From Actinomycetota bacterium (GTDB lineage: Bacteria > Actinomycetota > Thermoleophilia > BMS3ABIN01), in contig JAMCPM010000011.1 in the NCBI GenBank assembly GCA_023382335.1, forward strand, positions 253,229 through 317,228: a stretch of DNA of 64,000 nucleotides, read 5' to 3'. Position numbers and translations under genes: made by a program. The notes under the pieces are model-generated. The model was not told the origin of the DNA and ran no database searches. It saw only the letters and a list, made by a program, of their open reading frames with translations. The number at the start of each line of letters is the position of its first letter. Within the stretch, counting starts at the first letter, position 1. Shown here in pieces: positions 1-64,000 of this stretch.

Positions 1-487
1 TGCAGAAATTGGTGCAACCTGTCATCACCTGGACCCAGGCCCGGTATGGATCGATCCTGCGCGCAGGCAAGCCGCCACTGGGAGCAGACTCGATGGAAAA
101 GGAGCTTACGGGGGTGGATTGGGCGGCGGCGGCCTCGGCCAGCGCCGCCAGTTCGCCGATATCGCCAGGCCCGATGGCGATGTCGAGAAACGGCAGGTCG
201 CGGAAGATATCTTCGCGGCGGCTCTGGGCAAAACAGCCGGCGATGGCTATCAGCCTGTCGGGTCGCTCGTTCTTCAGGCGCCTGGCGTCACCCAGCCGCC
301 CCAGCAGCCTTGATTCGGCGCTCTCACGGACCGAGCAGGTGTTGAACAGCAGCAGGTCGGCTTCCTCGGGGTCGGCGGCAGGAGACCAGCCGTTGGCTTC
401 CAGTACCCCCCGCATGCGCTCCGAATCGTGCTCGTTCATCTGGCAGCCGAAAGTGGTCAGGTGATAACGCCGCCCGGGGAGAGACAC
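1..487 (-). CDS. miaB: tRNA-2-methylthio-N6-dimethylallyladenosine synthase MiaB, N-terminal part
   Basis: Radical SAM methylthiotransferase that adds the methylthio group to i6A37 of tRNA. The visible part is the UPF0004 domain. After a GTG start at 487 it reads MSLPGRRYHLTTFGCQMNEH, then NTCSVRE and GCFAQ, which carry the three cysteines of the auxiliary iron-sulfur cluster. The last codons are MTGCTNFC, the beginning of the radical SAM CxxxCxxC motif; the gene leaves the window before the third cysteine. A GGGAAGG stretch lies upstream of the GTG. The gene follows rny by 18 bp on the same strand and is probably cotranscribed with it. The family is clear; only the first 162 codons are present. 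Confidence 0.93.
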   Translation of the reverse strand, partial: MSLPGRRYHLTTFGCQMNEHDSERMRGVLEANGWSPAADPEEADLLLFNTCSVRESAESRLLGRLGDARRLKNERPDRLIAIAGCFAQSRREDIFRDLPFLDIAIGPGDIGELAALAEAAAAQSTPVSSFSIESAPSGGLPARRIDPYRAWVQVMTGCTNFC

Positions 488-505
488 TTCGAGACCTTCC
501 CTTAA

Positions 506-2041
506 TTATTTCGCGTACTCGGTGGCTCGGCTCTCGCGGATCACCGTGACCTTGATCTGCCCCGGATAATCGAGCTGTTTTTCGATCTCCTTGGCGATCT
601 CGCGCGACAGCAGCGCCGCTTCAGAATCGTCGATCTCGCCGGGCTTGACCATGACACGTATCTCGCGGCCGGCCTGCATCACATAGCATTTCTCGACGCC
701 CTTCTTGCTGACGGCGATGTCCTCCAGCGATTCCAGCCTCTTGATATAGCTCTCGAGGCTGTCGCGGCGGGCTCCGGGACGAGCGGCGCTGACAGCGTCG
801 GCGGCCTGCACCAGGACCGCTTCGACGGTCTGGGGCTCGATGTCGGAATGATGGGCTTCGATGGCATGCGAGATGGCCTGGGATTCGCGGTTCTTTTTGG
901 CCAGGTTGGCGCCGATGTCGGCGTGCGTGCCCTCGACCTGATGGTCGACCGCCTTGCCGATGTCGTGCAGCAGGCCCGCGCGCTTGACGATCTTGGTGTT
1001 GGCGCCCAACTCGGCGGCCATGATCCCGGCGAGGTGGCTCACCTCCAGGGAATGAGCCAGCACGTTCTGGCCATAACTTGTTCGGTACTTGAGGCGTCCC
1101 AGTAACTTCACCAGGTTTTCGGGAACGCCGTGGACATTGGCCTCGAGCGTCGCCTGTTCCCCTGCCTCGAGAATGGCTTTCTCGACCTCAGCCTTAGCCT
1201 GCTTGTAAGTGTCCTCGATCCTGGCAGGATGGATACGGCCGTCGGAGAGGAGCTTGGTCAGGGTGAGCCGGGCGATTTCGCGCTTGACGCCGTCGAAGCC
1301 GCTTAGAACGACCGCTTCGGGCGTGTCGTCGATGATGACGTCGATGCCGCTGATGTTCTCCAGGGCGCGGATGTTGCGCCCTTCCCGGCCGATGATGCGG
1401 CCCTTCATCTCGTCGGAGGGCAGCGGCACCACAGATACCGTCGTCTCGGCGGCGTGATTGGCGGCCGTCCGCTGGATGCTCAGGGAAAGGATGTTGCGTG
1501 CCCGCCGCTCTGATTCCCGGCGGGTCTCCTCCTCGATGCTGCGGATGATCTTGGCCATGTCATACCGGGCCTCTTCTTCCACCTGCTTCATCAGGAGCTC
1601 TTTGGCTTGCGTGCTGGAGAGGCCGGAGATCCGTTCCAGCTGCCGGCGCTGGTCGTCGAGCGCCTGCTGCAGATCTTCCCCCAGCTTCTTGGTGTTCTGC
1701 TCGCGGTCGGCGATCGATTGCTCGCGGCGCTGGATGTCTTTTTCGCGGTCGGCGGTTACCTTTTCCTTGTCCTCCAGCCGCTGCTCGCCCTTGAGGATCT
1801 CGGCGCGGCGCTCCTTAAGCTCCGCTTCAACTTCCTCGCGAAGGCGGTGGGCGTCTTCCCTGGCCTCCACCTGCGCCGTGCGCTGCATCGTCTCGATCTC
1901 TTTGGCCGCATCAGCTCGCAGCTTTTCAACGTCGCTCTCAGCCGAGGATATGCGTGCTTCCGTCATCATCTTTCTGAGGAAGAAGCCCGCGGCGAGAGCG
2001 ATGACCGCGACAATAATCGCAATCAAGGCTGTAATGATCAT
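506..2041 (-). CDS. rny: Ribonuclease Y
   Basis: Membrane-anchored endoribonuclease that starts mRNA decay. The 511 residues have the family layout: an N-terminal membrane segment (about residues 3-23), a long charged coiled coil (about 30-200), a KH domain containing GRIIGREGRNIRALE (about 214-228), and an HD domain with LLHDIGKAVDH (metal-binding His-Asp). The length matches the usual 510-520 residues. The ATG at 2041 is preceded by GGAGAGGA. It lies downstream of recA on the same strand, separated by a 454-bp gap with two hairpins, so it probably has its own promoter. recA-rny-miaB order is common in Gram-positive bacteria. Confidence 0.97.
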   Translation of the reverse strand: MIITALIAIIVAVIALAAGFFLRKMMTEARISSAESDVEKLRADAAKEIETMQRTAQVEAREDAHRLREEVEAELKERRAEILKGEQRLEDKEKVTADREKDIQRREQSIADREQNTKKLGEDLQQALDDQRRQLERISGLSSTQAKELLMKQVEEEARYDMAKIIRSIEEETRRESERRARNILSLSIQRTAANHAAETTVSVVPLPSDEMKGRIIGREGRNIRALENISGIDVIIDDTPEAVVLSGFDGVKREIARLTLTKLLSDGRIHPARIEDTYKQAKAEVEKAILEAGEQATLEANVHGVPENLVKLLGRLKYRTSYGQNVLAHSLEVSHLAGIMAAELGANTKIVKRAGLLHDIGKAVDHQVEGTHADIGANLAKKNRESQAISHAIEAHHSDIEPQTVEAVLVQAADAVSAARPGARRDSLESYIKRLESLEDIAVSKKGVEKCYVMQAGREIRVMVKPGEIDDSEAALLSREIAKEIEKQLDYPGQIKVTVIRESRATEYAK

Positions 2042-2433
2042 TTCCTCTCCAATCTCTTCATGAGCCAGCCGGCGCGATCCCGCCTGCGCCCTCCGGCAAT
2101 TAAGTTGCCTGCACCCACGCCCGGAAACGCAAAAAGCCGAGCATCTGCTCGGCTTGAAGGTTCCTTTTTAGAATGCGACGCTCGCGCCCGTTTCTGAAAA
2201 CGCCCCGTCGCCGGGTTATGAAAAAGTAGTGAAATTACAAGATCTCTATGAAAATGATCAGATCTGTTTCACTAAGCCCGATGGCTAGTTGCTGGTTGCC
2301 AATTCCTGATAAACAAAGAAACCGAAAATTTCGATTTAACGAATATGAGCAGATGGTTGTGGAACATTTTCATTCTACCGCCGCCGCGATGGCAGTGTCA
2401 ATGAAATGCGGGGCTCCGTCCGGGTGACAAACA
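2042..2433. other. recA-rny intergenic region
   Basis: About 390 bp without a convincing gene. It holds a minus-strand hairpin with a T run near 2131-2155 (listed separately). AT-rich sequence at 2220-2360 could contain the rny promoter, but I cannot assign a clear -35/-10 pair. No recX gene, which often follows recA, is visible. Confidence 0.5.
2131..2155 (-). terminator. Hairpin plus T run upstream of rny
   Basis: Perfect inverted repeat: AAGCCGAGC (2134-2142), loop ATCT, GCTCGGCTT (2147-2155). Read on the minus strand it is followed by TTTTT. It lies about 90 bp before the rny start, so it is either a second terminator for recA transcription or an attenuator in the rny leader. Confidence 0.7.
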
Positions 2434-2462
2434 GGAGGGGCGCGGCTTCGCCGCGCCCCTCC
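2434..2462 (-). terminator. Putative terminator after recA
   Basis: Thirteen-base-pair perfect stem (GGAGGGGCGCGGC against its complement) with a TTC/GAA loop, 34 bp past the recA stop. The following minus-strand sequence is only moderately T-rich (TGTTTGTC), so termination efficiency is uncertain. Confidence 0.6.
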
Positions 2463-2495
2463 GAACATTCTTTAAATCCCTGATTATGCAGGTAT

Positions 2496-3572
2496 TTAGC
2501 TGGTCTTCACCTTACCTGACTCTTTCGCGGCTTCCTTTGCAGGCTCCTTTACCGCCTCCGCTGTCATCTCTTCGATGTTCTGCGGAACGGCGATGCCGAC
2601 AGCCGCCAGGACCTCGGCGAGTATGGCCTCCGCGAGCTGCGGGTTTTCCTTCAGGTAGGACTTGACGTTGTTGCGTCCCTGCCCAAGCCGCTCGTCACCG
2701 TAAGAGAAGTAGGCGCCGCTCTTGTCGACGATGCCGTGGGCCACGCCCATGTCGAGGATGTTGCCCTCGCGGGAGATGCCCTCGCCGTACATGACGTCGA
2801 ACTCCGCCTGGCGGAACGGCGGCGCCATCTTGTTCTTGACCACCTTGGCCCTCACCCTGTTGCCGATGGCCTGGGTTCCTTCCTTCAGGGTCTCGATGCG
2901 CCTCAGGTCGAGTCTGACCGAAGCGTAGAACTTAAGAGCCTTGCCGCCGGGCGTAACCTCAGGATTGCCGAACATGACGCCAATCTTTTCACGCAACTGA
3001 TTGGTGAAAATAGCTACGGTGCCGGTCTTGTTAAGGGTTCCGGCCAGTTTCCTCAGGGCCTGTGACATCAAACGGGCCTGAAGGCCCACATGAGAGTCTC
3101 CCATCTCACCCTCAATCTCAGCCTTAGGTGTTAGGGCTGCGACTGAGTCGATGGCGACGATGTCGAGGGCGCCGCTGCGGATAAGCATCTCGGCGATCTC
3201 CAGCGCCTGCTCGCCGTAATCCGGCTGGGAAACCAGCAGATCGTCGACGTTGACGCCGATCTTGCGCGCATACGGCGGATCCATGGCATGCTCGGCATCG
3301 ATGAAGGCGCAGATACCGCCTCGTTTCTGCGCTTCGGCGATGATGTGATAAACCATGGTCGTCTTGCCCGAGGCCTCGGGGCCGAATATCTCGATGACGC
3401 GGCCTCTAGGCACGCCGCCAATCCCCAGGGCGATATCCAGGGCCAGGGCGCCTGTGGGGATGAACCCCACCTGCACACCGGCGCAGTCATCCCCCAGCCT
3501 CATTATGGATCCTTTGCCGAACTGACGTTCGATCTGGCCCACTGCAGCTTCCAACGCTTTGTCTTTCTCCAC
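2496..3572 (-). CDS. recA: Recombinase RecA
   Basis: ATP-dependent strand-exchange protein that also triggers the SOS response. The 358-residue product has the Walker A motif GPEASGKT (64-71), the Walker B region [11 protein letters not shown] and the L2 loop region [14 protein letters not shown]. The C-terminal tail is Lys/Glu/Ala-rich and variable, as usual. The start is GTG at 3572, preceded by an excellent AGGAGG site that overlaps the 9-bp gap after thpR, so thpR and recA form one transcription unit. No LexA box was identified, because the upstream sequence is coding. Confidence 0.99.
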
Positions 3573-3581
3573 CTCTGCCTC

Positions 3582-4238
3582 CTATTGATTCAGTTGGACC
3601 GTTTTCAGGGCCTCGTGCAAGGCCCCGCTGGACTGTAGAACGCTATTATACAGCGTCACTCGGACGGCTGTAAATTTCACCGCCTCAGGAGCTGTTTCAG
3701 CCGGATCGAAGCTGGTGCGGCCACGGGAACGGGCTATGGTCACGTGCGGGAAATACGGTCTTTTTTCCTTCTGATAGAGTCCCTCGGCGACCAGGGCAGC
3801 CACCAGCTCGCCATGAAGCCCCGCCAGCCGCCCCGAGAGCTCCTCACACGCCGCGGCTATGACTCTGGGGCTACGATTACGAGGCAGACCCACCAGGCCG
3901 GTGACCGTCACCTCAAAACTTTCCCTCATGGCCAACCGCTCCAGCAGCGAGATCGCCAGATCGCGCTCAGCCTCATTCTTTTGTCCCAGGAAGACAAGGG
4001 TCACATGCAACTGCTCTTGAGGAGTCAGACGCAGGGAACGGTCGGAGGACAGATATTCCTGCTGCCAGCGCAACAGGTCGTGAATGGCTTCCGCGGGGAT
4101 CTCAAGGGCGACAAACAGCCGGAACGACGGTTCCTGCCGCTGCCCGCCGCTTCCCCTGCCGGACTGCCTGCGGCCTTCAGCGTAGCGCTCTCCCCTGCCC
4201 TGCCGGCGGGATGATCTGGCTGGGTAGTCTCTGTTCAT
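3582..4238 (-). CDS. thpR: RNA 2',3'-cyclic phosphodiesterase ThpR (LigT family)
   Basis: Member of the 2H phosphoesterase family, which hydrolyses 2',3'-cyclic phosphate RNA ends. Both HxTx catalytic motifs are present: LHVTLVFLG (about residues 82-90) and FPHVTIARSRG (about 167-177). The protein is 218 residues; the core starts near FRLFVALEIP (about residue 40). The first 38 residues form an Arg/Gly/Gln-rich, probably disordered and possibly RNA-binding extension not usual in the family. It is 9 bp upstream of recA. The cinA-thpR-recA order is conserved in many Actinomycetota; here a histidine kinase, wrbA and a GPP34 gene lie between cinA and thpR. Confidence 0.9.
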   Translation of the reverse strand: MNRDYPARSSRRQGRGERYAEGRRQSGRGSGGQRQEPSFRLFVALEIPAEAIHDLLRWQQEYLSSDRSLRLTPQEQLHVTLVFLGQKNEAERDLAISLLERLAMRESFEVTVTGLVGLPRNRSPRVIAAACEELSGRLAGLHGELVAALVAEGLYQKEKRPYFPHVTIARSRGRTSFDPAETAPEAVKFTAVRVTLYNSVLQSSGALHEALKTVQLNQ

Positions 4239-4305
4239 CGCTATCTATTCTGAATGATGGCCGGGGCAATGTGAAGGGACGGCCGGCCGACTCGGCCGGT
4301 CACGT

Positions 4306-4328
4306 AAAAAGGACGCCGCGGGGCGCCC
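4306..4328 (-). terminator. Terminator of the histidine kinase gene
   Basis: On the minus strand the arms GGGCGCC and GGCGTCC flank a 4-nt loop and are followed directly by TTTTT. It lies 52 bp past the kinase stop and separates it from thpR-recA. Confidence 0.85.
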
Positions 4329-4379
4329 TTCTTTGGAATTCTTGATCTGGCGGCAGATCAGGCTGCCGTGGCTGGCGGA

Positions 4380-6179
4380 TCAGGCTGCCGGGACCAGCAG
4401 TTCCCGGATGATCTTCAGCAGGTCAGGCATGACATATGGCTTTTGCATGAAACGGTATCCGCGGGACTGCACGGTCTGCCAGTCAATGGCGGTGTCCGAG
4501 TAGCCGCTGCCGAGCAGCACCGCGAGCTCGGGTTTGTGCTCTCTCAGATTTTCCACGAGGTGAATCCCATCTTCCCCGGGAAGCACCACATCGCTGAATA
4601 CCAGCTGGATGTCGCCTCTTTCGCTGGCAAATCTGGCGAACGCTTCAGCTGCATCGTGGGCGCCGATGACCTCGTAACCGTTCTCCCGAAGCATCTTTCC
4701 GGTTATCTCGCGGACGGCGTCATCGTCTTCCACCAGCAGGATCCTCTCTCCGGCGCTCTCAGGTAGATCCTCGAGGTCCGTTTCATAATCCTCAACCACC
4801 GCCAGCTTCTCTACTGATGGGAGGAAGACTGTGAAGGTTGTTCCCATGCCAGGAATGCTGTCAACGTCGATCCAGCCGTCGTGCTGCATGACTACGCCGT
4901 AGACCATGGACAATCCCAGGCCGCTGTTTTTTTCCCTGGGCTGAGAGAACGGCTCGAAGATGTGAGCTATTTCCTCATCCGATAGACCCTGGCTCGAGTC
5001 TGTCACGGAGATGGTAGAGAATTCTCCGGTCCGGGCTTCTGGATGGGACTCGACGTACCGCTCCTCGACTTTGCCGTTGCAGGTGGTGATATTGATTTCG
5101 CCGCCGCCAGGCATATAGATGTTGGCGTTGAGAGCAAGGTTGACCAGCACCTGGCTCAGATTGCCGATGTCTCCCTTGACCGCTCGAAGATCGGGGGCCA
5201 GGTTCAGATTGATTTTGGTATCGGGACCCACAAGGCGCTCTATCATATGGCTTAGGCCTTCGATCGACCGGTTTAAGTCGACAGGCCTCATATCAACGGG
5301 TTGGTGAGGGCTGAAAAGGAGCAACTGGGAAGTGAGCTCGGATGCGGCCTCGGCAGCCTTGCGGGCCTCCAGGAGATTTTCCTTGGCAAGGCTTCCTTCC
5401 GGCAGCTCCATGAGAACGAGATCGGTGTAGCCCTGGATCGAAGTGAGAAAGTTGTTGAAATCGTGGGCGACACCGCCGGCGAGCCGTCCCACGCTTTCCA
5501 TCTTCTGTGATTGCAGCAGCTGCTGGGCCATGCGCCTCTCCGAGGTGACGTCGTGCATTGTTCCACGATAGACGATTTCCTTGGTTACCGGATCCTTGGC
5601 CCTGCGGACTGACATCAGGATGCTGGCGTCGCGACCGTTCCTCCGCCTCATCTGGAGTTCGTGATTCTTGACATAACCGCGCTGCTTGAGCAGCTGCCTT
5701 AGATCGTTCCAGTCCTTGTGGTCGACGAACAGGTCCGCGATGTTTTCGTCGAGCATTTCCTTCCGGGAAGGATAACCGAAGGTGATCGCTCCGGCGGGAT
5801 TGATATCCTTGAACTCTCCGCCCGGGCTGACGATGAAGACGACATCTCCTGTTTCTTCCAACAGATCGCGATACTTTTTCTCGCTCTCGACAGCTTCGAG
5901 CTTCGCCGCCCTGTGTCTTTTTACGGTATTCTCAAGCTTCATTGTGTAGAGGGCTACCGCCCCGAAGAGGACGGCGGTGACCAGTCCGGTCACGCCGCCG
6001 ACGATCAGGTGCTCGCTGTCGAAGTATTTGATGTCGTCGTGAAGGAAAGAATCGACTAGAGCGCCAAGATTGGCCATGAGAGTAACAAGCAATACGTAGA
6101 CCGCGATCTTCATGACCATCCCATCGAGACGCGGCCCAAACACTTTCATGCTGCTCTTATGTTGCTTTTCTTTCTCCAT
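4380..6179 (-). CDS. Hybrid sensor histidine kinase with PAS and receiver domains
   Basis: Membrane signalling kinase of 599 residues. Two membrane segments lie at about 24-46 and 58-80, enclosing a short loop of only about 12 residues, so a large external sensor is absent. A PAS domain follows (about 100-212). The HisKA box GGVAHDFNNFLTS has the phosphoacceptor His239. The ATPase domain (about 335-455) has the N box NLALNAN, a G1 box reading DSSQG (394-398) instead of the usual DxGxG, and the G2 box GLGLSMVYG. A C-terminal receiver domain (about 479-597) has acidic pocket residues EDDD and the phosphoacceptor Asp530 in FSDVVLPGEDG. No partner output regulator is adjacent, so the receiver probably modulates the kinase or feeds a phosphorelay. 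Ligand unknown. Confidence 0.92.
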   Translation of the reverse strand: MEKEKQHKSSMKVFGPRLDGMVMKIAVYVLLVTLMANLGALVDSFLHDDIKYFDSEHLIVGGVTGLVTAVLFGAVALYTMKLENTVKRHRAAKLEAVESEKKYRDLLEETGDVVFIVSPGGEFKDINPAGAITFGYPSRKEMLDENIADLFVDHKDWNDLRQLLKQRGYVKNHELQMRRRNGRDASILMSVRRAKDPVTKEIVYRGTMHDVTSERRMAQQLLQSQKMESVGRLAGGVAHDFNNFLTSIQGYTDLVLMELPEGSLAKENLLEARKAAEAASELTSQLLLFSPHQPVDMRPVDLNRSIEGLSHMIERLVGPDTKINLNLAPDLRAVKGDIGNLSQVLVNLALNANIYMPGGGEINITTCNGKVEERYVESHPEARTGEFSTISVTDSSQGLSDEEIAHIFEPFSQPREKNSGLGLSMVYGVVMQHDGWIDVDSIPGMGTTFTVFLPSVEKLAVVEDYETDLEDLPESAGERILLVEDDDAVREITGKMLRENGYEVIGAHDAAEAFARFASERGDIQLVFSDVVLPGEDGIHLVENLREHKPELAVLLGSGYSDTAIDWQTVQSRGYRFMQKPYVMPDLLKIIRELLVPAA

Positions 6180-6403
6180 GTCAGAATCAGGCCCTCCTCA
6201 GCCGTTCCCGTGCTCGGGACTGAAAGAAGTAGCTGGGACTCGCCCGCAGAGAACCTCCCTCTCAAGCCGGCGCCCTTGCCTTAGTCCGCCCCGCACCGGC
6301 AGATGATGAAACATGCCTTAAGTGCAGTACATCTAGTCGGCCAAAGCCGCTTTTTACTGTATAGAAGGGTTAGATAAGTAAGGGGATTCCCTGAGCCGCG
6401 CAA

Positions 6404-7024
6404 TCAGCCAGCCAGCTTGGCGGCTATCTCGGCCACGTGGCGCCCCTGGAATCGGGCCCCTTCAAGCTCGTTCTCGCTGGGCATGCGCTCGCCTTTGCCG
6501 CCGACGATGGTGGAGGCGCCGTAGGGAGAGCAGCCGGTGATCTCGTCGATGCGCATCTGTCCCTGGAATGAGTAGGGAAGGCCGACGATGACCATGCCGT
6601 GATGCAGCAGCGAGATATAAAGGCTGAGGATCGTCGACTCCTGGCCGCCATGCTGGGTGGCGCTGCTGGTGAAGGCGCTGCCCACTTTTCCAACCAGTTT
6701 GCCTTCGCTCCAGAGGCCGCCGGTGGAATCGAGGAACTGGCGCATCTGGCCGCAGACGTTGCCGAACCGTGTCGGCGACCCGAAGATGACGGCGTCGGAC
6801 GCGGCGAGCTCATCGAGCTCATTTACGGTGCAGCAGCGGATATCTGTCTGTATCTTCTGCGCCTCCAGGGCGCCCATCTTCTCCAGGACTTCCTCGGGCA
6901 GGGTCTCAGGAACGCGCCACAGGTCGACCTCGGCGCCGGCGACCTGGCTGGCCCCTTCTATGACCGCCTGGGCCAGTTTGTATATGTGGCCGTACATCGA
7001 GTAATAGACAATCGATATCTTCAT
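6404..7024 (-). CDS. wrbA: NAD(P)H:quinone oxidoreductase, WrbA family
   Basis: Flavodoxin-like FMN enzyme that reduces quinones by two electrons. The N-terminal FMN loop YYSMYGH, the internal [19 protein letters not shown] and the TQHGGQE segment are all diagnostic of WrbA. I chose the ATG at 7024 because a strong GGAAGGAG site lies 7 bases upstream and WrbA proteins begin directly at this strand; the frame is open 21 codons further (to 7087). The result is 206 residues, normal for the family. It stands alone between the kinase and GPP34 genes. Confidence 0.93.
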
Positions 7025-7128
7025 GCTCGTCTCCTTCCATGTCATGGGAACCTCCGGACCGGCTTCACTCTTGTTAAGTAAAGCCATGAGGGGGATATAC
7101 CTCTGGAAGAAGGAAAGGAAACAGGCCG

Positions 7129-7860
7129 TCAGGTGACGGTGACGGGGTCGTGAGCCGCCCTGACCTTGTGCAGCTCACCGATGAGGAAATCAGTCTGGTC
7201 GTCGGACCTCTGTAATTCGCTGGCGCGATCGCGGGCCCGATGGCGGCGGTTGCGGTCGGGATAGAGGCAGTCCAGGACCTGGCAGGCGCGCAGCAGGGAG
7301 ATCAGCATCACCTGTCGCCTGTCGGCTTGCGCCTGCTGAAACAGCGACTGGTCGATGCGCTCTCGCAGCTGCTGCCTGACAGTGGGATCCATCAGCTTGA
7401 AACGCGGCGAGCTGATCAGGCCCATCGTTTTGTGTTCCATCTTGAGGATGACGCCCTGGGTGGCGAGCCGCGACAGGAAACGGCTGCCCTTTGAGGACCA
7501 GTCGATCAAGCCTGAATGCTCGGCCACGGTCACCGGCCCCAGTTTGTCGATCCAGTAAAATGGCCCTTTGACCTTTTCGTGTTGCTGAATGCGCTTGAGG
7601 GCGTCGTCGGCGATCTCGTCACCGGTGAGTGTGGGGTCGGCGACGGTGATCTTGCCGTGCGGAAATCTTATGACCAGGAACTTGTGCGGCGGCCGTTTCA
7701 CCTTGATGCGGGCGGCAAGAAGCAGCTCCATGATGATCGCGGTCGTGAGACCGTAGGTAATCCTCTCCTTGGTCGTCGCCGAGCTGCCGGCCGTGCCCTT
7801 CTCGTCGTCGAGTGCCAGCAGGATCAGTTCTTCCGGCATCGTGAACATGGTTTGATTCAC
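7129..7860 (-). CDS. GPP34 (GOLPH3-like) family protein
   Basis: The 243-residue protein begins [15 protein letters not shown] after eight residues, the hallmark of the GPP34 family (eukaryotic GOLPH3/Vps74 bind phosphoinositides; bacterial members are mostly uncharacterised and frequent in Actinomycetota). It has no signal peptide or membrane segment, so it is cytosolic or peripheral. The C-terminal 40 residues are Arg-rich and probably disordered. The GTG start overlaps the cinA stop by 4 bp (GTGA), so translation is coupled to cinA and, further upstream, pgsA. Placement behind the phosphatidylglycerol-phosphate synthase gene fits a lipid-related role, but that is inference. Confidence 0.85.
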
Positions 7861-9146
7861 TCCGAGTCCAGTTTTTGATCGAGCATGTGCAGGGCAGCGA
7901 CGACGGCGGCGCGGCGGATCTCGTCACGGCCGCCGGGAAAGTTGAAGCCGCGCACCAGGTCACCTTCCCGGGAAGATACGCAGATGAAGACGAGGCCGAC
8001 CGGCTTTTCGGGCGTGCCTCCTGTGGGTCCGGCGATGCCGGTGACGCCGATGCCGTAGTCGGCGCCGCATTCTTCGCGGGCGCCGATCGCCATCTGCTGG
8101 GCGACCGCCTCGGAAACGGCGCCGACAGCGTCGAGGGTCTGCTGTCTGACTTTGAGCAATGCTTTTTTCACGAGGTTGTCGTAGGCGATGACACCGCCGA
8201 GGAAGAATTGCGAGGCTCCCCCGACGCCGGTGATAGCGGCCCCCAGCATGCCGCCGGTGCATGACTCGCCGATCGCCAGCGTCTGCTTCCGTTCCTTGAG
8301 CTTGTTGCCGGCGATCTCCTCGATGCTTTCCCCGTAGGAATAGATCTGGCCGGCGAAGCGCTGCTCGATGGACTTCATCAGTTCGCTGACGCGGCCTTCC
8401 CGCTCAGGCGGGCAGGCGGCCTCGAGGACGATCTCGGCGTAACGGGCGCAGATGCTGATCTCGATGCCGGCGGTATCGTCTCCGAGAAATTCCTCGACCG
8501 CCAGCGCGATCGCAGGCTCGCCGGTCTGGTAAAAACAGAGCGCGCGCCGTGAGGGCGCCTGCGCGGCTTCAAGGACCGCGGCGAGCTCTGGGGAGCCGAT
8601 GGCGGATTCCCACATCGTGGCCAGTTCCCAGGGAACACCGGGCAGGACCACGATGAAGGCCGCGAAGGCTCCGCCTTCCGGAGGTGTAGCGTCGGGGGCC
8701 TCGCCATCTGATGGTGAAACGTCGGCGGCCAGGATGAATCCCGGCGCCGAGCCTGCCGGGGACAGCGGCCGCGAGCCGGCCGGTAGAGTCGCCTGTTTGA
8801 GCTGATGGGGAAGCAGGTCTTCGGATGAAGAGCCGACCGCGGCGGCGACCATGGCCGCGGCGCCAGCGTCGAGCCTGACCTGGCGACCAAGCGCGCGGGC
8901 TACCGCGGGCGCGGTGATGTCGTCCTGAGTCGGGCCCAGTCCTCCAGCGATGATGACTATCTTCACGCCACGTCCCAGCGCGTGCAAAAGCCCGTCGCTG
9001 ATGGCCGCCTCTTTGTCCGGCACCGTCAGAGCCGCTTCCACCCTTATGCCGCGCAGTTCCAGTTCCGTGGCGATGAAGCCGGTGTTGATGTCGACGATGC
9101 GGCCGTCTGTCAGCTCCGTTCCTACGGTGATGATGGCTGCGCGCAT
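7857..9146 (-). CDS. cinA: CinA family protein (nicotinamide-nucleotide amidase)
   Basis: Two-domain protein of 429 residues. The N-terminal molybdopterin-binding-like domain (about 1-170) has IITVGTELTDGRIVD and GGLGPTQDD; in characterised homologues it hydrolyses ADP-ribose. The C-terminal domain (about 260-425) has ESCTGGMLGAAITGV and GVTGIAGPTGG, the PncC nicotinamide-nucleotide amidohydrolase signature. An Ala/Pro-rich insertion of about 35 residues near 125-165 splits the first domain. The ATG at 9146 lies 114 bp after pgsA, across a tandem repeat. Role: pyridine nucleotide salvage; a historical link with competence and recA. Confidence 0.95.
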   Translation of the reverse strand: MRAAIITVGTELTDGRIVDINTGFIATELELRGIRVEAALTVPDKEAAISDGLLHALGRGVKIVIIAGGLGPTQDDITAPAVARALGRQVRLDAGAAAMVAAAVGSSSEDLLPHQLKQATLPAGSRPLSPAGSAPGFILAADVSPSDGEAPDATPPEGGAFAAFIVVLPGVPWELATMWESAIGSPELAAVLEAAQAPSRRALCFYQTGEPAIALAVEEFLGDDTAGIEISICARYAEIVLEAACPPEREGRVSELMKSIEQRFAGQIYSYGESIEEIAGNKLKERKQTLAIGESCTGGMLGAAITGVGGASQFFLGGVIAYDNLVKKALLKVRQQTLDAVGAVSEAVAQQMAIGAREECGADYGIGVTGIAGPTGGTPEKPVGLVFICVSSREGDLVRGFNFPGGRDEIRRAAVVAALHMLDQKLDSE

Positions 9147-9154
9147 AGCGTGGC

Positions 9155-9264
9155 GTGTCCCCCTAATGGTTAATTAAGTAACGTGTCCCTTTAATTGGCA
9201 ATTAAGTAATGTGTCCCTCTAATTTCCCCTCTAATTTCTAATGTGTCCCTCTAATTTGTCTAGC
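9155..9264. repeat. Four-unit tandem repeat in the pgsA-cinA gap
   Basis: Four copies begin with GTGTCCC at 9155, 9183, 9211 and 9243 (spacings 28, 28 and 32). Consensus on the plus strand: GTGTCCCtcTAATT followed by an AT-rich half ending TAAGTAAc in the first two units. The last copy runs into the pgsA stop codon (9260-9262). The array fills nearly all of the intergenic space between two cotranscribed genes. Confidence 0.8.
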
Positions 9265-9838
9265 TTTGTTGGGGGGCTCTTACCCATTCGCGCGCCCTCA
9301 TAAAATAATTTATGCCTGAGATGATCGTGAGCAGGGCGGCGATATAGATAAGATACCAGCTGAGCGGCTTGCCGAGGATGTAGCCGAATGGCGGCAGGAT
9401 CAGGGCCACCACGGCGATGATCTGGCTGAATGTCTTGACCTTTCCCAGCGGGCTCGCCGGGATGACCACGTTCTCGGCGGCGGCCACCAGCCTGAGCCCG
9501 GAAACGGCGAATTCGCGGGCGATGATCACCATTGCCAGCCAGGCAGAGATGCGGTCAAGGGAAACCAGTGACACCAGGGCCGCCGAGATCAGCAGCTTGT
9601 CGGCCAGGGGATCGAGGAATTGCCCCAGGACGGTGACGGCGTTGCGGGAGCGGGCGAAGTAACCATCGAGGGTGTCGGTCACGGCGGCAACGGCGAAGAC
9701 AGCCACGGCTCCGGCATCCCGGACATCAGATGGAATCTGCTCGAGCCCCAGCAGGAATGCCATGAAAACGGGGATCAGCAGGATTCGAAATATCGTCAGG
9801 CCATTGGCGAGGTTGACGGGAAGACGCAGGCGTACCAT
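9260..9838 (-). CDS. pgsA: CDP-diacylglycerol--glycerol-3-phosphate 3-phosphatidyltransferase
   Basis: Integral membrane enzyme making phosphatidylglycerol phosphate. The CDP-alcohol phosphotransferase signature is complete: DTLDGYFARS then GQFLDPLADK (about residues 60-84). Four or more membrane helices are visible. I prefer the ATG at 9838 because AAGG lies at proper spacing; a GTG at 9844 is also possible. The gene starts 21 bp after rodZ on the same strand. rodZ-pgsA-cinA is a conserved order in Actinomycetota and Firmicutes. Confidence 0.95.
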   Translation of the reverse strand: MVRLRLPVNLANGLTIFRILLIPVFMAFLLGLEQIPSDVRDAGAVAVFAVAAVTDTLDGYFARSRNAVTVLGQFLDPLADKLLISAALVSLVSLDRISAWLAMVIIAREFAVSGLRLVAAAENVVIPASPLGKVKTFSQIIAVVALILPPFGYILGKPLSWYLIYIAALLTIISGINYFMRAREWVRAPQQS

Positions 9839-9859
9839 GCGCACCTTCGGCCCGCCGGC

Positions 9860-10654
9860 CTAGGCCTGCCTGGTCATGCCGGCCGCGGTGATCAGGTAGG
9901 AGTCGTGGACGTTCTGGCTCAGCTGCTGCGGCTTGTCGTTGACGCTGACCTGAAGCCCGGTGAGATTCCCCGTCGTGAACCAGAGGGTCGTCAAGCCCGC
10001 GAAGTCTTCCGCCTTCAGGGTCTTGCTGTCGCCGGATGAAAGCGTGCCGGCCCAGACAACATCGCCGTTGGCGTTGTTGCCGCGCACCTCGATCCAGTTG
10101 CTTGTGCTGGTTGCGGTAAAGGTCACGCTCTGGAGCTGCGCCAGGACCGTCTGGGTAGGCGTCGGCGATGGAGCCGGCGGCGCGGCCGCGGGCGTCGTCT
10201 CCGTCGCCGTCTGCACCGTGTTCCCGGTATCGGCAGTAGTCACCAGGCTGGGCTTCTGGCTGGAGGAGTTGCCCCAGCCGAGATAGGCCAGGACCGCGAT
10301 GATCACGACCGCGAGTACGGCGACCAGGATGTAGTTGGTCTGATGCTTGCGATGAGCCTTGGGAGCCGTCTCGGTCTTGGCGGTCCGCGGCGGCTGGATG
10401 AGGTGCTCACGATGCTCGCCGGAACCGAACCGGTCGTTATACTCATCGATCAGCAACTGTGCGTCGAGATCGAGATATTCCGCATAGGTGCGAAGGAAGC
10501 CCTTGACGTACGTGCCGGCCGGCAGAACGTCGAAATCCTCGTTTTCCATCGCCTGGATATATTTTACGCGTATTTTGGTTTCATCTTCCGCCTGTTGCAG
10601 GGAGATATCCCTGCGGACACGCGCATCCCTCAGAGTTGTGCCGATCTCGAACAT
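9860..10654 (-). CDS. RodZ-like helix-turn-helix membrane protein
   Basis: Cytoskeleton-linked cell-shape protein. N-terminal HTH_25/Xre-type domain (about 5-72: LRDARVRRDISLQQAEDETK), a linker, one membrane helix (about 107-126: YILVAVLAVVIIAVLAYLGW), a Thr/Pro/Ala-rich outer linker and a C-terminal DUF4115 domain (about 170-250). This is the standard RodZ layout. AGGAGA lies just before the ATG. A perfect TATAAT on the minus strand about 70 bp upstream probably belongs to its promoter. First gene of the rodZ-pgsA-cinA-GPP34 unit. Confidence 0.9.
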   Translation of the reverse strand: MFEIGTTLRDARVRRDISLQQAEDETKIRVKYIQAMENEDFDVLPAGTYVKGFLRTYAEYLDLDAQLLIDEYNDRFGSGEHREHLIQPPRTAKTETAPKAHRKHQTNYILVAVLAVVIIAVLAYLGWGNSSSQKPSLVTTADTGNTVQTATETTPAAAPPAPSPTPTQTVLAQLQSVTFTATSTSNWIEVRGNNANGDVVWAGTLSSGDSKTLKAEDFAGLTTLWFTTGNLTGLQVSVNDKPQQLSQNVHDSYLITAAGMTRQA

Positions 10655-10721
10655 CCATTCTCCTGAAAAAAATAATTGCTGCCAGAACTAAAAAATCTAG
10701 CACTTTGCATAAAGCTAATCA

Positions 10722-10727
10722 ATTATA
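10722..10727 (-). promoter_or_regulatory. -10 element for rodZ
   Basis: TATAAT on the minus strand, 68 bp before the rodZ start. No good -35 hexamer is visible at 17 bp, so only the -10 is proposed. Confidence 0.5.
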
Positions 10728-10762
10728 AGAGGGCCGGCCGCAGACAGATACAACGGCATTCA

Positions 10763-10790
10763 TTGACAATCGCGGGGGTGCTGATAGTAT
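10763..10790 (+). promoter_or_regulatory. Sigma-70-type promoter of the hyp operon
   Basis: TTGACA (10763-10768), a 16-bp spacer and TAGTAT (10785-10790). It points to hypA with a predicted leader of about 120 nt. It lies in the divergent rodZ/hyp gap. Confidence 0.65.
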
Positions 10791-10918
10791 CAGTTGCAGT
10801 ACAGCTTCGAGGAAATATTACCCGGCGATTTTTGTTTGGAAAAGCCTGCAATTGGGGAAAAACAGTAATTCTGACCCCGATGTGGATCCCACGCCGCAGA
10901 TAACCGGGAAGGTGCGCC

Positions 10919-11299
10919 CTGCACGAGTATGCCATAACCGAAAGCATTCTGGAAATCGTCGAAGGTGAGGCGAACCGGACCCGCGCCTCGCGGGTGGACG
11001 AGATAACCGTCGTTATGGGCGAACTATCCACGTTCGTAGCCGATTCCATTGAGTTCTACTTTTCCGAACTTGCTCGCGGCACCATCGCCGAGGGGGCGGT
11101 ATTCCGGTTCCAGAAACTGGAGGCGCGGGCGGTCTGCTCCAACTGCGGCTTCCAGTTCCGTCCCCAAAACGCTATTTTCACCTGCCCCGACTGCAGCTCG
11201 CCGTTCTTCGAGCTGAAACAGGGCCGGGAGCTGTTTATTGAAAGCATCGATGTTTCCGGAGCCCAATTTCCCCGGTCCGAGGGGGTCGAACTGCAGTGA
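10919..11299 (+). CDS. hypA: Hydrogenase nickel incorporation protein HypA, CTG start
   Basis: Nickel chaperone for NiFe hydrogenase maturation. The frame gives (M)HEYAITESILEIVEGEA from a CTG at 10919. HypA proteins need His2 (MHE) for nickel binding, an in-frame TAA sits at 10901-10903, and no ATG, GTG or TTG lies between the two. GGAAGG sits about 8 bases upstream of the CTG. An ATG- or GTG-based start (10991 or 10994) would remove the nickel site. The zinc motif CSNC...CPDC is present (about 72-95). The product is 126 residues, slightly longer than usual. It overlaps hypB by 4 bp (GTGA). Confidence 0.9.
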   Translation: MHEYAITESILEIVEGEANRTRASRVDEITVVMGELSTFVADSIEFYFSELARGTIAEGAVFRFQKLEARAVCSNCGFQFRPQNAIFTCPDCSSPFFELKQGRELFIESIDVSGAQFPRSEGVELQ

Positions 11300-11955
11300 A
11301 GATAGAGGTCAGGAAGAATATCCTCGCCACCAACGCCGCCATGGCGGCTGAGAACCGCCAGCGGCTCGAGGATAACGGCGTATGCATGATCAACGTCATG
11401 GCCTCCCCCGGCGCCGGCAAGACGAGCGTCATCACCAGGGCCATCGAGGGCACCAGGGACAGGCTGAACCTGGCTGTCATCGAAGGCGATATTGCTTCCG
11501 AGATCGATTCCCTGGCGATCGAGGCCATGGATATTCCGGCCATCCAGATTAACACCGGCGGCTCCTGCCACCTGACGGCCGCCATGATCTCTTCCGCGCT
11601 CGATCACCTCGGCCTTGACCGGCTCGATCTGATCTTCATCGAAAACGTGGGCAACCTGGTCTGCCCGGCAGAGTTCGACCTCGGTGAGACCGGCAGGCTG
11701 GTTATCGCCAGCGTGGCAGAAGGGGACGACAAGCCCTACAAGTATCCGCTGATCTTTCGCGCCGTGGACGCCATCCTGGTCAATAAGATCGACCTGGTGG
11801 ACCATTGCGATTTTGATCTCGACCAGTTCCGCGAGGTCGTCGGCGGACTAAATCCAGAGGCGCCGGTTATCGAGCTTTCCTGCCGGGAGGGCGCCGGCCT
11901 GGAAGACTGGTGTGGCTGGCTGGAGACAACCGCGAGAAGCATTCCCTGTGACTGA
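11296..11955 (+). CDS. hypB: Hydrogenase nickel incorporation GTPase HypB
   Basis: G3E-family GTPase that delivers nickel with HypA. Of 219 residues, the Walker A is ASPGAGKTS (about 36-44); EGDIAS, INTGGSCHL and ENVGNLVCP carry the metal-site Cys/His residues at the dimer interface; NKIDL is the guanine-specificity motif. The N-terminal CxxCGC motif and the His-rich stretch found in some homologues are absent, so it probably has only the GTPase-domain metal site. GTG start inside the hypA stop. Confidence 0.96.
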   Translation: MKIEVRKNILATNAAMAAENRQRLEDNGVCMINVMASPGAGKTSVITRAIEGTRDRLNLAVIEGDIASEIDSLAIEAMDIPAIQINTGGSCHLTAAMISSALDHLGLDRLDLIFIENVGNLVCPAEFDLGETGRLVIASVAEGDDKPYKYPLIFRAVDAILVNKIDLVDHCDFDLDQFREVVGGLNPEAPVIELSCREGAGLEDWCGWLETTARSIPCD

Positions 11956-14413
11956 AGACGGGACAAGGTCTGGAGAGACCACCCGAGCACTTATCAGTGT
12001 CACCGGCATCGTGCAGGGTGTTGGTTTCCGCCCGTTCGTATATCAGCAGGCGACCCGCCTCGGCCTTTGCGGCAACGTGGCCAATACCTCCGACGGCGTG
12101 GAGATCGACGTCGAGGGATCGCTGGCAAGCATCGAGGCGCTGATGCAGGCGCTGGCGGAAGAGGCGCCGCCGCGGTCGCGCATCACCAGGCTCAACCGCG
12201 TGCATGTCCGGCCCGCCGGCAGGACCGGTTTCGAGATCTCCCGATCGCGCGCGGACAAGGGCGATTACCAGCTTGTCAGCCCCGACACCTGTATCTGTGA
12301 TGAATGTTTAAGTGAACTTTTCGATCCGTCGGATCGCCGTTTCCGTTATCCCTTCGTGAACTGCACCAATTGCGGCCCGCGTTTCACCATTATCGAAGGG
12401 CTTCCCTACGACCGCATCCTGACGACGATGAAGACATTCCCCATGTGCCCGGAATGCCAGGCGGAATATGAGGATCCGGGCGATCGCAGGTTTCATGCCG
12501 AGCCCAACGCCTGCCATACCTGCGGTCCGTCTCTCTGGCTCGAAGGCCCGGGGGGGAAAGCGCTGCCCGAGACCGATCCAGTCAGGGCCGCGGCGGACAG
12601 ACTGCGTGAGGGCAGGATCGTCGCCCTCAAAGGGCTGGGCGGATTTCAGCTGGCATGCCTGGCCACCGATAGGACCGCGGTTTCCCGCTTGCGCGACAGA
12701 AAGCGCCGGCCGCACAAGCCCTTCGCGGTCATGGTAGAGAACCTCGATGACGCCGCCCTGCACTGCCGAATGACCGCGCCCGATCGCGAGCTGCTTGCTT
12801 CCACTGAAAGACCGATCGTTTTAATGGAGTGGCTTGAAGACAGCGACATCGCCCGTGAGGTGGCGCCGGCGCTGCGGCAGCTCGGAGCGATGCTGCCCTG
12901 CTCCCCGCTTCATTACCTGCTGGCCGCCGAGGTCGGCCAACCCCTGGTGATGACCAGCGGCAATCTTTCCGAGGAACCGATCTGCCGCACCAATTCCGAG
13001 GCGCGCGAGCGCCTTGGCGGCATCGCTGATTTCTACCTGTGCCACAACCGTCCGATCATCTCCACCTATGACGACAGCGTGGCGATGGTCGTGGCCGGCG
13101 AGCCGGCGATTATCCGCCGCGCCCGCGGCTATGCACCGTTGCCAATCGAGCTGCCGGTGAGTTCCCGGACCATCCTGGCGGTCGGCGGCGAACTCAAGAG
13201 CACTTTCTGCCTCACTCGCGGCAACGATGCCATCCTCTCCCAGCACCTGGGCGACCTTAAGGATGCCGGGACCCTGATGCATTTCGAGCGGACTGAAGCG
13301 CTCTACGAGAGAATGTTCCGCGCCCGCCCGGATTATTTTGTCCACGACGCGCACCCGGACTATCTTTCTACCGCCTACAGCCGCGAGCGCGATGTCTCGG
13401 CGATCAAGGTTCAGCACCATAAAGCCCATGTCGCCGCCTGCCTGGCTGAGAACCGGTTTACCGGGACCGCAGTGGGAGTGGCGCTGGACGGCACCGGTTT
13501 CGGCGATGACGGCGCCATCTGGGGAGGCGAGTTCTTTGTCGGCAGCATGTCTCGTGGTTTCACGCGGGAGGCACACTTCGAGTACATCCCGCTGCTGGGA
13601 GGCGAAGCGGCCATCCGCGAACCCTGGCGCATGTCACTGGCGGCGGCCTGGGAGTATTGCCCGGAGGACGTCGATTTCGTGGCCGACCTGATGGAGGTCC
13701 CGGCAAGTAAGCGCGAGCTGCTTTTGAGACAGCTCGAAGCCGGGCTGAACTGCCCGGGAACATCCAGCTGCGGCCGGCTCTTCGACGCCGTGGCGGCGGT
13801 GACGCTTGGTCGCCTGGCGGTGAGCTACGAGGCGCAGGCGGCGATCGAGTTCGAAGCCGCGGCACAAGCCCTGGTGGGTGCGGCGGCGGCCAAGATCGGT
13901 GCGGGCACAGCCGCTACTGCTTCCGCAGGGCGCTTCGAACGCCGCGTCTTCCGTGACGCGGCCGGCGGCTCGCTGTACGAATCAGACATTTTTTGGCCGG
14001 CAAGCCGTCCCTCTGCCCTCGGCCCGGTCTCCTATTTCTTCGCCCTGGAGCAGAATGTGACACCGTGGGTTATCTCGCCGGCCAGGGTCATCAAGGGCGT
14101 GATCAGGAATCTCTCCCAGGGAGAACCGGCGGCGAGAATATCGCGCCGCTTCCACGTGGGCCTGGCAAAGGTTATAGTTCGGACTAGCCTGGAGCTGGCA
14201 GACAGATATAAACTGAACGCCGTGGCGCTGAGTGGCGGCGTCTTCCAGAACCGGCTGCTGCTCGAGCTCGTCAGGGCGAAGCTCGATGGCGAGGGCGTCA
14301 AAGTCCTTTTCCACAAGCAGGTGCCCACCAATGACGGAGGCATCTCCCTGGGACAGGCGGCCATTGCCGCTCATCACTACCGCCGCAATGAGACTTCCCG
14401 TATGAAAGGATAG
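11948..14413 (+). CDS. hypF: Carbamoyltransferase HypF
   Basis: Makes the carbamoyl group that becomes cyanide ligands of the NiFe site. Order of domains: acylphosphatase (GIVQGVGFRPFVYQQA), two zinc fingers (CICDEC...CTNCG and CPEC...CHTCG), a YrdC-like ATP/carbamoyl-AMP domain (about 190-370) and a Kae1-like domain (VQHHKAHVAACLAENR, GVALDGTGFGDDG, ALSGGVFQNRLLLE). About 821 residues from the GTG at 11948, which overlaps the hypB stop by 8 bp and has GAGAAG upstream. A second GTG at 11912 in the same frame is possible but would lengthen the overlap. An Ala-rich insert near residues 635-660 is local variation. Confidence 0.96.
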   Translation: MTEDGTRSGETTRALISVTGIVQGVGFRPFVYQQATRLGLCGNVANTSDGVEIDVEGSLASIEALMQALAEEAPPRSRITRLNRVHVRPAGRTGFEISRSRADKGDYQLVSPDTCICDECLSELFDPSDRRFRYPFVNCTNCGPRFTIIEGLPYDRILTTMKTFPMCPECQAEYEDPGDRRFHAEPNACHTCGPSLWLEGPGGKALPETDPVRAAADRLREGRIVALKGLGGFQLACLATDRTAVSRLRDRKRRPHKPFAVMVENLDDAALHCRMTAPDRELLASTERPIVLMEWLEDSDIAREVAPALRQLGAMLPCSPLHYLLAAEVGQPLVMTSGNLSEEPICRTNSEARERLGGIADFYLCHNRPIISTYDDSVAMVVAGEPAIIRRARGYAPLPIELPVSSRTILAVGGELKSTFCLTRGNDAILSQHLGDLKDAGTLMHFERTEALYERMFRARPDYFVHDAHPDYLSTAYSRERDVSAIKVQHHKAHVAACLAENRFTGTAVGVALDGTGFGDDGAIWGGEFFVGSMSRGFTREAHFEYIPLLGGEAAIREPWRMSLAAAWEYCPEDVDFVADLMEVPASKRELLLRQLEAGLNCPGTSSCGRLFDAVAAVTLGRLAVSYEAQAAIEFEAAAQALVGAAAAKIGAGTAATASAGRFERRVFRDAAGGSLYESDIFWPASRPSALGPVSYFFALEQNVTPWVISPARVIKGVIRNLSQGEPAARISRRFHVGLAKVIVRTSLELADRYKLNAVALSGGVFQNRLLLELVRAKLDGEGVKVLFHKQVPTNDGGISLGQAAIAAHHYRRNETSRMKG

Positions 14414-14460
14414 TCCGTCGGCGCGGCAATCCATGCTTCGCCCTTAGAAGGGTCAACGAA

Positions 14461-14733
14461 ATGTGTCTGGCGATCCCAGCAAAAATAATCAGCATTGACA
14501 ACCAGCGGGCAACCGTCGAGGTCGGCGGCCTGACGCGGGAGGCTTCCGTGGTCCTGCTTCCCGATGCCGGGCTGGGCGATTACGTGCTGATGCACGCGGG
14601 GTTTGCCATCTCACTCGTGGATGAAGAGGAGGCGCTGGAGACGATACGCCTCTTCGAGCAGCTCGCCGGGGGGTCTTTCTCAGGGGAAGATTTCGCGGAC
14701 GCCGATCCTGGCGGGCCGGGCCCGGCTGCATAG
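14461..14733 (+). CDS. hypC: Hydrogenase maturation chaperone HypC
   Basis: Small chaperone of 90 residues that carries the Fe(CN)2CO unit with HypD to the large subunit. It begins MCLAIPAKII; the essential Cys2 is present. LGDYVLMHAGFAI is also family-typical. The acidic, Pro/Gly-rich tail after residue 75 is longer than in E. coli. Starts 47 bp after hypF and ends 4 bp before hypD. Confidence 0.96.
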   Translation: MCLAIPAKIISIDNQRATVEVGGLTREASVVLLPDAGLGDYVLMHAGFAISLVDEEEALETIRLFEQLAGGSFSGEDFADADPGGPGPAA

Positions 14734-14737
14734 GGCC

Positions 14738-15847
14738 ATGCCTCTTTCCTTCCTCGATGATTTCCGCCGCGGCGAACACGTCCGCGCCCTCATGGAACGG
14801 CTCGAGGAAAGCGCCTCGCGACTTGAACGCCCCGTGCGCATCATGGAGGTCTGCGGCACCCACACCATGGCGATCTCCAGGCATGGCATCCGACAGGCGC
14901 TGCCACCGAATCTCAAGCTCATCTCCGGGCCCGGATGCCCGGTCTGCGTCACCGCCAACAGCGATATTGACACCTTCATCGAGATGGCGCAGTTGCCGGG
15001 CGTCATCGCCACCACTTTCGGCGACATGCTGCGGGTGCCGGGAACAAGGATGGGACTCGCCGAGGCCCGCAGCCGCGGGGCCAGTGTCCAGATAGTCTAT
15101 TCGACCCTGGACGCGCTCAAGCTGGCGCGCGATAACCCTGATTCAAAGATAATCTTCTTCGGCATCGGTTTTGAGACCACGGCTCCGACCATTGCCGCCG
15201 CTATCGCCGAAGCCAGCGGCTCCGGCATCGATAATTTCCTGGTGCTGTCGGCTCACAAGACCGTGCCGCGCGCTTTGGCGGCTCTTTGCAGCACTCCGGA
15301 GCTGGCTGTCGACGCTTTTCTCTGCCCCGGGCACGTGACCGCCATGATCGGCCCTCGCGCTTACGATCCGGTGGTGGAAGATTACGGGATACCCTGCGTC
15401 ATCGGCGGCTTCGAGCCCGCTGACGTGCTGCAGTCGCTGATAATGCTTTGCGAGCAGCTGGCCGGAGGCCGGGCCGAAGTCGCGCTGCAGTATACCCGCG
15501 GCGTGCGAGCCGACGGGAATCCCACGGCCATGGCGATGCTGGACAGGGTCTTTTCGCCCTGTGACGCCGAATGGCGCGGCCTCGGCGTGATTCCAGGGAG
15601 CGGCCTGGCGATACGCGATGATTTCGCCGCGCATGACGCCGCCAGGCACTTTCACGTCGACGCCAGCTACTCGCGCGAACCCAAGGGCTGCCTCTGCGGC
15701 GCCATCCTCACCGGGCTCAAGACTCCCGATGAATGCGGTCTTTTCGGCAAGGCCTGCAATCCCGACCATCCCGTCGGCCCCTGCATGGTCTCCTCGGAAG
15801 GAACCTGCGCGGCGTATTTTCTCTATGAGACCCACGATAATTTATGA
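14738..15847 (+). CDS. hypD: Hydrogenase iron-cyanide assembly protein HypD
   Basis: Iron-sulfur scaffold for Fe(CN)2CO assembly. Start chosen at ATG 14738 (MPLSFLDDFR), 4 bp after the hypC stop; longer readings start inside hypC and look non-homologous. The 369 residues contain MEVCGTHTMAI, GPGCPVCVT, FGIGFETTAP, PGHVTAMIG and the C-terminal 4Fe-4S cysteines in CLCGAILTG, CGLFGKACNP and GPCMVS. All key Cys residues are present. Confidence 0.97.
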   Translation: MPLSFLDDFRRGEHVRALMERLEESASRLERPVRIMEVCGTHTMAISRHGIRQALPPNLKLISGPGCPVCVTANSDIDTFIEMAQLPGVIATTFGDMLRVPGTRMGLAEARSRGASVQIVYSTLDALKLARDNPDSKIIFFGIGFETTAPTIAAAIAEASGSGIDNFLVLSAHKTVPRALAALCSTPELAVDAFLCPGHVTAMIGPRAYDPVVEDYGIPCVIGGFEPADVLQSLIMLCEQLAGGRAEVALQYTRGVRADGNPTAMAMLDRVFSPCDAEWRGLGVIPGSGLAIRDDFAAHDAARHFHVDASYSREPKGCLCGAILTGLKTPDECGLFGKACNPDHPVGPCMVSSEGTCAAYFLYETHDNL

Positions 15848-15926
15848 GGTTTTGTGACTATGAATTATCTTTATTGTCTTAAGACCACAATTATTATACG
15901 TAGTCATCGGACCAGAGTTAAGTTTC

Positions 15927-16955
15927 ATGGTGCCTGATTCCCACAAGGACAAGCGGATACTACTGGCCCACGGCAGCGGCGGGCGCATGACCCAGGAGCT
16001 GATCGAAGACGTTTTCGGCCGCGCCTTCGCCAACCCCTTCCTCGACCGCATGGACGATGCCGCCTCGCTTGAGCTCGACGGCAGGATCGCCTTCACGGTC
16101 GACAGCCATGTGGTCTCCCCCATCTTCTTTCCCGGCGGCGACATCGGCCGGCTGTCGCTCACCGGCACGGTGAACGACCTGGCGATGATGGGCGCTCGCC
16201 CCCTGTTTATATCCGCCGGCTTCATCATCGAGGAAGGGCTGCCCTTCCGTGACCTGCAGACGATTGTGGACTCGATGCAGCAGGCAGCCGCGGAGGCCGG
16301 TGTTGAGGTCGTTGCCGGCGACACCAAAGTAGTCGAGCGCGGCGCCGCCGACGGCATCTTCATCACCACCAGCGGCATTGGTTCCATTCCTGCGGGGGTT
16401 CAGACATCAGCCTCGGGCGCCCGCCCTGGAGATGCCGTGATCGTCAGCGGCACCATCGGCGATCACGGCGCGGCGATCCTGAGCTGCAGGGGGGGCATGG
16501 ATTTCAGCGTCGAGCTGACAAGCGATTGCGCTCCCCTGGGCGGACTGGTGGCCGACATGCTGGCGGCCTCAAGCGAGATACATGCGCTGCGCGACCCCAC
16601 CCGGGGCGGCGTGGCTGCAACCCTCAACGAGATCGCGGCCGCCTCCTGCGTGGATATCGAGATCGGGGAAGAGCTGATTCCTTTCCAGAGCGATGTGCGT
16701 GCCGCCTGCGAGCTTCTGGGGCTCGACCCCCTCATGCTTGCCAACGAGGGCAAGCTGGTAGCTTTCGTGGCCGAGGCCGATTCCGCCCGGATCCTGGCTG
16801 CCATGAGGAACAACCCGCTGGGAGCTGATGCCTGTATCATTGGTTCCGTCGCAGCCTCCGGTTCTGGCCGCTGCCGGGTTTTTGCCCGTACTGCCCTTGG
16901 CAGCCGCCGCATCCTTTCGATGCCATCGGGGGAGCAGCTGCCCCGGATCTGCTAG
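15927..16955 (+). CDS. hypE: Hydrogenase dehydratase HypE
   Basis: AIR-synthase-related ATPase that dehydrates the thiocarboxamide on its own C-terminal cysteine to thiocyanate. Starts with LLAHGSGGRMTQELI, has GDTKVVERG and DPTRGGVAATLNE, and ends PRIC, with the modified Cys as the last residue. 342 residues. It is separated from hypD by 79 bp of unusually AT-rich DNA containing an imperfect inverted repeat (TGACTA...TAGTCA), so it may have some independent control. Confidence 0.97.
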   Translation: MVPDSHKDKRILLAHGSGGRMTQELIEDVFGRAFANPFLDRMDDAASLELDGRIAFTVDSHVVSPIFFPGGDIGRLSLTGTVNDLAMMGARPLFISAGFIIEEGLPFRDLQTIVDSMQQAAAEAGVEVVAGDTKVVERGAADGIFITTSGIGSIPAGVQTSASGARPGDAVIVSGTIGDHGAAILSCRGGMDFSVELTSDCAPLGGLVADMLAASSEIHALRDPTRGGVAATLNEIAAASCVDIEIGEELIPFQSDVRAACELLGLDPLMLANEGKLVAFVAEADSARILAAMRNNPLGADACIIGSVAASGSGRCRVFARTALGSRRILSMPSGEQLPRIC

Positions 16956-17119
16956 GCTGCAGAGCGCCGGTGGCAGGCATGAGTAGCTGCCTGGTACGGC
17001 CGCCTGCAGCAACCGGTTGCATTCCCCGATTCCGGAGGACTAGAATCCCTAGAACCGTCATTGGGGCCCGGCAATATACCTCGCAGGCAAGTGGAAGGGC
17101 ATCTGGCGAAAGTCCCATT
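16956..17119 (+). ncRNA. Candidate riboswitch leader of the KimA-type permease gene
   Basis: Between hypE and the permease gene lies a structured stretch with several inverted repeats. Near its 3' end ACCTCGCAGGC (17078-17088) resembles the conserved 3' part of c-di-AMP (ydaO) riboswitches (CTAACCTCGTAGGC). Directly after it GTGGAAGGG (17091-17099) can pair over 9 bp with CCCATTCCGC (17114-17123), which would occlude the first arm of the terminator at 17120-17136. This is the geometry of a transcription-control switch. The characteristic GGGGUGAAU block of ydaO is not clearly present, so the class is uncertain. Confidence 0.4.
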
Positions 17120-17146
17120 CCGCTGCTCGCTGGCGGCTATTTTTTT
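17120..17146 (+). terminator. Attenuator terminator in the kimA leader
   Basis: CCGCT (17120-17124), loop, GGCGG (17132-17136), then CTATTTTTTT. It lies 66 bp before the permease start, so it can only act as an attenuator for that gene or as the hyp operon terminator. Confidence 0.65.
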
Positions 17147-17211
17147 GCCCCGGCCGAATCTGGTTTTAACCTCAGCCGGGCTGGTATCTTCGAGATGAAC
17201 AAAGGATCTGG

Positions 17212-19023
17212 ATGTCCATAAAAAGTTTTCTCATCGGCCAGCCGCTCGAGAGTGTCAGGGAAAAACACGAGCGGCTTACAAAAACGACCGGCCTGGCAAT
17301 ATTCTCCTCGGATGCACTGTCCTCGGTCGCATATGCTACCGAGGAAATCCTGCTGGCGCTGGTCGTCGCCGGCACCGCCCTGATCAATTACTCCATGGCG
17401 ATCGCGGTCGCTATCGCAGCGCTGATATCGATTGTCACCACTTCCTATTTTCAGACCGTCCACGCCTATCCCTCGGGGGGCGGCGCCTATATCGTCGCCA
17501 AGGATAACCTGGGTGAAAATGCCGGGCTCGTGGCCGGGGCCTCGCTGCTGATCGATTACGTGCTGACTGTCGCCGTGAGTATCACCGCCGGAGTCGCCGC
17601 CATCACCTCCGCTGTGCCATCGCTGGGCGAACACAAAGTCCTGATCTGCCTTGTCGCCATCGGCCTGCTGATGCTTGCGAATCTTCGAGGAGTGCGCGAA
17701 GCCGGGAACTTCTTTGCCATACCGACGTATACGTTTGTTTTCAGCATACTGGCCCTGATCGGCTTTGGCCTGTTCAAATACCTCACCGGTTCCGAACCGC
17801 CGCCGGCCGAACCCGTCGAAGCCGCGACCAGTTACATCGCCATCTTCGTCGTCCTTCGGGCGTTCGCCGCCGGATGCACTGCAATGACCGGAATCGAGGC
17901 GGTATCGAATGGAGTCCAGGCCTTTAAGCCGCCGGAGCCCCGCAACGCCAGCATCGTCCTCATCTGGATGGCCGCCATTCTGGGCACCATGTTCATAGGT
18001 ATCTCCTTCCTGGCGGATCATTACAACATCGTACCGGTGGAAAACGAGACGGTCCTCTCACAACTGGCGGTGGCTATCTTCTCGAAGGGCCCGATCTATT
18101 ACCTTATCCAGACAGCGACCGCGCTCATCCTCATCCTGGCGGCAAACACGTCCTTCCAGGGATTTCCGCGCCTCTCCTCGGTCATGGCCGCGGACGGTTT
18201 CATGCCCCGTCAGTTCGGCAGCCGCGGTGACCGTCTGGTGTTTTCCAACGGGATCCTGATCCTGGGGCTTGTGGCGGCAGGCCTGGTAGTCGTCTTCAAG
18301 GGGCAGACGCACGCGCTGATCCCCCTTTACGCCGTCGGCGTCTTTCTGTCCTTCACGCTGTCTCAGTCCGGCATGATCAGGCACTGGCTGAGGTTGCGTG
18401 GCAAGCGATGGAAGCGCAACATGCTCATCAACGGCCTGGGCGCGGTCACCACCTTCATAGTGCTTATCGTGATAGCATCGGCCAAGTTCTTAAGCGGTGC
18501 CTGGATCGTGGTCATCGCCATTCCAATCATTGTTTATGCAACCAGGAAGGTTAAAACCCACTACGATTCCGTCGCCCGGCAGCTCAGCCTCGAAGGCGCG
18601 CCGCGCACAGTCGAATACACGCATCACTCCGTGGTCGTTCCCGTCTCCGGCGCGCACCAGGCGGTCATCAACGCTATCCGCTACGCCAAGGCGCTCTCCA
18701 GGGACGTGGTCGCGGTTTACGTCTGCTTCGATCCCATGGAGACGACCAGGCTCAAACAGAAGTGGGCCCGCTATGGCATGGATGTGCCGCTGATCGTGCT
18801 GGAATCGGAATATCGTTCAGTGATCGAACCGCTGATGGAATATATCGATGGCGTTCGCGAGACTCACAGGGGTGGCGTCATCACCGTGGTCTTGCCCGAG
18901 TTCGTGCCGCAAAAATGGTGGCACCACCTGCTGCATAACCAGACCGCGTGGCTGATAAAAGGCCTGTTGCTTTTCAAGCGGGGGGTCGTCTCCACCAGCG
19001 TGCCCCTGCACCTGGAGTCATAA
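17212..19023 (+). CDS. kimA: KimA-type potassium uptake permease (APC superfamily)
   Basis: High-affinity potassium/proton symporter family (formerly YdaO). The 603 residues match KimA over the full length: IKSFLIGQPLES, FSSDALSSVAYATEEI, YPSGGGAYIVAKDNLGE, LLIDYVLTVAVSITAG, GCTAMTGIEAVSNGV, and the shared C-terminus (WHHLLHNQTAW). About 12 membrane helices are followed by a cytoplasmic domain (about 450-600). In Bacillus subtilis this family is controlled by c-di-AMP at RNA and protein level; the candidate riboswitch leader here fits that. AAAGGA precedes the ATG. Probably transcribed separately from hypE. Confidence 0.85.
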   Translation: MSIKSFLIGQPLESVREKHERLTKTTGLAIFSSDALSSVAYATEEILLALVVAGTALINYSMAIAVAIAALISIVTTSYFQTVHAYPSGGGAYIVAKDNLGENAGLVAGASLLIDYVLTVAVSITAGVAAITSAVPSLGEHKVLICLVAIGLLMLANLRGVREAGNFFAIPTYTFVFSILALIGFGLFKYLTGSEPPPAEPVEAATSYIAIFVVLRAFAAGCTAMTGIEAVSNGVQAFKPPEPRNASIVLIWMAAILGTMFIGISFLADHYNIVPVENETVLSQLAVAIFSKGPIYYLIQTATALILILAANTSFQGFPRLSSVMAADGFMPRQFGSRGDRLVFSNGILILGLVAAGLVVVFKGQTHALIPLYAVGVFLSFTLSQSGMIRHWLRLRGKRWKRNMLINGLGAVTTFIVLIVIASAKFLSGAWIVVIAIPIIVYATRKVKTHYDSVARQLSLEGAPRTVEYTHHSVVVPVSGAHQAVINAIRYAKALSRDVVAVYVCFDPMETTRLKQKWARYGMDVPLIVLESEYRSVIEPLMEYIDGVRETHRGGVITVVLPEFVPQKWWHHLLHNQTAWLIKGLLLFKRGVVSTSVPLHLES

Positions 19024-19101
19024 AGAGCGACTCGGCGGGCGTGCGGCCGGGCCTCATCAGGCGCAGCCGTTCTTAAAAAGAGCTACCGGGCTGACCGGGC
19101 G

Positions 19102-20661
19102 CTACTGGATCTCGAACAGCTGCACCACGTAAGGGAAAGGCTCGCCGTGGCGGACGTCCTGGTAGGTCCTGCCCTTGATGCTGACCCGGTAGCCCTCGCT
19201 TAGCTGCACCGCATGGTCTTCGGGCTCGAACCCGTAATTGTGGGAAGCCAGTATCTGCGAAGGATGCTGGCCGCGGACTTCTGCCAGATAATCGCGCCAG
19301 TTGTCCGGAGTTACGGTGATCATTTCAAGATCGGGACGCTTCCCCTCCACCGCCTGCTCGTACCTGAGCCCGCCGTAAGAAGGCCAGTCGGCCAGCACCA
19401 CCGCCCCGAGCCTGGCCTTGCTGAAGACTACGCTGGCGTAATCGAGCATACTCAGATCCCCGTGATGATTGACAAATGGCCACAGTGTTGGTATGCCCAG
19501 CGACAGCACGATGACGTAGACCCCGCCGGCAATGATGACCGGCGCCTTTTGCCATCTTCCCTCTTTGATGTAAGCCTCGGCCATGAGCATTATCAGGTAG
19601 ATGGAGAATCCCGCCCAGATGGAAAAATAAAGCAGCAGCGGCAGGTAGTAATGCACGTATATGCGGCTGACCGCAAAGATGATCGACATGTGGACCACGG
19701 CGCCGGCCAGCAGGAAGACAAGGAACCGCCTCATCGGTTTCAGGCGTTTGTTTACCGCGGGATAGAAAAGGATCATCGCCGCCACAACGGTCAGGAAGGC
19801 ATAGGATGGGAAATAGCCCTGACGGATGACCGTCGAGAGCTTGTCCTGGACCTCATCGGCTCCTGGCACCCCGGGAGCGACGGCGCCCGACCGGCGGACG
19901 TCACTGGCGCTGACAAAGCTGATGAAAGATGATACGGAATCGATCTTGCCGTAGCTGACCTCTGGGTTGGTGGCGCTGCGTACCGGCAGGTACAGAAGGA
20001 TAGAAAGGCCGAGGGCCAGAAAGGCCGCGGACAGGAGGATCGTCTTTGGTTTCAGCAACTCCCGCCAGGGTCCGAGCACGAAGAACCCCGCCACCAGCAC
20101 CGGTACGAAATAAAGCAGCGAGGGATGGTAGGCAAACCCGAAACCGGTTAGAAACGCCGCCCCCCAGACAAGCTTCAGATTGCCGCTGCGATGCCAGGCG
20201 AGGAGCATGATCAGCAGGAAGGCGACCACGACGGCGACGCCGTTATAAGGCTGGGCTACCGAAGCGTGAGCCCAGTACTGCCCACCAAGCCCCAGGGTCG
20301 CGGCCGCGATCAGAGCCGGCAGCCAGCGGCCGAAGAGCATGATCACCAGGGTGAACACGGCCGAAACGCCGATCGCCCCCACAAGCGCCGACAGCAGGTT
20401 CACACGCGCGGCCATATTGCTGTACGGGACCAGGTGGGCGAATATCCAGGAGATGATGGTATAGGCGGGCGATCCCGGCGAGTGGCCTATGCCCAGAGTA
20501 GCCCCGGAGGCTTGCCATTCGCCGCTATCGGAGGCCAGGACATCGGGTGCCGAGGTGTAGAAATACAGTCCAAAAAAAACAGCGCCTGACAGGACAGCGC
20601 CGATCGTGCGCGGTTTTACCAAAAAGTGCCCGGCCTTTGCCGGGAATCCTGTTACGGTCAT
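19102..20661 (-). CDS. DUF2723 family polytopic membrane protein
   Basis: 519 residues with about 11-12 membrane helices. The N-terminal loop DSGEWQASGATLGIGHSPGSPAY and the later YWAHASVAQPYN match DUF2723 proteins, which resemble GT-C glycosyltransferases such as O-mannosyltransferases; the acidic residue after the first helix is the expected catalytic position. The C-terminal 110 residues are extracytoplasmic. Likely substrate is a polyprenyl-phosphate sugar, by family inference. Its ATG overlaps the ftsK stop by 4 bp, so it is translationally coupled to ftsK. Confidence 0.75.
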   Translation of the reverse strand: MTVTGFPAKAGHFLVKPRTIGAVLSGAVFFGLYFYTSAPDVLASDSGEWQASGATLGIGHSPGSPAYTIISWIFAHLVPYSNMAARVNLLSALVGAIGVSAVFTLVIMLFGRWLPALIAAATLGLGGQYWAHASVAQPYNGVAVVVAFLLIMLLAWHRSGNLKLVWGAAFLTGFGFAYHPSLLYFVPVLVAGFFVLGPWRELLKPKTILLSAAFLALGLSILLYLPVRSATNPEVSYGKIDSVSSFISFVSASDVRRSGAVAPGVPGADEVQDKLSTVIRQGYFPSYAFLTVVAAMILFYPAVNKRLKPMRRFLVFLLAGAVVHMSIIFAVSRIYVHYYLPLLLYFSIWAGFSIYLIMLMAEAYIKEGRWQKAPVIIAGGVYVIVLSLGIPTLWPFVNHHGDLSMLDYASVVFSKARLGAVVLADWPSYGGLRYEQAVEGKRPDLEMITVTPDNWRDYLAEVRGQHPSQILASHNYGFEPEDHAVQLSEGYRVSIKGRTYQDVRHGEPFPYVVQLFEIQ

Positions 20662-23168
20662 TCGTACACGGGCGCGGCGCCCTCTTCGTCGCCGGCATCC
20701 TCCGTCAGGGAACGTTCCTGCCGCGGCGCCTTCTCCAGGATCCGCTCCAGGTCTTCCTCACCGATGAGCACCCGGCGAGGCTTGCTTCCTTCGTAACCGC
20801 TGATAACGCCGCGGCGCTCGAGCATGTCGATCAGGCGGCCGGCGCGGGTATAGCCGACGCGCAACCGGCGCTGCAGAATCGACACCGATGCCGAGCCGGC
20901 TTCCACCACCAGGCGCATGGCCTCGGGCAACAGCTCATCCTCGTCAGCGGGAAGCTTGTCGTCGCTGTCATCCACCTTCCCCTCCAGCAGCTCCATCGCA
21001 AAATCGGGCTTGAGCTGGCTCTTGCAGCGGTCGGTAAGCAGCTTTATCTCCTGCTCGGAGATATAGGCTCCCTGAACCCGCCTCAGCTGGGACGAGCCCA
21101 GCGGCCGGAAGAGCATGTCGCCCTGGCCCAGCAGGCTCTCGGCGCCGTTGGTGTCGAGTATGACCCGCGAGTCGATCTGTGATGAGACGGCGAAGGCGAT
21201 ACGCGAGGGAACATTGGCCTTGATCATGCCGGTGATGACGTCCACGGACGGGCGTTGCGTCGCCAGGACCAGGTGGATGCCCACCGCCCGCGATTTCTGC
21301 GCCAGACGGATAATAGCGCCCTCCACGTCGGCAGGCGCAACCATCATCAGATCGGCCAGCTCGTCAACGACCAGGATTATGTAAGGCAGCTCCTTCTGGC
21401 CGCGACGGACGCGGGTCTTGTTGAGTTCGTCCAGATGCTTGGCCTTCACCAGCTCCATCTGGCCGTAGCGCGATTCCATCTCTTCCACCAGATTGGCCAG
21501 GACGTTGGCGGCGTCTTTCATGACCGTGACCACGGGCGTCAGCAGGTGGGGAATGCCTTCAAAGTGGCTGAGTTCGACCCGCTTGGGATCGATGAGGATC
21601 ATGCGCACGTCGTCCGGAGTGCAGCGCAGCAGGATCGATGAGACGATGCAGTTGATGCAGCCGCTCTTTCCCGAGCCGGTGGTGCCGGCGACCAGCAAGT
21701 GCGGCATCTGCGCCAGATCGGCGAACACGGGCTTGCCGGCGATGTCCTTGCCCAGCCAGACCGAGAGCGGCCCTGATTTCTTGGGAAAGTCCTTGTAGAT
21801 GTCGCCCAGGGTGACCATGTTGGGATTGAGGTTCGGGACCTCGACGCCCACGGCGGACTTGCCCGGGATCGGCGCCAGGATCCTGATATCCGTGGTCGCC
21901 AGGGCATAGGCGATGTCATTCTTGAGAGTCGTTACTTTATTGACCTTGATCCCAGGCGCCAGTTGCAGCTCGTAACGGGTCACGCGCGGACCGGATTCGG
22001 TGCCGATGACCCGGGCCTCGATGCCGAAGCTCGAAAGCGTCTCCTCGAGCACGCGGCTGACGCGGTCAAGGTTGTCGACGGATTTCCCCTCGCGGTCGCG
22101 GCTCTTGCGAAGCAGCTCGCGCTCCGGCAGCACGTATGCGGCCGCCTGTTCGACCTCTTCATCGCTGATGGGGAAAAGCTCTTCCTGCAGCGGGGCCCGA
22201 TCGGCGCCGGATTCGTCGCCGATGTCGGCAAAGGGATCGGCGCTTTCCCCGGGTTCGACCGCAACGGCGTCCGTTACCTCCGCGGCCGGGCTGTCTTCGG
22301 GATCGACCAGCGCCAGCGCTGGCTTGTCATGAAAAATGTCAGGATAGGTCTGGGCGCCGTCGAGCGGAGCGCATTCGCCGCTGATGACGGATTCTCCCAG
22401 CACCGGGCGCTCTGCTACCGCCGCCGGGTCGACGCCGAAGGGCACCGGTTGCGTGGCGTCGCCACCCGCCATGGCCATGGCGCCGGCTTCAGTCTGCATG
22501 GCCGGCTCCGCGGCGCGCCTATCGGTCAGGGTGTGTCCCAGCTGCGCGGTTGACTTCCTGGCCCTGACCGCGGCCTTCCTGGCCCCGGAACCGGTCGCCA
22601 GCAACACGATCCGCACCGAGGCGCCAGTGATCAAAAAGAGCGATGAAAGCAGCAGGAAGATAACCGACACCGAACTGCCGGCGTCGCCAAGCAGCGAACC
22701 CGTGATCCAGTAAAGGGCGTCGCCGGCAATGCCGCCATGGCCGGAGAAATATGCGCTCTGGAAGAATTCCTCATGGACAGGCTCGGAGCCCAGCACCGAA
22801 AGGGTGTTGGCGCCGAAGACCAGGAAAAGGCAGGCCAGCCCGAGGCCGACGCCAATCTGGAAGCCCCGCGGTCCCCTGGGGGCTTCGGGAAAGATAAGGT
22901 AGGCGGCGGCTATGATGCATACCGGCGGCGCCATGAAAGCCAGCACCCCGAAGAGGTACCTGAGGGCGGATTCCGCCGCCGTGCCCACCAGGCCGCCGGA
23001 CCAGCCCAGGTACAGGACCAGGGCCAGAAAACATCCGGCCAGGGCAAGCGCCAGGCCGCCGATCTCCCTCAACCGGCGCAGATCAAGACTGCCGGAGCGC
23101 TGTTTACGCTTCGCCGCTTTTCTCCGCGCCGTCTTCAAAGTCGCCTGCTTTTTGGTCTTGCGAGCCAT
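20658..23168 (-). CDS. ftsK: DNA translocase FtsK/SpoIIIE
   Basis: Septal dsDNA pump for chromosome segregation. N-terminal Lys/Arg-rich tail, four membrane helices (about 35-195), a variable acidic linker (200-345), the motor domain with Walker A GTTGSGKS (495-502) and Walker B ILVVDELADLM, and a C-terminal gamma winged-helix domain (about 745-815) for recognising polar DNA motifs. 836 residues, normal. Lies 29 bp downstream of rnj, the common rnj-ftsK order. Confidence 0.97.
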   Translation of the reverse strand: MARKTKKQATLKTARRKAAKRKQRSGSLDLRRLREIGGLALALAGCFLALVLYLGWSGGLVGTAAESALRYLFGVLAFMAPPVCIIAAAYLIFPEAPRGPRGFQIGVGLGLACLFLVFGANTLSVLGSEPVHEEFFQSAYFSGHGGIAGDALYWITGSLLGDAGSSVSVIFLLLSSLFLITGASVRIVLLATGSGARKAAVRARKSTAQLGHTLTDRRAAEPAMQTEAGAMAMAGGDATQPVPFGVDPAAVAERPVLGESVISGECAPLDGAQTYPDIFHDKPALALVDPEDSPAAEVTDAVAVEPGESADPFADIGDESGADRAPLQEELFPISDEEVEQAAAYVLPERELLRKSRDREGKSVDNLDRVSRVLEETLSSFGIEARVIGTESGPRVTRYELQLAPGIKVNKVTTLKNDIAYALATTDIRILAPIPGKSAVGVEVPNLNPNMVTLGDIYKDFPKKSGPLSVWLGKDIAGKPVFADLAQMPHLLVAGTTGSGKSGCINCIVSSILLRCTPDDVRMILIDPKRVELSHFEGIPHLLTPVVTVMKDAANVLANLVEEMESRYGQMELVKAKHLDELNKTRVRRGQKELPYIILVVDELADLMMVAPADVEGAIIRLAQKSRAVGIHLVLATQRPSVDVITGMIKANVPSRIAFAVSSQIDSRVILDTNGAESLLGQGDMLFRPLGSSQLRRVQGAYISEQEIKLLTDRCKSQLKPDFAMELLEGKVDDSDDKLPADEDELLPEAMRLVVEAGSASVSILQRRLRVGYTRAGRLIDMLERRGVISGYEGSKPRRVLIGEEDLERILEKAPRQERSLTEDAGDEEGAAPVYE

Positions 23169-23197
23169 CCCGTCTCCCCGGACTTCGGTTGCCCTGC

Positions 23198-24874
23198 CTA
23201 GACTTCGACCACGATCACCATGATCAGCGGACGCTTCTTGGTCTTCTTGTACAGGAACTTGGCCAGCCGGCTGTGTATGTGCTCCTGCAGCAGCCCGGGA
23301 TCGGTGATCGCCAGACTGGCGCTTTCGGACATTATGGCCTTTACGAGGGAGGAAACCTCTTTCATCAGCTCGCGCCGGTTGCCCATGTAGACAAAGCCCT
23401 TGGCGGTGATGTCCGGAGGCGCCACGACCGAGCCGTCCTGCTCGCGCACGGGCGCCACGACGATGAAGGTGCCGTCGCGTGAGAGCTTCTGGCGGTCGCG
23501 CAGGGTGACGTCCTGGATGTCGCCGACGTCGAGCCCGTCCACGAAGGTCATGCCGGCGTCGATCTTGTCCACTATCCTGACTTTGCCGTTGGACGCCTGC
23601 ACGACATCGCCGTTGGACGCCATGATTATGTGCTTGCGGTCCATGCCCATCTCCTCCGCCAGTTCCGCGTGGAAGAAGAGATGCCGGTATTCCCCGTGGA
23701 TCGGCATGAAGAATTTCGGCTGGGTCAGGTTAATGATCATCTTTAGCTCTTCACGCGAGGCGTGCCCGGAGACATGCACCGGCGCCACCGATTCATAGAC
23801 GACCCGCACTCCGCGCTTGAACAGCTGGTTGATGACGGTGTGAACGCTCACCTCGTTGCCGGGAACCGGCCGCGCTGACAGGATGACCGTATCGCCCGGC
23901 GCCAGCTTCACTTTTTTGTGGTCGCCGAAGGCCATGCGGGTAAGAGCCGAGAGCGGCTCTCCCTGGCTGCCACTGGAAAGGATGACGATCTTCGAAGGCT
24001 TGTAACCATCGATCTCCCGCAGGCTGATCAGCATGTCCTCGGGAATAGTGAGGTAGCCGAGCTCGCGCGCCATCTCGGCGTTGCGCACCATCGATCGCCC
24101 GACGATCGCCAGTTTGCGGCGGTGCTTGCGGGCGATATCGACGATCTGCTGGATCCGGTGTATGTGCGAGGCGAACGAGGCGGCGATGATACGCCCCTCG
24201 GCCAGCCTGAAGGTCTGCTCGAGGGTCTTGCCGACAGATTTCTCCGGCCCGGTGACACCCTCGACCTCGGCGTTAGTCGAGTCTGAAAGCAGCAGTAGCA
24301 CTCCCTGTGTTCCCAGTTCGCCGAACTTGCCCATATTCGTGCGCCGGCCGTCGATGGGATTGGGATCCAGCTTGAAATCACCCGTGTGCACGACCGTTCC
24401 CACCGGAGTAGTGATCGCCAGGGCGATGCCGTCAGGAATGCTGTGGGTGACGCTTATGAACTCACAATGGAAAGGCCCGATCTGCTTGGGCTCGTCGGCG
24501 ACTATCTCGCGCAGGTCGGTGACATCGGCCAGGCCGTGCTCCTCGAGCTTGTTCCCTACCAGGCCGAGCGTCAGGCGGGTACCATACACGGGCACGTTGA
24601 TCTCCCGCAGGAAGAACGGCAGCGCCCCGACGTGATCCTCGTGGCCGTGAGTCAGCAGCACCGCTTCGACCTGGTCGGCGCGGTCCCTGATATAGGAAAA
24701 ATCCGGGATGATGAGGTCGATCCCCAGGAGCTCGTCCTTGGGGAAGCTGAGGCCGGCATCGATTATGAGCATGCGCCCGCCGTATTCCATCACCATCATG
24801 TTCTTGCCGATCTCGCCGAGTCCGCCGAGAGGGATGATCTTTAGTTTGTCTTTGTTAGCTATAATTGGCTCCAT
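23198..24874 (-). CDS. rnj: Ribonuclease J
   Basis: Metallo-beta-lactamase/beta-CASP nuclease with 5'-3' exo- and endonuclease activity in RNA maturation and decay. Metal motif LTHGHEDHVGALPFFL (about residues 74-89), GDFKLDP, SDSTNAE and the beta-CASP motif HVSGHASREELK are present. 558 residues, typical. With rny this window encodes two main mRNA decay nucleases. The ATG follows a 141-bp gap after dapA. Confidence 0.97.
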   Translation of the reverse strand: MEPIIANKDKLKIIPLGGLGEIGKNMMVMEYGGRMLIIDAGLSFPKDELLGIDLIIPDFSYIRDRADQVEAVLLTHGHEDHVGALPFFLREINVPVYGTRLTLGLVGNKLEEHGLADVTDLREIVADEPKQIGPFHCEFISVTHSIPDGIALAITTPVGTVVHTGDFKLDPNPIDGRRTNMGKFGELGTQGVLLLLSDSTNAEVEGVTGPEKSVGKTLEQTFRLAEGRIIAASFASHIHRIQQIVDIARKHRRKLAIVGRSMVRNAEMARELGYLTIPEDMLISLREIDGYKPSKIVILSSGSQGEPLSALTRMAFGDHKKVKLAPGDTVILSARPVPGNEVSVHTVINQLFKRGVRVVYESVAPVHVSGHASREELKMIINLTQPKFFMPIHGEYRHLFFHAELAEEMGMDRKHIIMASNGDVVQASNGKVRIVDKIDAGMTFVDGLDVGDIQDVTLRDRQKLSRDGTFIVVAPVREQDGSVVAPPDITAKGFVYMGNRRELMKEVSSLVKAIMSESASLAITDPGLLQEHIHSRLAKFLYKKTKKRPLIMVIVVEV

Positions 24875-25015
24875 TTATGGAAGGGTCAGATAATGGGAAT
24901 TCGAGGCAGGAATGCTCGCGGGCAGGCTCTGCCCCATATTATGGGTTTCGCTTCTGGCGGGAAAACTCCTGCCGCAGCTTCGGTCACGGGTCTTCCATGG
25001 TCCGGGCAACCCTGG

Positions 25016-25909
25016 CTAGGCGTGTTGCTGCAGCAGCTCCATTGACTCCAGGACCCGCCGAAGCGCGGCCTTTTCTTCATCGGTCGCGGGCACCAACGGC
25101 AGCCGTACGTCACCGACGTTGTGGCCCATCATGTTGAGCGCCGCCTTGATCATGATCGGGTTCGAGGTCAGGAAGAGGACCTCGTAGAGTGGCCTCAGCT
25201 TCTCGTCAATAGCCCTGGCCTCATCGACCTTGCCGGCTCGGTACGCCTCTACCATCTGCTTCATCTGGGGACCGACGATGTGGGAAGCAACGCAGATGCC
25301 TCCCCAGCCTCCTATCTCCAGCAGGGGAAAGACCATGTCATCGTTGCCGGCATAGATGCCCATGTCGCTGATCTCCGTCAGGCGGCGCGCTTCTGCCAGA
25401 TCGGGGTTGGCCTGTTTCACCGCAACGATGTTGTCGATCTCGTCGAGTTCCGCCAGAGTCTCGGGGTCGATATTGGTCACGCAGCGGCCGGGGATGTTAT
25501 AGATGATGACCGGTTTGCCCTGGGCGGCTTCGGCCAGCGCCTTGAAATGGGCAATAATGCCGGCCTTCGGCGGCTTGTTGTAATAAGGCGTCACGGCGAG
25601 GATGGCGTCGATGCCCTTTTCGCTGGCGCGATGCGTCAGCTCGACGCTATGAGCTGTATCGTTCGAGCCGGTGCCGGCGATGATGGTGGCGCGGCCGGCT
25701 ACGGCGTCGCAGACGACGCGGATGAGGTCGATCTTCTCGTTGTCGGTAAGGGTCGGCGATTCGCCGGTAGTGCCGCTGACGACCAGCCCGTCTGAACCAT
25801 TCTCCACCAGAAAACTTGCCAGAGCGGCCGTGCCCTCGAAGTTCACGGAACCATCCTTGTGGAAGGAGGTGACCATGGCTGTGAGTATGTCTCCAACTGA
25901 TTTATTCAT
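25016..25909 (-). CDS. dapA: 4-hydroxy-tetrahydrodipicolinate synthase
   Basis: First committed step of the lysine/diaminopimelate branch. TIM barrel of 297 residues with SGTTGESPTLT (Thr46-Thr47), YYNKP, Tyr137 in IIYNIPGR and Schiff-base Lys165 in VAVKQAN. Gene order on the minus strand is dapB-dapA-rnj, common in Gram-positive bacteria. A 114-bp gap with an AT-rich hairpin (TTATTCC/GGAATAA) separates it from dapB. Confidence 0.98.
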   Translation of the reverse strand: MNKSVGDILTAMVTSFHKDGSVNFEGTAALASFLVENGSDGLVVSGTTGESPTLTDNEKIDLIRVVCDAVAGRATIIAGTGSNDTAHSVELTHRASEKGIDAILAVTPYYNKPPKAGIIAHFKALAEAAQGKPVIIYNIPGRCVTNIDPETLAELDEIDNIVAVKQANPDLAEARRLTEISDMGIYAGNDDMVFPLLEIGGWGGICVASHIVGPQMKQMVEAYRAGKVDEARAIDEKLRPLYEVLFLTSNPIMIKAALNMMGHNVGDVRLPLVPATDEEKAALRRVLESMELLQQHA

Positions 25910-26023
25910 TTTCGTCCCTAAAAGTTAGCGTGATCATTACCGGTAAGAATTTTATTATTCCAGATTTGGAGCAGGAATAACATTATTTTCCAGGTTGGGG
26001 CCTCCATCCCTGCGGGCGGGATG

Positions 26024-26809
26024 TTACATGATCTTCTCCAGGCCCACGACCAGCCGCTCCTTCAGACCGGCAACCTTGCGGATCGCCATGATGACTCCCG
26101 GCATGAAAGATTCCCTCGATATTGAATCGTGGCGCAGCGAGAGCGTCTGCCCCTTGCCGCCGAAAACTATCTCCTGGTGCGCGACCAGCCCCGGCAGCCG
26201 GACGCTGTGGATCGGCACGCCCTCATGGATGAATCCGCGGGCGGCGCTGCCTTCGGGCCCTGGAATCTCCGGCTGCCGTTCGCGGCCGCCGGCGATGAGC
26301 TCGGCCGTCCTGAGCGATGTCCCGGAAGGAGCATCGAGTTTCTGGTCGTGGTGAAGTTCGATGATCTCGCAATCCGGTATGTGGCGCGCGATGGTCCGGG
26401 CGGCTTCCATCATCAGCACGGCGCCGATGGCGAAATTAGGCGCCAGGAAGCAGTTGCGGCCGGCGGCCTGGGCCCGCGACCCGATCGCCGACAGCTGCTC
26501 GGACGACAGGCCGGTGGTGCCGACAACGCAATGCACGCCGGCTTCGAGACAGGCCGTGACGCTATCGAAGACCACGGCCGGCGTGGTAAAATCCACGGCG
26601 ACCTCGGGCTTCGCTGTCTCAAGAGCGGAAGCCAGGTTGTCATACAGGGATATCCCGGAGATGTCAAAAGCCTCACTGGCGCCCGCATCCGAGAAAGCAG
26701 GATCTACCGCCGCCGCCAGCTCGAGGCCGTCCGCGGCCATCACGGCGCCGCAGGTCGTCCGACCCATTTTTCCCAAAGCTCCGTTGACGAGTACGCTGAT
26801 CATCGACAT
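26024..26809 (-). CDS. dapB: 4-hydroxy-tetrahydrodipicolinate reductase
   Basis: NAD(P)H-dependent reductase after DapA. N-terminal nucleotide-binding motif VNGALGKMGRTT (about 8-19) and the catalytic/substrate motif ELHHDQKLDAPSGTSL (about 152-167) are intact. 261 residues, normal. It leads the dapB-dapA pair; together they supply diaminopimelate for peptidoglycan and lysine. Confidence 0.97.
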   Translation of the reverse strand: MSMISVLVNGALGKMGRTTCGAVMAADGLELAAAVDPAFSDAGASEAFDISGISLYDNLASALETAKPEVAVDFTTPAVVFDSVTACLEAGVHCVVGTTGLSSEQLSAIGSRAQAAGRNCFLAPNFAIGAVLMMEAARTIARHIPDCEIIELHHDQKLDAPSGTSLRTAELIAGGRERQPEIPGPEGSAARGFIHEGVPIHSVRLPGLVAHQEIVFGGKGQTLSLRHDSISRESFMPGVIMAIRKVAGLKERLVVGLEKIM

Positions 26810-26939
26810 CCTCCCGCGCTTTACATGTGGGATAAGACTCTAACAAAACCAGTGGGTCTGGCGCTACTGTTTGCAGCGGAGAGCTGGTCATTCAGGAGGA
26901 AGAAGGACGTGCTCTTTCAGGGAAAAAAGTACTGCCGCT

Positions 26940-27920
26940 TCAGGCGCCGCGGTCGGCGGCGACGCGGGCGATCAGCGCCAGAGGCGCCGTATCGAGCTCA
27001 CCGGCGGCCGCAGATAGAGACTCGGTAGCCATGTCAACCAGCTCCAGCGCCCGGCTGCGCGCCACTTCGAGCCCGCCGCTGTCGCGGACCCTCATGCAGA
27101 TCTCATCGATAAGCGCGTCGCTCAGATTTTCCCCGAGCATGTCCGGCAGGGAGTCGTCCCGCTCGAGCGCCATCACCAGGGGCAGCGTCACCGTGCCGTC
27201 ACGAAGGTCGGCGCCGGCTCGCTTGCCGATGGCGCCGGTGTCGCCGGCAAAATCGAGTATGTCGTCGGCGACCTGAAACGCCAGCCCCAGGTTCATGCCA
27301 AAGTCATGCATCGCCGTCACAACCGGCTCGGAGCATTTGCCGATCACGGCGCCCAGCATGCACGCCGTCGAAAAGAGGCTGGCGGTCTTCAAGCGGCAGC
27401 GTTCGAAATATGCCTCAGGCGCCAGGCTGAAATCGCGCGTCTGCTCCATCTGCAGCAGTTCGCCCCGGCTCAGGTCGAGGCTGGCAGCGGACAGCATGGC
27501 CACGCACCGGGCCGATCCGTTCGCGGCCAGGATCCTGAAAGCTGAGGAAAAGAGATAATCGCCGGCCGAGACGCCCATATTGCGGCCGTATTTCGCCGCC
27601 AGAGTCGGTTTCCCCCGGCGCAGATCGGCTCCATCAAGAATATCGTCATGGACGAGTGTCGCCATGTGGACCAGCTCCACGGCTGCGGCCGCGGCATGAT
27701 GAGCTTCCCCGATCGGTGTTCCCCTGGCAGAGGAAAGAAAGACCAGCAGAGGCCTCAGACGCTTGCCGCCCGCTTCGAGTGTCAGCAGACAGGATTCCGC
27801 CAGCGAGCCCCCGGGTTCCCCCGTGATCGCAACCAGCCGCTGCTCGCAACCGGCCATGTCGCCGGCGAAGCTTTCCCAGTAAGCGGCCTTGAAGAGCTCC
27901 AGCGGGGCGGTGTTGTTCAT
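26940..27920 (-). CDS. Polyprenyl diphosphate synthase (long-chain trans-prenyltransferase)
   Basis: Makes the isoprenoid side chain of menaquinone. The ATG at 27920 overlaps the menG stop by 4 bp; upstream in-frame sequence is inside menG and looks non-homologous. The 326-residue product has the first aspartate-rich motif VHDDILDGADLRRG, the second QVADDILDFAGDT and GGKRLRPLLVFL, all typical of heptaprenyl/octaprenyl synthases. Chain length cannot be read from sequence here. Third gene of ubiX-menG-polyprenyl synthase. Confidence 0.93.
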   Translation of the reverse strand: MNNTAPLELFKAAYWESFAGDMAGCEQRLVAITGEPGGSLAESCLLTLEAGGKRLRPLLVFLSSARGTPIGEAHHAAAAAVELVHMATLVHDDILDGADLRRGKPTLAAKYGRNMGVSAGDYLFSSAFRILAANGSARCVAMLSAASLDLSRGELLQMEQTRDFSLAPEAYFERCRLKTASLFSTACMLGAVIGKCSEPVVTAMHDFGMNLGLAFQVADDILDFAGDTGAIGKRAGADLRDGTVTLPLVMALERDDSLPDMLGENLSDALIDEICMRVRDSGGLEVARSRALELVDMATESLSAAAGELDTAPLALIARVAADRGA

Positions 27921-28675
27921 GGGGCCGTCGGCGGAGCCGCCGCGGCCGTGCCCCAGTGCAGCGCGATGATGCTTCCGGCGAGCAGGCGGTAATTGACATC
28001 CTTGAGCCCCGCCTGCTGCATGATCTCGACCAGCCTGGGCGCAGGCGGAAAACGCCTTACCGACGAGGGAAGATATGTGTAAGCGGCGTTGCGTGGAGCG
28101 ACCAGCCGGCCGACCGCCGGCACCATGCGGTCGAACCAGATGCTGTAAAATTGCTTGAAAGGCCTCAGTGTCGGCTGAGTGATCTCCAGGCAGACGACCC
28201 GTCCGCCGGGCTTGACGACGCGGGCCATCTCCGAAAAGACTCCCTCGATGTCCTCTATGTTGCGGACCCCAAAACCGACGGTGGCGCAATCGAAACGGCC
28301 ATCGTCGAATTCGAGACGGGTGGCGTCACCCCAGCGGAAATCAACCGGCTTCCCCTTCCGCCTTGCCTTTTCCCGGGCGACATCCAGCATGCGGCGGCTG
28401 AAATCAACACCGGTCACCGATCCCATCGGACCCACGGCGTCGAGAAGACCGAAGGCAAAATCACCGGTCCCACAACAGACGTCGAGCGCCGCGCCTCCAG
28501 CGCCCGGGTCGGCCAGATCCACTCCCAGACGCCGCCAGCGATGGTGCATTCCTGCGGTCATGACCGTGTTCATGGCGTCGTAGCGCCGGGCAATGCCGCC
28601 GAACATGGCGCGCACGCGCCCGGGCTCCGGATCGGCCAGAGAAGTCTGCGGTTTTGTGTTCGTGTTCAGGCTCAT
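27917..28675 (-). CDS. menG: Demethylmenaquinone methyltransferase
   Basis: UbiE/MenG family SAM methyltransferase, last step of menaquinone synthesis. Characteristic RYDAMNTVMTAGMHHRWRR, SAM motif ALDVCCGTGDFAF, VGFGVRNIEDIEG and the C-terminal LLAGSIIALHWGTA. 252 residues with a Pro/Ala tail. Overlaps both neighbours by 4 bp (ATGA), giving a coupled three-gene unit with ubiX and the polyprenyl synthase. Confidence 0.96.
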   Translation of the reverse strand: MSLNTNTKPQTSLADPEPGRVRAMFGGIARRYDAMNTVMTAGMHHRWRRLGVDLADPGAGGAALDVCCGTGDFAFGLLDAVGPMGSVTGVDFSRRMLDVAREKARRKGKPVDFRWGDATRLEFDDGRFDCATVGFGVRNIEDIEGVFSEMARVVKPGGRVVCLEITQPTLRPFKQFYSIWFDRMVPAVGRLVAPRNAAYTYLPSSVRRFPPAPRLVEIMQQAGLKDVNYRLLAGSIIALHWGTAAAAPPTAP

Positions 28676-29274
28676 CCTTCCCAGCGCTCATAAAGCCGAT
28701 TGGGAATCTTCAGCTGGTCGAGCACCTTGCCGGCAACGAAATCGACCAGGTCTTCAATCGTCTGCGGATGATGGTAGAAGCCGGGCATCGCCGGCACTAC
28801 CAGAGCTCCCGCCCGCCTGGCTCTCAGCATGTTCAGCAGATGGATCTCGCTCAGCGGCGTCTCGCGCGGAACCATAACCAGCGGGCGCGATTCCTTGAGC
28901 ATGACATCAGCGACGCGGTGAATGAGATTACGGGTCACTCCGGCGGAGATGCTGGCGAGCGTCGACATCGAGCAGGGACAGATTACTGCGGCTTCCGCCA
29001 GCGAACTGCCGCTGGCAAAGCTGCTGGCCATGTCCGACGGTTCCACCAGCCGCAGGCCGCCGCCGCCGAGTTCATGATGTGAAAGGAAAGCTGCGGTAAC
29101 CTCATCCCGCCCCGCATCTGCAGCAACGGCCAGGTCTTCTTCCTCACGGATAACCGCGACAGCGCCATCAGAAATGCAGACAGTGATCTCGTTCCCAGAT
29201 TGCGAGAGAGCCTTGAGAAGCCGGCCGCCGTAGATGGAGCCGCTGGCGCCGCTGATGCCAACAAAGATCTTCAT
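28672..29274 (-). CDS. ubiX: Flavin prenyltransferase UbiX
   Basis: Makes prenylated FMN for UbiD-type decarboxylases. GISGASGSIYGGRLL at the N-terminus, ICPCSMSTLASISAG, PLVMVPRETPLSEIHL and MPGFYHHPQTIEDLVDF are family signatures. The ATG at 29274 is chosen; an in-frame TTG at 29283 is also possible and neither has a strong ribosome site. About 200 residues. Next to menG, it likely serves a UbiD-type step of quinone synthesis; no ubiD is in the window. Confidence 0.94.
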   Translation of the reverse strand: MKIFVGISGASGSIYGGRLLKALSQSGNEITVCISDGAVAVIREEEDLAVAADAGRDEVTAAFLSHHELGGGGLRLVEPSDMASSFASGSSLAEAAVICPCSMSTLASISAGVTRNLIHRVADVMLKESRPLVMVPRETPLSEIHLLNMLRARRAGALVVPAMPGFYHHPQTIEDLVDFVAGKVLDQLKIPNRLYERWEG

Positions 29275-29286
29275 AGAATCCAAATT

Positions 29287-30030
29287 TTAGCTGAGCCGGG
29301 GGGCAATCGCCAGCATCCGGCCCAGCTCGCGGGCGTTCTCCAGCGCATACCCCTGCCAGTCGTTATTGAAATATATATAGGCGCCGGCAGCTTCAGCCAT
29401 CAGCTCCCGGATGCGCGCGGCCCACTGCTGCAACTGTTCGCCGCTGTAGCGGCCGCCGTCTTCCCCATAATGAAAACGCAGGTAGGTCCAATCGGCGGTC
29501 AGCATCACCTCCTGGGGACGGTCGGGGTGGTCTCCTATCACCAGCGCCGCTCCCGCCCTCTCGAGGATGCCGTAGACGTCGGCGCAGAACCAGCTGGGAT
29601 GGCGGAACTCGAAGGCGTGGCGCCAGCCGCCCGGGAGCGCGCTGACGAAAGCCGCCAGGCGGTCGCTGTCGAGCTTCATCTGAGGCGGCAGCTGCCAGAG
29701 GACAGGCCCGGCCTTCTCGCCGAACCTGGACATGAGGTCGAAGAACCGCTCGACCGGCTCACCGGTATCGCCCAGGTGCTTTACGTGTGTCAGATAGCGG
29801 CTGCCCTTTACCGCGAAGACGAACCCTTCCGGCACGGAAGCAGCCCAGTTGTCGACATACTCGGGCTTGGGGAGGCGGTAGAAGGTAGCGTTTATCTCGA
29901 CGGTATCGAAGTTCGAGGCATAGAACGAAAGCCATTGGGCCTGTTTCACGCCATGGGGATAGAAGATCTGGCGCCAATGGCTGTAATTCCAGCCCGAGGT
30001 GCCTATGCGCAGCTCAGGCGCCGACAACAT
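29287..30030 (-). CDS. DUF72 family protein (YecE-like)
   Basis: TIM-barrel DUF72 protein of 247 residues. It begins RIGTSGWNYSHWRQIFYP and continues with VEINATFYRLP, FAVKGSRYLTHVKHL, GPVLWQLPPQ and AYIYFNNDWQGYA, all conserved in the family. Function unknown; no enzyme activity is established to my knowledge. It overlaps the end of the upstream GGDEF gene by 17 bp and lies 12 bp before ubiX, so it belongs to the same transcript. Confidence 0.92.
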   Translation of the reverse strand: MLSAPELRIGTSGWNYSHWRQIFYPHGVKQAQWLSFYASNFDTVEINATFYRLPKPEYVDNWAASVPEGFVFAVKGSRYLTHVKHLGDTGEPVERFFDLMSRFGEKAGPVLWQLPPQMKLDSDRLAAFVSALPGGWRHAFEFRHPSWFCADVYGILERAGAALVIGDHPDRPQEVMLTADWTYLRFHYGEDGGRYSGEQLQQWAARIRELMAEAAGAYIYFNNDWQGYALENARELGRMLAIAPRLS

Positions 30031-32140
30031 CCGCCCCGCGGGCCTTGAGCGGCGGCGCCACGACGACGCGGTCCTTGCCGCGGGCCTTGGCCTCGCGAAG
30101 GGCCCAGTTGGCGTGCTCCAGCAGCTGGCTGGCGCCGTTCGCCTGCGAGGGATACTCCGCCAGTCCGAGGCTGAATGTCATCGGCGACGCGCCCTCGGGC
30201 AGGGTGATCTCTTTCGCCAGAGCCCGGATGCGGTCGGCCACGTCCATGGCCCGCACGTTCGGTGCTGCGGCACTGACCACGCCAGTCTCGGGAAGCAGGA
30301 TCGCGAATTCGTCTCCGCCTGAACGGGCAATAATATCTATCTCCCTTATCTCCTGCTTCAGCAGACCGGATATCTGATTGATCGTTCTGTCCCCCACCGG
30401 TTGGCCGTACCTGTCATTGAAAGGCTTGAAATCATCAACGTCCACGACCACGAGCGTTACCGGCCGGTTGAATATCGAGCTGCGCGCCACTTCCCTGCCG
30501 AGCGCCTCGACGAAAAACCTGTGATTGTGCAGTCCTGTGAGCGCATCGGTAACCGAATGATGCCTGGCGTCCTGGAGCATGCGCGCATTGTCGAGGACCA
30601 GCCCCAGCTGCCGCGTCACCGGCTCCAGGAGCTCTACATCCCCGACAGAAAATGCGGCCGGCTTGAAGCTTCCCAGATTCATCGTTCCCAGGACTTCCCC
30701 CTTGGACACCAGGGGGAAGAAGACCGCCGAGCGGATGCCTTCCTCGATCAGAAGCTTGTCGGTCGGGTATTCATTACCAAGGATCTCATCGCGGATCAAG
30801 GGGCTGCGGCTGTCGATGACCTTGCCGACCGGCAGCGCATCCTTGGGAAGCCTCAGGCCCTCGCCCATCCAGGAGCGGGCCGCCTCGGTCTTTAAGGCCA
30901 CGATCTCGACTTCGTTTTCCTCGGGATGCCAGAGGGCGAGGCTGGCCTGGTCGAAATCCAGCAGACCCCGGGCGTGGCTGATAAAGGAATCGTAGACACC
31001 GTTGACCCCGTCGCCGGTGCTGGCGTCGCTGGTGATCGCCTCCATCAGTTCGAACTGCTCGCGGTCCCGCCCCAGTTCCCCGGTGAGCTGGCTGTTCTCG
31101 ATAGCGACTGCTATTCGATCCGCTGCCACGATCAGTGAATCCTTTTCTTCCTCGGTGTACTGATGGGGCGTGAAGGTGCCAAGCGTCAGCATTCCCAACA
31201 ACTGCTCGCGCAAAACCAGCGGCAGGCTGATCATGGTGCGGGCGTTCAGTGAGCGCAGATAGAGGTTGGTTACGCGGCTGTCGGTGCTCAAGTCTTCAGA
31301 AACCGCTATATAGCGTCCGGCGAAAGCCTGTCCGATGATACCCTCTCCGGCCTTGGTAGATAGCTTGGCGCTATCGGCCAGGGGCAAGCCGTAAGATACA
31401 CGCACTGAGAGGTTCCCCCCGGAAGCATCCGCCAGGGAGACGACGCCGAAGTCGGCGCCGACAAAGGATGCCGCCGATTCGAGCAGGCTTTGCATCAGCT
31501 CCGAAAGATGCACGGTCGAGAGGGCCGCTTCGGAAAGGGAGACCAGGCCGGCCAGCTTTTCCCCACGCACGCGGGCCTCGCTATAGGCTTTCTCCAGCTG
31601 GTCCTCGCGCTCGCCCAGAAGGTAGTTCATAGCATAGAAATTCTCGGTGATCTCCTGAACCGGATCGGCGGCGGCGGCCTGGTAGACCTCACAGAGCCGG
31701 CAGTCCTTGAGTTTGCGCGCAAATTTGCCCTGCACCTGTCCGCGGCAGAAGGTGCCGGCGATGAGCCAGCAGCGGGTGTGCTCGAGCCCGTAAGCGGGGC
31801 ATTCGGCCTGGTCGCAGCCCAGGCGCTGCCAGCAGGTGGCAAGAGACGGGTCCTGAAATTCTGGAGTCCTGGTCTTGCGGATGATGGCGCCCTGCATCAG
31901 GTCGTTGATCCGCAGACGGGTCCGGTCCATGCGATCGCCCCATTCGAAGACGGCGTTCTCGCGCATGGCCAGCAGGGCCATGACGCCGGCAAGAATGGGA
32001 ATCAGCAGCAGCAGGATATAGTAATGATATACGGGGAAATAGTATTGAAGCACGCTGTGGGCGCCGGCCAGGAAAGCTCCCGCGACGCCTCCAAAAACGA
32101 TGTACCAGATTATGCGGTTTCTGCCGTAACCGATTTTCAT
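30014..32140 (-). CDS. Membrane two-CW / GAF / GGDEF diguanylate cyclase
   Basis: Likely c-di-GMP synthase of about 708 residues. Two N-terminal membrane helices (about 10-60). Next comes a Cys/Trp-rich segment (about 100-155: CWQRLGCDQAECPAY, CWLIAGTFC, CRLCEVY) that matches the two-CW domain seen in many anaerobe signalling proteins and may bind a metal or iron-sulfur cluster. A coiled coil and two GAF domains (about 205-350 and 370-520) follow. The GGDEF domain has an intact RSGGDEF active site with an upstream RxxD inhibitory site (REID). No EAL domain. Start at ATG 32140 with GGGGAG; the frame opens at a GTG 12 bp earlier. A hairpin with a T run sits 25 bp upstream. Confidence 0.9.
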   Translation of the reverse strand: MKIGYGRNRIIWYIVFGGVAGAFLAGAHSVLQYYFPVYHYYILLLLIPILAGVMALLAMRENAVFEWGDRMDRTRLRINDLMQGAIIRKTRTPEFQDPSLATCWQRLGCDQAECPAYGLEHTRCWLIAGTFCRGQVQGKFARKLKDCRLCEVYQAAAADPVQEITENFYAMNYLLGEREDQLEKAYSEARVRGEKLAGLVSLSEAALSTVHLSELMQSLLESAASFVGADFGVVSLADASGGNLSVRVSYGLPLADSAKLSTKAGEGIIGQAFAGRYIAVSEDLSTDSRVTNLYLRSLNARTMISLPLVLREQLLGMLTLGTFTPHQYTEEEKDSLIVAADRIAVAIENSQLTGELGRDREQFELMEAITSDASTGDGVNGVYDSFISHARGLLDFDQASLALWHPEENEVEIVALKTEAARSWMGEGLRLPKDALPVGKVIDSRSPLIRDEILGNEYPTDKLLIEEGIRSAVFFPLVSKGEVLGTMNLGSFKPAAFSVGDVELLEPVTRQLGLVLDNARMLQDARHHSVTDALTGLHNHRFFVEALGREVARSSIFNRPVTLVVVDVDDFKPFNDRYGQPVGDRTINQISGLLKQEIREIDIIARSGGDEFAILLPETGVVSAAAPNVRAMDVADRIRALAKEITLPEGASPMTFSLGLAEYPSQANGASQLLEHANWALREAKARGKDRVVVAPPLKARGADVVGA

Positions 32141-32160
32141 TTCTCTCCCCACCCAAGGAG

Positions 32161-32181
32161 AAAACGGGCCGTAACGGCCCG
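32161..32181 (-). terminator. Hairpin with T run just before the GGDEF gene
   Basis: On the minus strand CGGGCCG, loop TTA, CGGCCCG, then TTTTC. It ends about 20 bp before the GGDEF gene's start, so it would act as an attenuator in that leader or stop transcription arriving from upstream. Confidence 0.55.
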
Positions 32182-32318
32182 CTAACTACACTTAAGAAAT
32201 ATATTAGCACTAAGCCCCGGCAAACGTTTAGCGGAAAGAAGAAATACGCGCATTTGCAGCAATTATACTAATCAGCAATCTTTCTCATAACCATCAGAAA
32301 TAATAATCGACTGCCTTG

Positions 32319-32348
32319 TTGACGATACCGGTGGGGGTATGGTACATT
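32319..32348 (+). promoter_or_regulatory. Putative promoter of a C-rich small RNA
   Basis: TTGACG (32319-32324), 18-bp spacer, TACATT (32343-32348), pointing right into a gene-free stretch that ends in a strong terminator. Confidence 0.45.
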
Positions 32349-32351
32349 TGA

Positions 32352-32437
32352 TACCGGAAGAAAGGTGCCCAAAACCTTTCAACCCCCCACCCCCCTAGTG
32401 GAAAGCCCCAGAGCCGGCTAGTCTGGGGCTTTTTCTT
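32352..32437 (+). ncRNA. Candidate C-rich small RNA
   Basis: Predicted transcript of about 80 nt with no open frame. It has a 7-bp hairpin (GAAAGGT 32360-32366 with ACCTTTC 32374-32380). An unpaired stretch follows with two runs of exactly six C separated by one A (32383-32395), and then an intrinsic terminator. Exposed C-runs are the pairing element of sRNAs that block Shine-Dalgarno sequences in Gram-positives, and C6 loops define the actinobacterial 6C RNA class. This one resembles 6C RNA in composition but not clearly in fold. It lies between the GGDEF gene and lepA, convergent with lepA. Confidence 0.4.
32402..32434 (+). terminator. Intrinsic terminator of the C-rich transcript (also faces lepA)
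   Basis: AAAGCCCCAGA (32402-32412), 9-nt loop, TCTGGGGCTTT (32422-32432), with TTTTT on the plus strand. The palindrome can also serve lepA from the other side, though the minus-strand T run is shorter. Confidence 0.85.
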
Positions 32438-32487
32438 TCCCTGAATTCCCTGGAGCCACCCGGCGCTCCATCATCAATATCACTGCT

Positions 32488-34293
32488 TTATTTCTTATCA
32501 ATATTCAGCACGGCCAGGAACGCCTTCTGGGGGATCTCGACGTTGCCCACCTGCTTCATGCGCTTCTTGCCAGCTTTCTGCTTCTCTATCAACTTGCGCT
32601 TGCGGCTGATGTCGCCACCGTAACACTTGGCGATGACATCCTTGCGCTTGGCGGGGATAGTCTCGCGGGCGATGATCTTCCGTCCGATTGCGGCCTGGAT
32701 CGCGACTTCGAATAACTGCCGCGGAATCTCGAGCTTGAGCCTCTCCACCAGTCCCTTGCCCTGCTTGTACGCATTGTCACGATGGACTATCAGTGACAGG
32801 GCATCGACCGGTTCGCTCGCGATCAGGATATCCAGCTTCACCAGAGAACTCTCGCGGTAACCTGACATCTCGTAATCGAGGGAAGCATAACCTTTTGTCC
32901 TTGATTTCAGCTGGTCAAAGAAATCGAGCACTATCTCCGCCAGCGGCAACTGGTAATGGATCTGCACCCGGTTCGAGGAAAGATACTGCATGTCTTCGAA
33001 CTCGCCGCGGCGCTCCTGACAGATCTCCATGACGCCGCCCACGAAATCACCCGGCACCAGGATCGAGCTGCGCACATAAGGCTCGCGGATGACATCGATC
33101 ACCCCCGGGTCGGGCATGTCGGCTGGGCTATGCACGATCATCTCACTGCCGCCGGTTAATTTTACTTCATACTCTACATTTGGCGTAGTCGCCAGCAGGT
33201 CGAGATCGTATTCGCGTTCCAGGCGCTCGCGTACGATATCCATATGCAACAGCCCGAGGAAACCGCATCGGAATCCGAATCCGAGGGCTTGCGAAGTCTC
33301 CGGCTCGTAGCTGAGCGCAGCGTCGTTGAGGTTGAGCTTGTCCAGGGCGTCGCGCAGCACCGGATAATCATCGCCTTCGATCGGGAAGAGGCCGCAGAAA
33401 ACCATGGGCTTCGCTTCCCTGTACCCGGGCAGCGCCTCAGCGGCGGGACGGTCCTGCAGAGTGATCGTGTCGCCCACCCGCAGGTCGCGCACAGTCTTGA
33501 TCCCGGTGATGATGTAGCCGACCTCGCCGGCCGCAAGTGTGCCGGCGGGCATCATGTTGGGAGAAAAGAATCCCACTTCCTCGACCTCGGCCTTGGTTCC
33601 CAGCGCCATGGCGATGATATCGTCGCCCTTATGGAAGGCTCCGTCGACGACGCGCACATAGGCGATGACGCCGCGGTACTGGTCGTATACTGAATCGAAG
33701 ATTATGGCCCGGGGCGGCGCTTCCGGGTCTCCCGCGGGCGGTGGAATGTGCAAGACGATCGCCTCTAGCACTTCGGCAATTCCGGCGCCGGTCTTGGCCG
33801 AGACCCTGAGCACGGTATCGGGATCGAGACCAAAGAGTTCCGAGACTTCATTAGCCACGCGCTCGGGATCCGCGGCCGGCAGATCGATCTTGTTGAGCAC
33901 CGGCACTATCTCAAGGTTGTTGTCAAGAGCAAGATATGTGTTAGCCAGAGTCTGTGCCTGAATGCCCTGAGCCGCGTCAACGACCAGCAGCGCACCCTCG
34001 CAGGCCGCCAGGCTGCGAGAAACCTCGTAGGTGAAATCCACATGCCCGGGAGTGTCGATCAGGTGAAGCATGTACTCACGCCCGTCGCCGGCCTTGTAGA
34101 GCACCCGCGCCGCCTGCGCCTTGATGGTGATGCCGCGCTCGCGTTCCAGATCCATGGTGTCCAGCATCTGCTCTGTGATCTGCCGCCCGCTGACGGTGTT
34201 GGTGATCTCCAGTATGCGGTCGGCCAGCGTCGACTTGCCATGGTCGATATGGGCGATGATTGAAAAATTGCGGATTAAGGTCTGATCGGTCAT
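32488..34293 (-). CDS. lepA: Elongation factor 4 (LepA)
   Basis: Ribosome-associated GTPase that acts on stalled or initiating ribosomes. G1 AHIDHGKST (about residues 14-22), G3 DTPGHVDF, G4 [12 protein letters not shown]-like domains II, III and V, and the LepA-specific C-terminal domain ([26 protein letters not shown]). 601 residues, normal. It follows murJ by 34 bp on the same strand. Confidence 0.98.
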
Positions 34294-34327
34294 CTATAGA
34301 ATTTTAACAGAGACCCTGCCTGGCAGG

Positions 34328-35980
34328 TTATCCGCGGCTCCCGCGTATGTTGCGGAGCTGCTGCAGCTCGGGCATCTTTGTCAACAGGGCCAGCGTCAGA
34401 AATACGACCAGTCCGGCGATCAGCGCGCCTGCCATGGAGATTATCTGCGCCAGCAATCCTCTTCCCAGAGCAGCGTCGAGGCCGCGCCAGCTCAGATATG
34501 CCGCCGCGGCTGAGAACGCCGAGGCTATGACGACTCTGATGCCTGAGCGGAGGATTGCGCGCCCGTCGATGCGGCCGAGCTCGCGCCTGATCAATGCCAG
34601 CAGAACGAAGAAGGTCACGCCTGAGACCACCGAGGTCGAGAGAGATATCCCGCCCAGCCCGAAGGGCTTGATGAACAGCCAGTTGAGGAAGGCGTTGACC
34701 GCCAGGTTTCCCACCGCGGCGATAGTCGGCAGCCAGGGCTTTCCCAGAGAAAAGAATCCGCGCGTCAGCAGGGTGCTGCCACCGCTGAAAGCGCTGCCCA
34801 GGGCAAAGAAGAACAGGACCGACGCAACAAGCTCCGTGTTGTCGGCGGTAAAGCGGCCATGTTCATAAGCCAGCCGCACGATCGGCTCCGAGAGCGCCAG
34901 CATGAACGCCGAGGCCGGGATCAGCAGAAAAAATATTACGCGCAAACCAGAGGTGATCGTCGAGCGGAAGGCGTCGCGGTCCCGGCGCGCCGCCAGCCGC
35001 GATAGCGTCGGGAACAGGACCGTGCCGACCGCGATCGCAAACAGCGCCTCCGGCAATTGATAAAGGCGGAATGCGAAAGTCATCGCTGCGACGCCGCCGT
35101 CACCGAGGAAAGAGGCGAACTGCACGTCCACGACCCCGTTGAGATTTATCAGGCCCAGGCTGACGCTCACCGGCAGCAGCAGGGCCCCCACCCTTCGCAC
35201 GTTTGGATTTCGCCAGGCCAGGCTCCAGCCAAGCCTGCCGCCCCGGCCCCGCAAGGCCGGCAACTGCATCGCCAGCTGCACGACCGTCCCCAGCAGGATT
35301 CCCCAGGCGAGGGCGTCAACACCCAAACGGTCATGCCCGAAGACGATCGCCATCAGGATGATGAGGTTCCAGAATATCGGAGCCACAGCCGGCAGCGTGA
35401 AGTGCTCGAACGAATTGAGTATCGAGGCGACGATCCCCGTCAGGGCCAGAAAGACCACTGTCGGAAACAGCAGTCTTGTCATCCTGACGATCTGTGCCAT
35501 CATCACGGGATCGTCGCGATAGCCGGGAGCGAAGATTGGCATGATCTGGGGGGCGAAGATGATGCAGACGATTACCAGCCCGCCCATGATCAGCGTCACC
35601 AGAGTGAACACGGTGCGGGCCACCAGCCAGGCCTCGCGGCGTTCGCCTTTTTCCAGCAAGCCGGCAAAAACAGGTATCAGCGCCGCGCTCAGCGCCGCCT
35701 GGGCAATGATGATCTGCACCGTCGCCGGCACCAGGAAAGCCACGTCAAAGGCGCTCATGTCGGCGCCGGCGCCGAAGTAACCGGCAGTGGCGATCTCGCG
35801 CACATAGCCAAAGACTCGCGACGCCGCCGTGGCTCCGGCGACGATAAGGGCGGCGGTCGCCAGGCGGCGCCCTGCCGATGCTGGCTTGGGCTCGATTAAT
35901 GGAATATCAGACAAATCCTCTCCCTGCAGGTCCAGGACTTTTTCTCCGGATATGCGGCTGTTCCTTTGCCAAAGGCGCAT
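34328..35980 (-). CDS. murJ: Lipid II flippase MurJ
   Basis: MATE/MOP-type flippase moving lipid II across the membrane. 550 residues with about 14 membrane helices. The first helix region GATAASRVFGYVREI, FLVPATVQIIIAQAALSAALIPVF and YQLPEALFAIAVGTVLFPTLSR are MurJ signatures; the last contains the conserved essential Arg region. The N-terminal 35-40 residues before the first helix are an extension whose start codon is uncertain; a later start is possible. Upstream gene of the murJ-lepA pair. Confidence 0.93.
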   Translation of the reverse strand: MRLWQRNSRISGEKVLDLQGEDLSDIPLIEPKPASAGRRLATAALIVAGATAASRVFGYVREIATAGYFGAGADMSAFDVAFLVPATVQIIIAQAALSAALIPVFAGLLEKGERREAWLVARTVFTLVTLIMGGLVIVCIIFAPQIMPIFAPGYRDDPVMMAQIVRMTRLLFPTVVFLALTGIVASILNSFEHFTLPAVAPIFWNLIILMAIVFGHDRLGVDALAWGILLGTVVQLAMQLPALRGRGGRLGWSLAWRNPNVRRVGALLLPVSVSLGLINLNGVVDVQFASFLGDGGVAAMTFAFRLYQLPEALFAIAVGTVLFPTLSRLAARRDRDAFRSTITSGLRVIFFLLIPASAFMLALSEPIVRLAYEHGRFTADNTELVASVLFFFALGSAFSGGSTLLTRGFFSLGKPWLPTIAAVGNLAVNAFLNWLFIKPFGLGGISLSTSVVSGVTFFVLLALIRRELGRIDGRAILRSGIRVVIASAFSAAAAYLSWRGLDAALGRGLLAQIISMAGALIAGLVVFLTLALLTKMPELQQLRNIRGSRG

Positions 35981-36019
35981 TGTAGCAGTGTGCGCCCGTT
36001 AGAAGGCTCCGATGCAAGG

Positions 36020-36048
36020 TTTATCAAATGCGCCATTGGAGCTATAAT
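36020..36048 (+). promoter_or_regulatory. Promoter of the transcript upstream of the TauE fragment
   Basis: TTTATC (36020-36025), 17-bp spacer, perfect TATAAT (36043-36048). The only rightward elements downstream are a structured stretch ending in a terminator and the broken TauE/SafE gene. Confidence 0.6.
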
Positions 36049-36054
36049 ACAGGT

Positions 36055-36188
36055 GAGTCCCAAGATAATGAGATGGGCTGAAACTCCTTCCGGCAGTTTA
36101 ACCGGAAAACAAGAGTTCATTGGACCGTCAGCAAATCCCACTTGGGGCTCTTGCTTGCCCGGGACACCCGTCCCCCGGCGGCTTTTTT
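36055..36188 (+). ncRNA. Structured 5' leader or small RNA upstream of the TauE/SafE remnant
   Basis: About 134 nt between a TATAAT promoter and an intrinsic terminator. Hairpins visible: CCCA/TGGG near the start; a long one with GAAACTC/GAGTTC outside and TTCCGG/CCGGAA inside (loop CAGTTTAA); AGCAA/TTGCT around CCC-ACTT-GGG; then the terminator. There is no open frame of note. It could be a metabolite-sensing leader for the sulfite/organosulfonate exporter gene that follows, or a stand-alone small RNA. I do not recognise the class. Confidence 0.45.
36158..36188 (+). terminator. Intrinsic terminator before the TauE/SafE remnant
   Basis: CCGGG (36159-36163) pairs with CCCGG (36174-36178), then CGGC and TTTTTT (36183-36188). 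It ends 58 bp before the coding remnant. Confidence 0.65.
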
Positions 36189-36245
36189 AAACCATGAACG
36201 ATCCTGCCTGTTTGCTTTTATGACCGATCTTGACTGGGCGCCTTC

Positions 36246-36631
36246 ATGCCGGTCGTTACCATCAGCGCCATCGCCGGCGTTTTCTTCCCTCGCAGCCTGG
36301 ACGGTCCCGGATTCGAAGCGTTGATCGACTTCGTGTTCCTGGCCATGTCCCTGATGATGCTGGCAGGCCGTTCCTGGAAAGCCAGCTCCGGGCTCCCCCT
36401 GCAACAGGCGGTAGGCGCTATCTCGGGAATCCTGATCGGGGCGACGAGCATGGGCGGCCCGCCGATGGTACTCTACCCGACCGGCCGCGGACTCGCCAAA
36501 GAGAGATTGCGCGGCACACTGGCAGGCTGCTGACATCCAGGCTCGATCACCGGTCATTCAGGATGCTGGTGCTGGCCTCGATGTCCCTGATGGCCGCGCT
36601 GGGCATAGTGCTCAATCTGGCATCTTCGTAA
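36246..36631 (+). pseudogene. Broken TauE/SafE family sulfite exporter gene
   Basis: The frame from 36246 gives membrane-like sequence with GAISGILIGATSMGGPPMVLYPTG, the second repeat signature of TauE/SafE (DUF81) transporters, and then stops at 36533. The expected last helix, FRMLVLASMSLMAALGIV, is found in another frame at about 36560-36631, so a frameshift lies near 36515-36560. The N-terminal half of a normal 240-260-residue protein is missing. A structured leader with its own promoter still precedes it. Probably a decayed gene, less likely an assembly error. Confidence 0.7.
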
Positions 36632-36874
36632 GCTCAGGAAATCTGGGGGGATTCCCACGGTCGTGTTCCGGGATTATCTGGCGATAACAATATATAGAGC
36701 CCCGGGAGGTCGTAAGTCGAACCAACGGAGCGCTTCGAAAGCCAAGGAAAACGGATTACCGCGAGTACGATGGGCCGACGGGGCGGGCGTGGATCCGAAG
36801 GTTGGAGACCGAAGATCACCCGGGGCGTTTCCTTTTCTGATTCTCCGTCCCCTGCTTAATCCCGCTCTTTTGTA

Positions 36875-39787
36875 TCAGCTTCCCGCCGCTGCCGCCGCCT
36901 GCAACTGGTTCAACGTATCCTGAAGCGCCTTTAGCTCGTTTCCGTAGGTCGTCCAGTCGCCATTCTTCTGCGCGTTGACGGCGTTGTTGTAATGAGCCGC
37001 GGCCGCGTCGGCCAGTTGCTTGATAGTCTGCGATGCGGCCGGCGCCGTGGTGGTTCCAGGCGCGGCCGGCGTGGTCGTCGTGGCCGTTCCCGGTTGTCCC
37101 ACGTTCTGCGCCAGCCCCAGGATCTGAGCGCCAAAGATTTTCTGCAGCGCCGTGCTCAAGTCGACCTCCATCGCCACCTGGCCTCCGTAAGAGACAAGCA
37201 CCCGCTTTAGCTCCGGTATCTGCCCGTTGGCGGCCTTGAGGTACAGAGGCTCCACATAGATGATCGAATCGTTGACGGGAATGACCAGCAGGTTGCCAAA
37301 GGCCACCGTGCTGCCCTGCTGGTTCAACAGCGTGATCTGCCCGGAGATCGTCGGGTCCTGGTTGAAGCGGGCCTGGATCTGGGTGGGCCCGTATATGAGT
37401 TTATCCTTCGGGAATTTATAGACCAGCCGGTCGCCGTACTGCCCGGGATCGCACTTGGCGGCCATCCAGGCGATCATGTTGTCCCGCCCGTTGGGGCTAA
37501 ACGGCAGCAGCAGCATGAACTGTTCCTTGTCTTCGCCGGGCAGCTTCATGATCACGTAATAGGGATCCATCTGCACAGACCTGCCGCCGTCCTGCGTCTG
37601 TGATATCGACCACAGATCTTCCTTGTTGTAAAAAACGCGCGGATCGGTCATGTGATAGGTCGCGTACATCTGCGCCTGGATGTTGAACAGGTCCTCCGGA
37701 TAGCGCAGATGGAGCCTGAGCGCCTCGGGCATCTGATCGCCCGGCGTGAAAAGGCCGGGGAAGATATTGCTGTAAGTCTGCACCACCGGGTCGGATGGGT
37801 CGACCATATAGAATTTCACGTCGCCGTTGTAAGCGTCGACGACGACTTTCACCGAGTTGCGGATGTAGTTGGTGCCATTAGTGTCAGGCTGGGAATACGG
37901 GTACTCCGACGAAGTCGTATAGGCGTCCTGGATCCAGAACAGCCTGCCGTCCACTAGCACTGAGTACGGGTCCCTGTCATATTGCAGGAACGGCGCGACG
38001 TTGCGGATGCGGTCGCCGATATCGCGGTGGATCATGATGCGTGAATCGCTCTCGATGGAGCTGCTGACCAGAAGCTTGAGGCTGGCGAACCGCCAGCTGA
38101 AAGCCGCCCGGCTGAACAGGCTCGAAATATTGACGCCGCCGCTGCCGGAATAGGTCGTGTAGACATTCTCGTCACCCTTGGGATAGTCGAATTCCTCCGT
38201 GCCGCTTTTGACCACGACGTAATCACTTGGCATCTGGCCGTAATAAACGGCGGGGTTCTGTACCGTCAGTTCCGGGAAAGACGATACCGGCGGGATGTCC
38301 TTGATGATCAGCTGAGGCAGGCCCTCGGCGGTCGCCTGGGCCACGGTGCTCATGGCAATGCCGTAGCCGTGCGTGTAGACCAGGTGCTGGTTCTGCCAGG
38401 TCTGCGCCGTCGCCGGCAAAGCAGACGTCTTCATCTCGCGAGCCGAGAGCATCACCTGCTGCAGCTTCCCGTTTATCATGTAACGGTCGACATCGATATC
38501 CTGGAAGCCGTAGTAGGGCCGGATCACCTGGATCTGGTTGTAGGTCTGTCCCAGCGTTCTCGGCTCCCAGAGACGGATGTTGTTGGTCGTGGGGGTGTTG
38601 GCCTGGATGTCAGCGGGTGTAAGGTTGTCAACCGCCGCGAAGGCCTGGTCCTGGATCGGCTCGAGATTGAAGGCCATACGGGTGAAATCGATGTTGTACT
38701 GGATGTATTGCGACTCTTTGTCGAGCTCGTTCGGCGACACCTGGTACTGCTGCACGATGAACGGATAGATTTTTCCGGCGAAGATCGCCGTCAGCACGAT
38801 GATGCCGATGGCCAGCACCGGCAGGGTCCAGCCGCGAAAATAAATATTGATGAAGAAAAGGATCCCGGCAATCAGGGCAACCACCGCCAGAAATTTATAT
38901 ACCGGCAGCTGGGCATGGACGTCGGTATAGCTGGCTCCAAAGACAACCCCCCGCGGCGAGAACATGAGCACATACCCCTTGAGCAGATATCCCGCGCCCA
39001 GCACCAGCATCGCCAGGCCCAGCAGGACCGACAGATGCGCCTTGACGTGCGGCGCGAATGCGATCCTGTCTTGAGACCAGGTGATGGCGTAATCGAAGAA
39101 GTGCATGGCGACGGTCACCAGGAAGGTGAAGATCAGCGTCCACCAGAAGAATGACTGCAGGGTCCTCAGGAACGGCAGCGAGAACAGATAGAAGCCGATG
39201 TCGCGACCGAAGACCGGATCGGCGGTGCCGAAGCTGGCGCCGTTGAAGAATTTCAGGAATCCTTCCCAGGCGGCGGCGCCGACGCCGGCGGCGATGAGCG
39301 TAGGCAGCAGCAGGAAAGCCGGGATGAGCACGCGCACGAGCTGATCGGGTATCTCCCCCCGCTCGGTAAGCTCGGAATTCGGACCGACCTTGTAACGAGG
39401 CGCGAACCGGCGAGCCAGCATGATATTTCCATAAACGACGAGGAAGAAGACAGCGCCGGCGCCGAAAAAGAGGCCGACCTGAGTCAGCAGCGTCTTCCAG
39501 AAGACGCCCCTGTAACCGACTTCGCCGAACCAGAGCCACTCCGTGTACAGATAGACGCCGCGGCCAAACAGCACCAGCAGGAAGATAATGACTACGCCCA
39601 GAATCGCCCAGAACCAGCGGCGGCGGGGATTCTTCTTTTTCGGCGTCCTTATAGGCCGCACGTTCCCTTCAGGGGGAGGGCCTGCCTGATCGAGCTTGAG
39701 CAATTTGGCAAGCCGGTCCCAGATTTTGGAAAACGGTTCGTAGGGTTCAGGCTTCATAAAGTGACGAGTTCTCCGCCGGACGCTCAT
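36875..39787 (-). CDS. UPF0182 family large membrane protein
   Basis: UPF0182 (COG1615) proteins are about 900-1000 residues and typical of Actinomycetota and some Cyanobacteria; function unknown. About seven N-terminal membrane helices (YLYTEWLWFGEVGYRGVFWK follows the first) precede a long extracytoplasmic domain with NLEPIQDQAFAAV, VDAYNGDVKFY and YVIMKLPGE. The C-terminus has a Thr/Pro/Ala linker and a short helical tail also seen in the family. Start uncertain: ATG 39787 is used; ATG 39757 and TTG 39805 are alternatives. Divergent from rpsT. Confidence 0.92.
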   Translation of the reverse strand: MSVRRRTRHFMKPEPYEPFSKIWDRLAKLLKLDQAGPPPEGNVRPIRTPKKKNPRRRWFWAILGVVIIFLLVLFGRGVYLYTEWLWFGEVGYRGVFWKTLLTQVGLFFGAGAVFFLVVYGNIMLARRFAPRYKVGPNSELTERGEIPDQLVRVLIPAFLLLPTLIAAGVGAAAWEGFLKFFNGASFGTADPVFGRDIGFYLFSLPFLRTLQSFFWWTLIFTFLVTVAMHFFDYAITWSQDRIAFAPHVKAHLSVLLGLAMLVLGAGYLLKGYVLMFSPRGVVFGASYTDVHAQLPVYKFLAVVALIAGILFFINIYFRGWTLPVLAIGIIVLTAIFAGKIYPFIVQQYQVSPNELDKESQYIQYNIDFTRMAFNLEPIQDQAFAAVDNLTPADIQANTPTTNNIRLWEPRTLGQTYNQIQVIRPYYGFQDIDVDRYMINGKLQQVMLSAREMKTSALPATAQTWQNQHLVYTHGYGIAMSTVAQATAEGLPQLIIKDIPPVSSFPELTVQNPAVYYGQMPSDYVVVKSGTEEFDYPKGDENVYTTYSGSGGVNISSLFSRAAFSWRFASLKLLVSSSIESDSRIMIHRDIGDRIRNVAPFLQYDRDPYSVLVDGRLFWIQDAYTTSSEYPYSQPDTNGTNYIRNSVKVVVDAYNGDVKFYMVDPSDPVVQTYSNIFPGLFTPGDQMPEALRLHLRYPEDLFNIQAQMYATYHMTDPRVFYNKEDLWSISQTQDGGRSVQMDPYYVIMKLPGEDKEQFMLLLPFSPNGRDNMIAWMAAKCDPGQYGDRLVYKFPKDKLIYGPTQIQARFNQDPTISGQITLLNQQGSTVAFGNLLVIPVNDSIIYVEPLYLKAANGQIPELKRVLVSYGGQVAMEVDLSTALQKIFGAQILGLAQNVGQPGTATTTTPAAPGTTTAPAASQTIKQLADAAAAHYNNAVNAQKNGDWTTYGNELKALQDTLNQLQAAAAAGS

Positions 39788-39959
39788 ATCCTGCCCGGCT
39801 GGCAACGGCCCTCAAACCCTTTCGCGGCGCAGGTGGAAGTTGGCAGCCTTGGGCGCGCCAGGTTTCCTTCCCCCGGTTTTTTGTGGTATTATTCGCCCTT
39901 GCGTGTCCTTGCACGCTCAAATATGAGTTCACTGCTTTCTTAACCTTAGGGAGATCTGA

Positions 39960-40511
39960 TTGGCCAATACAAAGCAGCAACGTAAACGAGTACGAATCGC
40001 CGAGCGCGAGCGTTCCGAGAACCTCAAATACAAGTCCCGCATCAAGACCATGTTCAAGTCGCTCACGGTAGCGGCGCAGGAGGACAAGGAACGGGCGTCC
40101 CAGCTCGGCATCGAGCTCATCTCCCTGATCGACAAAGCCGCCAGCCGCGGCGTCATCCACGCCAACAATGCCGCGCACAAGAAATCGCGCGTGGCTAATC
40201 TCGTTGAGCTTCCCGAAGGAACCGGCAAGCCCAAGGGCACCGCCACCAAGGAAGCCAAGGGCGAGAGCAAAGCCGACAAGCGCACCGGCAGAGGCAAGGC
40301 CAAGCTGGACAAGAAAGCCGCGGTAGCCGCCAAGCAGAAGGCCAGGGCTGAAGCCGAGGCCAAGGCCGCCAAGGCTGCCCCCAAGAAGGAAGAGGAAGCT
40401 GCTGAAACGCCCGCTGAGGAAGCTGCTGACGCGCCCGCTGAGGAAGCTGCCGAAGCGCCCGCTGAGGAAGCTGCTGACGCGCCCGCTGAGGAAGAGCCAG
40501 AGAAAAAGTAG
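39960..40511 (+). CDS. rpsT: Ribosomal protein S20 with a long repeat tail
   Basis: Small-subunit protein S20. The first 85 residues are a normal S20 (ANTKQQRKRVRIAERER, HKNNAAHKKSR-like segment NAAHKKSRVANL). They are followed by about 95 extra residues: a Lys/Ala-rich stretch, then an acidic Pro-Ala-Glu-Glu repeat. Start is TTG at 39960 with GGGAGA upstream; TATTAT at 39887-39892 may be the -10, and the leader has a small GCGTG/CACGC hairpin. S20 is usually 85-95 residues, so the tail (total 183) is unusual. Confidence 0.95.
   Translation: MANTKQQRKRVRIAERERSENLKYKSRIKTMFKSLTVAAQEDKERASQLGIELISLIDKAASRGVIHANNAAHKKSRVANLVELPEGTGKPKGTATKEAKGESKADKRTGRGKAKLDKKAAVAAKQKARAEAEAKAAKAAPKKEEEAAETPAEEAADAPAEEAAEAPAEEAADAPAEEEPEKK
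40409..40504. repeat. 24-bp tandem repeat within rpsT
   Basis: Four copies start GCCCGCTGAGGAAG at 40409, 40433, 40457 and 40481, encoding PAEEAADA-like octapeptides. The spacing is exactly 24 bp, so the frame is kept whatever the copy number. Confidence 0.9.
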
Positions 40512-40589
40512 CTCCCCTTCGTCAGTGCTCCGGTAAGTCTCTCAGGTTTCTGCGTTACTTACCCGGCCCGTGTACGGCGACGCGGAAAT

Positions 40590-41441
40590 GTGATAGAACT
40601 GTTCCCCGTGGCTTCTGAACTCGAAAATCTGCTCAAAGACCGGCGATTCGGCGTCATCTCCGAAAGACTCTACGAACACCCGGAGCTAGTAGACGACCTG
40701 GTCGCCCACCTCGACACTACCGAAAGCGGCACCCAGGTAGGCATCCTCACGGTGCTGGGGCGATTCGGATTCGATCACCCCGAGCTCGTTTATCCCCACG
40801 TCGAAGCCATCATGAAAGTCCTCGACAAGAACTCATCGCTTAAATCCGACGTCGCCTGCGCACTGGGCAATCTTGTCTTCAATTCATACGAGAAGTCGGC
40901 CGAGGTCATGCCGATGCTCAAAGAGCTCTTCCACGACGAGGACAGTTTTCTGCGGCAGGACGCCGCGGCGGCGATGGGCAATATAGGCTTCAAGTTCCCG
41001 GAACTTGTCCAGGATGAGATCGAAGGGCTCAAGAAAATGCTCGACTCCGGCGACGAGGACGAGCGCGAGACCGGCGCCCAGGCGCTGGGCAAGATCGGCA
41101 TCAACTCTCCCGAGATCATCGAAGATTCCTTCCCCCAGCTGGTTCAGGTCCTCGAGCACGCCAAGGAAGCCAGTTGCGGCGGCATCATCTCTGCCTTCGG
41201 CGCGCTGGGATACAACTATCCCGAGATGGTGAAGGAACAGATACCGCGTCTGGTCGGCTACCTGCACAGCTCCAACCCGGTCGCGGTCAAGAACGCGGTC
41301 ATGGCGCTGGGCATCATCGGCATGACCCAGCCCGACCTGATCGAGCCGGCCATCCCGGACCTGCAGCGTCTGGCCGAGCATCCCGACCGCGAGATCCGCC
41401 TAAACGCCATGGTCGCAATCTCCAAAAGCGACGGCGCATAA
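40590..41441 (+). CDS. HEAT-repeat protein
   Basis: 283 residues built almost entirely of about six helical HEAT-like repeats of roughly 37 residues (ALGNLVFNSYE, AAAAMGNIGFKFPELV, GAQALGKIGINSPEII, AFGALGYNYPEMV, AVMALGIIGMTQPDLI). No catalytic motif, signal peptide or membrane segment; it is probably a cytosolic scaffold. It lies 78 bp downstream of rpsT on the same strand. Start GTG 40590; GTG 40608 is possible. Partner unknown. Confidence 0.8.
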   Translation: MIELFPVASELENLLKDRRFGVISERLYEHPELVDDLVAHLDTTESGTQVGILTVLGRFGFDHPELVYPHVEAIMKVLDKNSSLKSDVACALGNLVFNSYEKSAEVMPMLKELFHDEDSFLRQDAAAAMGNIGFKFPELVQDEIEGLKKMLDSGDEDERETGAQALGKIGINSPEIIEDSFPQLVQVLEHAKEASCGGIISAFGALGYNYPEMVKEQIPRLVGYLHSSNPVAVKNAVMALGIIGMTQPDLIEPAIPDLQRLAEHPDREIRLNAMVAISKSDGA

Positions 41442-41444
41442 AAA

Positions 41445-41472
41445 AACCCCCGCGGCATGACTCGCGGGGGTT
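41445..41472. terminator. Bidirectional terminator between the HEAT and rhodanese genes
   Basis: AACCCCCGCG (41445-41454), loop, CGCGGGGGTT (41463-41472). An A run before it gives a strong T run for minus-strand transcripts; the plus side ends GTTCTTG. It separates two convergent genes. Confidence 0.9.
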
Positions 41473-41537
41473 GTTCTTGATTTCGGGCGCCGGGCGCTTC
41501 CTACAGGCGTGGCTCCGGCTCCCTACCGTTAAAAAGC

Positions 41538-41954
41538 CTAGTTCACAATCGACTGATTGGCACGGACCCAGGCGCGGATGCCACCCTTGAGGTTATAGAC
41601 TTCCTCAAAACCATTCTGGGCCAGATAGGCGCACGCGTTTGCCGAGCGCCTGCCGGTGCGGCAGTTGACCACGATCGGCCGGTCCTTGTATCTCTCCAGA
41701 CGCTTGATCCTGTCCGGAAGCTGCCTGAGCGAGACGTGCATGGAATCGGGAATGCGGCCGGTCGCGTATTCGGTCTCGGTGCGAACGTCCACGACGAGGG
41801 CGTTCTGCTCGCTGATCATGCGGGCAGCTTCCCTGGCGTCGATCTCGTTGATGCCGGCGCCTGCAGACTGTCCCGAAATTATGCGGCTACCAAACCTCAT
41901 GAGTATCACCGCTCCGATCACGGCAATAAGAATTATCCATATGCTTCCTCCCAT
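41538..41954 (-). CDS. Membrane-anchored rhodanese-like protein
   Basis: One N-terminal helix (IWIILIAVIGAVILMRF) anchors a single rhodanese domain. The active-site loop is CRTGRRS with the catalytic Cys, preceded by VVDVRTETEYATGRIPDS. 138 residues from the ATG at 41954 (AGGTG upstream); the frame opens at a GTG three codons earlier. Membrane orientation is not certain. A sulfur-transfer or redox role is inferred from the domain only. Confidence 0.88.
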   Translation of the reverse strand: MGGSIWIILIAVIGAVILMRFGSRIISGQSAGAGINEIDAREAARMISEQNALVVDVRTETEYATGRIPDSMHVSLRQLPDRIKRLERYKDRPIVVNCRTGRRSANACAYLAQNGFEEVYNLKGGIRAWVRANQSIVN

Positions 41955-42101
41955 TGAATTCACCTGTCCTGGAATTTGTGTCGCGGTTCTAAGGGGATCC
42001 CCGCGGCGCTCGTCATTTCGGGCGCCATTTGAATTTTTAGATGCATGGGAGGCCGGGAGGATTCAATAATAGTGAAATGGATTTTCGCACGACACGGGTT
42101 T

Positions 42102-43082
42102 TCAAATGATATCCATGATCCGGGCCAGCGCAAGTTCCAGTGCGAGGTCGGGCCGCAGATTGCCGCGCCCCTTCATGTCCGCATCCAGTTCGGAGAGGAT
42201 CTTCACCGACTCCTGAAGCGCCCCGGCCGTGAAGTTGCGGCTCTGGTCGGCGACCTTGCGGGCGGGAAAAGGCTTGAGCCCCAGCGCCGCCGCCGCGCCC
42301 ATGGGATCCTCTCCCCTCTCCTTCGCCGTTACGACCACGCAAAGATTCTTCATATGTTTCGAGATGGAAAAAAACACTGAAGTCGGCGCCGCGCGATCGG
42401 CGAGAAGCTCCTCGAGATGGCGGAAGACCTGCTGCCTGTCGCGAGCGCCCAGCGCGTCGGTCAGGTCCCAGATGCGCACCTCGGGAGAGACCCAGCAAAG
42501 TTCTTCGATGTCTTCCATCTTCACTTCGCCGCGACCCCGGTAGGTGGCGATCTTTTCCAGCTCCCCCAGGATCGCGCGCTGGTCGGACCCGGCGATCGTT
42601 GCCAGACGCCTGGCCTCGGATGAGCCTATCTTCAGATGCCGCTCCCTGGCCTGCTCCTGGACCCACGCCGGCATACTGGACGGGCGGGGAGCCTCATAAC
42701 TGAGAACCTGGCCCACCTCGGCGACAGACTTCATCAGGATCTCGTTCTTTCTGATGCCGCCGCCCACCAGCGCCAGACAGGTCGTCTCCGAGGGCAGCGC
42801 CAGGTAGTTCACGATCAGGTCCTTGTCCGCCTTGTGCCAGGAGCCCACGTTAGTGACCATCACCAGCCGCACGCCTTCCCCGAAGGGAAGCGTGCATGCA
42901 GCCTGAACCACCGGCGCCGCCGATTCCACGGCCGCATCGAAGATGTCGACATTGAGGTCGGTGCCGGCATCACGGATGACGCGGTCGCGAAGGCGGTGCA
43001 TTGCCTTTTCGACCTTGGTCTCGTCGCTGCCGGTGATCAGGTATACCGGTGCGAGCGCATCTTTTTTTGTTGCTTTCTTCAC
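42102..43082 (-). CDS. holA: DNA polymerase III subunit delta
   Basis: Clamp-loader subunit that opens the beta clamp. 326 residues with the HolA N-terminal fold (PVYLITGSDETKVEKAMHRLRDRV), the middle LVMVTNVGSW region, GSDQRAILGELEKIATY and a C-terminal helical collar (LALELALARIM). holA usually lies next to comEC and near rpsT, exactly as here. Confidence 0.93.
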   Translation of the reverse strand: MKKATKKDALAPVYLITGSDETKVEKAMHRLRDRVIRDAGTDLNVDIFDAAVESAAPVVQAACTLPFGEGVRLVMVTNVGSWHKADKDLIVNYLALPSETTCLALVGGGIRKNEILMKSVAEVGQVLSYEAPRPSSMPAWVQEQARERHLKIGSSEARRLATIAGSDQRAILGELEKIATYRGRGEVKMEDIEELCWVSPEVRIWDLTDALGARDRQQVFRHLEELLADRAAPTSVFFSISKHMKNLCVVVTAKERGEDPMGAAAALGLKPFPARKVADQSRNFTAGALQESVKILSELDADMKGRGNLRPDLALELALARIMDII

Positions 43083-43156
43083 TGCTGACCGGCCTTCTTT
43101 ATCGCTGAGTGGCGTTTGTTCATTGCCGGGTGCACCTATTCATCGTCAGGCTGCCA

Positions 43157-45583
43157 TCATCTCTGGGTCCTGACCTCGAGGCCGGCATCGCTCATTGAAA
43201 CCTTCACCGTCCCCGACTGGTCGGTCCTCAAGATCCTGGTGCCGGCCTTTTCCAGTTTGGCAAGCGTCTCAGCGGCGGGATGTCCATAGGAATTCCCGGC
43301 GCCTACGGAGATCACAGTCGTATCAGGCCTTATTTTTTCAAGCACCTGACTCAGCGACATATCCTTGCTGCCGTGATGGCCGATCTTGAAAACCTCCACC
43401 TGGGGCAGATCCAGGGAAGCGAGCGTCTTGCCTTCAGCATCACCCGGACAAAGTATATCAAGACCGCGGTAACGGGCCACGAGCACGACCGAGTTCGCAT
43501 TCAGGTCTTCCGGATCCTCGCGGTCGCCCGGGCTTAAGCATTCGAGTGTCAGCTCGCCATAATCGAGGCTCTGCCCTCGCCGTATGGGAGAGTAACGGAT
43601 GCCCTTGCTCTCCACCAGCTTGAGAAAATCGCGGTACATCGGGCTGGGGGAAGGAAAACCGGCGTCATAGACTGACGCTACCGGAAATTTATTCAGCACG
43701 GCGTCGATGCCTCCCAGATGGTCTGCGTGCGGATGAGTCAGCACCACCGCGTCGATGCGGGTTACACCACTTTCCACCAGTTTGTCAACCACATCCGAAC
43801 CCGGTCCCCCGTCGATGAGCACGGTAGCTCCTCCGGGAACCTGGATGAGAGTCGAATCCCCCTGCCCGACATCGAGGAAGGAAACCGTATAAGCCGCAGG
43901 GGGAAGACCGGCAGTGCCCGTTCCGAAGCAGGCGAGCCCGATGAGGGCAACAAGCAGCAGGGCCGCCGCCGCGGCGAAGCCGCGGCGGCGGCCCAACCGC
44001 GATAGATATCCGTCGACTCCCTCGAGAACCCCGCTACCCGTCATTTTGGCGAGCTTTACCATTCCCGCAAGCATAACGTAGAAAATGATGATTGCCAGCA
44101 AGCGCGGCCGGCCGCTGCTGTAGACCGCCCCTGGCATCGAGGCAAAGAAGTGCGCCACCACGATCAGGTAGCCGGTGCAGATAGTGGCGAGGGCATTGAG
44201 CGTCCAGGCTGCAAGCGATGACAGCGGCGCCAGCAGGATGGAGAGGGTACCCAGGAACATCACCGGCCCGGCAACGACTTCGGCAGCGACATTTGCCGGT
44301 ACGGTCACGATCGAAACCTGCTGGAAATGGTACATCATGACCGGTGCGGTGACGATACTGGCGGCCGTGGTTATGCCGACCCCCTCGCGAAGCGCCGCCG
44401 GCAGCGCCGCCAGCGGCCGGCGGAGAACCGGCGCCACCGAGAAGATGGCGATAACGGCTCCAAATGAGAGCTGGAAACCGGGGTCGAGCAGACTCCAGGG
44501 ATTAATCGACAGGATCATAGCCGCCGCCAGCGCCAGGAAATGATAGGCGTTGGTCTGCCGTGAAAAGAGATAGGCGGCCAGGCCCAGTACGCCGACGATG
44601 CCGGCGCGTACGATCGACGGCCCCGCCCCGGTAAGCGGCACATACAGGCAGATAACCGCCATGGCCAGACCTGTGGCAGCCAGGCGGGGCGCCCGGAAAG
44701 CCCGGCAGAGCAGCATGACCACGAAACCCAGCAGCACTACGTTCTGCCCGGAGACCGCCAGGAGATGCAGAAGGCCGGAACCGCGGAAGTCCGAGATGAC
44801 GCCGTCGGGAATCTGTTCGTCGTCTCCGAGCACCATCCCCTGAAGCAGTTCGCTGGCGGGACCCCAGTCGCCCAGGCTCAGCGTATCCCGCGCGTGCCGC
44901 CGCACGGCGTCTACCGCTCCGGAGGCGCCGCCCCGCCTTTCCGGTGAAACCTCCATGCGCTCGAACGAACCCGAGATCTCGGCGTTCACCCCTCGCCTTT
45001 GCAGATATTCGCCGTAATCGAAGTCAGCGCCGGGAGTTGACTCCGGGATCCCGATCTTGCCGGCGACGCGCACGATCGTTCCTTCATCGAGCCGCTCCGT
45101 GGTTGCAAAAACACAATTATTACTACAGGTCAACTGAACGCTTACGTCTTCATCGACTTCCAGCCCTTCCCGAAAAAGGCGGGCGCCGGTGGCATGACCG
45201 TTGAATGACACACGTTTATTCTTAATCTGCGCCGGCTGCGTGATGGTGATATCCGCGGTGATCCACTGACCGGAGTGCTCCGCCAGAGCGCTGCGGCCAA
45301 GCATCTCCAGCCTCACCGTGCCGATGAATATCCCGAGAAAGAAACAGGCGGCAAGGAAAAGCATCAACGCCCGCAGCCTTCCCGGCTCGATCCCTGAGGC
45401 AGCAAGACCCGCAATTCCGGCCAGGCTGGCCGCCATCGCCATGAAAATTGCCAATAGAAGCGAGTGTACATAAAGGCTCAGACAGATTCCGGAAATATAC
45501 GAAAATACCGGTAAAAATGGCTTAAATTCGATCTGAAATAACGGATTGAGAGCCGGCTGGGCTGTATTTAACCCCACATTCAC
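43157..45583 (-). CDS. comEC: DNA internalization competence protein ComEC/Rec2
   Basis: Inner-membrane channel for ssDNA uptake. N-terminal helices, an OB-fold domain (about 120-200), the competence domain with LLHLLAVSGQNVVLLG, then more helices and a C-terminal metallo-beta-lactamase domain (VVLTHPHADHLGG, KIGHHGSKDMS) thought to degrade the non-transported strand. 808 residues, full length. comEA lies upstream but 582 bp away, across two structured elements; that gap is unusually large for this pair. Confidence 0.96.
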   Translation of the reverse strand: MNVGLNTAQPALNPLFQIEFKPFLPVFSYISGICLSLYVHSLLLAIFMAMAASLAGIAGLAASGIEPGRLRALMLFLAACFFLGIFIGTVRLEMLGRSALAEHSGQWITADITITQPAQIKNKRVSFNGHATGARLFREGLEVDEDVSVQLTCSNNCVFATTERLDEGTIVRVAGKIGIPESTPGADFDYGEYLQRRGVNAEISGSFERMEVSPERRGGASGAVDAVRRHARDTLSLGDWGPASELLQGMVLGDDEQIPDGVISDFRGSGLLHLLAVSGQNVVLLGFVVMLLCRAFRAPRLAATGLAMAVICLYVPLTGAGPSIVRAGIVGVLGLAAYLFSRQTNAYHFLALAAAMILSINPWSLLDPGFQLSFGAVIAIFSVAPVLRRPLAALPAALREGVGITTAASIVTAPVMMYHFQQVSIVTVPANVAAEVVAGPVMFLGTLSILLAPLSSLAAWTLNALATICTGYLIVVAHFFASMPGAVYSSGRPRLLAIIIFYVMLAGMVKLAKMTGSGVLEGVDGYLSRLGRRRGFAAAAALLLVALIGLACFGTGTAGLPPAAYTVSFLDVGQGDSTLIQVPGGATVLIDGGPGSDVVDKLVESGVTRIDAVVLTHPHADHLGGIDAVLNKFPVASVYDAGFPSPSPMYRDFLKLVESKGIRYSPIRRGQSLDYGELTLECLSPGDREDPEDLNANSVVLVARYRGLDILCPGDAEGKTLASLDLPQVEVFKIGHHGSKDMSLSQVLEKIRPDTTVISVGAGNSYGHPAAETLAKLEKAGTRILRTDQSGTVKVSMSDAGLEVRTQR

Positions 45584-45665
45584 ACCATCAAGATCCTGTT
45601 AGTTCGCTCCCCAGCGCGAATTCACGGTGGAAAAAAAGGCACCATTTGTGGTAAAAATAGACTAT

Positions 45666-45837
45666 GTGTCGATCGTGTTCTGGCCCACCCGTCCGGAACA
45701 TAGCAGAACTAGCTGCAAATGGGCTTTCCTGTAAGGGGTTCATGCTGCTCCTTGCTGGGGGGGAAGACCAGGACCGCAGCTCTGTGGATCGACACCTTCT
45801 ACCAACCGGCGGCGCTGCCGCGAGGCGGCGTCGCCGG
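45666..45837 (+). ncRNA. Structured element A between comEA and comEC
   Basis: Closed by a perfect 9-bp stem, GTGTCGATC (45666-45674) with GATCGACAC (45787-45795). Inside are a 7-bp helix (45677-45683/45768-45774), CCCA/TGGG, a GCAG/CTGC hairpin, CTTTCC/GGGAAG and AAGGGG/CTCCTT. The stem is followed by CTTCTACCAACC and a GC hairpin (CCGGCG...CGCCGG). Three helices contain a G-U wobble that would be an A-C mismatch on the minus strand, so RNA from the plus strand is favoured. No convincing protein is encoded. Class not recognised. Confidence 0.5.
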
Positions 45838-45979
45838 GTAGTCGTCAGGAATCTTCCCCCCACCCCCCACCCCCTGCCTTTCACGCCTCATCCGTTCGGC
45901 TGCCCTTCTCGCCAGGCCGTCACGATCACTCTCAGTTCCGAATTAAAGAAAATCCGGTTGCTTGGCGACATAAAGTTTT
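45838..45979. other. Spacer between structured elements A and B
   Basis: Contains a C6-A-C6-A-C5 tract (45856-45874) on the plus strand, also G-rich on the minus strand. No gene seen. Confidence 0.5.
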
Positions 45980-46138
45980 GCCGAGACCGCCTTTTGCTTT
46001 ATACAGGGGGTTCACCTCAAAACTTAGGGCAGCTTTCTTGTACGGACGGAGTTCTCGCGATGCTCCAACTTTTTCAGAAAGCACAAGGAGGCGGTCTCGG
46101 CTCCTTCTACCAACCGGCGGCGCCAGTGATGGCGCCGC
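45980..46138 (+). ncRNA. Structured element B between comEA and comEC
   Basis: Closed by a perfect 12-bp stem, GCCGAGACCGCC (45980-45991) with its complement at 46090-46101, extendable by U-A/U-G pairs. Inside: GGGG/CCTC hairpin with loop GTTCA, GCTTTCT/AGAAAGC and GGAG/CTCC. The stem is followed by the same 21-nt tail as element A (46103-46123) and a 9-bp GC hairpin (46117-46138). The loop sequences differ from A while the architecture is kept. It ends 27 bp before the comEA stop on the opposite strand. Confidence 0.5.
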
Positions 46139-46165
46139 AGGCGTTTTCCGTCCACCCCCGGCATT

Positions 46166-46780
46166 TCAGATGACCACCTGATTCTTGATCTGATCGAACT
46201 TGGACGGGCCGATGCCCGGCACCTCCAGCAGTTCTTCGACGCTTTTAAAACCGCCATGCGCTTCCCGGTAATCGATGATCTTCTGCGCCGTCTTGGGTCC
46301 GATGCCGTCGAGAGAGTTGAGCTGATCGATAGTAGCCGAGTTCAGGTTGATGGGTTGCTGCGCGCCGGAAGGTCCCGCACCGGCGGCGCCTGGACCCGCA
46401 GCGCCCGCACCGCCAGCCGCCCCGTTTCCCCCGGCGCCTTTTTCCGGAACGATCAACTGCTGTCCGTCAGCAAGCTTCGCGGCGAGATTGATCTGGTTCA
46501 GATCCGCCGTAGGAGCCGGCCCGCCCGCTTTAGCGAGGGCATCGGCCACGCGGGAGCCGGCGGCGACCTCATAGAGGCCGGGACTGGCCACGGCGCCGAC
46601 GACGTGGATCTTGAGAGCGGCAGTGGTTCTGTCTTCCTTGAGGCCGATGGTTACCGCGGCTGCTTCACCGCCGGCTGCCGGCGCAGACAATTGACCGCGC
46701 AGGTAATTGGCTCCAATGAGGAGGATGACCAGGCCGACGGCAGACCAGGCTATTAACTGCTGGCGCGACAGGCCGGGCAT
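46166..46780 (-). CDS. comEA: Competence protein ComEA
   Basis: Membrane-anchored DNA receptor for uptake. One N-terminal helix (about 9-27), an SLBB domain (KIHVVGAVASPGLYEVAAGSR), a Gly/Ala-rich flexible linker (about 113-140) and a C-terminal helix-hairpin-helix pair (NLNSATIDQLNSLDGIGPKTAQKII, LLEVPGIGPSKFDQI). 204 residues, normal. It precedes comEC on the same strand. Confidence 0.95.
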   Translation of the reverse strand: MPGLSRQQLIAWSAVGLVILLIGANYLRGQLSAPAAGGEAAAVTIGLKEDRTTAALKIHVVGAVASPGLYEVAAGSRVADALAKAGGPAPTADLNQINLAAKLADGQQLIVPEKGAGGNGAAGGAGAAGPGAAGAGPSGAQQPINLNSATIDQLNSLDGIGPKTAQKIIDYREAHGGFKSVEELLEVPGIGPSKFDQIKNQVVI

Positions 46781-46925
46781 CAGTGAGGGTTCCTGTTTCC
46801 GCTTTTATCTGCTTCCACTCGAGCTTCCGCTTCAGAATGAGACGCACCACAGCGCCCCTTCAACATCAGATGGTGGGAATCTTACAACCGGGGAAGGGAG
46901 TTTTCAAGATGGCCCGCCGGCCCGG

Positions 46926-49424
46926 CTACTTGACTACGATGTTCACCAGCCGGCCGGGCACGACGATCTCCTTGACTACCTGCTTGCCGCCCGTGTACCT
47001 GGCGATCCTGTCGCTGGCCCGCGCAGCGGCCAGAAGGTCTTCCTTGCCGGCGCTGCTGGCGACCTGCAGCCGGTCGCGCACTTTGCCGTTGACCTGCACC
47101 ACGAGTTCGTAGGTCTCGTCCTCGAGGAAGCGCTCGTCGGCGAGCGGCCACGGCTCCTGCCAGAGGCGCCGGTGGCCCAGGCGCTCCCAGAGCTCGGCGC
47201 TGACGTGCGGCGCGAAGGGATCGAGAAGCTTTACCACCGTGTCCGCGGTGAAACGCAGCACGCCGCGTCCGGCGTCGCTCTCAAAGAGTTCGTCCTTGAC
47301 CAGGTAGGCATCGTTGACCAGCTCCATGATGGCGCTGATGGCAGTGTTGAAACGGAAGCGCTCGGATACGTCGGCGCTAACCTTGACGATGGTCTGATTG
47401 GCCTTGCGAACCAGCTTGACGATGTCGCCGTCCAGGCCTTCGAATCCTGCCGATTTCTCCGCGGGCGCCTTCTCGATGATCTCGTTGATGAGCCGCCAGA
47501 CCCTTCCCAGGAACCGGAAAGTGCCTTCGATGCCCTGATCCTGCCATTCGACGTCAAGTTCGGGCGGGCCCATGAACAGGATATAGAGCCTGAGCGTGTC
47601 GGCTCCGTACTTGTCGACATGATCGTCGGGGTTGACCACGTTGCCCTTGGACTTGCTCATCTTGGCGCCCTGATAATAGATCATTCCCTGCGTGAAAAGA
47701 TTGCTGAACGGTTCCTCGAAAGCGACCAGGTCCATGTCGTAGAGCACCTTGGTGAAGAAGCGCGCGTACATCAGGTGCAAGATCGCATGTTCGACGCCGC
47801 CGATGTACTGGTCGACGGGCATCCAGTAGTTGACGATCGCCTGGTCGAAGGGCTCGCGGTCGTTGCGGGGGTCGGTGTAGCGCAGAAAATACCACGACGA
47901 ATCGACAAAGGTGTCCATGGTGTCGGTCTCACGGGTCGCCGGGCCGCCGCAGCCGGGACATACGGTGTTGACAAATTCAATATTTGTGGCAATCGGCGAC
48001 TTGCCCTTGGGCGCATAATCCTCGACGTCGGGCAGCAGCACCGGCAGATCTTCCACCGGCACCGGGACGGTTCCGCATTTGTCGCAGTAGACGATCGGTA
48101 TCGGCGCGCCCCAGTAGCGCTGGCGGCTCACCAGCCAGTCCCGCAGGCGGTAGCTGATCGCCGCTTCGCCCAGGCCCTCGCCGTTGAGCCATTCGGTTAT
48201 GGCCGTTCCCGCATCGCGGTTGGGCATGCCGTCGAAGCGTCCGGAATTGACCAGCGCTCCTTCTTCCTCAAAGGCCGCCGCGAGATCCGCTCCCGACTCG
48301 GCGCCAACGCCCTCTCCCGAGACCACTACCCGCACCTCGATGCCGAACTTGCGGGCGAACTCGAAGTCGCGCTGGTCGTGGGCCGGCACTGCCATGATCG
48401 CGCCGGTGCCATATTCCATCAGCACGTAATCGCTTACCCAGATGGGAATCTTTTCACCGTTGACCGGGTTCACAGCATAGCGCCCGGTAAACTCGCCGGT
48501 CTTCTCGCGCTCGGCCATGGCGCGGTCGACCATGGGCTTCAAGCGTGAACAGGTCACATAATCGCGTACATCGTTTTCATACCCGGTGCCATCCACCAGC
48601 TGCTCGACCAGCTCGTGTTCGGGAGCCAGCAGGAAGAAAGTCGCGCCGAAGAGCGTATCCGGCCGGGTGGTGAACACCGGCACGTCGATGTCGAGCCCGT
48701 CGACGCGGAAGACGACCTCGGCGCCCACGCTCTTGCCGATCCAGTTTCGCTGCATGGTGATGACCCGCTCCGGCCATGACTCCAGTTGTTTGAAATCGTC
48801 AAGCAGCCGCTCGGCGTAATCGGTGATCTTGAAGAACCACTGCGCCAGGCTGCGGGTCTCCACCGGGGTGGAGCAGCGTTCGCAGCCGCCCTGCACTACC
48901 TGCTCGTTGGCAAGGACGGTGGCGCACGACGGGCACCAGTTGACCGGCGCTTCCTTCTTGTAGGCAAGCCCGCGCTCGTAAAATCTAAGGAAGAAATACT
49001 GGGTCCACTTGTAGTACTCGGGATCGCATGTGGCCAGCTCGCGGCTCCAGTCGATGGAGACGCCCAGCCGGTGCAGCTGCCGGTTAATGTTGCCGGTGTT
49101 GATCCTGGTGAGTTCAGCCGGATGGATGCCGGTCTTGATGGCGACGTTCTCGGTGTTGAGGCCGAAGGCGTCGTAGCCCATGGGGTGGAAGATGGTGGCG
49201 CCGTTACGGGCGCGGAAACGGGCGATGACGTCGCCCATGGTGTAATTCTTGACATGGCCCATGTGGAGCGTCCCGGAGGGATAGGGAAGCATCTCCAGCA
49301 CGTAGCTCTTGCCCGAACGGTCGGCGCCCCCGGGGGTTTCGGGGTCGGGGACTTCGAAGGAGCGTTCCTCCTCCCAGACCCGCTGCCATCTGGTTTCTAT
49401 GTCCGAAGGATTGTACTTGTCCAT
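46926..49424 (-). CDS. leuS: Leucyl-tRNA synthetase
   Basis: Class I synthetase of 832 residues. HIGH motif as HMGH in PYPSGTLHMGHVKNY (about 47-61), an editing domain with threonine-rich FTTRPDTLFGATF, zinc-like CGGPATRETDTMDTFVDSSWYFLRY, KMSKS motif GAKMSKSKGNVV, and the C-terminal domain ending VPGRLVNIVVK. comEC-comEA-leuS clustering is common in Actinomycetota. The leader has an 11-bp hairpin (49463-49490) but no T-box signature. Confidence 0.98.
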   Translation of the reverse strand: MDKYNPSDIETRWQRVWEEERSFEVPDPETPGGADRSGKSYVLEMLPYPSGTLHMGHVKNYTMGDVIARFRARNGATIFHPMGYDAFGLNTENVAIKTGIHPAELTRINTGNINRQLHRLGVSIDWSRELATCDPEYYKWTQYFFLRFYERGLAYKKEAPVNWCPSCATVLANEQVVQGGCERCSTPVETRSLAQWFFKITDYAERLLDDFKQLESWPERVITMQRNWIGKSVGAEVVFRVDGLDIDVPVFTTRPDTLFGATFFLLAPEHELVEQLVDGTGYENDVRDYVTCSRLKPMVDRAMAEREKTGEFTGRYAVNPVNGEKIPIWVSDYVLMEYGTGAIMAVPAHDQRDFEFARKFGIEVRVVVSGEGVGAESGADLAAAFEEEGALVNSGRFDGMPNRDAGTAITEWLNGEGLGEAAISYRLRDWLVSRQRYWGAPIPIVYCDKCGTVPVPVEDLPVLLPDVEDYAPKGKSPIATNIEFVNTVCPGCGGPATRETDTMDTFVDSSWYFLRYTDPRNDREPFDQAIVNYWMPVDQYIGGVEHAILHLMYARFFTKVLYDMDLVAFEEPFSNLFTQGMIYYQGAKMSKSKGNVVNPDDHVDKYGADTLRLYILFMGPPELDVEWQDQGIEGTFRFLGRVWRLINEIIEKAPAEKSAGFEGLDGDIVKLVRKANQTIVKVSADVSERFRFNTAISAIMELVNDAYLVKDELFESDAGRGVLRFTADTVVKLLDPFAPHVSAELWERLGHRRLWQEPWPLADERFLEDETYELVVQVNGKVRDRLQVASSAGKEDLLAAARASDRIARYTGGKQVVKEIVVPGRLVNIVVK

Positions 49425-49462
49425 AAGCCGCGAACATTATACCAGCCGCGGCGGTAAATGAC

Positions 49463-49490
49463 GCGGCCGGGCTCCTACCAGCCCGACCGC
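49463..49490 (-). other. Hairpin in the leuS leader
   Basis: Eleven-base-pair stem (GCGGCCGGGCT on the plus strand, 49463-49473, with 49480-49490) and a 6-nt loop, 39 bp before leuS. No adjacent T run on either strand, so it is not an obvious terminator. Confidence 0.5.
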
Positions 49491-49546
49491 ACATTTCTAC
49501 TTATATTATCCCAGATTCCGGACACCGGAACCTAATTTAGCTCACC

Positions 49547-50068
49547 TTATCCGCAGGTCCATTCGCCCTTGCGGCCCTGCGACCACATCCAGGCGGCAGC
49601 CATTGCCTGGGCGCGGCCGTCATAGATGCTCTGTCCCCCGTAGGGGGTGCCGGCCCAGGTGCCGGGATTGAACTGGAACAGTCCCTTGCAGACGCCGTTG
49701 TCGGCGTTGGGGTTCCCGCTACTCTCACAGATCATCACCCGGTAGAGCGCCGCCGGATCCTGGCCGTAAGCCTCGGCGGCCTCGACCAGATAAGGACCCC
49801 ACTCGCCAAAGCGGGCGATAGCGTCCTGGCGCTTCAACTCGCCTTCCTGCTGCTTTTTTTGCTCTTCAGCAAGCGCCGCATACGTAATACGGGCCTGTTC
49901 CAGCCTGGTGCTCCACACCGGGAAGGTCCGGGAGATCCCGGTCTCCGTTCCCGGCCATTCAATAAGCCGGCTGTTGTGAACCGCACTTCCCTGTGCAGCT
50001 TGCGCTGAGTAGACACCAAGGCCTACGACCAGCAATCCAATCACGACAGCCATTGCAACATACCGCAT
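49547..50068 (-). CDS. Secreted transglycosylase-like (SLT/Rpf-type) protein
   Basis: Signal peptide (about 1-24: VAMAVVIGLLVVGLGVYSAQA), a charged helical segment rich in Glu/Gln/Lys, and a C-terminal lysozyme-fold domain. VMICESSGNPNADNG carries the catalytic Glu and GLFQFNPGTWAG the substrate loop, as in lytic transglycosylases and resuscitation-promoting factors. Two Cys residues (CESS, VCKG) and the final Cys may form a disulfide. 173 residues. It probably cleaves peptidoglycan glycan strands. Preceded by a 414-bp untranslated region with RNA-like hairpins. Confidence 0.85.
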   Translation of the reverse strand: MRYVAMAVVIGLLVVGLGVYSAQAAQGSAVHNSRLIEWPGTETGISRTFPVWSTRLEQARITYAALAEEQKKQQEGELKRQDAIARFGEWGPYLVEAAEAYGQDPAALYRVMICESSGNPNADNGVCKGLFQFNPGTWAGTPYGGQSIYDGRAQAMAAAWMWSQGRKGEWTCG

Positions 50069-50482
50069 ACTTCCCTTCCGGCCTTCTGGGGCCTTTGCAT
50101 AGCTTTCATTGCGGCAGGCGCTTGATCAATCAGCAGATGCGCCTGCCGGATGACACGTCCTTCACTTCCTGCGAACGCTCTTCTGTCCCGGAGCCCCCCC
50201 CCCCCGATTCCCTGCCACATGCGCGCACGCAGGCAGAAATGCCTGAGGGCATGGGTTTGGGTGCGGGAGGTGCTTAAGAGATAAATCCGAAAGCCCAGAG
50301 GTTTTTGGACTTTCGCCGCTGCCTTGAAGGAGTTTCCCGGCAGCGGACTGATTCAATTATTCGGGGAACCTGACTATTGTAGGCGAAAACCTACAGATTC
50401 ACAAATGGAATGTGACTTTTGTTGCTAATTCAGGGAACGACCGCCGCGGGCTTCAGCGGCGCTGTCCAACCGGAAAAGGGTA
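50069..50482 (-). other. Long leader region of the transglycosylase gene
   Basis: No gene seen. Two hairpins near its 5' part on the minus strand: CCGCTGCC/GGCAGCGG (50316-50346) and an 8-bp stem (50289-50296/50307-50314) that is perfect only as minus-strand RNA because one pair is G-U. Closer to the gene is a run of 12 C on the plus strand (50194-50205) and an inverted repeat GGCAGGCGC...GCGCCTGCC (50113-50148). Might be a regulatory leader; class not recognised. Confidence 0.4.
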
Positions 50483-51220
50483 TCAGCCGCCGATGTCGAC
50501 CTCGGCGATGATCCTGTAGCAGCGGCCCCAGTTCATGCGGCTGAGGATGCCGGCAAAGGGCATGAGGCCCAGAACGGCCAGGTTATAGTAGAAGCGGTTC
50601 CTGCTGATCCAGCCTTTCATCAGGAAGGAGCGGATCCAGAGGTTTGAGTTCCTGTGCAGGACCACCCCTCCGCTGCGGCCCATCCCCCGCAGGCAGCGGA
50701 CGATCACGCGCTCCAGATCTTCCGCCTCGGGCAAACCGCCTTCCAGGTGTTCCTTGAGGAAGGGAAAATCCTCGCCGCGAACCCGGCGGTATCGCTCGTC
50801 GAGATAGCGGTCCTGAGCCCTGGCGCCGGCTCCGTAGGGCACCGCCATCACAACCAGCCGGTGGGCGCAGCGGAGCATCTCGGTGATAGCGGGCTCGCGA
50901 TCCTTCTTGGGAATGTGCTCCAGGGCATCCACCGAAACAACGGCGTCGAACTCGCGGTCTTCAAAAGGGAGCCTGGCGGCGGAGCCGGTGACCTGACGCA
51001 TATCCGGATTTTCCTCGTCGAAAGAGAGGTCCAGGCCGGTCAGATCGAAGTGGCTCGAATACGGCGCCAGCCCCAGATCGCCGGAACCGACCTCGAGAAC
51101 CCTGCTGGCGCCTGCATTCCGTAGAATGCGGACGACAGGAAGATAGCGCAGGGCCACCTCGGTTGACTGGCCCGGGTAGCGGCGCATGAGACTTTCGACG
51201 ATTTTTCCAGGAAGAGACAT
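50483..51220 (-). CDS. Class I SAM-dependent methyltransferase
   Basis: 245 residues; the Rossmann-fold methyltransferase region has VLEVGSGDLGLAPY (SAM motif I), TGLDLSF, ARLPFEDREFDAVVSVDALEHIP (motifs II/III). The C-terminal part has two hydrophobic stretches (YNLAVLGLMPFAGIL), suggesting membrane association and perhaps a lipid or quinone substrate. Substrate not recognisable. 32 bp downstream of a GGDEF gene on the same strand. Confidence 0.85.
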   Translation of the reverse strand: MSLPGKIVESLMRRYPGQSTEVALRYLPVVRILRNAGASRVLEVGSGDLGLAPYSSHFDLTGLDLSFDEENPDMRQVTGSAARLPFEDREFDAVVSVDALEHIPKKDREPAITEMLRCAHRLVVMAVPYGAGARAQDRYLDERYRRVRGEDFPFLKEHLEGGLPEAEDLERVIVRCLRGMGRSGGVVLHRNSNLWIRSFLMKGWISRNRFYYNLAVLGLMPFAGILSRMNWGRCYRIIAEVDIGG

Positions 51221-51252
51221 CGTGCTGCTAGGATATACGTTTTTGCCGCGTC

Positions 51253-52236
51253 CTAATCCTCTTCCTGAAAACGCGTCACGGTGCCGCCGCCCATCTTCTT
51301 GGCGAGATAGAGGGCCTCATCGGCCTTGTGGCGGAGGGTGTCAGCATCGTCGCCATGCCGGGGGCACGACACGATGCCCATGGATACGCCGCTTATCTCG
51401 CGGCCGTTGAGCGAACCGGCGTTTTTAACCCCGTCGAGGATCCTGCGGGCCATCGACTCGGCGTCATCGATGTCCGTTCCCGGAAGTATCATGAAGAATT
51501 CGTCTCCACCACTTCTGATAGCGATGTCAACATCACGTTTTTCGTTGTTCATAATCTCGGCCAGTTTGATCAGTGCGCGGTCGCCGGCGGCGTGCCCTTG
51601 TTGATCGTTGAGCTGTTTGAGCCTGTCGACGTCGAGCATTATCAGTGAGAAGGGAAACTTGTAGCGCCGGAACATGCCCAGGCTCTCGTCGAGCTGCTGC
51701 CGAAAATAGCGGGTATTGTAGAGGCCGGTCATGGCGTCGGTATCGGCCATGCGCTGGAGCTCTAGCGAATGCTGTTCTATGAAAGCCTCAAGCCCGGTGC
51801 GGAAAAACTGCATAAAGCTGTCATCGAGACGCTGAAAGATCTGCATGGCCATGTGGTCGGACTGACGCAGGTCGCTCGACGCAGCTTCGACGAATAACTG
51901 CTTGAGTGAGGCGTAATCCTCGAAAACCTTGCCGGCCCCGGGATTGCCCTTGCGGATGGTGGCGATCATAGCCGCCAGGCTGGCCAGTTCCTGACTTGTG
52001 AGGGCGGTTGCCCCTGGCTTCTTGATGCTGCGGGCGACTGAATCCACCAGCTTGGGAAAGATCGAGGTCAGTTCCTGCGTAGGCAGCGATCGCAAAGAGG
52101 CCATCTCAAGGTCGTCGATGACGTTCTTGAACCATTTGCGTATGATCTGGTCTTCCCTGCTAAGCAGGGAATAACTTGCTTTGCTGGCTACGGTCGAAAG
52201 CCCATAGTCACGATTTCCCGCGGCAGGTGCATCCAT
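51253..52236 (-). CDS. Diguanylate cyclase with RsbR-like N-terminal domain
   Basis: 327 residues. The first 120 (LLSREDQIIRKWFKNVIDDL) resemble the RsbRD-type helical sensor domain of stress signalling proteins. The GGDEF domain (about 165-320) has DAMTGLYNTRYF, active site RSGGDEFFMILPG and an RxxD inhibitory site (RDVD). No membrane segment, so it is cytosolic. Second diguanylate cyclase in the window; no EAL or PilZ protein is nearby. Confidence 0.92.
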   Translation of the reverse strand: MDAPAAGNRDYGLSTVASKASYSLLSREDQIIRKWFKNVIDDLEMASLRSLPTQELTSIFPKLVDSVARSIKKPGATALTSQELASLAAMIATIRKGNPGAGKVFEDYASLKQLFVEAASSDLRQSDHMAMQIFQRLDDSFMQFFRTGLEAFIEQHSLELQRMADTDAMTGLYNTRYFRQQLDESLGMFRRYKFPFSLIMLDVDRLKQLNDQQGHAAGDRALIKLAEIMNNEKRDVDIAIRSGGDEFFMILPGTDIDDAESMARRILDGVKNAGSLNGREISGVSMGIVSCPRHGDDADTLRHKADEALYLAKKMGGGTVTRFQEED

Positions 52237-52383
52237 CTTTGGCTTTAAACCTCTGGGGAGAGTTTTATGTAAACGTAAACTATGTAACTATAATCAATTG
52301 ACATATGTTTCACAAGTCTGTTAGGGCCGGCTCTCCATCGAGGCGAATTTTTCTTTCGATCCGCAGGAGTGCTCGCAGTACGA

Positions 52384-52782
52384 TCACTCAGTGGTCACGC
52401 CGTCGAATTCAGCTTCGTTCGCCTCGGCGTCGGCCTTGGTCGCCCGCACGATGCCGTCCTTGTGATGCGCGGGGGAATAGATCGTGTAGAGGTTGAGGCG
52501 GTCCCTGTCTGAGGCGTTGATGACATTGTGTTCGGCGCCCGCGGGTACGACCACGGCGTCACCATCCCTGACGTCATACTCATTGCCATCGATGATGACC
52601 TTGCCGCTGCCCTGCTCAAACCGGAAGAACTGGTCATTGTCGGTGTGGACTTCCATACCGATGTCCTCGGACGGCTGCAGGCTCATCAGCACCAGCTGGC
52701 TGTGGGGCCCGCTGTAGAGGACCCGGCGGAAGTCGGTGTTTTCCACGGTCTGCTTCTCGATGTCACCCTTGAAGCCCTTCAT
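52384..52782 (-). CDS. Small cupin domain protein
   Basis: 132-residue single-domain cupin. Motif 1 is GMEVHTDNDQFFRFEQGSGKVI and motif 2 DAVVVPAGAEHNVINAS; the His and Glu/Gln positions suggest a bound divalent metal. Similar small cupins are often annotated as mannose-6-phosphate isomerase-like, but no enzyme activity can be assigned. Divergently oriented to the ECF sigma gene. Confidence 0.88.
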   Translation of the reverse strand: MKGFKGDIEKQTVENTDFRRVLYSGPHSQLVLMSLQPSEDIGMEVHTDNDQFFRFEQGSGKVIIDGNEYDVRDGDAVVVPAGAEHNVINASDRDRLNLYTIYSPAHHKDGIVRATKADAEANEAEFDGVTTE

Positions 52783-52959
52783 CTTTGCCTCCTTCGCTTT
52801 GCTGACATTTTGCGTACGATACCATTATTGAAAGAAGATACCCTAAAGCTTGCGATCACACGCCAGGGAATTACGTGTGATACTTCGCCGCGGCTCCCGT
52901 ATAACAGTTCGAGAGACAGGATGGACCGTGAGGACAGCGTTACCGGAAGGGCTTGCAGC

Positions 52960-53580
52960 ATGTCGACGGAAGAGTCATTGATGCGACTAAGGCCATCGCG
53001 AATACATCTGGGAAGAAACAGAAGCGCGGAAAGCGAATCGGCGCCGGATTTCGACGCCCTCTATCGCCGTTATCTCAAACCGGTCTATGCCTATCTGGCG
53101 TACCGCGTCGATGACCGCCTGCTGGCGGAGGACCTTGCTTCCCAGGTCTTTGAAAAAGCATGGCGCGGTCTCGACAGATTCGATCCGGGCAGGTCATCCA
53201 TCTCTACCTGGCTGTTTACGATCGCCCGCAATTGCCTCACCGATCACTTCCGCTCTCAGGGAAACAGGCCGCTCGAGGTCGAGCTGCCTTTAGATGTCGA
53301 GGCTGGCGGCGCTGACGGTCTGGCGCCTTCGGCGCAATCGCAGATCCCGGTCGTGGAGATTGGTGAGCTCGCTCTGGAGCTGCGCGAGGAACTGCGCCGG
53401 GCGCTGGGCAGGCTAGGCGACAGGGAACGCGAGATCGTATCGCTCAAGTTCGGCGCTTCTATGACAAATCGCAAGATCGCGCAACTACTTGATATCTCGG
53501 AATCGAATGTCGGCACGATCCTCTACCGGTCTCTCAACAAAATGAAAACCCAGCTCGAGGGCGGGATAAAAAATGACTGA
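52960..53580 (+). CDS. ECF-type RNA polymerase sigma factor
   Basis: About 206 residues. Region 2: FDALYRRYLKPVYAYLAYRV...LAEDLASQVFEKAWRGLDRFDPGRSSISTWLFTIARN (about 30-95). Region 4: LGRLGDREREIVSLKFGASMTNRKIAQLLDISESNVGTILYRSLNKMK. Start chosen at ATG 52960 because GGAAGG lies 9 bases upstream; ATG 52921 is possible. It overlaps the DUF4349 gene by 8 bp, the usual sigma/anti-sigma coupling. Confidence 0.9.
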   Translation: MSTEESLMRLRPSRIHLGRNRSAESESAPDFDALYRRYLKPVYAYLAYRVDDRLLAEDLASQVFEKAWRGLDRFDPGRSSISTWLFTIARNCLTDHFRSQGNRPLEVELPLDVEAGGADGLAPSAQSQIPVVEIGELALELREELRRALGRLGDREREIVSLKFGASMTNRKIAQLLDISESNVGTILYRSLNKMKTQLEGGIKND

Positions 53581-54793
53581 CGACAAAAGACAGCAAGAAC
53601 TCATGGACATGATAGAACGCCTGCTGGCAGGCGAAAGCATCGAGACCGCCGGCGCCGATGATGAGGAGATCCGTAAACTGCTGCTTCTGGCCGGTGAACT
53701 GCAGGCCGGCGCCCCGGAGCCATCCCCTGAATTCGAGCAGCGGCTGAAAGCCGGTCTCGAGGGCGCAAAATCTTCGCGCCGCTGGGTGCCGCAGTGGCTG
53801 ACGCTGCCGAGGCTTGCGGCTGCGGCGGTGGTGCTGGTAATTGCCCTCGGCGTCACCGGCCTGACGGTTTCGCTGATAAATGGCGGCTATCGCGGCGGCA
53901 CCGCCGCTGATATGAATGCCGCCTCATCTGAAGAAACCCCCGGGGGCGCAGCCATGCAAGCACAAGACGACGCCACCAGGGCGGCACTGGGACAGGTTCA
54001 GACGGGATCGTCGGACAGCGCATCAGGCCCTGCCGCAGGTGCAGCTGAAGCCGGCCCGGCCACCGGTCCGGCCGCGGGCGGTGACAGCTCCGCGGTTCAG
54101 CCGCTGCCCCCCGGGCAGAAAGTCGTCCAGACCGCGGATTACCGCATCGAGATCGCTCCGGGAGAGTTCAATGATAAATATTCACAGGTCACGGCGCTGG
54201 CCGCGAAATACGGCGGCTACGTGGTCTCAGGCGACACGCGTTCGTCCGGCGAGGGGCTGGCAAGCGGCGTCATCACCATCCGCATAGCCAACACCGCCGA
54301 CAATTTCTCCAGGGCGCAGGCCGAGATCGACGGCATCGGCAACGTGGTGTCGCGGAAGATCGCCGGCCAGGATGTCACCGACGACTACGTGGACCTGCAG
54401 AGCCGCCTGCGCAACGCCCAGACTGAGGAGGCCCAGTTGCTGGCGTTGATGCAAAAGGCTCAGACAATGGATGAGATCCTGATGGTGCAGTCGCGGCTGT
54501 CGGACATCAGATCGCAGATAGAGCAGATCCAGGGCCGCATCAAATCTATGGAATCGCGCACCGATTTCGCCACTATCACCGTCGATCTGCGCGAGACCGC
54601 CCCGGGCCAGGAGCCTTCAAACGGCATCGACTGGGGCTTTGCAGAATCGGTCAGATATGCGGGATGGCTCTCAGTTCAGACGCTCAATTTCGTCATCAAG
54701 GCATTGGGGCTGATCGTTCCGGTCGCGTTGCTGGCGGCCATCGTCTACCTGCTGGCCGCCCGCGTCCTTACGAAGCCTTGGCGAAAATCCTGA
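53573..54793 (+). CDS. DUF4349 membrane protein, likely anti-sigma partner
   Basis: 406 residues: a short cytoplasmic N-terminal part (about 1-80, without a HxxxCxxC zinc motif), a membrane helix (about 86-105), a long Ala/Gly/Ser/Pro-rich linker, a DUF4349 domain ([21 protein letters not shown] ... coiled coil [16 protein letters not shown]) and a second membrane helix near the C-terminus (about 375-398). Overlap with the sigma gene and the cytoplasmic head suggest it binds and holds the sigma factor while the outer domain senses the envelope. That role is inference. Confidence 0.8.
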
Positions 54794-55226
54794 GGTATTC
54801 GCCGTAGCCTTCTTTTTCCAAATCATCCTTGGGAATAAACCTCAGCGCGGTCGAATTCATGCAGTACCGCAAGCCCGTTGGCGCCGGGCCGTCCGGGAAG
54901 ACATGCCCCAGATGCGAGTCGGCATGTTTACTTCTGACTTCGGTCCGGCCGAACAGCCTCGATTCCTTGCGTGTGACGATATTGCCGGGCTCCAGAGGCT
55001 GCGAGAAGCTGGGCCAGCCGGTGCCCGAATCGAATTTGTCCCGGGAAGAAAAGAGCGGCTCGCCGGAGACGATGTCGACATAGACCCCCTCTTCCTTGGT
55101 ATCCCAGTATTGATTGTGAAACGCGGGCTCTGTGCCTTCCTCCTGGGTTGTGCTGAACTGCTCCGGCGTGAGCCTGCGCTTGAGCTCTTCCCGCCCCGGT
55201 TTGGTGTAGTTGGAAAAATCTTTCAT
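54768..55226 (-). CDS. msrB: Peptide-methionine (R)-S-oxide reductase MsrB
   Basis: Repairs oxidised methionine. GTGWPSF, HLGHVF and catalytic Cys122 in [11 protein letters not shown] are intact. The zinc-binding CxxC pairs of many MsrB proteins are absent (the usual CxGC region reads VSGEPLFSS), so this is a zinc-free form. 152 residues. Its 3' end overlaps the DUF4349 gene by 26 bp tail to tail. Confidence 0.96.
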
Positions 55227-55291
55227 CGCTGCTCCATTTCCTGGTTCAGTAACCGTTGCCTAGATGATTCCCCGGAACGGCTGAGGCTAAG

Positions 55292-55951
55292 CTAGCGGAG
55301 CAGCCCGACGGCGGCCGGGGTCAGCCCGGCCAGAGAATCGATGACGAGATCGGCCCTGGCCAGGGCCGTGGCCTCTGGAGGCAGCGTCCGATTGGGGATG
55401 GCGACGACCCTCATGCCGGCCGCCTTGCCCGCGAGGATGCCGTTGCCGGAATCCTCGACAGCGACGCAATTTGCCGGCGCGACCTTGAGCCTTCGCGCCG
55501 CCTCAAGATAGACATCCGGATCGGGTTTGCCTCTCTCGACTTCCTCGGACGAAACGACCGCCTGGAACCTGTCTCTCAGTCCGGCGGCCTCGAGCGCCTG
55601 GTCGATCAGATCCCGGTTGGAAGAAGAGGCAACGCCAAGTCGCCATTCCGCGCCCATCCTGGCAACCGCCTCCTTTGCTCCGGGGATGAGCGGCAGATCG
55701 CGCCGATAGATACCAGCCATGCGTGCTGCGACTCCTCGAGAGATCTCCTCGGGCTCGAGCGGCAACCCAAGCCTGTCGTGCATGTATGCAGACCACTCGA
55801 ATGAGCTCATGCCCATCATGTCCCTGGTCGCCTCATCGCGCCAACGGCCGCCCTTGTCGATCGTGAACTGCCGTCGCACATCATCCCACACCTGCTCCGT
55901 ATCGATCAGAACGCCGTCGAGATCGAAAATCACCGCTTCGATGGAAATCAC
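55292..55951 (-). CDS. HAD-family phosphatase/phosphomutase (beta-PGM-like)
   Basis: 219 residues. Motif I FDLDGVLIDTE with the nucleophile Asp, a helical cap (about 18-85), motif II ASSSN, motif III KPDPDVYLEAA and motif IV VEDSGNG. Subfamily IA with a small alpha cap as in beta-phosphoglucomutase and sugar-phosphate phosphatases. Substrate not determined by sequence. Confidence 0.9.
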   Translation of the reverse strand: MISIEAVIFDLDGVLIDTEQVWDDVRRQFTIDKGGRWRDEATRDMMGMSSFEWSAYMHDRLGLPLEPEEISRGVAARMAGIYRRDLPLIPGAKEAVARMGAEWRLGVASSSNRDLIDQALEAAGLRDRFQAVVSSEEVERGKPDPDVYLEAARRLKVAPANCVAVEDSGNGILAGKAAGMRVVAIPNRTLPPEATALARADLVIDSLAGLTPAAVGLLR

Positions 55952-56066
55952 TAGGCTGCCACCTCTATTCTTTTACATTTTCTTAACCGTTTTTTTACCA
56001 ATCCTGAAACTTCCGAGCCCAGGATATTTTAATGAACAGGCAAAGACAAATGGGGGGGGTGAAAAA

Positions 56067-56297
56067 ATGATCAATAGAAGCACGGCCAGCAGGCTGAACG
56101 ATAGCCTGATATCACTCAGTGATATATATTCCGCCGCCGGCCGGTACGACAGCAGGAGCAACTCCTATCGATTCCCGGATGGATCCGCAGGCAGACTGAT
56201 AACATTCCATTCCACCGGATTTCTGGCTTCGAGCCAAAAACCGGTGATGAAATTCGTCGAACTGAAGACCGTCGCTGAACTGGCGCGCCAGGCATGA
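56067..56297 (+). CDS. Small hypothetical protein
   Basis: 76-residue open frame starting at an ATG preceded by a G-rich potential ribosome site. No recognised domain, signal peptide or membrane helix; sequence polar (YDSRSNSYRFPDGSAGR). It heads a group of small rightward genes, two of which look damaged. It could be genuine or a chance frame. Confidence 0.4.
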   Translation: MINRSTASRLNDSLISLSDIYSAAGRYDSRSNSYRFPDGSAGRLITFHSTGFLASSQKPVMKFVELKTVAELARQA

Positions 56298-56359
56298 CCA
56301 TGTTACGGCTAAGTGAGGCGGCGTAGCGCCCGGCGCCTGGCTGACTCGTTTCCGGCTCG

Positions 56360-56608
56360 ATGGTTGCCGCCCTGATGATGCTGGGGTCAGCCACAGCCTT
56401 GGCGATTGTCTCGCTGGCGCTGGTTGTGCCGGCATGGCTCCCGGCCTTGATCGTTACCGGCGTCTGGGCGCTGATCACCGCGGCCATGCTGCTGATAGCG
56501 AGGCAGAGAGCCCGGCAAGCAATGCCCCCCGTTCCCGAAAAGACAGCTCAAACTCTTAAGAAGGATGCGCGATGGGTCAGGAAGCCAACCGGATCGAACA
56601 GCAAATAG
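56360..56608 (+). CDS. Short holin-X-like membrane protein, probably truncated
   Basis: 82 residues: two membrane helices (about 2-24 and 28-46) followed by the tail PPVPEKTAQTLKKDARWV, typical of the actinobacterial holin-X (PF07332-like) family. Normal members have about 40-60 more N-terminal residues with an amphipathic helix; here in-frame stops (56324-56326, 56342-56344) lie just upstream, so the gene may be truncated. Overlaps the next small gene. Confidence 0.5.
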   Translation: MVAALMMLGSATALAIVSLALVVPAWLPALIVTGVWALITAAMLLIARQRARQAMPPVPEKTAQTLKKDARWVRKPTGSNSK

Positions 56609-56791
56609 AAAACACGGCCGGAAATGTCCGAGACGATTCGGGAGATATCGCGGCGGGCCGATCTTCCGGCGCGACTCAAGAGCATCAGGCCGGGCGCAAA
56701 CAACAGATTCCCGGCCGGCCTGGTGATCAGCTTTGCCGCCGGGCCATTGACTGGAGTCATGTTCGTGGTAAAGACGAGGCCCAGATACTAG
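56572..56791 (+). pseudogene. Frameshifted DUF3618-like small protein gene
   Basis: The first frame reads GQEANRIEQQIENTAGNVR, like the start of DUF3618 proteins that normally follow holin-X genes. One base out of frame from about 56630, the sequence continues ETIREISRRADLPARLKS and AGLVISFAAGPLTGVMFVV, a plausible linker and membrane helix, ending at 56791. A +1 insertion near 56628 would explain this. Either a decayed gene or a sequence error. Confidence 0.5.
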
Positions 56792-57582
56792 ATGTTAAAG
56801 TCCCGGCGCTCGTAAGCCATCCTCGAGCCAACCAACAGGACGGTGAGAGCCATTGCTGTGATCGCTATGTACCAATAATCATAGCCGTTGGCAAAAATCG
56901 ATTTTGAATCGAAGTATTTAAATGGCGTCGCATACCGCAGAAAGCCAAATCTGTCAGAAATATCGACAAACGCGGAGATGATGAAGGCCGCCAGCAATAC
57001 CGCCGCGGAAACCATGCCAGAGTGTTTTGGCTGCCGCATCACTGCCGCAAAAGCAGCCCCGATCATCAAGAACCAGAGCTGGATGAAAAATACGGACGGC
57101 ATCAGAAACAGGATGTCTCTGCTTATCGACGGCCCGCTCGCAAACAACGGGACAGTGGCGACAGACGTGATGAGGGTGACGATGTTCAGTACGACTATCG
57201 CCGTAAGGCCAGCCAGCAGCTTGGCGAACAGGATCCGGCTTCTCGATACCGGCTTGGCAAACAGAAACTCGATGGTCTTGTCGGTTTCTTCCTTGGCTAT
57301 AATGCCGGAACCGAGCAGCACCGCTTGCACTCCCAGCATCACACCGAGATAAAGCACGCAGATGGCGAAGAATCCGCCTGCGCTTTGAAGGTCCAACCCC
57401 TTTAAGCCCAGGACAGAGCTCAACCCGGCCGGCAGGCTGTTCACCAGATCGGTTATCGAAGTGCCGGATTTTTGATAGCCCTGGTATTTGCTCATGGCCG
57501 AGATCATGAAAGCAAAAATGGCCAGCGACCAGAGCAGCAAACCTTTTCTGCAATCCTTCAGCTCTTTCAGATACATGTTCAT
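56788..57582 (-). CDS. ABC-2 type transporter permease (second subunit)
   Basis: Six membrane helices in about 264 residues; conserved KEETDKTIEFLFAKPVSRSRILFAKLL between helices 2 and 3 is typical of ABC-2 permeases. Start at ATG 57582 (or 57576), 10-17 bp after the first permease gene; a longer reading to 57627 would overlap that gene. Third gene of the ATPase-permease-permease unit. Substrate unknown; related systems export antibiotics or sodium. Confidence 0.88.
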   Translation of the reverse strand: MNMYLKELKDCRKGLLLWSLAIFAFMISAMSKYQGYQKSGTSITDLVNSLPAGLSSVLGLKGLDLQSAGGFFAICVLYLGVMLGVQAVLLGSGIIAKEETDKTIEFLFAKPVSRSRILFAKLLAGLTAIVVLNIVTLITSVATVPLFASGPSISRDILFLMPSVFFIQLWFLMIGAAFAAVMRQPKHSGMVSAAVLLAAFIISAFVDISDRFGFLRYATPFKYFDSKSIFANGYDYWYIAITAMALTVLLVGSRMAYERRDFNI

Positions 57583-57592
57583 AGCCGGTGGC

Positions 57593-58387
57593 TCATAACG
57601 TGGGAATATCATTCTTCTGGAAAACAACGAAGCTCGTGACCACCGCCGCGATCGTCAGCACGGACAGATATATCAGCGTGACGGTCTCATAACTTCCTCC
57701 GGCAGCAAGATTGTTGACGTCAAAGAACTTGAAGGGAGTCAGGAATTTTATTTTTTCGCCAACGACGGTATCGAACAGCCCGATGACGTAAAAGCCGAAG
57801 ACCGCCGGCAGAGATATGGCGATCACGGATTTTATCCTCTTCATGACCGAGCCGAGCAGGAAGCCGAAGGAGAGAAAAAACAGCTGCACCAGCCACAAGC
57901 TGATGGTGCTGACAATGAAGGTTTTAAAAGCAAAGGGCTCGTTGACGATGAGCTTGATCAAACCCCAGTCAACCGCCAGAAAGACCAGGTCGGTGATGAC
58001 GATGAGGGCCAGGACCGTGAGCAGTTTCTGACGCAGAATCGACGCGCGGCTGATGGGCCTGGTCAAAAGAAAATCCGCGGTCCGCTCCCGCATTTCCTTG
58101 GAAGCGATGCCGGTGCCGAGATTCATCGCCTGCAGCGCCCCGGTCAGCAGCACCAGGTTGAGCACCAGGCCGTAAAACCCGCTGAAAGCGTTAAGGGTAT
58201 TTTCCGAGATGTCAAAAGTCTTCTTGAAGGCTTCAGGAAAATTTTTATAGACATCCGAGATGGCTGCGTTGTGGGCCACCGCCGGATAGACGGAGGTATA
58301 AAAGCCGGCGACCGCGATCAGGGCGATTATCCATGCGATGGTGGCGTTTCTGTTCTGCTTCATCTCGTGAATGAAAACGTTCATCAT
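57593..58387 (-). CDS. ABC-2 type transporter permease (first subunit)
   Basis: 264 residues with six membrane helices and KEMRERTADFLLTRPISRASILRQKLL, homologous in layout to its neighbour. The two permeases probably form the heterodimeric channel. Starts 3 bp after the ATPase gene. Confidence 0.9.
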   Translation of the reverse strand: MMNVFIHEMKQNRNATIAWIIALIAVAGFYTSVYPAVAHNAAISDVYKNFPEAFKKTFDISENTLNAFSGFYGLVLNLVLLTGALQAMNLGTGIASKEMRERTADFLLTRPISRASILRQKLLTVLALIVITDLVFLAVDWGLIKLIVNEPFAFKTFIVSTISLWLVQLFFLSFGFLLGSVMKRIKSVIAISLPAVFGFYVIGLFDTVVGEKIKFLTPFKFFDVNNLAAGGSYETVTLIYLSVLTIAAVVTSFVVFQKNDIPTL

Positions 58388-58390
58388 CGA

Positions 58391-59266
58391 TCACGTGTAG
58401 TAGTGCATGAATATCTCTTCCAGGTCGGGCTCTCCGACCATGAAGTCCACCAGATCGATCTGCGCTATCAGCTTGGCGATCGTGTTCACGTCGCCCTTAT
58501 AGAGGAAGGTGACCTGCGTGCCGTCGATCTTGAGACCGCTGACTCCCGGCAATTTGAACCTCTCGCCCTTCTCTTTCTGCCTGGTTAACATGTGAACGCG
58601 TTTGTAGTTATTCTGGATCAGGTTTTCCATCGACTCGATGTTGATCAAATCACCATCCCTGATGATCGCCACCCGATCGCAGATCTTTTGCACTTCACTT
58701 AAGATGTGCGAGGAAAAAAAGATGGTCTTGCCGGACCTGTTTTCTTCCCTGAGCAGCTCGAAGAAATTTTTCTGCATCAATGGATCCAGGCCGCCGGTCG
58801 GCTCATCCAGGATGATCAGCCGCGGATCATGCAGCAGTCCCTGGACGATCCCCACCTTCTTCTTGTTGCCGTAGGAAAGGTCGTCAATCTTCTTGTTGAG
58901 GTCGAGCTTCAGCAGCCCGGATATCTCTGAGATGCGCTTCGAGCAATCCTTGTGATAAAAGCTGGCGGAGTATTCCAGCAGATCCTTCACCCGCATGTTC
59001 TCGTAATAAAAAACTTCGGAGGGCATGTAACCGATATCGCGCTTGATCTCCGGACCGTACTGGATGACGTCCTTGCCGAATATGGTGGCGCTGCCGCTGG
59101 AGGGGTAGATGAGGGAAAGCAGCAGCCGGATGGTTGTGGACTTGCCGGCGCCGTTGGGTCCGATGAAGCCGAGGATCTCCCCTTCCTTTACGCTGAGGCT
59201 GAGATCCTTGATGCCGGTCACGCTGCCGTAATATTTAGTCAGGTTGTTTGTTTCGATTATTCCCAT
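58391..59266 (-). CDS. ABC transporter ATP-binding protein
   Basis: 291 residues. Walker A GPNGAGKST (about 36-44), signature LSYGNKKKV in place of LSGGQ, Walker B LIILDEPTGGLDP, and the H-loop SSHILSEVQ. The divergent signature and a C-terminal extension of about 80 residues are usual for BcrA-type exporters. First gene of a three-gene exporter unit. Confidence 0.95.
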   Translation of the reverse strand: MGIIETNNLTKYYGSVTGIKDLSLSVKEGEILGFIGPNGAGKSTTIRLLLSLIYPSSGSATIFGKDVIQYGPEIKRDIGYMPSEVFYYENMRVKDLLEYSASFYHKDCSKRISEISGLLKLDLNKKIDDLSYGNKKKVGIVQGLLHDPRLIILDEPTGGLDPLMQKNFFELLREENRSGKTIFFSSHILSEVQKICDRVAIIRDGDLINIESMENLIQNNYKRVHMLTRQKEKGERFKLPGVSGLKIDGTQVTFLYKGDVNTIAKLIAQIDLVDFMVGEPDLEEIFMHYYT

Positions 59267-59575
59267 GCGGCCCGCAACATGCCATCCGTGAATGCTTCTT
59301 CCGATTTCGCGATATCAAATTTTTTCATTTCAGGAATGCTTCGCTCACTCGCGCAACCTTATCCTCATCGTCTGCGAAGAGATTCCCCAGTAATAGTCTG
59401 TTTCCTGCTGCGAATCGCGGTGGACCATGAAAATTATGGACACGTTGATATCCGCAAAGGACGCTTGTCCTTTTTTCCTGCACCGGGCGATCTGTCTCAA
59501 TATTCTCTGGATACGAAAAGAACAAATCTGGGAATATGCACAGAGTAAGCTACAACGACTCGAGGAGTGATCGAC
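59267..59575. other. Gap between the ABC ATPase and DsrE genes
   Basis: About 309 bp, divergent promoters expected. No convincing gene, hairpin terminator or repeat seen. Confidence 0.5.
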
Positions 59576-59935
59576 ATGGCAAAGATTCTGGCGGTAGCCA
59601 CCCACGGAACTGACGATCCTACCAGGAGTTCCCTGGCATTCATCGTCGCGGCTGGGGCTTTAGAGGCAGGCAAGGAGGCCGCTATTGCCCTTGTCGGAGA
59701 GGGAGTCTATCTGGCCAAGAAGGAGATAGCACAAAGCATTCAGGGCGTGGCTGCTCCACCGCTATCTGACGTGATCGCAAAGATTGTCGAGGGCAAGGTC
59801 CCGGTCTATTTATGAGGGCCCTGCTCCGTCGCCCGTGGGGTAACAGAAGAAGACGTCAAATCATTGAATGGCACCTTCATGGACCCGGCCAAGTTCGCGG
59901 AGCTTATATCCGAATCTAGTGTCGTGAGCTTCTGA
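59576..59935 (+). CDS. DsrE-family protein with in-frame TGA, probable selenoprotein
   Basis: ATG 59576 has GAGGAG 8 bases upstream. The first 79 residues (AKILAVATHGTDDPTRSSL...VEGKVPVYL) are a DsrE-family sulfur-relay fold. A TGA at 59813-59815 follows, then the same frame continues GPCSVARGVTEEDVKSLN...PAKFAELISE to a TGA stop at 59933. Family members read VPVYxCGxCxxARG here, so the TGA replaces the first Cys of a CGxC pair and the product would carry UGPC (Sec80, Cys83). Total 119 residues, full length. A hairpin with an apical loop starting GU begins within 6 nt of the TGA. The alternative is a Cys-to-stop nonsense mutation. Function unknown; redox or sulfur handling is likely. Confidence 0.6.
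59821..59846 (+). promoter_or_regulatory. Possible bacterial SECIS hairpin
   Basis: CTG-CTCC pairs with GGGG-CAG (bulge TAA on the 3' side), leaving a 9-nt apical loop GTCGCCCGT. The G and U at the loop start fit the bacterial SECIS requirement. The loop begins about 12 nt after the TGA, closer than the usual 16 nt or more, so support is moderate. Confidence 0.35.
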
Positions 59936-60250
59936 CACCGAAAGAAAACACCGTTAAGCGGCCAGACAATGGCTAGTCCGTCTCCTCCATCAGGTCGAGG
60001 ATCTTCCTTATCGTTCCGATACTGCGGACGGTCATTTCCTGATATTCCGGTTGCCTGGAGAGCTTGTATATAATTGCCCTTGTTCCGGCATCCAGTCTGG
60101 CTGACCAGAATAAAACTCCGTCGAAGTGAGAAGATCTTTAGCATTCGGCCAGCCCTTGCGCGGCGAGACGTCGGCCGGCAACTGTTTGAAATGGAAGGGA
60201 TTTCGGTAGAAAACCCTTAAGCTGGAACCCGACGCTTGGGGGTGGTCTTG
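59936..60250. other. Gap between the DsrE and cfa genes
   Basis: No complete gene. A minus-strand open stretch (59973-60137, 54 codons without a clear start) reads FWSARLDAGTRAIIYKLSR and TVRSIGTIRKILDLMEE, which looks protein-like and may be the end of a decayed gene. Confidence 0.3.
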
Positions 60251-61366
60251 ATGAAGAATGAAAAGCAGGTCATCGAATCCCTGTTGGATGGTGCCGGCGT
60301 TACCATCAATGGCGGCAGACCTTATGATCCCCAGATTCACAATGAGGCTTTTTACGCACGCGTCCTGCGGCAAGGGTCTTTGGGGCTTGGCGAGTCATAC
60401 ATGGATGGCTGGTGGGATTGCGAAAGCATAGATCAGTTCATACACCGCATGCTGACGGCTGACATCGATGAGAAAGTCAGGGGCGACTGGCGCGTGCTAC
60501 TTAAGATCGGCTTGACCTTTGCGCTTAATCCCAACCGAAAATCCAAGGCCTTCGAGATCGGTGAGAAGCATTATGACATGGGCAATGAGCTGTATCAGGC
60601 GATGCTGGACCGCCGTATGACTTACACTTGCGCTTATTGGCAGGACGCCCGGCATCTTGACGACGCCCAGGAAGCGAAACTGGATCTGGTGTGCCGCAAG
60701 ATCGGGCTCCTGCCCGGACAGAAAGTGCTCGACATCGGTTCCGGCTGGGGCAGCTTTATCGGTTGCGCCGCCGAAAAGCACGAAGCCAGAGCCGTGGGAG
60801 TCACCGTATCAAAAGAACAGAAGAAACTCGCCGATGCGCGCTATAAAGAGCTACCGGTAGAAACGCGGCTGCAAGATTATCGCGATGTCAACGAGAAGTT
60901 CGATCACCTCGTCTCCCTGGGCATGTTCGAACACGTCGGGAGTAAAAACTATCGCACCTTCATGAAGGTTGCGCATGGAGCGCTGGAAGACGACGGGCTT
61001 TTCCTGCTGCACACGATCGGCAGCGGCAGCTCTGTGGGCGGAACCGAACCCTGGCTTGAGAAGTACATCTTCCCCGGGGGCATGCTTCCTTCCATGAATC
61101 AGATCAACAAGGCGGTCGACGGGCTGTTTGTAGTCGAGGACTGGCATAATTTTGGGGCCGACTACGATACGACCCTCATGGCCTGGCATTCAAATTTTGA
61201 GGAACGATGGGATGAGATCAAATCCGGTTATGACGAGAGATTTCACAGGATGTGGCGATATTTTCTTCTCGTCTGCGCCGGGGCGTTCCGGGCGCGAAAA
61301 ATGCATCTCTGGCAGATCGTGCTATCGAAGAACGGTGTGCGCGGAGGCTATCAATCGGTCAGATAA
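60251..61366 (+). CDS. cfa: Cyclopropane-fatty-acyl-phospholipid synthase
   Basis: Adds a methylene bridge from SAM to unsaturated acyl chains in membrane phospholipids. 371 residues from ATG 60251 (G-rich ribosome site upstream). Motifs: EKHYDMGNELYQAMLD, MTYTCAYW, SAM site VLDIGSGWGSF, SLGMFEHVG, HTIGSGSS and EKYIFPGGMLPS. Full length compared with E. coli Cfa. Stand-alone gene. Confidence 0.97.
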   Translation: MKNEKQVIESLLDGAGVTINGGRPYDPQIHNEAFYARVLRQGSLGLGESYMDGWWDCESIDQFIHRMLTADIDEKVRGDWRVLLKIGLTFALNPNRKSKAFEIGEKHYDMGNELYQAMLDRRMTYTCAYWQDARHLDDAQEAKLDLVCRKIGLLPGQKVLDIGSGWGSFIGCAAEKHEARAVGVTVSKEQKKLADARYKELPVETRLQDYRDVNEKFDHLVSLGMFEHVGSKNYRTFMKVAHGALEDDGLFLLHTIGSGSSVGGTEPWLEKYIFPGGMLPSMNQINKAVDGLFVVEDWHNFGADYDTTLMAWHSNFEERWDEIKSGYDERFHRMWRYFLLVCAGAFRARKMHLWQIVLSKNGVRGGYQSVR

Positions 61367-61430
61367 GTTCCCGGGCGCACTTGGCAGGGCCGGCCAAAGC
61401 CATTATCAGCTTATAAAAAAAGGAAAAATG

Positions 61431-61973
61431 TTAATGCAGGGAAATTATCACCGCTGTCAGCGTCTTGACTTGATCCTGGCTGTCCCCAAATACCTGGACG
61501 GTAAATTTTCCCGTCTTCATTGCCGCCATTTCATATCTCTGGTCATCGGGATGATAGGTAATGAACGCCTTGTCTCCTACCCCCGGCACATCCGTGAGCG
61601 GGTCTTCCTCTGCGGCTTTTAGGTCTTCAAAATCACCGGCCGGAATTTGCCACACAGCGAACGCAGCCTGTTTGCCATTTATCTCGAAGGTGACAGCACA
61701 TTTAACCTGATCGGGCGGAGCATCATTAAACTGTTTGGAGCTCACCAGCGTGCCGTGAAGCGCGACGGCCGCTGCCTGCCCGTCGACTGCCGAGCATTCA
61801 CCACCCGTGCCTGCAGACGTCTGGGAAGGATTGTTTGCTGACACCGTCGACTGTAACGGCACGGCCGGCCCTGTTTCTCCAGAAGTTTCATTCGCGCCGC
61901 CCCCACAACTTGTGAGAACGAGAATGAAGAACAATAAAATGGGATTCAGCAACAGGCTGGTAACCTTTTTCAT
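61431..61973 (-). CDS. Putative lipoprotein
   Basis: Signal peptide with lipobox LTSC (Cys23), a Ser/Thr/Gly-rich linker, and a compact domain (about 60-180) with two Cys residues (GECSAV, VKCAVTF) likely disulfide-bonded. Short hydrophobic strands such as KAFITYHPDDQRYEMAAM suggest a beta-sheet domain similar in outline to small ligand-binding lipoproteins. 180 residues; function unknown. Last of three leftward genes for secreted proteins. Confidence 0.75.
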   Translation of the reverse strand: MKKVTSLLLNPILLFFILVLTSCGGGANETSGETGPAVPLQSTVSANNPSQTSAGTGGECSAVDGQAAAVALHGTLVSSKQFNDAPPDQVKCAVTFEINGKQAAFAVWQIPAGDFEDLKAAEEDPLTDVPGVGDKAFITYHPDDQRYEMAAMKTGKFTVQVFGDSQDQVKTLTAVIISLH

Positions 61974-62015
61974 TTCCCCCTCGATAGCTTATGAATTCTT
62001 CCCTATGCGACTAGA

Positions 62016-62423
62016 TCAGGGCGAAACCGAACGTATGTTGCTGGTGGCGACCGGGTTGCCGTTGGCATCGAAGGCGACCACGCTCCAGGAGCTTCCTGAG
62101 GTTAAAACGGGGCCTCCCACGCCCTCGGGGCGTTCGAATTGGAGTCCACCCAGGTTGACTTTTGTGTCGGGTCCGGTCCAGGCCCAAAGAACATTGCCGC
62201 CACCATCCAAAATCACCAAGCGATAACTGACAGCGCCATCGACCGGTTTCCATTCGAAGGCCGGCACCTCGCCTGCCCCGGTTACAGCGGGAGCCACCAG
62301 TTCTATCGCCGGTAAACCGGGGCTGATCAACTCATTCGAACTCTCTCCCCCAGCTTCAACGCTGCCGCAGCCGGCGGCCAGAATCAATACCGCCAGCACC
62401 GCCAATATACCCAATCGTTTCAT
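62016..62423 (-). CDS. Putative lipoprotein with fibronectin-like domain
   Basis: ATG 62423 gives a short signal peptide with lipobox LAAGC. The remainder (about 30-135: PAFEWKPVDGAVSYRLVILDGGGNVLWAW) has the pattern of a single Ig/fibronectin-like beta domain used for binding. About 135 residues. An upstream in-frame ATG at 62441 overlaps the preceding gene by 4 bp and is also possible; coupling with that gene is likely either way. Confidence 0.72.
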   Translation of the reverse strand: MKRLGILAVLAVLILAAGCGSVEAGGESSNELISPGLPAIELVAPAVTGAGEVPAFEWKPVDGAVSYRLVILDGGGNVLWAWTGPDTKVNLGGLQFERPEGVGGPVLTSGSSWSVVAFDANGNPVATSNIRSVSP

Positions 62424-62437
62424 TTCACTGCGGTTCC

Positions 62438-63502
62438 TCATGATGTAGCGAACGCACAGGCCTGGTTTGCCAAATCCGCAAAGCTGCCTTGCTTTAAATT
62501 CACGCAGATCACTTCGGCATCGCTCTTGTTGCCTGCTTTAATGTCTTCATCGATTTTGTTATTCAGGACCTGTTCGAATTTTGTCAGAAGCTCTTGAGCC
62601 GCCTGCTCATCAGGAGCCGCTGACCCCAGGACACCGAGCTGATGCGCAGCCCATAGCAGATCGCAAATATCACTTCCCGAATGACCGCTGGGGTTGTCCA
62701 GAATTTTATTCAGCATCTCGGTAAACTTCTCGACGAAATAAGTATAAGGCTGCTTGTCTTTCTTAAAATTCTTCGGTAGGTCCGGACACGTCTGTGCTTT
62801 TATCAGGTTTGCCTGGAACTGCTCGATTTCATTAACCAGTTGAAGGACTTCCTTCACATTGAGCTTTGGATATATGTTATCGAGCATGCCGTTCATCTTG
62901 TCGATAAGCGCGACGTAGTTCTCGTTCCAGCTCTGAACTCCCTGCTGCCCCGGCGCGGCGATCCTCGTGGCTGTGAACGGCCCCATGACGCTGGTGGAGA
63001 AGCCAGCGGCTTGTTGCGCCTTGCGCGCGCCGGTCGCGAGGTCTCCGTAAATCACAGTGCAGTTCGCCGTGGTCGCCTGGAAGCCGCCGGATGCCGGTGA
63101 CTCAACCGGATAGCCCCCGATGCCAAGACCTGGAATGCTTACTGTTATGGAATATGAGCCCGACGCGGTGACGAATGCGCTGTTCCCACCCAGATTGCCC
63201 CCACCGCTGACGGTGCCGCTGGCCGCGCCAAGAGAGGGAACGTTCACATTTACATTCGCAGTATTCGTGGACCAGAGCCCATTGATGATAGTTCCATCCG
63301 GCTGGACCTGGAATTCAAAGGTGTAGATGGACGGTGTCACCAGAGTGGCAGACACCTGGCCGGCGATTGCGCCGGTGACATATGCCGTCCCATGCCAGGT
63401 GCCCGGCGGTATATCAGCGGTTGGCTTGTCGGCCAGCGCCGGGGTGACCGTGGCAAAAAGCCATAAGACGGCCGCAGCAAGAATCGGGGTAATTCTGCGC
63501 AA
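62438..63502 (-). CDS. Secreted protein of unknown function
   Basis: 354 residues with a clear signal peptide (about 1-24, cleavage after ALA). The first half (30-180) is Gly/Ser/Thr-rich beta-strand sequence (GTWHGTAYVTGAIAGQVSATL, ASGSYSITVS); the second half is helical (LIDKMNGMLDNIYPKLN, LLTKFEQVLNNKIDED) with four Cys. No known domain recognised. First of three leftward genes for exported proteins; its stop overlaps the longest reading of the next one. Confidence 0.75.
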   Translation of the reverse strand: MRRITPILAAAVLWLFATVTPALADKPTADIPPGTWHGTAYVTGAIAGQVSATLVTPSIYTFEFQVQPDGTIINGLWSTNTANVNVNVPSLGAASGTVSGGGNLGGNSAFVTASGSYSITVSIPGLGIGGYPVESPASGGFQATTANCTVIYGDLATGARKAQQAAGFSTSVMGPFTATRIAAPGQQGVQSWNENYVALIDKMNGMLDNIYPKLNVKEVLQLVNEIEQFQANLIKAQTCPDLPKNFKKDKQPYTYFVEKFTEMLNKILDNPSGHSGSDICDLLWAAHQLGVLGSAAPDEQAAQELLTKFEQVLNNKIDEDIKAGNKSDAEVICVNLKQGSFADLANQACAFATS

Positions 63503-63674
63503 AACAACCTCCCCAAGTTATCAAGCCAGAAGTTCATTAAATATATTCGCTCGTGGTAAAAATTACAACGTGAAAGCCAGCAACTTTTCGGGGCGTGAGT
63601 CGACCCTGAACCCCTTCCGTGAGAAAATACGCCTGTCATATTTCATCCACTGAACGGATAAGGAGGAAGAAACG

Positions 63675-63977
63675 ATGATGACCGAATGCCCCAAATGTGG
63701 TTCAATGAATATTGTCCAGAACCTTTTACTTCTCGCTGGCTACGGCATCCAACCGGGAAATCTGGCTTACGTGGCTATGGTGGATCAATATTCTCCTTTG
63801 ATCACAAAGTACGAGCCCCGGATTGTTCCAGCCAGTTTGGATTTCTGCCTGGCAAACTTGAACTTTCCTTCCAACTCCTTTGGCACCTCCATCCCTTCGG
63901 AAAGCTTAAAGCCAACGGCCCGCTTCCCGGGGCCGTCAACCGTATACATGACGTTGACTCCCAGGCCATCCTCATAA
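63675..63977 (+). CDS. Possible small zinc-ribbon protein, doubtful
   Basis: An ATG with a strong AAGGAGG site begins MMTECPKCGSMNIVQ, like the first half of a zinc ribbon, but no second CxxC follows and most of the frame lies antisense to the partial gene at 63785-64000. The start may be real and the rest degenerate. Confidence 0.3.
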   Translation: MMTECPKCGSMNIVQNLLLLAGYGIQPGNLAYVAMVDQYSPLITKYEPRIVPASLDFCLANLNFPSNSFGTSIPSESLKPTARFPGPSTVYMTLTPRPSS

Positions 63978-64000
63978 AAGACATAGGCGAATTTGATATT
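63785..64000 (-). CDS. C-terminal part of an unidentified protein
   Basis: Open from the window edge to TGA at 63785, 71 residues: KFAYVFYEDGLGVNVMYTV, GFKLSEGMEVPKELEGKFKF, RGSYFVIKGEY. The alternating hydrophobic pattern looks like a genuine beta-rich domain with a PH-like feel. No family recognised. The gene continues to the right. Confidence 0.6.
   Translation of the reverse strand, partial: NIKFAYVFYEDGLGVNVMYTVDGPGKRAVGFKLSEGMEVPKELEGKFKFARQKSKLAGTIRGSYFVIKGEY

Follow-up and report, generated by a model that had tools for sequence, protein, structure and literature searches.

A DsrE-family gene with a probable selenocysteine codon in a Thermoleophilia genome and its relatives across phyla

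Introduction

Proteins of the DsrE-like family with selenocysteine (Sec) in a UxxC motif have been described several times in bacterial sequence data. The Sargasso Sea survey of 2005 listed two such sequences (PMC1088965), the GOS survey of 2008 recorded the groups 'DsrE 1' and 'DsrE 2' with 19 and 2 members, respectively (PMC2398784), one DsrE-like selenoprotein is given for Desulfovibrio vulgaris (PMC1794560), and further listings are found in PMC9312934 and PMC13188914. Among the reviews that reach to 2026 (PMC9312934, PMC13188914), the latest, in its passages on such proteins, calls their functions largely uncharacterised.

Here we analyse a 64,000-nucleotide stretch of an Actinomycetota genome of the class Thermoleophilia (the window), in which a preliminary description had pointed to a probable Sec-containing DsrE-family gene. 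Its statement that proteins of this kind feature in selenoproteome surveys is borne out by three of the above sources (PMC1088965, PMC2398784, PMC1794560). The gene resembles the published family in belonging to PF02635, in placing Sec first in U-x-x-C and in having a predicted bacterial SECIS element right after the UGA; by Pfam family and motif, it joins the established DsrE-like UxxC selenoproteins. The published lists hold few members, whereas the clade described here spans Actinomycetota, Chloroflexota, Rokuibacteriota, Myxococcota, Acidobacteriota and Poribacteria.

Results

A DsrE-family reading frame interrupted by one TGA

The gene occupies positions 59576-59935 of the forward strand, with an ATG at 59576 and a terminal TGA at 59933-59935, and its predicted product has 119 residues with Sec at position 80. 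A ribosome-binding sequence, GAGGAG, is read at 59562-59567, 8 nt ahead of the ATG, and AGGAG-type sites comparable to it precede many relatives. The frame translates as MAKILAVATHGTDDPTR...VPVYL-U-GPCSVARGVTEEDVKSLNGTFMDPAKFAELISESSVVSF, where codon 80 is a TGA (59813-59815) that forms the first position of UGPC; the final stop is also a TGA. The column of codon 80 is TGA in all close relatives, and the partner residue of the U-x-x-C motif, Cys83 (59822-59824), is conserved in all 51 aligned sequences. A standard ORF call ends at 59815 and yields a product of 79 residues from the ATG or 82 from a GTG start. The full length, the strong ribosome site and the 79-residue truncation put forward in the preliminary description all agree with these positions. 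Because about 75 frames of similar size in the window are open across a TGA, the case for selenocysteine must rest on conservation, and what raises this locus above such chance frames is that all close relatives conserve both the TGA and the second half.

The read-through product matches the Pfam DsrE family (PF02635) with 54.6 bits over residues 3-118, well clear of the gathering cut-off of 22.7, versus 28.0 bits for the truncated product, and the C-terminal half is family-like, as had been proposed. Profile comparison aligns Sec80 with the first Cys of CKTC in E. coli YchN, and a Cys of 3mc3 also falls opposite it; a search of PDB sequences with the single protein returned no match, and matches were found with the profile. 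The first Cys of CGIC in a DsrE paralogue of the same genome occupies the Sec80 position as well, as does the first Cys of CSAC in three further homologues (L049-L051). The in-frame TGA therefore aligns with a functional Cys of homologues, and in YchN and the CGIC paralogue alike this is the leading Cys of the CxxC pair, for which the preliminary description had given CGxC.

The TGA in relatives from several phyla

In about 50 relatives from six named phyla the TGA is kept at this site and the second half is intact. The closest comparison comes from a Thermoleophilia MAG of the same genus (G008), which keeps the TGA and whose downstream protein is 82% identical and ends at the same residue; its gene is split over two contigs that meet just past the TGA with a 6-base overlap. 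G008 is the only one of six other genomes of the genus to have the gene, and no close copy was found in the remaining genus and family genomes examined, although selA is present in all of them.

Among 396 Actinomycetota genomes, the best 20 matches each contain exactly one TGA, at the codon-80 column, and the lower-scoring Cys forms read CSAC. The twenty-first match (L042, genome G193, 1495-1857) is a full-length gene in which SGGS replaces UxxC, both redox residues being lost and the rest conserved. The named GTDB genomes gave relatives in Candidatus Aquicultor, Rubrobacteraceae, Acidimicrobiaceae, Chloroflexota, Rokuibacteriota, Myxococcota, Acidobacteriota and Poribacteria, and all 28 with a readable site, from six phyla, have TGA there. 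One pattern used in the GTDB scan required a Cys codon at the site, which gave close Cys forms a chance to surface; the closest relatives in the Actinomycetota and GTDB genomes yielded no version with Cys. The best 12 matches in 400 Chloroflexota genomes all contain a TGA, its position having been read in ten; for the phylum of genome G416 the search covered only seven genomes. No relatives were found on the viral contigs searched.

Two of the recovered loci are unusual in other respects. A Chloroflexota DsrE match (G530:C74:21671-22030) has two in-frame TGA codons and possibly two Sec residues, and in G038 two gene copies lie about 2 kb apart (C117:16004-16201 and 18272-18595), the match to one copy being confined to its second half.

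On a tree of 48 proteins, whose deep forks are weak, the Sec label needs two changes, and it may have had a single origin.

A conserved hairpin follows the TGA

A SECIS-like hairpin of 17 nt, GUCGCCC-GUG-GGGUAAC, lies at 59828-59844 on the forward strand, marked by covariation, synonymous constraint and fold. It starts 12 nt after the TGA, and its GUG loop lies 19 nt after the TGA, a spacing shared by every aligned relative. The preliminary description was thus right about a hairpin with a GU-containing loop, and its remark that the hairpin sits closer than usual does not hold for this family.

The family consensus is GUCGCCC-GUG-GGGUGAC. Codons +5 to +9 past the TGA are 86% identical in same-residue comparisons, versus 44% upstream; Ala at codon +6 is GCC in 50 of 51 sequences (43% elsewhere in the same genes), and GGG accounts for 46 of the 48 Gly codons at +8, against 23% of those at other positions in these genes. 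In a covariation test of 51 sequences, 94% of cells are paired, and four pairs and 14 cells have changed on both sides. None of 500 shuffles reaches the observed pairing, number of both-side-changed pairs or covariation score, in statistics that ignore the relatedness of the sequences, and slid controls fall far lower; a first test confined to 23 Actinomycetota was not significant (score 28/500). Compensatory exchange between G-C and A-U is seen at columns 18 and 30 in L073, L074, L076, L089, L096, L097 and L040, and in L078 two synonymous changes produce a U-A pair at columns 21 and 27. A search of Rfam around the gene, with E values up to 5, gave chance matches only. Because of the synonymous conservation and the covariation, the reading of this hairpin as the SECIS element of the family is supported; across the family, a putative SECIS with a small G-containing loop follows the TGA.

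The window's copy is weaker. An A replaces G at column 30, creating a C.A mismatch and leaving four contiguous stable pairs, and the predicted fold energy is -4.0 kcal/mol versus -9.7 for the consensus; when more of the stretch is folded, its stability does not exceed that of shuffled sequences. Codon +9 is GTA in the window and in none of the 50 other sequences. Insertion of Sec from the mismatched hairpin could be less efficient, and this hairpin is the weakest point for the selenocysteine reading of this particular gene. The mismatch, the unique codon and the patchy presence of the gene in the genus would all fit a family that contains Sec but whose SECIS is decaying in this genome, leaving the 79-residue form as the main product. 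We consider that unlikely, given that this copy retains its loop, the GCCC/GGGU inner part of the stem and a complete second half, and that dN is low after the TGA.

Selection on the two halves of the gene

Between the window gene and that of G008, dN is 0.164 and dS 0.97 before the TGA, and dN is 0.083 and dS 0.73 after it. Other pairs give the same picture, with the exception of L026/L035; in L035 (G265) the TGA is present and the frame changes from about 1782 (about codon +15), either by assembly error or in a decaying copy. Both these rates and the alignments indicate that the coding sequence after the TGA is conserved and that the second half is, by this measure, under purifying selection.

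These results bear on whether a chance Cys-to-stop change has simply truncated an ordinary DsrE gene. A single TGA parting the two halves, the absence of the gene from most genomes of the genus and the weakened hairpin of the window copy are what such a pseudogene might look like, but one would hardly expect its TGA to recur in some 50 relatives from different phyla, with an intact second half under purifying selection and codons past the TGA that are nearly frozen at synonymous sites. At the level of the family the pseudogene reading is already refuted by the conserved TGA and second half, and for the window gene we regard it as very improbable. The preliminary description had named unrelated stops and decay of the C-terminal half in close relatives as the outcome that would count against a selenoprotein; the comparison gave the same TGA and a conserved second half instead.

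Selenocysteine machinery in the genome

The source genome (2.45 Mb, 99% complete) contains selA (490 bits), with selB directly after it on contig C16 and a tRNA-Sec with anticodon UCA 0.9 kb after selB. It also contains selD (380 bits), on the minus strand of L022 (G000:C14:28000-32500) at about 1558-2490, with a single in-frame TGA at HGAG-U-ACKI, a site where SelD proteins normally have Cys or Sec. All four genes (selA, selB, selC and selD) whose presence had been proposed as a check are thus in the genome. The selD gene is itself a selenoprotein gene and is probably cut short in annotation too.

Among the named relatives, selA was found in 24 of 27 genomes. Presence of selA was rejected as a means of telling Sec from Cys genomes; it is common in non-Sec genomes too, so it supports feasibility only. 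One genome given as 98% complete, G086 (L046), has the TGA-containing gene, and selA was not found in it.

Reassignment of TGA (a Trp or Gly code) or read-through by near-cognate suppression would account for a continuing frame in a family that needs its second half, but is scarcely credible in a genome with a full Sec system and a TGA in selD, in which this gene's own stop is TGA, none of the six other DsrE-family genes contains an internal TGA or other stop, and the TGA falls at a Cys position followed by a covarying hairpin.

Predicted structure, neighbourhood and role

The AlphaFold2 model has a DsrE fold (pLDDT 94) with Sec80 located where strand 77-80 ends, immediately ahead of helix 81-86. 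The top Foldseek matches all belong to DsrE/YchN/TusBCD: 2hy5, the archaeal DsrE/F-like protein 3mc3, YchN (1jx7) and TusBCD. YchN and 3mc3 share the fold and length of the window protein and place a Cys at the Sec80 position, and differ in having that Cys instead of Sec and in being only about 16-21% identical to it. DsrEFH and TusBCD (2hy5, 2d1p) have the same fold, and in DsrE and TusD a conserved Cys is used for persulfide transfer. The window gene, unlike these, is solitary: it is flanked by a cyclopropane fatty-acid synthase gene and, on the opposite strand, by an ABC-2 transporter set, distant relatives share no neighbour of it, and no adjacent DsrF/H or TusB/C partner was found in the window or in the named relatives. 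An operon link was rejected, as the genes found up to 4 kb away in the named relatives form clusters only through close kinship or common protein folds. Elsewhere in the genome (L084 130-1854, G000:C15), a DsrE/DsrF-like pair, one member with CGIC, adjoins a GcvH/lipoate-binding-like protein, an arrangement that recalls gene sets for sulfur oxidation that include lipoate-binding proteins.

We infer the chemistry and the partners of the product from its family. Most likely it serves as a soluble relay for persulfides or thiols, in which Sec80 is the nucleophile and Cys83 its partner.

Discussion

The comparative evidence strongly supports decoding of the UGA as Sec, and window positions 59576-59935 very probably represent a selenoprotein gene in which UGA codon 80 is read as selenocysteine within the UGPC motif of a DsrE/YchN-fold protein. 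In the proposed mechanism, SelB with Sec-tRNA(Sec) would read codon 80, directed by the short hairpin that begins inside the coding sequence 12 nt past the UGA, and the second TGA (codon 120), beyond the reach of the hairpin, would terminate translation. Sec80 would replace the conserved active-site Cys and pair with Cys83. The product would then act as a thiol/persulfide redox relay handling sulfane sulfur or selenium, with Sec80 attacking and Cys83 resolving via a selenenylsulfide.

A Sec-fixed DsrE subfamily that spans several phyla was not found reported in the parts of the selenoprotein literature that deal with DsrE-like proteins. Set against the published sequences as those sources describe them, our results suggest a clade that is wider and more uniformly selenium-dependent than the published lists. 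As every close member has Sec and no close Cys form was found, the relatives may constitute a DsrE subfamily, in at least six phyla, for which Sec is effectively obligatory, in which the coding sequence past the UGA is locked to the near-invariant SECIS GCCCGUGGGG and which has spread by horizontal transfer, a proposal that we rate at about even chances. If it is true, there is mutual constraint between the SECIS and the protein motif VARGVTE.

Standard annotation trims these genes to about 79-82 residues and so loses the active-site pair, and misannotation of a conserved selenoprotein is therefore likely in many environmental Actinomycetota and Chloroflexota. The near-invariant 17-nt hairpin would be a compact natural SECIS in which several compensatory changes are synonymous, and it could serve to probe what the SelB of these phyla recognises. 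The Sec-only pattern suggests a chemistry in which Cys falls short.
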